Assembly: GCF_964275005.1 (NCBI RefSeq)
Contig: NC_092696.1
Coordinates: 22,787,472-22,851,471 of the forward strand
DNA from: Diadema setosum
Taxonomy: Eukaryota; Echinodermata; Echinoidea; Diadematoida; Diadematidae
Direction: 5' to 3'
DNA: 64,000 nucleotides
The notes under the pieces were generated by a model. The model was not told the DNA's origin and ran no database searches. It was given only the letters and a program-made list of their open reading frames with translations. The position numbers were made by a program, and so were the translations under genes. Below, in pieces: positions 1-64,000 of the stretch. How positions within the stretch are numbered: the first letter of the stretch is position 1; each line of letters opens with the position of its first letter.

Positions 1-1730
1 ACAGGACCTCATTCTTAATGGAATATATCACAAAACCATCCAACCCAATTCTGAATGTCAGAAATAATGATATGAGTCTCAAAACAGCACAATTAGTAAT
101 GTAATCCAAAACAATGTTTTTACATTATTTGACATGAATGTTCATGATATTTTGCAAAAGTGAAGACCTTTTTCCACTCTCCTGAAAATTCATGATTTTT
201 GAGATGCAAGGTCTTATCACCCCAGGAACGGAGTGCATTTCCTTGCTAGCAAACAAGACTACACATTATGTATGTTTTGAATGCAGTGTGAGGGAACAGA
301 AAAGGCATTTTCCATAGGTAAATCTTTGTGATGGAATATGTCACTGACAGTATGTTTGGACCTGGAGCCATATACCCCATTTATACTAAGGAAAAAGGGG
401 GTTCTGAAACCCCCTGTAGCCGCTTCGAGCAGGCTCTCAGCTCAGTATAAACAGACAGAATTCAGAAAAGGCGATCCGGTCGGGTCGGGTTCTGAAACCT
501 CCTATGGGGGGGAGGTTTCAGAACCCGCTATAGCAGGCTCGAGGAGGTTTGACTGCAGTATAAACGCAAAGGGGGTTCGAGAAGCCGCTTTTTGGCCGAC
601 CCGGAGGTAATTGCTCAAGGTCATCACCTGCTTACATAAACAACCCAGCCATCTCGACCAATCCCCGCTGCAGAAAGCCTTTCAACTGGCACACTGTCAC
701 TCAAAAGCCCATGCCATAAATCAGAGGGGAGGAGAAGGTTGGGCCTGCTAGGGCCTGCTAGGGTCTGCTTTTGGCGAGCAGTATAAACAGACAAGAGGCT
801 GCTTTTTCAGAGTGGGCTTTTAAACCTCCTCGAGCAGGCTCTGAAACCCGCTAGCAGTATAAACGGGGTAATAGATAGGATATTGCTCAGCAATACCGTG
901 GTTGGTATAATGGTTTTCAGACCATTTTCTTCAATGGCAACTTCTTCTTCTTCTTTGTTGACAAAGATAAAGAATAAAAGGGAAAGGTGATCAACTTTAG
1001 ATGGATGATCTGAATGTAATAAAGAATATCTCATATCATCATATCTCAGCACTGCATGCATAAAAGGAAGATCTGTCTTTCAGTGAAACAGATAATTTGA
1101 AAATAGATTTATATATCTTCTTTGTGTCGAACTTTACATTAAAACTGGGATATTAAAAAAAAAAGGAAATGTAATGTAGATTTGAGTGAATGGAAGATAA
1201 GTAATGAAATGACATCATCGCTGCATGTGATTTTAACATGTGACAGCTACTTATCAACCTGTTTCTGCGGAAAAAAAAAGTGAAAGGAAACTTTGTTCTT
1301 GTTTGATGTAGTGAAGTCCATTGAATCATAATACATTTTCCATTTAATCTCTTTGCAGTGAGAGTAATTTTTCAACTAAGAATGCAGAAGTAAAAGGGTA
1401 CTTTAAGTTCTCACAGCTTTTGATATGTGTGACTTTTTTTCTTTTTTTTTTTGCATTTTCTATGACTAGACATTCTTGCAATATACCAAGTCCTCTCCAC
1501 ACTACAGAGTACTGAAGTGATGATGTCACAGTCTTTTATTAAGCTTGGGTTTGAACCAGGTGCAAGTGTGGTTAGTTAAACAAAAGTGTGACAGATATTT
1601 GGGCCAGGGGAGGTTCTTTGGGACCGGTTTCCATGGCGATGGATGCCTATGACATCACACTTTGGTACTCTATAGCACTCACAGCTTTAATCTGACAGGC
1701 ATGTGTGTTGTCTGTTGTTTAATTTGACAG
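1..1730 (+). other. Intron of PTDSS2 (left part of window)
   Basis: No exon was recognised here. It holds one MITE (374-869) and otherwise AT-rich sequence with poly-A and poly-T runs. It is called intron only because the exon at 1731 opens with an acceptor and starts mid-protein. Confidence 0.55.
374..869. mobile_element. MITE with TIR ACCC[CA]TTTATACT, TA target site
   Basis: The left end ACCCCATTTATACT (374-387) is matched by AGTATAAACGGGGT (856-869), with one mismatch. If the element proper begins at CCCC it is flanked by TA on both sides, as in Tc1/mariner-type insertions. Inside are several repeats of cagtataaac and of a ggttctgaaacc motif in both orientations, so the whole can fold. 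It has no coding capacity. The ends resemble those of the element at 57830-58539. Confidence 0.7.
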
Positions 1731-1876
1731 TGGCTGGTGAGTGAGCTGAACACGTTTTACCTCAAGACTTGTCTCTGGATCCCGCCCCCTCACTTCATCG
1801 TCTGGAGTCGTCTGATTCTCCTCATCCCAGTGGGCTCGGTGGCTGTGAGGGAGGTCTACCAGTATGTCGAGGACCC
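1731..1876 (+). CDS. PTDSS2: PTDSS2 penultimate coding exon
   Basis: The acceptor ...tttgacag precedes 1731 and the donor gtaagt follows 1876. The exon has 146 bases, starting in phase 0 and ending after two bases of a Pro codon. It encodes WLVSELNTFYLKTCLW and VREVYQYVEDP, with one membrane segment around RLILLIPVGSVAV. Confidence 0.88.
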
Positions 1877-3982
1877 GTAAGTCAGAGCTCTCACCATTTC
1901 TGTCCCTATCTTGCAATTTGGTTGTTGCTTCCTCTTCTTCCTCCTTATCCATTTTTGTCGAGCCCACCGAAGGTGAGGGGAGACTAAGGGATTGCCTGCG
2001 GCGTCTGTTTGTCTGTCGTCCGTCCGTTGTCCATCCGTCCGTCGTCCGTCCGTCCGTCATCTGTCCGTAACGCTACAAAAACTTCAATAACTCTTTACTC
2101 TGGGCTTCAATTGCAATCAAACTTCGAGGGAAAAGGGGTCATACAAAGTGTCACATTTTACCATATGTGAAGGTCACCTCAAGGTCAAAGCTCACAGGCA
2201 GGGGTCAATGACCTTTAGGGCCCAATGTTAAGTTTTTGTGGCGCGTTTCTATTATGGGTCATAACTTTTGATCCATAACTCCATTTGTGACCAAACTTGG
2301 ATGGTAGATGTCCCTTGGGGAGTGGATGGTCACCACAACGTCAATGGTCACAAGCATGGGTCAACAAACTTTTAGAGCCCAATGTTAAGTTTTTATGGTG
2401 CTTTACTATTATGGGTCATAACTTTTGATCCATAGGTCCGTTTGTGACTGAACTTGGATGGTAGATGTCCCTTGGGGAGTGGATGGTCACCACAAGTTCA
2501 AAGGTCATAGGCAGGGGTCAACAAACTTTAAGGGCCCAATGTCAAGTTTTTATGGCACGTTTCTTTTTTGCCATAAATTTTTACCCTGTTATATCTCTTT
2601 TTATCTGTTATATCTTTTTTTGATCTGTTATATCCCATTCGCGCATAATTTCTTGTACGCGAATGGGCAAGACACATTATGGCACTCTCCTCGTTCCTCC
2701 ATTTCCCCTATCTTAAAATTCATTTTCTTACAGTTATGGAAAAACAAGTCCCCCCCCCCCCCCCAAAAAAAAAAAAAAAAGAAAGTATGCTCACTTGGAT
2801 ATGTGCTGGTTTCAAAGTTTTCAAAGATGTTTTCTGCTGGTACCCCAAATTTGTTTTTTTCTCTTCATTCTATGATCCCATCTTATGATCTATTTCCATA
2901 TTCCCAATGCTGATGTTTGCTTTTCTTTTTTGTTTTTTTTTTATTCAAGTATTTGCACATGGGAAAAGAAAACTTCATAAATTGGAGAAGATTAATTCTA
3001 GGTAACGGTAATGAGAACCAATTATGTAAGATTTTGGTAAGTCATTGTGGCCAATAGAGAGAGCCAAATGTTTTACACTGAACTAGAGCACTTGGACGGT
3101 GCAAACCTCTGCCAAGGCCATAGAGTCACTGATGCCTGGCCCTCAGAACTGTTCACACATTCTTTTGGGGAAAAAACAAACAAAACTAAATCTGAGTCAT
3201 ATTCCAAATCACCCCCCCCCCCCAAAAAAAAAAAAAAAAAAAAATTAGTTTGTGCTTGTTCCTTGTATCACAACCTACACTGATAATTTCATCAAAATCT
3301 GTTCATAACTACCGGTAGAAATGCAACCAACTACCCCCAGTGAAATGTTACTTCTTAGCAGAGGTAAATAGGAGAAAAACTCAATTTGATTTGTGAATGG
3401 AATGTCAGACACCAATGTGGTTCATCATCTCTCAGAGATAAATCAGAGCAGAGCAGAAGTAAATATGAGAAAGACCCCATTTGATTTGTGAATGGAATGT
3501 CAGAAACCAATGTTGTTCATTATCTCTCTATGAATCCCAGACATTGTCAGAAGTTTGGCCAACAGTCGTGGGTGTTGGTGGCCATCATTGTCTCAGAGGT
3601 GCTCATCTCTGTCAAGTTCCAGTACGATCTCATCACCATGCCTTTCCCCCGCCACATCGCCATCCTGTGGATCGTGGGCCTTGTCAGCCTCGTCCTCTGG
3701 ACCATCTGGCGGTTCTGCATCTGGTCGCCGTCGACAACATCGCGCTGGCGGCGCACCAACAGCCAGTCCAGCAACAGCTCCACGGAGGAGAGGCTGGAGG
3801 GAGAGAATGTTCGGCGCACTGTCAAGAGCACTCAGATCATCAGCTCCGTCACGCAGCGCAAGAGCGCGTCGTCCCGCATGGTCGGGAGTAAGGATGTTGA
3901 CCCTGCCCCAGCGAATGATGTTGGTAAGCAGGGGAGCCCATATCCGACACGCTCCAGAAGACGGCAGATGAACGGAAAGTGA
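1731..3982 (+). CDS. PTDSS2: Phosphatidylserine synthase 2-like, 3' end of gene (two terminal coding exons)
   Basis: Seen: two exons, 1731-1876 and 3541-3982, join in frame (CC|A gives Pro) across a GT-AG intron and end at TGA 3980-3982. The product starts WLVSELNTFYLKTCLWIPPP and continues through VREVYQYVEDP, KFGQQSWVLVAI and HIAILWIVG to TIWRF. These blocks match the C-terminal membrane part of PTDSS2 (recalled human ELNTFYLKFVLW, MREIYDFMDDP, LGPQAWLVAAI, TWTVWRF) better than PTDSS1. Family knowledge: PTDSS2 is a multi-pass enzyme of the ER and mitochondria-associated membranes that swaps ethanolamine of phosphatidylethanolamine for serine. Two or three hydrophobic segments are visible, followed by a polar Ser/Arg-rich tail of about 90 residues that I cannot align. 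The catalytic N-terminal part lies left of the window. Confidence 0.88.
1945..2690. repeat. Dispersed repeat with 157-base tandem units, gtccgtcc tract and 3' hairpin
   Basis: It lies in the PTDSS2 intron. A gtccgtcc-rich tract (about 2015-2065) is followed by about three tandem copies of a 157-base unit (block cccaatgttaag at 2221, 2378 and 2534; atgggtcataac at 2254 and 2411). A perfect 10-base stem CCCATTCGCG/CGCGAATGGG (2634-2643 and 2658-2667) stands at the right side. Such gtccgtcc-plus-minisatellite repeats are multicopy in many marine invertebrates. The 3' hairpin is Helitron-like, but Helitron ends were not proven. Confidence 0.55.
3541..3982 (+). CDS. PTDSS2: PTDSS2 terminal coding exon
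   Basis: The acceptor is atcccag at 3534-3540. The reading frame runs to TGA at 3980-3982. It encodes two hydrophobic segments (WVLVAIIVSEVLISV and IAILWIVGLVSLVLWTIW) and then a basic, Ser-rich cytosolic tail ending RRRQMNGK. Local GC is clearly higher than in the surrounding intron. The 3' UTR follows; its end is not clear. Confidence 0.88.
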
Positions 3983-6110
3983 AATCAAAATGAAATCATT
4001 TGAAGCAAGAAGGATGAGTTACTTTTAAAGCCCATTTTGTCACCTAATGAGTTCTCTATCTTCAGTACCACACCTAAGGTAATGCGAACAGCCGCATTCA
4101 CACTGACAAAAGATCACAAAGTTTAAGCTTGCAAAGTCTTCGTGATCTCTTGTCATTTGGTCACACTGGCAGCCAAACTTCTTGATCTTTGGATCAAGAA
4201 GTTAGGGTCACTAGTGTGTGTGTGTGTGTGTATGAGAAAGAAGAAAGAGTATGCCGTCCTGACAGCTGGTGATTGAGGTGTAACAATACACTCTTGTTCA
4301 TCGCAATGACAGTGCGCTTTGGAGGAACAACCTGCAAACAGGTGGTGGACTGGTCATATGACAAGTTTCAGTTTCTAGTGTTCACACTGGTAAAAGATCG
4401 AAAAGTTTAGCAGGGTTAGGGGAAATTTCCCTAGTTTGAGTGGGAAGTTTCGCGAGAAGTTCTGCAAGAAGTTTGTTGTCACACTGGCAAAAGATTGAGA
4501 TCATATAGATTGCAATCTTAAACATCTCAATCTCTTGCTAGTGCCGCTAATGCGTCATCTGTCACATTTCTTTCTGAAGCAAAATGTTTTGTAAAAATGA
4601 TTTTGTGTTTCAATTTCGTGACATGGGTGGCCTAATTGATGAATCACTTTGCAATTATTGTAAGTTCCAATGTTTGCAGTTTCCATTGCTCACAGATGCT
4701 TGGTTGTTGTTTAGCTGTTGCCATGGTTGCAATTCGTTGCAAAGCGCTTTATAAACAAGGACCACAATGTGAGAGCGCGCCTTCAGTGACGATAAATTCA
4801 CAGTACCACGAAATATGTGTGTACTCTATGCCAAACATCTGATATACACATGGTGCACTTATGATGTGTTTTTATAATGCGAAACAAACCTGTGGCATGT
4901 TTTACAGAGTGGAAGTTTTGCTGAGGCAGATGAAGGAACAGACATGGGATGGAGCAAAAGTTGCCACTTTGTGTGTGACCAGACATGCAGCAGTATTAAT
5001 TTAAGTGACTTTTAAGTTGTCTTTTTGTATGTCCTAGTTGTCATGCCACTGTGGCAGGTTTTGAATTGTTTTTATACGATGAAAGAAAAGCAGTTTAGTC
5101 TTCATTTGTGTGTAGAAAAATAGTCTTTGGAATTATGGATGATTAATGCTGCCTTTGAATTATGAGTTTCAAGTGGAATTGCAGATTCACGCAACGAATC
5201 GGGGTATGAATTTCCACCTGGCATTCCAAAGCATTTATTGTGCTCTGAAATAACTTTAAGGAGGAATTTCATTTTGCTCCAACCCTGAAACTATCTTGAA
5301 CCTGGCCCCGTTTGAAAGTTCTTGACACAATATGACAACTCTTTTAAGTGCCACAGATGAATGAATTGCTATTTGTTGTTTGGGTTATTTTGGTGCAAGC
5401 AGATTATTTAATTCACACATTTAATGTCTATGCTGAATCATGTCTGTCTCTATGTGGGGATAAATACCATTGTGCTGGGAACATTTAATCCTTATTTATG
5501 TTGAGTTTTCTTGTATATTTTGATTGATGCCAAAGGTGATAATGGAAATTGTTAAGAGTTGGTATCGCATTGATTTCTCTGGACAATACTCTGGATGTTA
5601 GTAATGTCACTAGGAAAGTAAGATTCAGAAATAATCATTGACTTTTTAAATTTGCAATATTATGAACAGTTGGATGGGTGACTAACTAAATGCCATGTTT
5701 AATACTGCTGAATGGATTGTGTTCTCTCTTCAAACAAAACAAAAAAATGCAAATCTTTTTTATACAGTGCCTGATGTGGTGTGTGTATCTCATAGAAAGT
5801 TGAGTTCTTTCAAATCAGCATTGCTTTAATTTGCATTGTACAGCCATTGGTAATTTGATCACAAAATGTTCTTTTACCTTGTGTTCCATGTTGGCCTTCT
5901 GATTACAGTTCACATACATGGAGGATAGTCAGGTGACATTTTAAGTCAAAAGTGTAAATATTCACCCATTGCTGTAGAAAGTGGCATTTAATATTGGGTG
6001 TCTCCACAGCACTGATACCTCCCGATAGAAATTGCAAAGCCCCTTTACAGAGACTTCAAATGTGCAAAATGTCTTACACCTGTTACTCGAAACATAGGAT
6101 GTAATCTAGA
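3983..6110 (+). other. Probable PTDSS2 3' UTR and downstream DNA
   Basis: There is no coding region. Around 4095-4570 the motif tcacactg.caaaagat recurs in both orientations (for example 4110, 4384 and 4482), along with agaagttt blocks, suggesting a decayed foldback element. A GT run sits near 4214-4231. No polyadenylation site stands out. Confidence 0.35.
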
Positions 6111-6118
6111 TAAGGGCT

Positions 6119-6660
6119 TTTTACACTTGTAAATTTTTGCTTAGTCCCGTACCAACGGTGGGGCTAAGGGGGGGGGGGGGGGCCTTAACCCCACCGTTGG
6201 TACGGGACTATCCTTAGCCCACTTTCTGTTTACACTCGTTTTTGCCAAAGTGGGCTAGCCCCACTGATAATCCCGTACTATCTGGCCCTGCAAAATAGCA
6301 GGGTTAGCACCGCAATTGCGGTGCCAAGCAAGTGAGTGTAAACAGAACGAAAAAATAATTCGGGGCTAAGCGAAGGAGACGAAGTCCGACCCCCACTGAC
6401 CAATCAGAAACGAGGTAATCAAGTACTGCCGGTGCGTGCGTGTACGTGTACAGTGCACAGCGTAATCATGAATATTCATGTGGTTTGGAAAGTCCGGGGC
6501 TAAGAAATACGAGTGTAAAAAGGTCAGTTTTTCTCCTTAGCCCCGGACAAGAGATAGTACGGGACTAATTGGCCAGTGTAAAAAGCTGAAAAAATTGGTA
6601 CGGGACTAACGATAGTCCTGGGTCAGAGAAAGTCCGGGGTTCAGAAACACAAGTGTAAAA
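6119..6660. mobile_element. 542-base MITE with TIR TTTTACACTTGT and 6-base TSD
   Basis: Perfect 12-base inverted ends TTTTACACTTGT (6119-6130) and ACAAGTGTAAAA (6649-6660) are flanked by the direct repeat agggct (6113-6118 and 6661-6666). Inside is a strong secondary inverted repeat at about 6144-6209 (tagtcccgtaccaacggtgg against its complement) around a G run. Several tagtcccgtac and agtccgggg motifs recur. No protein is encoded. Confidence 0.8.
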
Positions 6661-6666
6661 AGGGCT

Positions 6667-7376
6667 ACAGTGATACAGCATCCTCAAACCAACATACCAG
6701 GTTTCATTCAGTAGTAAGACTATTAAAGTAAAGCCTGAAGCAGATATCGATCTCAACATGTATACTTAGTGACATTTCCACAGTTTCATGAAGGCACGCA
6801 AAGCTTGTACGTGTACATACACAAAATGAATACCCAAGAAAGCTGAGCAATTCTATGTCAGCTGTTTTTAAACCAGTATTTATCCATTGATGAATATGAT
6901 AAGAGGATTGTGTAATAGTTGCGAACTTTTTTCTTCTAGTTATTGTCTTTATTCTCAAATCAGGCCAAAGATAATTGTGAAAGCATTTGTTGATATCACA
7001 ATTAGAGGCCTCCCCACCAAACTAAACACTTGCCAGTATGCACCTACACCAGTAGAGAGTTTCGAAAAGTTGATTACTTTTGTATGTAATGTAATGGCAC
7101 GTGTGTATTGTAATATGAAAACATTTGCCGGAATTATGGCTGTGATGTGTTGTATTTGTTTTTGTGTTTGTTTTATTTGCACTCTTCATAAAGGTATTAA
7201 ATCTCTTGGCCAGTTGCTTTACTGATGATGATACAGACACAGTATAAGTTACATTCTGGCGGATGGTCCATGAGGGTTGTTACGAGTATCGCAGCAAGAT
7301 GCCAAAATTTTTGTGTGACATCCTAAATAGTGTGCTGCATTCAAGACCCTATGCCAAAAATTGATGCTGTGCTGAA

Positions 7377-7408
<32 letters not shown>

Positions 7409-10057
7409 AACTCACAAATGTCCTGGATGTATCTGCAAATGTTGGAAGAATAATACAAAACCAGAACCACAGATCTTCAAGAACCTTAGAGCTTCCCAGG
7501 ACCATTCAGCAGGTCCTGAACACCTGCCAAAAAAAAAAAAGAACTTCATGCTTTCAGCATGTGATGTAGGCGTTGTGCACTACCAGAGACTCCAACTTTT
7601 CCATTTTTGGTGGGAGATTTCCCACCTTGAGACCATTTGTGTGTGTGCGTGCATGTGTGTGTGTGTGTAAAATCTCCTTGCCTAGCTAATGTCTCTCACT
7701 TCAGATGTATTTTTCGCCTGTTTAGAATTTAGCTTTTTCCCGCTCAGCTACCTTTCTAAAATATAAAACTAAATTCAAACAAAAAAGATAAATCCTCGTC
7801 AACCACTGGTATGGCAAGTCTGTGGGAGTTTTGTCTTATCAAAAAATATGAATGATAAATAAATGATTAAAAATAAGGCAAAGATTGTTCCAGAGAGCTT
7901 CCAAGGTCCTTAACCCGTTGAAGACGAGTCCCGAGTATACTCGGGCAAGTGTCTATGAAAATATGTGTTGTAGCAATATCAGCCCGTCCTCAATGAGTTA
8001 TTAGAAGCAGACCCTGTCACTGCACATGCCACGTACATTCACACAAAATATCAGGATTTCCCCCTACCCCATGTAACATACTAAAGTGTTAAACTTCAGT
8101 GTATCCCTGTTGAGGGATACATTGAAAAGGTGCATGTGCAGTTGCACATGTAACATACATGATTATGTTATCACATGCTCAGCTGTGTACTGTTTGTATC
8201 CTGCACTCACAAAAGCATGAGTAGGTATAAATGCGTAATTTAAAAGTGTGCAGACTAGATACCTTGCTTCTACAAACTCAAAACGTGAGAATGTGTGGTG
8301 ATGTGATTGCATGAGTGATCATTATACAAGCCGTGCCAAATATGCGGGCCTGTATAGCAGATGTGTTGCTAGCTTTTGCCCAGTTTTCAGTTGCCTTTGT
8401 GTACTTTACATAACTGAAGTTACCAGATCAATGAAATGTGTGTGCAACAGATAGGGACAATGGTAGCTATTATTTCAAGGAGTGATTAAGAGTCAAATTA
8501 ATAGCAGCTGACTTTGTGAAGTGATAATGTCAAAAAAGTAAATATTATCTCTACTTTTGTTCCACTTTGCACCATTCCATTTCCCACATTTCTGTGGTCT
8601 ACATAGATGAGTGTGTTGGACATTCTCCTCTCTCCGTGCGTCGTGCTGAAAAGTAGCTTTAAAATTACGCAGAGACGCAACCTGTAAAAAATAAAATGGC
8701 GCCCCCCATTATGATTGGTGCGTCAAGTAGTTCTCTATGTCATGAATTGAGCGGACGAAAATAGCCCAGAACGCACAGTGAAAACTCTGACGACGCAAGC
8801 TATAACCAGATCGAGTTTGATAAGCAATTTTGCGCATGCTCAGAACATGTTTTTTCCCCTCTGAATGTTCCCGTCACGAAAATCTAAAGCTGCCTATTAC
8901 CTGTCTGAGGTAACCTTCCCCCCCCCCCCAAAAGAAAAGAAATAAAAGAAATAAATATTCCTATCTGTTTCCAGGGAACCTTCCATTTTCGAGGGTGTCA
9001 TCCTAGAGTAATATGTCATTTGTAATCATTTGCCATTATTTCAGCAACTGTTTTCATCCATGTACAATTGTATATTAACTTTCTTGTCAAGATTTGTTTT
9101 CTAGTCATACACTGTCATTAACCACCGGCCTTGTACAATACTTTTTAATGTTTAATTCATTTATGTTTAACAAGTGTGTGACTTTTTTTTTTCTTTTTTG
9201 TCGGGATGGGGGTGGATTGATACAATATTGTAGATGCGATATTATGTATGATTATACCGAAAGTGGCCTCTTCAGTGTAAGCTTGGCTTGTTCAGAGTGA
9301 CCTGGACAGCATGGATGACACATCTGTTCCATCATGGGGGTGTCAGTACTGGTTAAGACTCAAACACAAACCTACTAGTTGAAAGCTGAAGACCATATCC
9401 ACTGAACAACTAGCCACGCATTTATATCATTTTTTTTATATTTTGATCATTGAAGCATTTTCAAGAACATTGAAATGAGCAGATGCTAGCATCTTGGCAT
9501 TATTTGTGCAATTATGTTCTGTTTTCTCTGCCCTGTAGCTGTCCATTCTGTCTTTGATTCCATTGTAACCCATCACCATGAAAGCCCATTAAAGTTGACA
9601 GACATTTGAGTTCATGTTATAGAATGTCTGCTATTTATCAGGTATTGTGCAATTCTCTCGCTTTTAGGCCTAGGTACAAGTATCATAATGATTGATTGCA
9701 TTTATTAGACACTTTCTCTCCTTTCACGAGGAAGAGGAAGAAATAAATCACAGCTTTGTGCAAAAAAATTGAAGTTTTCCCGTCAGACACCAAAGACGGC
9801 TTCTTTGGTTAGGAATGGTGCAGTCATTGTTGAGATACAATCTTGTTACAATGTGTACACGGCTGTAATTAGATGAAAATGACTTTAACCGTATCCAGGC
9901 AATTAACCTCCGAGCACCAAACCACAATAAATGTTCTGTATTTTGTTGGAAATACACCAAGTCATGTAGTTACACAGATTGGACATTATTGTATAGATGG
10001 GAGTCATTTACCTCTCTATAAAGTGCAGTGTGTATTGTGATTTCATGAGATATGCAA
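6667..10057. other. Intergenic or long 3' UTR DNA without recognised genes
   Basis: AT-rich sequence with short unrelated reading frames only. It contains a (GAAA)n run near 7373-7410, a GT-rich stretch near 7638-7668 and a small stem-loop at 8095-8126 (gtatccct/agggatac). I see no conserved protein block on either strand. Confidence 0.5.
7373..7410. repeat. (GAAA)n microsatellite
   Basis: About nine uninterrupted gaaa units. They produce the poly-KERKKER peptide in one frame, which is not a gene. Confidence 0.9.
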
Positions 10058-10186
10058 ATTAGAACCGATGACATGATGACCATTATCATGGATCTTGTGA
10101 AATGCCACCCTCCAAAATTTTATTAGAACCGATGACATGATGACCATTATCATGGATCTTGTGAAATGCCACCCTCCAAAATTTTA
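10058..10186. repeat. Perfect tandem duplication, 64-base unit, two copies
   Basis: The block starting ttagaaccgatgacatgatg at 10059 repeats at 10123 with no visible difference through ccctccaaaatttta. Zero divergence points to a recent duplication, or to an assembly artefact. Confidence 0.92.
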
Positions 10187-11255
10187 CCTATCAATGTCCA
10201 GTGCCTTGCTAGCTGATGTAGAGTACCAGTTTCTACAGGTACTTGGCTGTAGCATCATTAATTAATTTTGAAAAAAAAAAAGGAAGAAAATGTATGTAAC
10301 TTTGAGAAATAAAGTTAGGAAAGAAAGGACTGGTTATTATTTTGCCAGCAAAAGCTATGCATTTGATTGCAAATTGAATTCAAATTTTTATTTGTCCGAG
10401 AGCAGAGTTTGACCGTAGTGCGCACAGTGTAGTGTACAATATTGGGTGTGTACCAACTGGAGGCAAGCTGGTGAATAACAGTGTTAAATGATATATGATC
10501 AGTACTCATTACAAATTAGTGTAAACATGTTAATGTTTAAAAGCATACTAATGTATACAGTCCACTTTACCTAAGTATAATCCAAAGAGAACTTGGGATA
10601 TCCTTTCTTTTAGGCAATAGAATCAACACATGTTTATGTCCATCCAGGGTGAAATTCTACTTCCATATAGCCAGTTTTTCGACCTTTGTGAAGTTAGCTT
10701 AGGCAATATTGGCTGTATATACATTGTATGTACATGATGTTTTGCAGGTTATGCAAAGAGGGCAATTTGTAGATTTCTTGGGGCAAAATTTTAAAATGAA
10801 AGATGATAAGAAAAATGGAAGTCTCTGTCGATCTATTAATTGACATGGCTGATAAATGTTTTGAAACCAAAACCTGAAAAACAACACAACTGTTGATACT
10901 GGTGCTTGAGTTTATTTCCTTTGGTGCTGGTTATATATTGGGTTTGGTTTTGACATCATTTGGGTGATTGTTTGTCCATAGTTTGAGTTATAATGTCTCT
11001 ATATGCTCACCTTGGATATCATTTGCTGCAATTGTCATTGATTCAGTAATCAAATAACAGGTGAATACATCGTCTCTTTTCTCTGAATTTCTATTTTCTT
11101 GTTTATAGGTTTAAACAAATCATCGCACTGTGTTAAAACACTGGTATTTTTATCTGTCACTGTTGAACATAGAAATGAAGGCTTCATACAGATTTTTAGT
11201 GATTTAAAGAGCATTGTATGAAGTGGTGGCATACTTATATTACATGCATATATGG

Positions 11256-11608
11256 TACAGTCAAACTTGTCTATAGTGGCCACCTGTCTATATCGGTGAC
11301 GCAATATCTGCTGCGACAGTTGCTCAGGACCTATTTTTCCGAGGACTTAGGGTTTGGGTTAGGGTGTAGTTTGATGTGTGGATTAGGATAAGGGTTAGGA
11401 TTATGTCTGTGGGTAGAAATTATGTTTGGCTTAGCATGCAGATATTTCATGGATAGGTGGTTCCATGACATTTGCTCCTGCGACAATTGCTCCCATGAAA
11501 TGTCTGCATGCTAAGCAATTGTCGCAAGAGCAGATGTCATGGAACCATCTACAACAGACACTTTTTTTCGTCTCCCTTGGGTGGCCACTACTGGTGGGTT
11601 TGACTGTA
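11256..11608. mobile_element. TA-flanked MITE, TIR ACAGTCAAAC
   Basis: The left end tacagtcaaacttgtctata is mirrored by ...gtgggtttgactgta at the right, with gtggccac blocks just inside both. A second, inner inverted repeat (ctgcgacagttgctc and ggttccatgacat..tgctcc) suggests one foldback element inside another. It has no coding capacity. Confidence 0.72.
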
Positions 11609-12048
11609 TATTATACTGGTTACATGGAGGAAAATGCTATGTAATGTATGCATTTCATAAAACACATTTTTTTCCTAACTCGTTTACATTCGTTGCGGTT
11701 GAGTGGCATTGCCGAAATATTTTTTACTTTATATTCTCTCATCAAGAATGAATTTCCAGGACTGAGAAGAAAATGTTGAGAAACTTCAGTCGCCATATTT
11801 GGTGACTAGACTCCTCCCAAAATGACAGCATTGCAGATGAAATTGATTGAAGAGGATGTTTTATCTGACTCAAAGTATGAAGCGAGGCTGTGCTTTGGAT
11901 GGGGTCAGCAAAAAGTGTGTCAGGCCTGTTCACATTTCACATTAGCGTGTGGTGTGCAAATTACGTAACCGGCAGCTATATTTACTTGCCTATGACGGAG
12001 TGCCAGGTTTGTGTTCACAAGCGCGTAGCAAAGCGCCACATGTGTGTG

Positions 12049-12222
12049 TACTGTAAAACCAGATTCTGAAACATTTGCGGCATGAAACATCACGAACTGC
12101 CACTGGCATTCAATATGTTGTGTGGTCAAAACCTTTCGCTTGCATCTTACTTCATCGAATCTTTGCTCCTCCCAAAAGTCTGGAAAGTTTCATGCATGTG
12201 AAAATTTCTGTTTTTACGGTAC
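12049..12222. mobile_element. Small MITE, TIR TAC[TC]GTAAAAAC[CA]G
   Basis: The ends tactgtaaaaccag and ctgtttttacggta are inverted repeats. The body shares gcggcatgaaa and ..gccactggc.ttcaat blocks with the element at 20281-20507, so both belong to one family, this copy being the more decayed. Confidence 0.65.
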
Positions 12223-13109
12223 CCAGGCAAATTGTCGTACAGTCATCGTCTAGGTGTATGAATTGGTTAATTGTGTTTTGTATGCATGATTGTTTTCATT
12301 AGTGGGGGGTAATCTTTGAACATTCAAATTTTACTCCTTTTATGGAACCATTTGCTAGAGCCGAGTACTGATGTTCTATTTATCAATTTTTAGTCTCCTA
12401 ATAATTCTGGATTTGGAGGATCAGCACTTTGGCACTAGCTGAATATGTAATGGGGTACAAAATGCTTAGGGTTGACACTGGTATGATACGGTATCTGTTA
12501 ATAAGTGAACTTGTGTCAGGATTCCAGATAAATGCATGACTTCAAACAACAACTTGCTTGCTTGATAGTGTAGAGTGTCATCCTTGAATTTCACTGTATG
12601 TCTAAGCACGCTATGAGGAAAGTTATATGCAAGTATTTAACTTCATTGCCATAAATGGCCATTCAAACTTTTTCTATTTCATTTCTACAAATTTGTAGAA
12701 GCCTACTGGAGCTGCTTGACTGATACAATTGCATCAAAACAGTGTAGTGTAAGTGCAATGACTCTTCCGTAACAAACATTTCATTCCAATATTTGAAATC
12801 CTAGAATAATTGTCTCACGTTCTTTTCAATCGATTCTTTCGCATGTGTGGTCACTAAGTATACAGAAATCCTCTACAGTGTTTAATATCCGAAGAGGTTT
12901 TGTTCAAATCATATTCAGGCTTGCAGTGCAGCATACAGCATATAAGATACAGGGTTGTATATTCAAGACTATGCAGAATTCAATACAGCGCAATCCAATA
13001 CAAATCAGTGTGTCATACTACAGTGTAAATTGTAGAGAACGGTATGATTAAAAAAGATGGTTAAACATACAGCAGTGATTTCAGTGAAAACCAACTCTTG
13101 AGGTCAAGT

Positions 13110-13175
13110 CATATGAATGGTCGTGTGATCAAATCATGGATGGTCATGTGATCAAGTCATGGATGGTCATGTGAT
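13110..13175. repeat. 24-base tandem repeat (about 2.7 copies)
   Basis: The unit atggtcatgtgatcaagtc is repeated with small differences. Confidence 0.8.
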
Positions 13176-14546
13176 CATCACAAGTGTGGTGAATACATGT
13201 ACCGTATTGTATAACTGGTCAGAGACTGGTACACTGTAGATCATATTTGCTGTGATCATACTATATGGAGTCACTTGTCTGCTGAGGTTGTATATCATAG
13301 CTTGATGCAAGTATGTATGCTTTACAAGAGCACTTTCAATCCCATGTCCACGAAATACAATATGTATGTATTGTTTGTAGAAAAATGCTCATGGATATAA
13401 ATGATAGCCACGTTAGTTGATTGTAAGCGAAACACTATCTAAAACCAAATTTGTGTGGAAAATGTGTATTTTGAAGCAGGCACATGTAAGATGAAATAGA
13501 AAAAAAGAGCAGATATCATCATTTGAAACTCTAAGAAAATGATAAGTTCAATGTCATATATACCTGTAGTGTTGCTTCTCGCTAAAGAAGACAGTCAAAC
13601 GCTGATTTCCATGCATCAGGTTGTGTGTATGTGGGGGTGACTCTAGTTGATACAGATGCACTACAGTCAAAGCTATAAATGCTCACATTACGGTAGTTAG
13701 GTTGCGGGAGGAGAAATTTGGTGGATTTCAAAGGGCCATTTAACATTCGTAGTTGTGTAAGCAGCAAGGAATAGGAACCCAATCTCGTACCGATCATTGA
13801 CCTTTCTGGAAAATATTGAGAGAAGATTTGGAAACCCTTGTTATAATGTGCCACATTGATCTCTTGGGTAAATGTTCAACACACCATCTGTATACCTGCA
13901 CATATTGGAAGAGTGATTTGTTATCAGCCCATATCGTTATTCACGCTTGCTTGTCCCCTACCTACTGATATCATCAGGTAAAGGTGGCATTTGTGGAAAT
14001 AGATGTTCTTGGATGACTGTTGTAAGAGTCTGAGCATCTTGTATTGTGCTAGCATGGAATAGTAAATTTAGCATATATCCATATGCACATACCTGGTACA
14101 TTTTAATACCCATTGCGAAAGAACCGATGTTGCACTTGTCAGAGTAATAGTATACTAAGGACTTGTCTTGAAATTACTATTACTATACATCTGAATGATT
14201 AGCAACCAAAATCATATGACTGGGCTTTATTACAGTATAAAGAGGCATAGATATGCAAGTAGGTTTAGCACAATGTACAATGTATGAACAATAATTGCAC
14301 TATATGCAGCACTGGACTGTTGTCATTTTAGTCAAATTTGTGCATTATTGCAAGCATGTCATACAAACTGTGTGTGAGGTGTGTAACTTTAAGAATTCAT
14401 TAAATCACAGGTGCAAATATGTTTCTTTTTACAATATCTGCAGTGAGATTTGTGCTTGTCCTGTGTTTCAGTCGTACATTATATACCATGCACATTGCTT
14501 GTTACAAGTATAGATACTCCCTCTATGTGCAGCAGTGCACAATCAC

Positions 14547-14549
<3 letters not shown>

Positions 14550-14577
<28 letters not shown>

Positions 14578-14820
14578 TGCATGCATACATTAAACACAGT
14601 CAAGCACACTGAAGCCCACATACACAGGTTGAAACAAGCTAAAGTTGTACCATGTTAAAGAAAAATCACTGAACTTCCCACAGCCTAAACAAATGTGTGT
14701 GTCTATCTGTCTGTGTGTGTATGTATGTGTGTATGTATGTATGTAGTTGTGTATGTGCATGTATGTATGCGTGAATGTATGTATGTATGTATGTATGTAT
14801 GTATGTGAGTGAGTGACGTG
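14550..14820. repeat. (CA)n and (GTAT)n microsatellites
   Basis: (CA)13 at about 14552-14577 is followed, after about 110 bases, by a gtat/gt-rich tract at 14690-14815. These generate spurious His/Thr-rich reading frames. Confidence 0.9.
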
Positions 14821-15396
14821 AGTGTGAATTAGTGTGTATTTTCTGTACCTGGTCGTATCATCCCAATACTTGCCCAACTCTTGAAAGTATAATCTCTGAT
14901 GGTAGTGCAAAAAGCATGTTGCACTACCATCCCTTAGCTGAGGTTGATAGCATGTTTTTATATTCAAATGTATCACTTTAGGATGAGATGGGATATCTGC
15001 CCTCCACCACAAAATTTTGCTAAAATCTGAGTGTAATATCTCATGGAGAGCTAAGCCCTAGCTTTTATATTGATTCTGGTATTCACTATCTACACTTAAA
15101 GCAATCTCAGCCACACATCGTCTTCCCCATAGATATAAATCCATCTTTGTCAACACACAATAAACACCTCCAATTCTTTTATCCCAATCACAACATGCAA
15201 TTCCTCTCAAACATGCCCAATCACCTGAATATCATGGTTATGAACATGAGACAATCTTTGACACTAGTGGGGCAGCTTAGCAAACCTATTGTGCATTTTG
15301 TGATACAAGCACCAAATTTGGCACAAATGTACATTAACATATTGCAAACATTTTCAGATATTGGGCCACTTGGAATTCTCTCTTTATGTCCGCCAT

Positions 15397-16080
15397 ATTG
15401 GATTTCAAAATGGCCGCCATTTGAAATCTACATTTGCGACTATCTCTGGGTCTAATGGTGCTATTGACTCGATTCTGGTGTCTAAATGTATGTTTTGGGG
15501 GGCAAGGAATCCAATGGTAACAATCTGCATTGCGTGTTTTCACCAATGGGCCGCCATATTGGATTTCAAAATGGCCGCCATTTGAAATCTACATTTGCGA
15601 TTATCTCTGGGTCTATGCTGCTATTGACTCGATTCTGGTGTCTAAATGTATGTTTTGGGGGGCAAGGAATCCAATGGTAACAATCTGCATTGCATATTTT
15701 CACCAATGGGCCGCCATGTTGGATTTCAAAATGGCCGCCATTTGAAATCTACATTTGCGATTATCTCTGGGTCTAATGCTGCTATTGACTCGATTCTGGT
15801 GTCTAAATGTCTGTTTTGTTTTTTTTTTGGGGGGGGTGGGGCAAGGAATCAAATGGTAATGATTTGCATTTCGTATTTTCACCAATGGGCCGCCATATTG
15901 GATTTTAAAATGGCCGCCATTTGACATCTACATTTGCAATTATCTCTGGGTCTAATGCTGCTATTGACTCGATCCTGGTGTCGAAATGTATGTTTTAGGG
16001 GGCAAGGAATCCAATGGTAACAATCTGCATTGCGTATTGTCACCAATGGGCCGTCATGTTGGATTTCAAAATGGCTGCTA
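15397..16080 (+). repeat. Left tandem array, about 160-base units
   Basis: The block tggccgccat recurs at 15411, 15572, 15732 and 15911, with a diverged copy at 16072. Spacing is 160-161 bases; one unit is longer because of a T/G-rich insert. Each unit contains gccgccat[ag]ttgg and a 50-base stretch from ctacatttgcgattatctct to ggtgtctaaatgta. Confidence 0.92.
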
Positions 16081-16259
16081 CTCGATCTACATTTGTCGTT
16101 ATCTTAGGATCTAATGACTGATTTTGGTGGTGGTGGTGGCGGTAGTTGTAGTGGTAGCTGTAGTGGCGGTGATAATAACAGAAGTATTACATTGTGTCAT
16201 TCCAGGTTCATTGTGATGTATGCATGCCTATAGACTGACAGTGCTGGTTTTTTGTTTTT

Positions 16260-18260
16260 GTCAAAGAGGTTCAGATTAGCTCATGCTGAGCGAACTTCAC
16301 CATCAACATCACCGCAACTCACCACAACTGACTGGAAATTATGCCTCATATGTCAAGAAGACAAAATGGCGACACTGATCAAACCTGATCAATCAAAGAG
16401 GAAAGACATTGGTAGTGGGTAAAGTTCACTCGCATAGAACTTGATCAAATTCAATGAACTTTGAGAGCTTCCAGGATCATTCACTTGGAAAGACTCAATG
16501 ATGGTCATGGCATCGAAGCTGCGAAGGTTGAACACGGTGCACAATATCACCAGACGTGCAGGCTCCAGTACAACAACACCAAACTACAGAGGGCACAAAA
16601 GTGAGCACTCAAGAAAGAAGGGCAGAGCGATGAGGAACAATCTTTATGCAAACGCACCAGGGTACATTCATGTTCATCGAGTACAGAGAAGGTCCAAGAA
16701 ACGTGTTTCTACTGTGGATAACCTACTGGGGCTAACAGTCTTTGGAAAGCTGCAACATTGTCTCGGTGCTGCACTTGACAAAGCCTGCGAGCTGGACAGT
16801 GATAGTGATGCAGTCCATCTTGCCCGTGCTGCACACATTGTTCGCCATCACATGTTTGGAGAAGCCAAGCCCTTCACAGGATTCCCTGAAGGATGTCAAG
16901 AAGAATCTGTGCCACCGTTGCTGCTTGCCCTAGTCAGCATGATCCTAGAGGAACCCAGCATCAAGGACCAGACCGCAGACACTAACCCTGCAGCACTTAC
17001 CGCAGCCCAGATACTGAAGTTCAACAGCGTCAAACACATGTGAACACGTGGCACCACATCATCCCCCTGTGTCAAGCACAGTGTTGCACAGGAGACCCCA
17101 CTTCCAACATACATAGGGATGATGTTTCATGCTCATACACGCAAGAAGGAATTGGACGACAGACTGTCACACGTTGGCCTGAGCATCTCTCTCTCTCGTC
17201 ATCTTCGGCTGCATTTAATGCCAGCCAACAGCCACCAGATTCTCGAGTCATCTGCCCCATGTCGCTGCTTCCGCTCTTCCTGGAAAGTGCCCACATTGTG
17301 GCCATGATCCGGCATTCAATGGATGTGAAAAATGCTGTAGAACAACTGAATCCTGGACAGACACCAGTGGTCACCTTTGATCAGCTACTGTTTGCTTTGG
17401 CCAGCAGATACAGTGGAAGTGGCCAGAGAGTTATGGTGAAGACCACATAGTGGTGATATTTGGTGGTCTCCACATAGAGATGGCGGCACTGAAAACACTG
17501 GGGGACTGACTGCAAGGGAGTGATTGGGTGCAAGCACTTGTGCAAACTGAGATTACGATCGTGACAGCAGGGACAGCAGACTCATTCCTGCGAGCATTTC
17601 ATGTCTTGCGCACAAGAAGAGCACATCAAGTGACTGCAACAGCACTGTACATCCTGCAACACCATGCCTACAACCACTACTGTCTGGGAGAAACCAGGGA
17701 CGCACAGGACCTTCATGCGTTTGAAGACCGGTGTCGCCAGAGACGAGACAACATCACCCAGTTTCGCTACTGGGCAACTGTGCTAGAACTAGAACTATTG
17801 GTTCTAGTGTATGTGCGTTCTCTCAGGCAGGGATCGTTGATGATGTACCTCGATGCTCTGACAGAGCTGGTCCCACCTGTGCTAGGTGGATACCAGTGCA
17901 CCTAAAGGACATGGCAAAACTCACTACCAAACACCCAGATGTAGCCAGGAAATTCAGTGAAGGCCACTTCACAGTTCAGAAAACACAGAGGGTGTTTTCT
18001 TCCATTCCGATTGACCAGGCACATGAGCAGAATAATGCCTGCATCAAAGGAGACGGTGGCGCAGTTGGGCTCACTGACAGCCCTAGTGCCCTTCGTCGCT
18101 GGATGGTTGCGGAACCGGAGGTTGCTCGTGTGATCGAAGAATTCCAGGATGGGAACCAATACTGTAGACCGCAAACAGCAGACAAACAAGACAAACAAGT
18201 TTCTGGGACCGTCTCTGTACTCAATGAACGTGAATGTGCCCTGGCGCATTTCCATAAAGA
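16260..18260 (+). pseudogene. Transposase-like gene, DQAHEQNN family, interrupted
   Basis: Seen in order: a CLICQEDK Cys-pair block (about 16345-16375), an ..IEA..EHGAQYHQTCRLQYNNTK-like zinc-binding block (about 16510-16590), TFDQLLFALA near 17375, an EMAALKTLGD block near 17480, AGTADSFLRAFHVLRTRRAH near 17570-17630, and SSIPIDQAHEQNN...GDGGAVGL..SPSALRRWM near 18000-18105. I recall the same block order in many unnamed predicted proteins of cnidarians, molluscs and other marine animals. A transposase with an RNase H-like core (candidate acidic residues in FDQ, GD and HEQ) is inferred. The frame is broken in several places. The first about 440 bases of coding sequence also exist inverted in the right arm. 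Confidence 0.68.
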
Positions 18261-18680
18261 TTGTTCCTCATCGCTCTGCCCTTCTTTCTTGAGTGCTCTC
18301 TTTTGGTGTTGTTGTACTGTAGCCTGCACGTCTGGTGATATTGTGCACCGTGTGCAACCATCGCAGCTTCAATGCCATGACCATCATCGAGTCTTTCCAA
18401 CTGAAATGATCTTGCGAAGCTCTCAAAGTTCACTGAATTTGATCAAGTTCTATGCGAGTGAACTGTACCCACTACCAATGTCTTTCCTCTCTGATTGGTC
18501 AGGTTTGGTGAGTGTCTCCATCTTGTCTTCTTGACATATGAGGCACAACCTGCAGTCAGTTGTGGTGAGGTGCGGTGATGTTGACGGTGAAGTTCGCTCA
18601 GCATGAGCTAGTGTGAACCTCTTGGACATGGTGGAACTGTCTTGAATTAAAACCAGCACCGTCAGTCTACAGGCATGCAT
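18197..18680 (-). pseudogene. Second, inverted copy of the 5' coding end of the transposase-like gene
   Basis: On the minus strand, LAHAERTSPSTSP, CLICQEDK, ERLDDGHGIEAAMVAHGAQ and YHQTCRLQYNNTK repeat the N-terminal blocks seen on the plus strand at 16260-16670. The copy stops at the inner limit of the terminal inverted repeat, so it has no downstream coding sequence of its own. Confidence 0.78.
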
Positions 18681-18849
18681 GCATCACGATGAACCTGGAA
18701 TGACACAATGTAACATTTCTGGCATCATCACTGCCACTACAGCTACCACTACACCTACAAGTACTACTACCACCACCACCACCACCAGAATCAAGTCATT
18801 AGATCCAAAGATAACGACAAATGTAGATCGGGAAGCGGCCATGTATAAA

Positions 18850-19545
18850 AGCAGCCATTTTGAAATCCAATATGGCGGCCCATTTGGTGAAAATACGTAA
18901 TATAAATTGTTACCATTGGATTCCTTGCCCCCCAAAACATACATTTAGACACCAGAATCGAGTCAATAGCAGCATTAGACCCAGAGATAATCGCAAATGT
19001 AGATTTCAAATGGCGGCCATTTTGAAATCCAATATGGCGGGCCCATTGGTGAAACACGCAATGCAGATTGTTACCATTGGATTCCTTACCCCCCCCCAAA
19101 AAAAAGAAAACAACAACAAAAAACGTACATTTAGACACCAGAATCGAGTCAATAGCAGCATTAGACCCAGAGATAATCGCAAATGTAGATTTCAAATGGC
19201 GGCCATTTTGAAATCCAACATGGCGGCCCATTGGTGAAAATACGCAATGCAGATTGTTACCATTGGATTCCTTGCCCCCCAAAACATACATTTAGACACC
19301 AGAATCGAGTCAATAGCAGCATTAGACCCAGAGATAATCGCAAATGTAGATTTCAAATGGCGGCCATTTTGAAATCCAACATGGCGGCCCATTGGTGAAA
19401 ATACGCAATGCAGATTGTTACCATTGGATTCCTTGCCCCCCAAAAACATACATTTAGACACCAGAATCGAGTCAAAAGCAGCATTAGACACAGAGATAAT
19501 CGCAAATGTAAATTTCAAATGGCGGCCATTTTGAAATCCAATATG
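18850..19545 (-). repeat. Right tandem array, about 160-base units
   Basis: Mirror image of the left array: ccaatatggcgg or ccaacatggcgg blocks near 18867, 19028, 19215, 19377 and 19537. One unit carries an A/C-rich insert, matching the odd unit on the left. Confidence 0.92.
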
Positions 19546-20280
19546 GCGGACATAAAGACAGAATTTCGAGTGGCCCAATATCAAAAAATGTTTGCAACAT
19601 GTTAGTGTACATGTGTGCCAAATTTGGTGCTTGTATCACAAAATGCACAATTCCTTTGAATTTTCGAGCTAAACCGCCCCACTACACCACTTATCGTCAA
19701 TATTGTCACCATCGGTGGTCATTTATTTTGCGCAACTTTTCCATGTGGATTCTTTACAGAGTTAGTGGGTCTTACCCATCACAGGGGATATCATACGGGT
19801 TTACTTCAAAGTGATCAGTAACAAAAGCTGATTTGTGTCTGAAATTTCAAATCCACAGGAAATTATCTCTCACAAAATACTTATGTACACAATTTACAAC
19901 CCTCCTCAACTTCTGAGGTCACGACTTTCATTCCAATGAGAAACACTTTGAGACTGTACACATCAATTACTTCCCTCATGCACAGTATTAAGTTATATTG
20001 CATAAAGGGGGGCAATAATAGAAATGGGAGGAGCGTAGAGGGTATAGATGGGCATTATGGGTGGGGTAAACACTGGATGTTCATCACTAAAAATCAGCAG
20101 TAACAAGGCATCGTGGTATCCTTCACTGACCACTTGCAATTGAATCCTGTCAGTGGGAAACAAAATGACACTAATGAGGAAGAGGGAGAAAGAAGTAAGT
20201 ATGCCTTCAGAGCTACATGATTCCATTTGATTTAATTTTGACTTGATTGGATGTATTGGTGTCTGTGTCATTTTCATACA

Positions 20281-20507
20281 TACTGTAAAACATGATATAT
20301 TCGCGGCATGAAATTTTCACGAATTGGAGCCGACGGCCTTTTTTGTGGCATGAAATTTTCGCGAATTGCCACTGGCGTTCAATGCATAAAGTGTAGACAA
20401 GAAATTTCGCGTGCATTTTAATTTCGCGAATCTTGGGCAAGGGCGCTCGCGAAATTCACAAAATTCGCAAAATTAAAATGCACGCAAACATTCCTCATTT
20501 TACGGTA
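20281..20507. mobile_element. MITE of the ttcgcg family, TIR TAC[TC]GTAAAA
   Basis: The left end tactgtaaaaca and right end tttacggta are inverted. Inside are repeated ttttcgcgaatt and aatttcgcg motifs in both orientations. It is related to 12049-12222 and, by its gcgaaat content, resembles 42801-43015. Confidence 0.7.
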
Positions 20508-22352
20508 GCTGAAAAGGGCAAACAGCAATGAGACAACACACAATAAAAATCTCATAAATGAAAACAATGCATATTACACAAATTATACACCCTGCGATAA
20601 ACTATAAATGAAACAAACAAAGAAGGCATACAACATAATCAGGGTTGGTTGTTCATACGGTTGTACATACCTACAAGTAAATGCAGTTGTGTGGTTCGGT
20701 CATGGAAATTCTGAAATTTATAGTTCTCTGCACAAGGTATGATTACTCTGTGAGATATGTTTGTGTGCTAGCGCCATTAGATGGTGTGAAAGTTCAAACT
20801 GTCATATTCAAAATCGTTGGGCAATGTAGGAGGTGGCTGGTATGAGAGGGAGCATAAAGAATAAGTCATCCAGAGGATTTCAAATATGCTATGGAGCCAC
20901 TAGGAGGGAGGCTATAACATCTGATATCCCAAGGTTGGAAGATTCTGTACATCTCCAAAGCAAAAGTCGTCACCTGTCATATTACATGAGAGTACTTTGA
21001 GAGGAATATCTACATTGGACTTTAATTACGCATGGGAGCCATTTCTGACATATCGTCGGAGAGCCCAAAGGCATGCATCCCATCCCATCCCTGCCCAGCT
21101 TTTGTGGTTCCCTGAAGTAATACATTTCCACAAGCACCGTGAATTATCAGTCACTCAGATTCTAACATTGTAGAGAATACAATTTAATCAATTGATTGTG
21201 CTAGATACAGTCAACATCACCTAGGTTAACCTCACACAAGTCGAAAAAAAAAAAAATTGGCTGAATCAAAGAAAAATTCTACCATGCATGGATACAAACA
21301 TGCTCATTCTATTGCGTCAGTTAGAAATTTGCTGCAGTCAAAGGATTTTGTTAGGTCCCTTTGGATTTGACTTCAGCGAGGTTGAGTGCATAACATCTTG
21401 CCATTATTCATTATCATTTGCCATTTGATTTTAAAAGCGGAGAAGTTCTCCCGTATCAGAACACTCCTACAATGAGCTTAGCCATGGAAGAACAGAACAA
21501 AGATTTCAAACTCGTTCAGTGATCATGTTTGTCCAATTGTTACCAGGTATTGGCCTAGCCCGTATAATAACAGAAGACAAGCCACAGAGGGCATGATGCA
21601 TTCCTTAAGGCAGTGTAGGGGCTACGCTAATCCCTATTAGCTGTGCTAACAGTGTTGGGTAATAAAAAAATTGTGTAATACCACCGGGCGTGCATGCCAA
21701 GCACAAAAATCTTGAGAAATCTTATGCACTTTATGCTTTCTTTGCATTAACATGGTATACAAACGGGTTGTGTAAGTAGAGTTAATCTGATATCATCTGG
21801 TAGAGAAAAAGACACCAAAGTCTTGGAGAGCTTTTGAGAAATACATGTAATACATGTGGCATTCTTCACAACACAATACATCCACATACTAAAGGCTTCA
21901 TATATTATGTACTGATATGTGGATGGGAACACCTTAGTTTTGTAAGATCTTTTTTTTTGGGGGGGGGGAGGAGGGGTGAAGGAGGCATACACTTGGTTAG
22001 GAACATCCAGTTTTTGATATATTTTATATAATTGGAGGCTGAGAATCCCTTCTCTCAACTCTGAATTAAAAAACACTGGTTACTGTAATGCAAAGTGATG
22101 TACAAAATGCAACATTGGTGGCATACTCAGCCACTTGTAAACGAGCAAATTTCCCTGGAACAGGAATATACCTGTCTAGTTTAGCTCTGATGGTCCCTGG
22201 GAGGAAGACAACGAGACAAAATCACATCACCTGACTGCTCACAGCCACTTACTGCTGGGAAAGCAATTACAGTTAGCCTTAGAATAGAATGTACTGCAAC
22301 TCATAATCATACAATAGTGTCTTACTTTGGCAAATAAGAAATTAAGTGACTA

Positions 22353-22385
22353 AGGGGGTGTTGCAAGTTTCTTGCAACACCCCCT
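22353..22385. other. Perfect 15-base stem, 3-base loop hairpin
   Basis: AGGGGGTGTTGCAAG (22353-22367) pairs fully with CTTGCAACACCCCCT (22371-22385) around ttt. It lies downstream of the CTR9 3' end. The function is unknown. Confidence 0.85.
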
Positions 22386-22812
22386 AAAGGTGATATGCTT
22401 TATCAAAGAGCAAAATATAGTTGTCAATTACACTGACATTGCTGTAATGTCACTGTGTCTTGACTTAAATATCTCTCTGAAGAATGGGCGTTTTTTGCTC
22501 AAAAGTTGATATCCAAGTCGAACAGGCCTACATCCAATCTAAAACATAATCAATATCACCCTCTGATTTGGATTATTTGTCACTTAATTCCCTTTGCCAC
22601 TGAAGAACACATGAAAACACAAGTTGGACTACACTCAATCCAGTGTAACAAAACAAACTAAGAACATTACAAATGATATGGGGACTCCAAGCTACTCCGA
22701 TGAAACTAATCATTTCAGTTAATGAAAATGTTTAGAAAAGGGAATGAACTGCACAGCTTCATATGTCAAATTAGTGCACACATACAAAAACTTCCAAAAT
22801 GTAGTGAGACTT

Positions 22813-22822
22813 TTTATTTATT
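22813..22822 (-). terminator. Candidate polyadenylation signals for CTR9
   Basis: Two overlapping AATAAA hexamers on the minus strand (22817-22822 and 22813-22818) lie about 820 bases past the CTR9 stop codon. They are the clearest tandem signals on that strand. Their use is inferred. Confidence 0.35.
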
Positions 22823-23641
22823 TTTTTTAGTCCTTCAAAAGAAACTCTTTTTTGTGAATGCAGATCTGCATGTGTATGGGTGTACATTTTGTGTGTCTTG
22901 ATGCATCTTTATGTATCCACGTTTGTGACACTGCATGTTTTGAATCACTTTATGGAAACCATGAACATCAAACTGTAATTCCTCATGAAATTTGAACAAA
23001 AAAAAAAAAGATGCTAGAAGGATGACACATTCATTGCCTGTGACAAGCTAACAAACACCAAATACTTCTTTGTTTAACAGTGCAGGCAACTTTCAAAAAA
23101 AGGAAACAAAAGAGAGAGCAGTCTTTCAATAGCAAACAAAACATCAAGAGAATCACAAACAAATGTGCCACAGAGTACAAAGACAACGGATTGAACATTG
23201 CTGCACATGTACATTGTTCCACATGATAACATGGTCACATTTATAAGCAAAAAAGATTGGTTATGCACCGGATATCTAATACCATATCCTCTTGTGCCCT
23301 ACTTTAGTCAACCATATGTACTGCTAAACAAGAGACACAAAGTAATTTAAAGGGCACAATAACATAATGAGGTTCGACAGGCCTCATACTGTGTCTACAA
23401 ATTCAGGTTCCACACTGACGAATCAGGTTGCTATGATGTGAGGAATATGCAATGTACACAAACATCTCCATGTGGCTGTGAGTTTACTTGCCCTTAAATG
23501 AATCTTTCTAGACAGCTTTGTTTTTGTTTTGTTGTTTGACATCTCCTCAAGTTGCTATGCCAGGAAGGAGTGCTACTAGCTGAATGTGAGTGGAAATTTT
23601 CCAGAAATTTGACCTCCACCCTGGATTGTCCACGGGACAAC

Positions 23642-48012
<24,371 letters not shown>

Positions 48013-48049
48013 CTTGCTTGCGCGCTGACTTACAGACCTTCGTAGATGG

Positions 48050-49437
48050 CGCTGTTACACTGATCATTTTGCGCAATGAAAAATTTAATGAAAAATTATT
48101 TAACGCTAATGTTTTTCAAGTTAAACACGCTACTGATGCTGGTGGAAAAATTAGATCAGGGGCGCATTTTATTAGAAAGGGTTTAAATGTAGACGATTTA
48201 ATTTCTCTTTATGAATTGTACAATAATTTTCCAGCAGAGTGGAAGGTGGCGAGAATAGGTAATGTGAGGGATCATAATTTTGAATGATAACCCTGCTGAT
48301 GTTTTTGAAATTAATCTTAATATTAACAAAAAAGTGTACCCCTTAGTGTCAGTATCTTCAAAAATGATTTACAATATTTTTATTGGTACAATTGAAGATT
48401 CTTTCCTTTCCAAACACCCAGAAGTATTAGCTTTAAACATGGATAGATCGGCAAACGCAATCTGTTTCTCTATTCCTAGAATTTCAACACTAGACTGGAA
48501 GCTGAGAGAATTCCAGTATAAGCTTCTGCATAATGTCATTTTTTGTAATGATAAACTTCACCAGTTTGGAATAACACATTCAAATCTGTGCTCCTTTTGT
48601 AGGGAAGAGGTCGAAACATATTATCATATATTTTATGATTGTCCTTTAGTTTATCGAATATGGACGAGGTAGGAAATAAACTAAAATTTCCTCAGTTTAT
48701 TAAAGGTCCAGTTTACCTTTGGGAGCAGTGATTTCAAAAATGTTCAAGATATCACATTTGATGCATATGTGTAGGTCTGTTGTATCATAAAACATCCTAC
48801 CATATGAAATATTTGCAATAAAACCTAAAATATAAGGAGATATCAGGGTTTTTCTCAGTAAACCGTAACTGTATACGGTTTAGTCTGGAAAATTTTTTAT
48901 TATAACTATTGTTCACATTTTGTGTATTTAACAACACTTAACATCGATTATACTGATTCATATTTTGACAGTGGTTGTTTCTATCCCTAACTCACATTTT
49001 AGAATTATTTTAAAGCACTAATGCTTTCATCTGCAAATGGTAAATTATGCCTTTAATATAAATTGGCTGGATGTTTTACTTGGATTCAGGGAAAATGTCA
49101 AACTGAATCTTGAATCTTGAAATGATAATCCCTGTAGCAGCTCGTCGAAGCTAAACTGGGATGGGCTGTGCGATGACGATGTTGGCCGACGGTGCTTAAA
49201 GTGCTATTATACAGATGTAACTGCCTCAATGCCTTGTTGAATCATGTGTTAATTTTGATTAAGTATATGATTTACACTAATCGTAAAATTGGAAGAGTTC
49301 CAACCTGTGAAGAAATATGTAGGGCAATCGCCACCTCAAAACAGTCTGAATATGAAAAAGCAACATTAAAGGATAAATTGACATTACACTACGCGAAATG
49401 GAAAAATTATACTTCATGAAATACCGGGTTTAACTAT
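48050..49437 (+). mobile_element. 3' fragment of a LINE (L1/Tx1-like), interrupted by a MITE
   Basis: Reading frames encode the C-terminal end of a reverse transcriptase polyprotein: a segment to NNFPAEWKVARIGNVRD (48055-48287), then in a shifted frame WKLREFQYKLLHNVIFCNDK and a zf-RVT block CSFCREEVETYYHIFYDC (C-x2-C, H-x4-C) to 48672, and after a MITE a last block to WKNYTS (49419). The endonuclease and the polymerase core are missing. It is 5' truncated, as usual for LINEs. A related 3' tail may continue past the Mutator-like insertion (51125-51440, with gaataaa and an A-rich end), but this is uncertain. It begins about 40 bases upstream of the CTR9 ATG. Confidence 0.8.
48700..49056. mobile_element. 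TTAA-flanked MITE inside the LINE fragment
   Basis: Left ttaaaggtccagtttacctt, right ..aaatggtaaattatgccttt aa. Same family as 34013-34393 (shared tttgatgcatatgtgtaggt and aaaccgtaactgtatacggt). It splits the LINE coding sequence. Confidence 0.85.
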
Positions 49438-49607
49438 TGCATCTTGTTAAGATATATATATATATTTTCTTTTTGTATTTACCTCAGTCAATCTATTTAG
49501 AATGATTTGAATATCCGGTGTTTTCAGCTTTGCCCGCTCCACTTGTTTATTTTCTCTGATCCTCATACCATTAAAACTTAATCAAATATTATCTGGCTAT
49601 GAATCTC

Positions 49608-51115
49608 GGCTTGTGCCGAAAGGGTGGGTTGGGTGGTGGCGCATCGCGTTAATGAGAATTTAACACCACCCTTCGTCTAAAGCCCCCCCCCCCCCCCCCG
49701 GTTTTGCCGAAAGGGTGCGTTGGTACTTTTTCTCTTTTCCTCATGTAACCCTATAAAGCCCAAGCTATTTTGATGTTATGTTAGATGTTTCATCGTCACA
49801 TTTGGCACATGGGTAGAGCAACTCATAGTCTAAATGACCGCATATTTGATTTTTTTTTTTTTACGGTGACACATAGAGGGCGCTATTTACCAAAATATAA
49901 ATATATTTTTCTGTATAATTTCTTTATCCCCAGTATGTCTTATCATAGACCAATATTTTTCATATTTGCCACAAATGGTCTGCAAAGTCAAAGCTCATTA
50001 TTTTTTATGGTTGAAATTTCTCAAGGTCACTACATGGGGGCGCTATTCATAACAAAATAAAGAAATACATTATGAGACCTGTGTTGTATTGTTAGGGATA
50101 GGTACATGCATAGTTATCATATTTCATATTCCAATAATATCGGAATTTTAAGTTTGCAGATTGATAATGTGATAAACAAATGATATTAGAGGTATAACTT
50201 AGGTGGAGGAATCAAAATGACACAAAATAGAATGGCAATCTTTGGAAAATGCTGTTATTTTCAAATATCTCTATTATATCTACTGTTTTATGGCATTGTC
50301 ACAGAAAAACAAAGGAAATAATAAGAAAAACATTTCAGCCCCATAATTACTTCACATTTTGCTCCTTCAGCAAATTTCAGCCAAGAAACGCCCATTTTAT
50401 ACATTATAATATGGTTAATTGGAATTGGAACAGAAAAATATGCAAAATCTGACTGACATGGTTGTCAGTTTTATTGTTGCCATGGCAACCAGCAATATCA
50501 AATATAGCTAAATTATATATCAAAATGTTCGGGATAAGATTTTTGGAAAAGTCACCAAATTTGGTTAAAACTGGATTAAGGGCGAAGGAGTGGCGAATGA
50601 AAATCTGGTATGGGGCACAATGTGCCCCCCCCCCCTTGGGCTTTATAGGGTTAAAAGACAAGTTTTGAACCAACTGATATTAAACAACAAATAGCAATTA
50701 GACCAAACAGTTATTGGACGAAATGATGACTAGACCAACTGGTATATATTAGACCAACTAATATTAAACAGTCTATTAGACCAACTGGCTGTAGACCAAA
50801 GTTGTAATAGAGTGTAAACCGATCCGGACGATAGCCTCTTTGAAATGGTTGTTTGACGGTTAAATATTATAAATTCAAAACTTGTCTTTTAATATTACAT
50901 GAGAAAAAGTACCAACGCACCCTTTCGGCAAAACCGGGGGGGGGGGGGGGGGGGCTTTGGACGAAGGGTGGGGTTCCAGTCAACGCGACGCGACCCAACG
51001 CTCTCACCGCATCCTTTCGGCAAAACCGGGGGGGGGGGGGGGGGGCTTTGGACGAAGGGTGGTGTTCCCATTAACGCGACACGCCACCACCCAACCCACC
51101 CTTTCGGCACAAGCC
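49608..51115. mobile_element. 1.5 kb Mutator-like (MULE) non-autonomous element, 9-base TSD
   Basis: TIRs of about 140 bases: left ggcttgtgccgaaagggtgg, right the complement ending ctttcggcacaagcc. A direct duplication atgaatctc flanks it at 49599-49607 and 51116-51124. Poly-C and poly-G tracts sit inside each TIR, and the right TIR has a duplicated inner segment. A 9-base TSD with long TIRs is the Mutator signature. No transposase is encoded. Confidence 0.85.
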
Positions 51116-51439
51116 ATGAATCTCCACTTGCATAAGACCCAGAGAGATATTAGTCATTATAATGTTCATAACTGGTGAATAGAATACATTTTAAAGATTT
51201 TGTAAGTCCATCACCTCTCACGTTTTTGTTTTTTTTTTGTATCTGTCTTAGATAAAATCTTTATTCAGACTGGTGACTGAATCATGTCAAATGTGTACAA
51301 TTGATGTATGTTTTATCTATATTTTGCACACAACCTTTTGTTGTCCGTTAAACAGTGTATTATAGTTATTTTTTGTGTCACTACATTGTAACAATTTCAT
51401 TTGATGATTGGTCTGAATAAAGGCTATAAAAAGCGTCAA

Positions 51440-52182
51440 AAAAATGCAATAAAGCATTCACAGTTACAGTACACGACTGTCAAAGTCACTCCCCACCCTC
51501 CCCCCAATGAATAAATCAGTGTAGACTCTTTAATGAACAACGAAAGAAAAACTTAAAAAAATATTACTGGAAATACCCAAACACTATGAAGATGGATCAA
51601 TTATTTAATTGTCAAAAGAAAACAGTCCTTTCCAATTTAACCAAGTTTTGTAATTATAGAATGACACATGTTTAGATTATTAGTATTTTCTATCTTTTTT
51701 GCAAATACTACATGCCTTTTTTACAGGCTGTGCCTTCTTTACAATTGACATATAACTTATTTGTCTTTTCACTCTCTCCTCCTTTTTTCTTCCATCTCTC
51801 TACTTCTTCTTCTTCTCGTTCCCGTCTCCATATTTCCTTCATTCTTGTTCACTTAGCGTATGAATTAATTTCCGTATGTCTTTGCGTCTTTCTTTTTTCT
51901 GTTTCTATTTTTTTTTCCTGAACCAAAAGTCACTCGTATATCTTTTGTTAAATCACCAGTCTTGTGTCCTTCTCACTCTCCCTCTTCACCTCCATATCCC
52001 TTCTCTCTCTCTCTCCTCTCTCTCTCTCTCGTCATGTTTCCCTTTCTTTGTTTTTTTTTTCCACCATATATCGTGTATATATTGTATATTTCTGTACATT
52101 TGTTTTTCTTTTCATCAATCGCATTTCATTCTTTTTTTTTTGTTATAGTTGTTTTGTACACTTTTCAGAGTTATTTGCAATT
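51440..52182. repeat. Pyrimidine-rich low-complexity region
   Basis: Long ct/ttc-rich stretches (for example 51760-51830 and 51990-52030) encode only Ser/Phe/Leu-rich artefact frames. No gene was seen. Confidence 0.7.
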
Positions 52183-54526
52183 ATTAGGTGATCCGAGTAT
52201 CCTCTCGGATCACCTTCTGTATCTGTACGGATTCTTTGGTTCTTCTTCTTCTTCTTCTTTATTTCTCCTCAAAAGTTGTGTTTCGATTAGCTCAGAAAGT
52301 GTTCCTCCTATCAATTTCAAAATTATACCATACATGTATCATGTCCCAAAGTCGACAAATTTTGTAAAATCATAGTGATCAGTCAGCGGTGACGTCACTA
52401 TGACGTCATTATATGAAAACACATTTTCATGCATATCTCATTAATGGAAAGGAATTTTTCAATGAAATTTACGTCACGTATATTTCAAGTCAAGCGCATT
52501 CTACTCATATTATCAAAATTCACATTTATTATTAAAAAGTGCGAGTACGCGCGCGTTGAAATATTTGTATGCTCAAATCGAGCTCAAATTTTTTTTGCAC
52601 ACGTTTCAGACCATTTGGAGCATTTTTTGAAAAATTGAAAAAATTGGACGGACGCGTACGCGCGCGCGCATATACGCACGCACAGCTCATATGCAATAGA
52701 AATTTCCCGTTTTTTCACTTTGATCGGATACCTGAAAGGTCAAGGAATATTTCTACCAAGTTTCAAGTCAATCCGACTCAATATGACGTCATACGGGCCC
52801 GTCAAAGTTGAAATTCCGCGCGCGCGTCAATGGCGATATACAGTGCAACTATGCCAAAAAACCACCAATTTTAAATCCGATTTTACTCGTCAGGATGGAC
52901 GGTGACCCCCCGTTTTCTTTACATATTCTGAAAGCTGATGAGTTGTACATGCCATTTCATGGGTTGGTGAAGCTGAAAAAATGATGAAAAGATATCAAAT
53001 TTCTTAATAAAGTAAAAAAAGTAAATTTTCAAAATGACGTCATAAAAATTCAAGTTCACTCGAGCGTATTTCATTTATCCTTTGCCGATTTTCACACAAA
53101 TTTCAGTATGTTGTAGCTTATTAAATGCTCTTTCATTAACATAATAATAACAGCATTTTGATTGGGTGACGGCATCACCTCGTAAAAATGGATTAAAAGT
53201 AATTTTGTCAAATTTGGCCAGTTTACGTGTTATCTCTATGGGAGTGCAGTTTTTCTGGAAATGAAAATTGACATGACTATCTTTCTCGAGCACTATCTCA
53301 CTTATGCTTCGGTGAACTTCTCCCAACTTTTAATATGTTGTAGCTGAGACTTTGGGCTATCGTAGTTGTGCCCTTCATTTTTTCATACGACGTCGGCATC
53401 ATGTCAAAAAAATTGGTTGAAATTAAAGCTTATCTTCGATGTATTGAGATATTTCTTCCTTTCTGCAACTTTCTTTGCAATAACTCGAGAACGACAGCCC
53501 CTTTCGCCCCCATATTTTGCCCATGTTTAGTTCATGTTACGTACATTTTTTCATAAAATAACAACTACTTGATCGGACACCATGTTGGGTATGTAAATTA
53601 GGGTCAAAGGTCATAAATATTTCATCCTGTATCTTAGTAAATACATGTCCTATCTTTCCCATATTCTGCACACGTAAAGACCATGTTACAAGGATCATTT
53701 CACAAAATAGCCACTTTTTGCTCAGATGCCATCTTGTCTGTGCAAAGTAGGGTCAAAGGTCATATGTACTTTTTTTCTGTATCTTCGTTATGACGTGTTA
53801 TCTCTATGGGAGGGAATTTTTCTAGATGTAAAAGTTGACATGATTGTCTTAATCGGGCACTAGCTCACTTACCCTTCGGTGAATTTCTCCCAGATTTTAA
53901 TATGTTGTAGCTGAGACCTTGCGCTATCAGAAATGTGCCTTTTGTTTTTTCATACGATGTCTGGATCATGCTAAAAAAAACTTGGTTGAAATTAAAGCTT
54001 ATCTTCGATGTATTGAGATATTTCTTCCTTTCTGCAACTTTCTTTGCAATAACTCAAGAAAAACAGCCTCTATCACCCCCATATTTTGCACATGTTTAGT
54101 TCATGTCACGTACATTATTTCATAAAATAACAACTACTTGATCGGACACCATCTTGGGTATGTAAATTAGGGTCAAAGGTCATAAATGTTTCGTCCTGTA
54201 TCTTGGTGAATACTTGTCCTATCTTTCCAATATTTTGCACACGCAAAGACCATTTTACAAGAATCATTTCACAAAAAACTACTTTTTGCTCAGATGCCAT
54301 CTTTGGTGTGCAAAATGGGGTCAAAGGTCAAATATACATTATTCTGTATCTTCGTTAGTGCATACGGAATTCGGTACCAAAGATGGCAGGTCTGACTCCC
54401 TTTTCTAACTGAAACTCCAAACATCACATGGCCAATGTCCCCTCAACACAGATGAAACCTGTATGGTCATGCCTATTGGGATCAGGACTCAAATCATTGA
54501 TTTCCCAATAGATCGGATCACCTAAT
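52183..54526. mobile_element. 2.3 kb element, TIR ATTAGGTGATCCGA, with internal 560-base duplication
   Basis: The left end attaggtgatccga (52183-52196) mirrors tcggatcacctaat (54513-54526). Immediately inside the left end a hairpin ggtgatccgag/ctcggatcacc forms. The second half holds two tandem copies, offset 559 bases, sharing ttggttgaaattaaagctta (53413 and 53972), with gttatctctatgggagg-like blocks and gggtcaaaggtcata lines in both. No protein was recognised. Confidence 0.75.
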
Positions 54527-54771
54527 TTGTCAGTGTTGACAAATTCCGAGTCTAGTTATTTATTGATATTATAATGTGCTATATGTTTTTCATTGGACTC
54601 CGATACCCAGAGTTTGGGTTGTGAGTAAATAAACTTTCAAACTTTCTTTCCGTGCGCGGAAGGCGGTGGGGGAGAGGGGGGGGGGGGGGGAGGGTCGGCT
54701 GAGACACCGCAGTAATGGCGCTGCCCATGCCAAAATACACATAGCGCGTCACAGAATCGGTCTATATAGTA

Positions 54772-55345
54772 GGGTACCTAAGGGGGGGTCACCGTGCACC
54801 CCCCCCCAGGACTCCTCGAAACTTACATTTTCAGGATCCTCATGACATACCAAAACATAATCAAGATGTTAACAGGAACGAAAAGTGGCTGTTCAAGGTG
54901 AAATTTAATGTATTCTATTGTTTTTCATAATTTCTTATGTATTTCTTTGTTTTTCAACTTTTTCAACTTTTGTTTTTTCTTTGTTTTTCTATTGAAAATT
55001 GTCACTGACCACTTTTCTACCATAATTAGCACAAAACTAATCAATGAAAGTGATTAAATGTAAAAATAATCAGGTTTTCATGACTTTCATGACAGAGCAC
55101 CTGTTTTCCATAGGAAATGTACACAAAAGCACAAAATTGTGCCCGTTTTGGGACGACATTCTGTTACAAAAATGGGCGTGACTTCGCACAAGTATGCGGG
55201 GAAGTTGCAAATTTGGTCTCAAAAGTTGTGCGAGACTTGAACAAACAAAGTCAAGAAGCCTTGCGACAGATTTATAGCGCGAAACTTCGGGGGGGGGGGG
55301 GGTGGGGGGGCTTGCAAATCCCCCCCCCCCCCCCCCGTCCTTAAA
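54772..55345 (-). mobile_element. First copy of the gggtac..taaggggg element (one arm of a large inverted repeat)
   Basis: It starts gggtacctaaggggggg, has tcaccgtgcaccccccc and aggactcctcgaaactta, and then runs as the inverted copy of 55860-56349. It ends in G/C homopolymer tracts. Confidence 0.78.
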
Positions 55346-55531
55346 GGGTTAACGTTGCATGAAAAAAAAAATCAATTTTCACATAATCTCATTTTTAAAG
55401 AGGTGGTATGCTTTACTAAGTATTTATGCATATATATCTTTCTTTTAGATAAACCGAAAGTCACTTAACTTCGTGGGTGCGTTCGACATAAATGTATTTC
55501 TTCTGTTTCCACGACAGCAGGGTGTGCTATA

Positions 55532-55742
55532 TACTGTACGAGCTGAAATTTTCGCGTACAGATATTTTCGCGAATTGCTACTAGGACATTTTCACGTGTT
55601 GTTAATTTCGCGGTTGCGAGGTCTAACTGTACTTATCTATTCGCACGTTGTTATTTTCGCGTGTTGTTATTTTCGCGATTCAAAGGTGATTCGCGAAATT
55701 CGCGAAAATAAAACCACCGCGAAAATTTCAGCTCGTACAGTA
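55532..55742. mobile_element. gcgaaaat-rich MITE, second copy
   Basis: Inverted-repeat ends tactgtacgagctgaaattt, matching 42801-43015 over its whole length in the other orientation. It lies in the spacer of the large inverted repeat. Confidence 0.88.
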
Positions 55743-55797
55743 TATATGTATGTACCTGTACGTAATTATATGTGCTTACATGTAGGGCCTACATAGT

Positions 55798-56349
55798 AGG
55801 GTACGTAAGGGGGGGGGGGGTCACCGTGCACCCCCCTCCCCCAGGACTCCTCGAAACTTACTTGACTTTGTTTTGTTCAAGTCTCACGCAACTTTCGAGA
55901 CCAAATTTGCAACTTCCCCGCATACTTGTGCGAAGTCACGCCCATTTTTGTAACAGAATGTCGTCCCAAAACGGGCACAATTTTGTGCTTTTGTGTACAT
56001 TTCCTATGGAAAACAGGTGCTCTGTCATGAAAGTCATGAAAACCTGATTATTTTTACAATTAATCACTTTCGTTGATTAGTTTTGTGCTAATTATGGTAG
56101 AAAAGTGGTCAGTGACAATTTCCAATAGAAAAACAAAGAAAAAACAAAAGTTGAAAAAGTTGAAAAACAAAGAAATACATAAGAAATCATGAAAAACAAT
56201 AGAATACATTAAATTTCACCTTGAACAGCCACTTTTCGTTCCTGTTAACATCTTGATTATGTTTTGGTATGTCATGAGGATCCTGAAAATGTAAGTTTCG
56301 AGGAGTCCGGGGGGGGGGGGGGTGCACGGTGACCCCCCCTTATGTACCC
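55798..56349 (+). mobile_element. Second copy of the gggtac..taaggggg element with both TIRs
   Basis: Left gggtacgtaagggggg..., right ...ccccccttatgtaccc. Both ends continue inward with aggactcctcgaaactta and its mirror, a TIR of about 60 bases. The body is the reverse complement of 54800-55257. Confidence 0.82.
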
Positions 56350-57240
56350 AACTAACAGGACGCTGCTCCTGGCCCAATTCCAAGCAAAAAGACTGACTTC
56401 GACTGCGCCAAGACTACGACGATACCCAGCAACACTAACATTAGTAACAAGTTAGAACAGAGTGGTCCAGGGCCTTCGTGAAAGTTTTTACTGGAATCGT
56501 TCTCGACGATAAATGACAATCGACGGAAGAACGTGATCTATTACTAGTGAGTCATATTATACTGGGCGATGCCATTACATAGCTATTTTGGCCATTTAAG
56601 GAAAAAAAAAAAGTGGAGGAGTAGGAGGTAATCTCAGTCCCACATAATGTGATAGAAGTTAGCAAAACATGCTGTGCCCGAATGCAATGTCCAATGCCTA
56701 TGCCCCGCTATGGATGACTGAGTGAGTGAGTGCGAAGGAGAAGGAGGAGGAGAAGAAGGAGGAGAAGGGGAATAATTTATTGGATAATAAATCAATGGAA
56801 ACATTGTTTCCATTGTTTTACAGTCAGTGGGTCCACCTTCCTTCTGTGAATTCTGGTGTAAAATTTAATATTAACCGTTACGTATTATTATTTGGCTGCA
56901 TGGCGCCGGTCGACATGGTCAGCTCAGCCTCGGGACAGTGCCAGTGTGGCTCAGGTACTGGTAGCAGTGCAGTGTACAGTGGTACATAATGCCATTAATG
57001 GTGCTTTAAAAACATAATACCCACGGAAACATAGTCATAACTGGCATAAGGACTCTAGTACTCTACTATATGCAATGCTCGTGTGAGTGAAAAACAGGTG
57101 CTCTCCCATTACTGGTGCAGTGGTGGATTTTAATATGCTGCGCATCATTTACACACGTCTTGTTGGATGTAGGGAACTAATCTTAATCCCAAGCAGGGAC
57201 AGGTTAGAGTTGCACAGCCCACTTCTACCTCCTGCCTGGG
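56350..57240. other. Intergenic DNA, no recognised gene
   Basis: It contains a GGA/GAA-rich tract near 56729-56770 and short reading frames without family resemblance. A run gacatggtcagctcagcc near 56914 has raised GC but no supporting protein. Confidence 0.45.
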
Positions 57241-57707
57241 CAGGGTGCTACATAGCTTCTTTTTTTTTTAACTGCTTGCCCAGTCGGGCAAGCAGATCTT
57301 TAAATTGTTGCAGAACACTTGTCCGAGCATGAATTTTACTTGCCCAAATAGAAAGTACAAAAATATCAGAAAATGAAATAAAGAAAATCACTTGTACATC
57401 ATGTAAGCCAAGGGCTTGACACGTTGGAGAAACAAGTGTTGGTATTGCTTGCAAAATGTTGGATAGTTGCTGAAATGAAATTTTGGTGCTTTGTATTGAT
57501 CACTAAACAGTCATTATCCTTGGGCTTCTGTTGGCTGGCTTCGTGGGTTTGAAAAGTGGAAAAGTGAAAAAAAAAGCTGACTTCAAAACATTCTGCTTTC
57601 CCTATTCAGGCAAGCATTTTTTCTCATTGTTCCAAAACACTTGCCCACTTTAAACTTTAATTTTCACTTGCCCCGGGCAATCGGGCAAGTGCTTATGTAG
57701 CACCCTG
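57241..57707. mobile_element. hAT-like MITE, TIR CAGGGTGCTACATA
   Basis: The left end cagggtgctacata and right end tatgtagcaccctg are exact inverted repeats. Both flanking interiors carry cttgcccgggcaa-type palindromes (ttgcccagtcgggcaagca and cgggcaatcgggcaagtgc). CAGGGTG ends suit the hAT class; an 8-base TSD is not visible. Confidence 0.75.
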
Positions 57708-57829
57708 CTGTTGCAAAGAGTTCCAGAGGCCTAGGTCGCATCATGGAGTCTTGGAAGAAGGAGTACTGGAAGGCAGCAGTTCTTGCAAAGAGGACTACAT
57801 GTATCAATTTTTGAGTGTGCCCTCTTATA

Positions 57830-58539
57830 CCCCTTTTGTACTGCCCACGACTTTTAGCTCGCTTCTGAAGCGAGCTAACTATAGCTTGGGCCAATTCGTT
57901 TCATACTGCCATTCTCGACCACCCAAAGTTACGTTCGAGACCAGACCTATCGCCCCACCCCCCTCCCAATCAACCTGACCTTCCCACCAGCGCAAAAATT
58001 TAGCGACAGTTTTCATGCTTACTTTTACGAGTACGAATTCAGTTCTGCTGTTATACTTTATTCGTCACTCGCGAAATTCAACCAGTCATCAGCATCCTAT
58101 AGTGTACGCACTGCGCCGGTCTATTTTTTGTTTCTCAAGATTTAATCATGCCGTTTGCTAGTTCAAAGAGTTCACTAGGAGTTTTACCAAACAGCAAACA
58201 GTGACAGCAGTGTATAAAATACTATTAACACCAGTGCATGCGATGCGTAATACACAGCACGCCAGTGGCAACAGTACAGCAGTAAACATAATACATATTG
58301 GCAACCCGGAAGCACCGTACACAATTTCCGGTCACGGGTCAGTGGAGACTGGACTTAGCCCGAGCTAAACTCGCGTACCTTTTATACTAAAGTTAGCTCG
58401 GACCTGAAGCTGACCTGATCCACCCCCTAGAGCGGACTAACTTAATAGCTTGGACTAACTATTTTTCGACCTTTTATACTGAGAATTGGCTCGCTTCAGG
58501 TCCGCACCTGAAGCAAGCTAACGCCCAATATAAAAGGGG
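57830..58539. mobile_element. TA-flanked MITE, TIR CCCCTTTT[GA]TA[CT]T
   Basis: Left ta|ccccttttgtactgcc, right ggcaatataaaaggggt-like (cccaatataaaagggg|ta). TA stands on both sides (57828-57829 and 58540-58541). The inner arms hold agctcgcttctgaagcgagc and its mirror. The end sequence resembles that of 374-869. Confidence 0.82.
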
Positions 58540-58730
58540 TATAAGTTACTGGCACAGCTTGGTAATGATAGTATGTTGGATAGTTGCACAGCCAGCCGTC
58601 TTATTACAAATATAAAACTTGGTTTGACTCATGTAATGCAGCCTCACTTTGAGGAGCCATTGTTGCCCTGAATATGGACCTGATAGCTAATGTAGGCTCT
58701 GATTTGATAAATGTATGATCTTAAAGGGGA

Positions 58731-59068
58731 TGGCTAGTAACTGATCAGTGGGAATGCTGGGGGATGATTGTTCCAATCCTTGTGGGATTCATTTAAGAGT
58801 ACATTATATATCTATTGTGTGAAAATTATTTGCTTCATAGTGGTCTCATTATTCAAGTAATGTACAGTTTAATGCACCATCACTGTACAGGCATGCTAAC
58901 CTGGAAACATTAAACTGCACATTACTTGAATATGAGACCATTCTGAAGCAAATAATTTTCAAACAACAATAATAATGTACTCTTTAATGAATCTCACATG
59001 GATTGGAACAATCATCCCCCAGCATTCCCACTGATTCCCACTGATCAGGCACTAGCCATCCCCTTTAA
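58731..59068. mobile_element. TTAA-flanked foldback MITE, TIR AAGGGGATGGCTAGT (copy 1)
   Basis: Left ttaaaggggatggctagt, right actagccatcccctttaa. The arms pair over almost the whole length (gatgattgttccaatcc and its mirror). It is upstream of the PGAP4-like gene. Confidence 0.9.
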
Positions 59069-59248
59069 GGCAATACTCGTATGATCTCTTTGTTAGATTT
59101 GATGCAGCAAAGTGAAATATCTTAAATCGTATGAATGCTCAGATTCTGTGCGATGCAAATGCATCACAAGATTGTGTATGGTCTAGTACAGACTGGGATA
59201 GTTCTAACACTATAGTAACAGTAATGATTTTCTTCTTTTTTTTTTCAG

Positions 59249-59810
59249 GTCCACTGAAAAAGAACGTCATGGATGGAGAGCTATCTCTACTCTGTTGATG
59301 ACTACTGGTCATAGAGAAAAGCCATCATCATGATCTTTGGTGGTCCTCCAGCTATCTCCCCCTCTTTGATTGTTCGGATATTTTGAGATTTCATTGACAT
59401 TGGACCTGCAGCCCTCGATGAATCTGAAACCTCATCTCTAGTTGCCATGGCAACATATATAAGTATTTTGCTTTAGTTTTCTGCACGAAAAGTTGCTTGA
59501 AGTGGTGACTTTATCAGCAAGACATTCTGGGAGATACTGGAAGTTGCAACCAATTGTGTTTACAAGAAGACTCTGCCATCAGTTTGGGAGCCTCTGATGA
59601 CAACTTGCGCGCATTAACTCTCATTGCTGTTTTGGGTCACATGTGCGCTACCAAGTGATAAATGATAGTTGTAAATGAATATTTATAGAATGAAATGTTA
59701 GCATAAAGTGGCATAAAGTGCATTCTAAACCACATGTAGGGAGTGAGAAAAGTGGCACCTTGAATATGTTCTTATTCGATTGTAGCACTTGAGGGTTTGG
59801 GTGTGAAAAA
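59249..59810 (+). other. Probable 5' UTR exon part of the PGAP4-like gene
   Basis: A strong acceptor (about 17 pyrimidines, then cag at 59246-59248) precedes 59249, and no intron signal is obvious before the ATG at 59811. This suggests a spliced leader exon upstream. Inferred; several short upstream ATGs are present. Confidence 0.45.
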
Positions 59811-61253
59811 ATGCAGTGTATAAAAATGGCTGCTCACCTGTGCCATTGTCTTGTATGTAAACCAGTCTTATGGTGCAAGCAGCTAATCATGTCTTGTTTT
59901 TGCAACCAAGCATGCAGAAGATTTTTGCTGAAAGTCATGGCTATTTATTCCCTCACTTTTTTCCTTGTTCTGCCTTTCTTCTTTCGTAGTCTCCCACTGA
60001 CAAAATACTACAAATTATACCATGATCCCCTGAAAACCCTTGATGAGGCAAGAAGAATGAATCAAGAACAAGCTGACCTAGCTGAGAACCAGCTGTTCCA
60101 GATGTCCAAATCAGAAACAAAAATGCTGTATGAAAAGTCGAGAGAAAACGCAAAGCTAAACCTTGTCATTGGGATTATAACTATGTCTAGGCATGAGGGG
60201 AGTGGAGTGAGACGAAAAGATCCCAGGTATTTAACCCAGGTCATGTTAGCCTTACATTTAGCCCTTCAGCAATCAGGGGGACTACAAGACACAGCCATGT
60301 TCATATGCAACACCAATCGTGTGCCTGAAGACCACAAGGAAGCAATAAATCTGTCAGAATTCTTTCCCATTCTGAATAAGCCCGTCAAACGTGAGATAAA
60401 TCCGTATGAGCGAGAGAAGCTAGATTACCAGTTCTGTCTTTCTGAAGCATCAAAGTTTGATGCCAGGTACGTTTTATTGCTGCAAGATGATGCCCTTCCC
60501 CATCGTGACTTTTATTCCGTTTTGATGTACATCCTAAGAAATAGGCTTGAAAGCCATATATCTCATGGAGATCAGCACGTAAGCAGCAATGATTGGCTGT
60601 GGTTAAAGCTTAACTTTCCCAACTCTCTTGCCAGGTATGAACGCAATTATTACTTTGCCACAGAATGGGTGTCCATCAGCCTTGTTATTACAGGTGTTGG
60701 CATGCTCCTTCTCTCAATTTACAGGGAGGTTAAAGGTCATCTCACCAACACAACTCTCAATGGAGGATCTCAGTCAACACTAGATCATTCAAGTTACTAT
60801 GACATCTTTCTTGCCAGCTTTGTGTATATTCTCCTGGTAGTTTGGTTGCTAGGGAAACCATACATTAGCTTAGCCAGGATGGCATCCCCTTCCCTCTACA
60901 CACTCGGGCCGGGTACCTCATGCTGCTTGCCAGCCGTTCTGTTCCCTCAATCCCAGGTTCCAGGCATACTAGAGTACCTCCAGGCCACAAAGCTTTCCAC
61001 TGACAATCCCTTAGACTTTGCACTGGATGATTACCGCCAGAAGAGGATGCTGCGACAGTACCTGCTCAGTCCAAACATTTTTACACACATAGGCTTCATA
61101 TCAACACTACATATGCTTCCCAGCACTAAGGAAGCTGAAAATTATGTGTTTGCCATGAAAATTCTCAAATGTGGCTTGATGCAGTCCTCTAAAGGCCACC
61201 GCACACTACACGATCAGACTGGTCTTAAAGTCTTAAGCCAAGCTGGGTCTTAA
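59811..61253 (+). CDS. PGAP4: PGAP4 (TMEM246)-like GPI-anchor GalNAc transferase
   Basis: A single open frame of 480 residues (human PGAP4 about 403, also with one coding exon). Seen: a membrane segment at about 39-58 (FLLKVMAIYSLTFFLVLPF), VIGIITMSR (119-127), the acidic motif LLLQDDALPHRDF (222-234) where the family has EDDAVPE, two membrane segments at about 286-304 and 333-349, then LSPSLY-like ASPSLYTLGPGTSCCLPAVL (358-377) and PNIFTHIGFISTL (421-433), matching human PNLVKHIGLFSSL. Family knowledge: a Golgi glycosyltransferase with a GT-A fold split by tandem membrane helices, adding GalNAc to the GPI first mannose. The ATG gives an N-tail of about 38 residues, so a later Met (27 or 43) is possible. 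Residues 461-480 and the stop lie in an inserted MITE. Confidence 0.9.
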   Translation: MQCIKMAAHLCHCLVCKPVLWCKQLIMSCFCNQACRRFLLKVMAIYSLTFFLVLPFFFRSLPLTKYYKLYHDPLKTLDEARRMNQEQADLAENQLFQMSKSETKMLYEKSRENAKLNLVIGIITMSRHEGSGVRRKDPRYLTQVMLALHLALQQSGGLQDTAMFICNTNRVPEDHKEAINLSEFFPILNKPVKREINPYEREKLDYQFCLSEASKFDARYVLLLQDDALPHRDFYSVLMYILRNRLESHISHGDQHVSSNDWLWLKLNFPNSLARYERNYYFATEWVSISLVITGVGMLLLSIYREVKGHLTNTTLNGGSQSTLDHSSYYDIFLASFVYILLVVWLLGKPYISLARMASPSLYTLGPGTSCCLPAVLFPQSQVPGILEYLQATKLSTDNPLDFALDDYRQKRMLRQYLLSPNIFTHIGFISTLHMLPSTKEAENYVFAMKILKCGLMQSSKGHRTLHDQTGLKVLSQAGS

Positions 61254-61522
61254 GACCAGTCGTACGACCGGACACCGCACACTATACGACCCGACTGTAA
61301 AGCGCGCACAGTGCGCACTGCGTGCGCTTGCATTTTACTGCATTGTGAATGGCTGAAAGCCTACGACCAGTCGTAGAAATTCAACATGTCAAATCTCTAC
61401 GACCGGCGCTAAGACCCAGTCGTACGACTAGATAATGGCAAGACTGTGACGTCACACTTCTAGTCTTAAGGTCTTAAGACCGGTGAATCGGGGCAAAATC
61501 GTGTAGTGTGCGGCGGGCTTAA
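61190..61522. mobile_element. MITE inserted at the 3' end of the PGAP4-like coding region
   Basis: Left gccaccgcacactacacgat and right atcgtgtagtgtgcggcggg are inverted; both arms hold gtcttaagac/gaccggtc and gtcgtacgac blocks. The outer ends read taaag.. and ..cttaa. It carries the last 20 codons and TAA stop of the host reading frame. Confidence 0.85.
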
Positions 61523-62215
61523 TACTCCATGAAAGTGTAATAGCCTGTGTCTCATGATTTATTATTTCCATGCCATAAGAACATTTCTTCAGATAGTTTA
61601 ATAGCAATCATTTCTTTCTTGTTCACATAATAGAATGGTACAAACTCCAAAGACTTATCTCAAAAGTTATTCAAAAAAAAAAAAAAAAATAGACCATGGC
61701 AAGCATGTCTAGAAGAAATTATACAAAGTAATTGTAATTTAAGAGTTTGTTTATCTAAGATGCCATTTCTCAGTTCTAAATTGCTATGGCAGTTTCAGAA
61801 TGGTATGCTTCCTGTGTTTTTGGAAAGAAGACTTTGAAGAATATTTTCCTTCAACACTTTCATGCAGCTGTAAATAGTAACTGTCGTGTAGAGATTACAT
61901 TCAGTAATTCACAACTCTGCTTTCATACATCTATAACTCATTTAGCAGATCATCTATCATTTTATCACTCAGGTCATTTGCATACAGGTCATTTGCATAG
62001 TTTCATTATTTGTCTTTCTTATGTGTGATTGCATGATCAAAATGTGCTTCTTCTTTTTTTTTTTCTTTTTTTTTGCAACAGAATCATGTTCCTGTAGTGA
62101 CTGTACTCTAATGGTGCATACTAAGCCAAAGACAAAAGATGAATCTTGCCAATGTGTTCAACTTATGGTTCCATTCTATGTATGCTAAGTATTGTCTCTA
62201 TTGTGGGTACAGAGT

Positions 62216-62574
62216 TTAAAGGGGAAGGCTAGTAACTGATCAGTGGGAATCAGTGGAAATGCTGGGAGATGATTGTTCCAATCCTTATGGGATTCATTCA
62301 AGAGTTCATTGTATATCTATTGTTGTGTGAAAATGATTTGCTTCAGAACGGTCACATATTCAAGTAATGTGCAGATTAATGCTCTGTCACTGACCAGGGA
62401 CGCTAACCTGGAAGCATTAAACTGCACATTACTTGAATATGAGATCATTCTGAAGCAAATCATTTTCATGCAACAATACAATGAACTCTTGAATGAATCC
62501 CATAAGGATTGGAACAATCATCTCCCAGCATTTCCACTGATTCCCACTGATCAGTTACTAGCCTTCCCCTTTAA
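62216..62574. mobile_element. TTAA-flanked foldback MITE, TIR AAGGGGAAGGCTAGT (copy 2)
   Basis: Same family as 58731-59068: left ttaaaggggaaggctagt, right actagccttcccctttaa. The arms are very similar to each other (caagagttcattgtatatct region mirrored), suggesting a young copy. Confidence 0.9.
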
Positions 62575-63260
62575 TCGTCTGAACAACATAAATGTAAAAG
62601 ATCATTAAGTACGGTTTGCAACGATTTTTATGTAGTTAGTATCACACTGTTGACATAGTACTGCCCATTTTATATCTGCTTTAAATGTCATTCATAATTA
62701 ACTTTAATGTATTCATCAAAAGGTCTTTTCATTATGACTTTTCCTGTGGTTATATGACAGACACAGAGGCTATTCTCATTTAAATTCAAATAAATCATGG
62801 CATCATTGTTTTGTGTTGAAAAGGTCTGTGGATTTATGCAGAAGACACCATGCCAGATAACATACTGCCATCAAAATGTCATAAATGCATCTTGACTTCC
62901 CAAAGCAATTTTTCTGATATATTGCTTTGTGAATTCCAGTTCTATTAAAGAACAAATTTTGTAAGAGGTAGCTTTCAGGGAACCACACTGGATAAAAGGA
63001 AAGCATAAAATGGAGTCAAATTCCCTTCAAGTCTAAAAATGAAATAAACAAGGAAAAGTACAAGCAATCCATGAAAGTGTCTGATTTATATTTGAAATTT
63101 GTTTATTTATTTACAGTATGAATTGAATATGTAGTTTTCAAGGTCTTATTCAATTCAGCATGAAGTGATTAACTCCACAGCTGTGAAAAGTATGGAACTG
63201 AACATTTTGTAATGAATAAAATTCACCTATTGTAGTAAAGTCATTTTTCAGTGATTAATA

Positions 63261-63436
63261 TACAGTAAACCTGGCATATAAGTTGATATACACAGGATGG
63301 GGAAAAATCTGTAAACTTGTGTCAGTATCAAGTTACACGGATTTCACCAAAATAACAACAACAAAAAAGAAGATAATTCCAGAACTCTCTTCTTGTGTCG
63401 ACTTACATGATGTAGACTTACACAGGGTTAACTGTA
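63261..63436. mobile_element. Small MITE, TIR TACAGT[AT]AACC
   Basis: The left end tacagtaaacctgg and right end cagggttaactgta are inverted; agttgatatacac and its diverged mirror lie inside. Confidence 0.68.
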
Positions 63437-63898
63437 TGTGTAGGATTAAATAGCATCATCTAACTCACAAACGGGAGATTCACTTTACCTCAGATTTGAT
63501 GTATGCATATGAGTGTATTTGTGAAATAACCTCATGAAGTGCTTGTAGCCTTTTGGTAGGGTGTTACAGTCCTAACACTCACTGAAGTATGGTGAATACA
63601 GTCAGTGCCTTAATGATGCTTGTGTAAACAGATTCATACAATGATGTGCAAACTACCTGGTAGATAACAGAAGGACATCATCTCCTTCAAGATCCCCCAT
63701 CCCTGGGCTGGTGCAAATCTCTCGAGCTTTCACCCCTTACCTAGCTGATATAGTCTCGAAGAAGGCACATGGTATGGAATGTAAACCTAAGCCACAGGGC
63801 CTCCACTAAATGCCTAGCTTTTATTAAGATCTTGGTATTCGTCATGTACAGTGTATGTCTATTAAGAAAGAAACAAATATACATGTACACTGAACTCG

Positions 63899-64000
63899 CG
63901 ATAAAGCCTGAAATATACAGAGATACTGTATTTCTCTCAATAAACCATAACTGTAGACGGTTTAGTCTGGAAACATTTTTATTATAACTATTGTTCTCAT
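63899..64000. mobile_element. Partial MITE of the 34013/48700 family, cut by window edge
   Basis: aaaccataactgtagacggt, followed by ttagtctggaaacattttta and ttgttctcat, equals the interior of 48700-49056. The left part of the family is absent, so the copy is truncated. Confidence 0.75.

Follow-up and report, generated by a model that had tools for sequence, protein, structure and literature searches.

A transposon family of Diadema setosum with the 5′ part of its transposase-like gene in both terminal inverted repeats: probable origin by end duplication in a single founder

The window, a 64,000-nucleotide stretch of the genome of the sea urchin Diadema setosum, contains a 4,420-bp element (positions 15265–19684) with CAC on either side. 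Very probably, this element is a decayed member of a family of non-autonomous DNA transposons whose layout is derived: one end of an Academ-like ancestor would have been duplicated in a single founder, which then spread as a family.

The exact ends of the element are 15265 and 19684. They adjoin the left (15262–15264) and the right copy (19685–19687) of the CAC target site duplication, both annotated without strand, and perfect 3-bp duplications also occur at 21 other copies. A TA target duplication was considered and dropped because the varied 3-bp duplications at other copies place the ends at TAGTGGGGC. Each arm consists of a terminus, a tandem array of ~161-bp repeats and the 5′ portion of a gene resembling a transposase gene. 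The left arm (15265–16715, plus strand) runs from the terminus TAGTGGGGC through a subterminal array (15390–16116, plus strand, 4.4 copies of a ~161-bp repeat) and a short microsatellite stretch into the gene. The right arm (18186–19684, minus strand) is its inverted counterpart, with an array of ~161–186-bp repeats (18934–19549, minus strand) recorded as two overlapping rows (18934–19280 and 19119–19549). The tandem array of each arm was absent from the first-pass annotation of this DNA. With 1.45-kb arms that contain ~161-bp arrays, the element is foldback-like, which denotes a structural class and not a superfamily.

The arms reported in that annotation are real inverted repeats, since the BLAST self-match of 15288–16708 to the inverted stretch 19651–18193 (89.1% identity with gaps counted, 1,768 bits) lies far above the best minus-strand self-match among 20 first-order Markov sequences of matching composition (45 bits). 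Aligned end to end (15265–16715 with 18186–19684), the arms differ by 97 substitutions in 1,430 aligned columns (6.8%) and by 18 gap events, and therefore do not represent an assembly duplicate. This divergence also argues against the reading that the inverted 5′ fragment is a one-off rearrangement or assembly artefact confined to the window copy.

Translation of the arms confirmed that both encode the CLICQEDK and HGAQYHQTC blocks. The left copy of the gene 5′ part (16264–16715, plus strand), which is the one joined to the gene body, contains stops and a frame change and has lost its ATG; the inverted second copy (18186–18629, minus strand) retains the ATG at 18629–18627. As had been described before, only the plus-strand copy continues into the single-copy centre (16716–18185, plus strand). 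This centre is an internally deleted, frame-broken gene body that extends to the DQAHEQNN and EEFQDG blocks, and the window gene as a whole is interrupted by stops and frame changes. It lacks its 3′ part, a feature that the first-pass annotation had not recorded. MuDR-like elements carry two different genes in convergent orientation, and the layout is not of that type, since the apparent second gene repeats the 5′ part of the first in truncated form. For the two window arms, pN (0.056) is lower than pS (0.142; Fisher p = 0.03), which would be unexpected if all divergence were neutral. This signal is weak because some other frames of the same arm stretch give similar ratios (minus strand, offset 1: 0.138/0.063). 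The same in-frame TAG is present in both window arms, yet in just 6 of 24 right arms, a pattern that needs local conversion from arm to arm.

We searched the animal's own genome (912.7 Mb) for further copies, with match lists that represent lower bounds. Among the matches listed are near-full copies on other contigs at 96–98% identity and a second group near 92%. In total, 29 loci were examined, namely the window and 28 fetched loci (L009–L036) chosen by resemblance to the window element. Gene-5′ sequence occurs in both orientations in 27 of the 29 loci, the inverted copy being short (52–104 bp) in L029, L031 and L035; the order gene 5′ part (plus), body, gene 5′ part (minus) is found in 25. 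Both termini are present at 26 loci, and 22 of these carry their own perfect 3-bp target duplications, in agreement with the original description of the element as a transposon. The inverted gene-5′ copies across the family loci likewise support the end duplication that had been offered as one explanation. Their recurrence is incompatible with the one-off rearrangement or assembly error that had been named as the main threat to this interpretation. Among the fetched loci we found no intact transposase of the exact window family; the longest open pieces of the family gene do not exceed 293 aa.

The DQAHEQNN anchor could be located in 25 loci, including the window, and 21 of these share a common short-form join to the inverted arm (the body end is deleted in L014). 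In L029 and L032 the inverted gene extends ~60 bp further at the junction, L030 contains a remnant of this longer form, and the junction of L034 is broken by another insertion. A FastTree phylogeny was built from the gene-5′ copies of 27 left and 24 right arms using the 0.44-kb gene part. One clade (support 0.98) comprises 20 of the 24 right copies and no left copy, and the left copies form parallel subgroups. Since right-arm copies mostly group with right arms and left with left, a single inverted duplication appears to have founded the family and then to have moved as a unit.

This clade does not include four right arms (L025, L032, L033, L034), either because arms exchanged sequence at a later time or because the tree is poorly resolved at its base. 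In two of these loci, L032 and L033, left pairs with right (support 0.77 and 0.53). This pairing and the two junction forms are what one might expect if terminal repeats recombined easily and several copies had gained the inverted gene 5′ part independently. We consider such recurrent formation very improbable, given the single clade that holds most right arms and the fact that the short junction is the long one minus ~60 bp at the same place. A late origin of the inverted arm inside an already dead copy was first suggested by two stops common to both window arms; together with the broken gene, these had also spoken for a one-off event. Late origin is ruled out by L032, which lacks those stops in either arm, and by the tree, which places the duplication at the family's root. 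Junction, copy survey and tree thus refute the one-off reading, to which we assign practically no probability.

Two full-length relatives indicate what the ancestral layout may have been. One (L037 with L041) spans 9,406 bp and has terminal repeats of ~200 bp at 76% identity and the target duplication AAA; the other (L038 with L040) spans 10,090 bp and has terminal repeats of 183 bp at 84% and the duplication CAA. Five further copies of the L038 family, at 97–99%, end at or no more than 3 bp from the same right terminus. Both relatives contain long open frames, their terminal repeats stop kilobases short of the gene, and neither element has an inverted gene copy. The coding run of L037 continues for ~1.7 kb beyond the point where the gene of the window family stops, and the C-terminal protein region missing from the window family is present in L037–L039. 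These relatives are distant from the window family (amino-acid identities of 76% and 54% in an 85-aa block), and its true parent element was not seen among the relatives found. In the two long-frame relatives the terminal repeats are short and lie beyond the gene; the layout of the window family is therefore a derived, truncated form, and the suggestion that it might mark an unnamed superfamily does not hold.

The same comparison bears on the idea of an ancestral functional design, that is, an autonomous element whose long arms would each contain the 5′ end of the transposase gene, perhaps for convergent transcription. Such a design would suit the occurrence of the layout in nearly all family copies examined, and the excess of pS over pN in the window arms could then mean constraint after duplication. 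We nevertheless judge it very unlikely: the two relatives whose ends are complete and whose open frames are long are laid out differently, the family gene stops right at the inverted-arm junction, well short of the relative's coding end, and the fetched copies contain no open family gene.

As to the class of the protein, its type and the 3-bp duplications fit Academ (AcademX-like), of which the family is a candidate member. Searches of Pfam, NCBIfam and PDB sequences returned no family above cut-off for the window pieces or the relatives, and no nuclease match for L037–L039. DUF6589 appeared below the Pfam cut-off (E = 0.006 for L037, 0.073 for L038) in libraries that contain no Academ profile, and no profile confirmed a DDD/E domain or a nuclease. 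Matches of zf-AD to the right-arm Cys block (E = 0.043) and of Phage_holin_7_1 to the joined body (E = 0.18) were also below cut-off and were set aside. The long C-terminal region of the full-length relatives may be nuclease-like, with motifs that suggest an XPG-like protein. Outside the animal's own genome, no relatives were found by protein or terminal 20-mer in viral_contigs, nor any in genome_contigs, phages or plasmids, collections with few or no animal genomes. A limited literature text search found no paper containing the strings DQAHEQ, AHEQNN or HEQNNA.

The favoured origin by end duplication probably took the following course. The ancestor would have been a longer Academ-like element of about 9–10 kb, its terminal repeats short and lying beyond the gene. 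In the founder, an inverted copy of the left end, together with the opening ~0.5 kb of the gene, took the place of the right end and of the gene's 3′ part, as the junction common to the copies and the arm tree show. Such a replacement could plausibly have come about if a break at the right end was repaired by copying the left end and synthesis ran on into the gene, as has been proposed for Galileo; a limited literature search found no prior account of nonautonomous elements that combines inverted duplication with gap repair. Since terminus and repeat array were kept at both ends, cut-and-paste transposition of the truncated element remained possible, as the copies with 3-bp target duplications show. 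Its transposase presumably came in trans from full-length relatives, which we infer because the fetched loci contain no intact family transposase. Several subfamilies would have descended from the one founder, with arms that were inherited together and mostly diverged, with local exchange between them.

This family shows that extension of a terminal repeat over the transposase 5′ end can be stable, transposition-competent and subfamily-founding, and is not merely a dead by-product. It represents a dated case with multiple copies, whose left and right arms are traceable as separate lineages, so that conversion between arms becomes measurable. It also offers, within the genome of an animal, a naturally occurring set of inverted duplications of a transposase gene, well suited to small-RNA mapping for the double-stranded RNA idea. 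That the family is a natural, mobile counterpart of Mu killer, in which ~1.4-kb hairpin transcripts would yield small RNAs that repress the transposase mobilising it, so that the family limits or has outlived its autonomous parent, is conceivable but unlikely.

Among known systems, AcademX elements are described with target duplications of 3 or 4 bp (PMC10045372), and the window family has perfect 3-bp duplications at 22 of 26 two-ended loci. The full-length relatives share with AcademX a large protein, whereas the window family itself lacks the long C-terminal region. The foldback-type element Tetris has terminal repeats of up to 1,735 bp and target duplications of 8–10 bp (PMC4079207). Its long repeats are similarly composed of an outer domain, tandem repeats and an inner domain, but its middle is described there as having no apparent coding capacity, unlike the recognisable transposase-like gene body and 3-bp duplications of the window family.

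The closest precedents are maize Mu killer and the "extended TIR" copies of Galileo. Mu killer, a single locus that silences MuDR in the Mutator system (PMC3440606), resembles the window family in that a single element end gave rise to both termini, each of which carries the 5′ portion of the transposase gene in inverted duplication, and in that an internal part is deleted. By the published description it is one silencing locus, whereas the window family consists of dispersed copies with target duplications. Galileo belongs to the P superfamily and the window family to another. The "extended TIR" (2RT) copies of Galileo in Drosophila mojavensis have the structure TIR1-F1-F1-TIR2, for which the authors propose that one end was copied into the other (PMC3573991). 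Both systems combine long terminal repeats containing internal tandem repeats with inverted internal, non-TIR sequence before the other end. Galileo, as presented there, recruits the spacer F1 or F2, and according to its authors the copies with the longest TIRs contain no transposase ORF. In the window family the recruited sequence includes the transposase 5′ coding part, which is inverted in 27 of 29 family loci and in neither L037 nor L038, and a truncated gene body is kept. Finally, in contrast to what is described for Galileo, one extended form here founded a family.

The element at 15265-19684 measures 4,420 bp and its arms are inverted. BLAST matches 15288-16708 to 19651-18193 in inverted orientation with 89.1% identity including gaps and 1,768 bits; as a control, 20 Markov sequences gave a best score of 45 bits. 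End-to-end alignment of the arms yields 1,430 aligned columns with 97 substitutions and 18 gap events. Outermost in each arm is the terminus TAGTGGGGC; further in come an array of repeats of ~161 bp, a short microsatellite stretch rich in GT and, innermost, the 5' portion of a transposase-like gene, which encodes the C-x2-C block CLICQEDK and the block HGAQYHQTC. This analysis confirms the first-pass annotation, which had placed both blocks in both arms and had let only the left copy extend into the single-copy centre. The centre encodes transposase-like protein pieces (ETPLPTYIG, TAGTADSFLRA and DQAHEQNN) with shifting frames and stops. An ATG is retained in the right-arm gene fragment but gone from the left copy. 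All six exact AANATGGCGGC matches in the window (0.05 expected from shuffles) fall inside the two arrays (15550-15899 and 18869-19388) and, as repeats of one unit, they are not independent. AANATGGCGGC is itself a presumably YY1-like core.

Other repeats occur in the same window. A second inverted-repeat element (54767-56354, ~1.6 kb, arms of ~0.5 kb with 97% identity) also matches 42801-43015 in part. A near-palindromic, MITE-like repeat starting with TTAAAGGGG occurs twice, at 58744-59068 and 62216-62574, and units of ~565 bp form a tandem pair, 88% identical, at 53225-54357. An open frame of 486 aa at 59793-61253 (+) has no match in Pfam; it may resemble PGAP4/TMEM246.

A search of the same genome (912.7 Mb, 102 contigs) returned at least 193 matches to the element, and we fetched 28 further loci with flanks, giving 29 with the window copy. 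Both termini are present in 26 of the 29, and 22 of these 26 are flanked by perfect 3-bp target duplications, whose sequences are many and varied (exceptions: L015, L025, L031 and L035). In 25 of the 29 loci the gene 5' part, the gene body and the inverted 5' part follow in this order. L033 and L035 contain the 5' part in both orientations and lack the body, L030 lacks the inverted copy, and L036 lacks both copies; the inverted one spans only 52-104 bp in L029, L031 and L035. None of the fetched copies has an intact gene; the longest open piece of family gene is 293 aa. L012, a copy that is otherwise 98% identical, contains ~4.7 kb of other sequence in its left arm. L034 carries an insert (~3455-7096, oriented coordinates) with open frames of 610 and 603 aa on the minus strand; judged by eye, one of them reads like the reverse transcriptase/integrase of an LTR (Gypsy-like) retrotransposon.

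The DQAHEQNN anchor is present in 25 loci, and 21 of these share the same short-form junction between gene body and inverted arm, including L014, whose body has lost its end. The inverted gene part extends ~60 bp further in L029 and L032, where the gene frame reaches ...DTRHH before passing into the inverted copy; L030 has a remnant of this longer junction form, and the L034 junction is broken up by another insertion. When 27 left and 24 right gene 5' copies are placed in a tree, 20 of the right copies form one clade (support 0.98) with no left copy inside, and left copies fall into parallel subgroups. The right copies of L025, L032, L033 and L034 lie outside this clade; in L032 and L033 left pairs with right, with weak support. 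The right-copy clade and the common junction argue that the inverted duplication is older than the bursts that produced the copies seen, and that it probably goes back to one founding event. Arm-to-arm exchange is local: a TAG common to both window arms recurs in 6 of the 24 right arms, all in the window's own subgroup or L014. Copies at separate sites share one junction and have target duplications of their own, which shows that the extended form could move.

A search at the protein level with the 85-aa DQAHEQNN block found 54 matches in the genome; among them are relatives whose frames stay open over long stretches, and two of these were fetched with upstream sequence. The first (L037 joined to L041) is 9,406 bp long, with terminal repeats of ~200 bp (4198-4398 and 13412-13603 in joined coordinates, 76% identity), a coding run from 7304 to ~11855 and the target duplication AAA. 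The second (L038 joined to L040) is 10,090 bp long, with 183-bp terminal repeats (84% identity) and the duplication CAA. Neither element contains an inverted gene part, and the terminal repeats of these relatives end kilobases outside the gene. Five more copies of the L038 family (97-99% identity over the part searched) share its right terminus exactly or within 3 bp, and one further partial copy was among the matches; L038 and four of the five have open frames of 888 to 1,339 aa. This ~10-kb family looks recently active. The window-family gene ends at the equivalent of RHH (10125 in L037 joined coordinates), ~1.7 kb before coding stops in L037; the remainder is replaced by the left end in inverted form. 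Judged by these comparisons, the gene-in-both-arms layout is derived. In L037 the ~160-bp subterminal repeats are concentrated at the 3' end. Because the window family carries them at each end, the left end may at an earlier stage have been reconstructed with the right end as source.

The founder may have arisen when a right-end break was repaired by copying the left end onward into the gene, with transposase presumably supplied by full-length relatives whose ends are similar and which also make 3-bp duplications. As for any such inverted repeat, the two arms of a read-through transcript could form a duplex of ~1.4 kb. With ~62% nucleotide identity to the L037-type relative over the gene 5' part, this transcript would be a poor guide against it; a target of silencing, if there is one, would have to be a more closely related parent, and none was found.

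The long C-terminal region of the relatives looks XPG-like by its motifs. Pfam gave only DUF6589, below the cut-off, and sequence searches of PDB and NCBIfam gave no match. Taken with the 3-bp duplication, the motifs suggest an Academ-like family, a candidate member of Academ. By structure, the family is foldback-like, a TIR-extension form. What is new is that such a form took in the transposase 5' end and then founded a multi-copy family. Its 3-bp target duplication fits the 3 or 4 bp given for AcademX in the cited section (PMC10045372). The repair route suggested here for the founder is the one proposed for Galileo, where non-TIR sequence is inverted beside the other end (PMC3573991, in the relevant passage). 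In anatomy, the nearest parallel is Mu killer: as the cited text describes it, both ends derive from the mudrA-adjacent end and each includes part of mudrA (PMC3440606).
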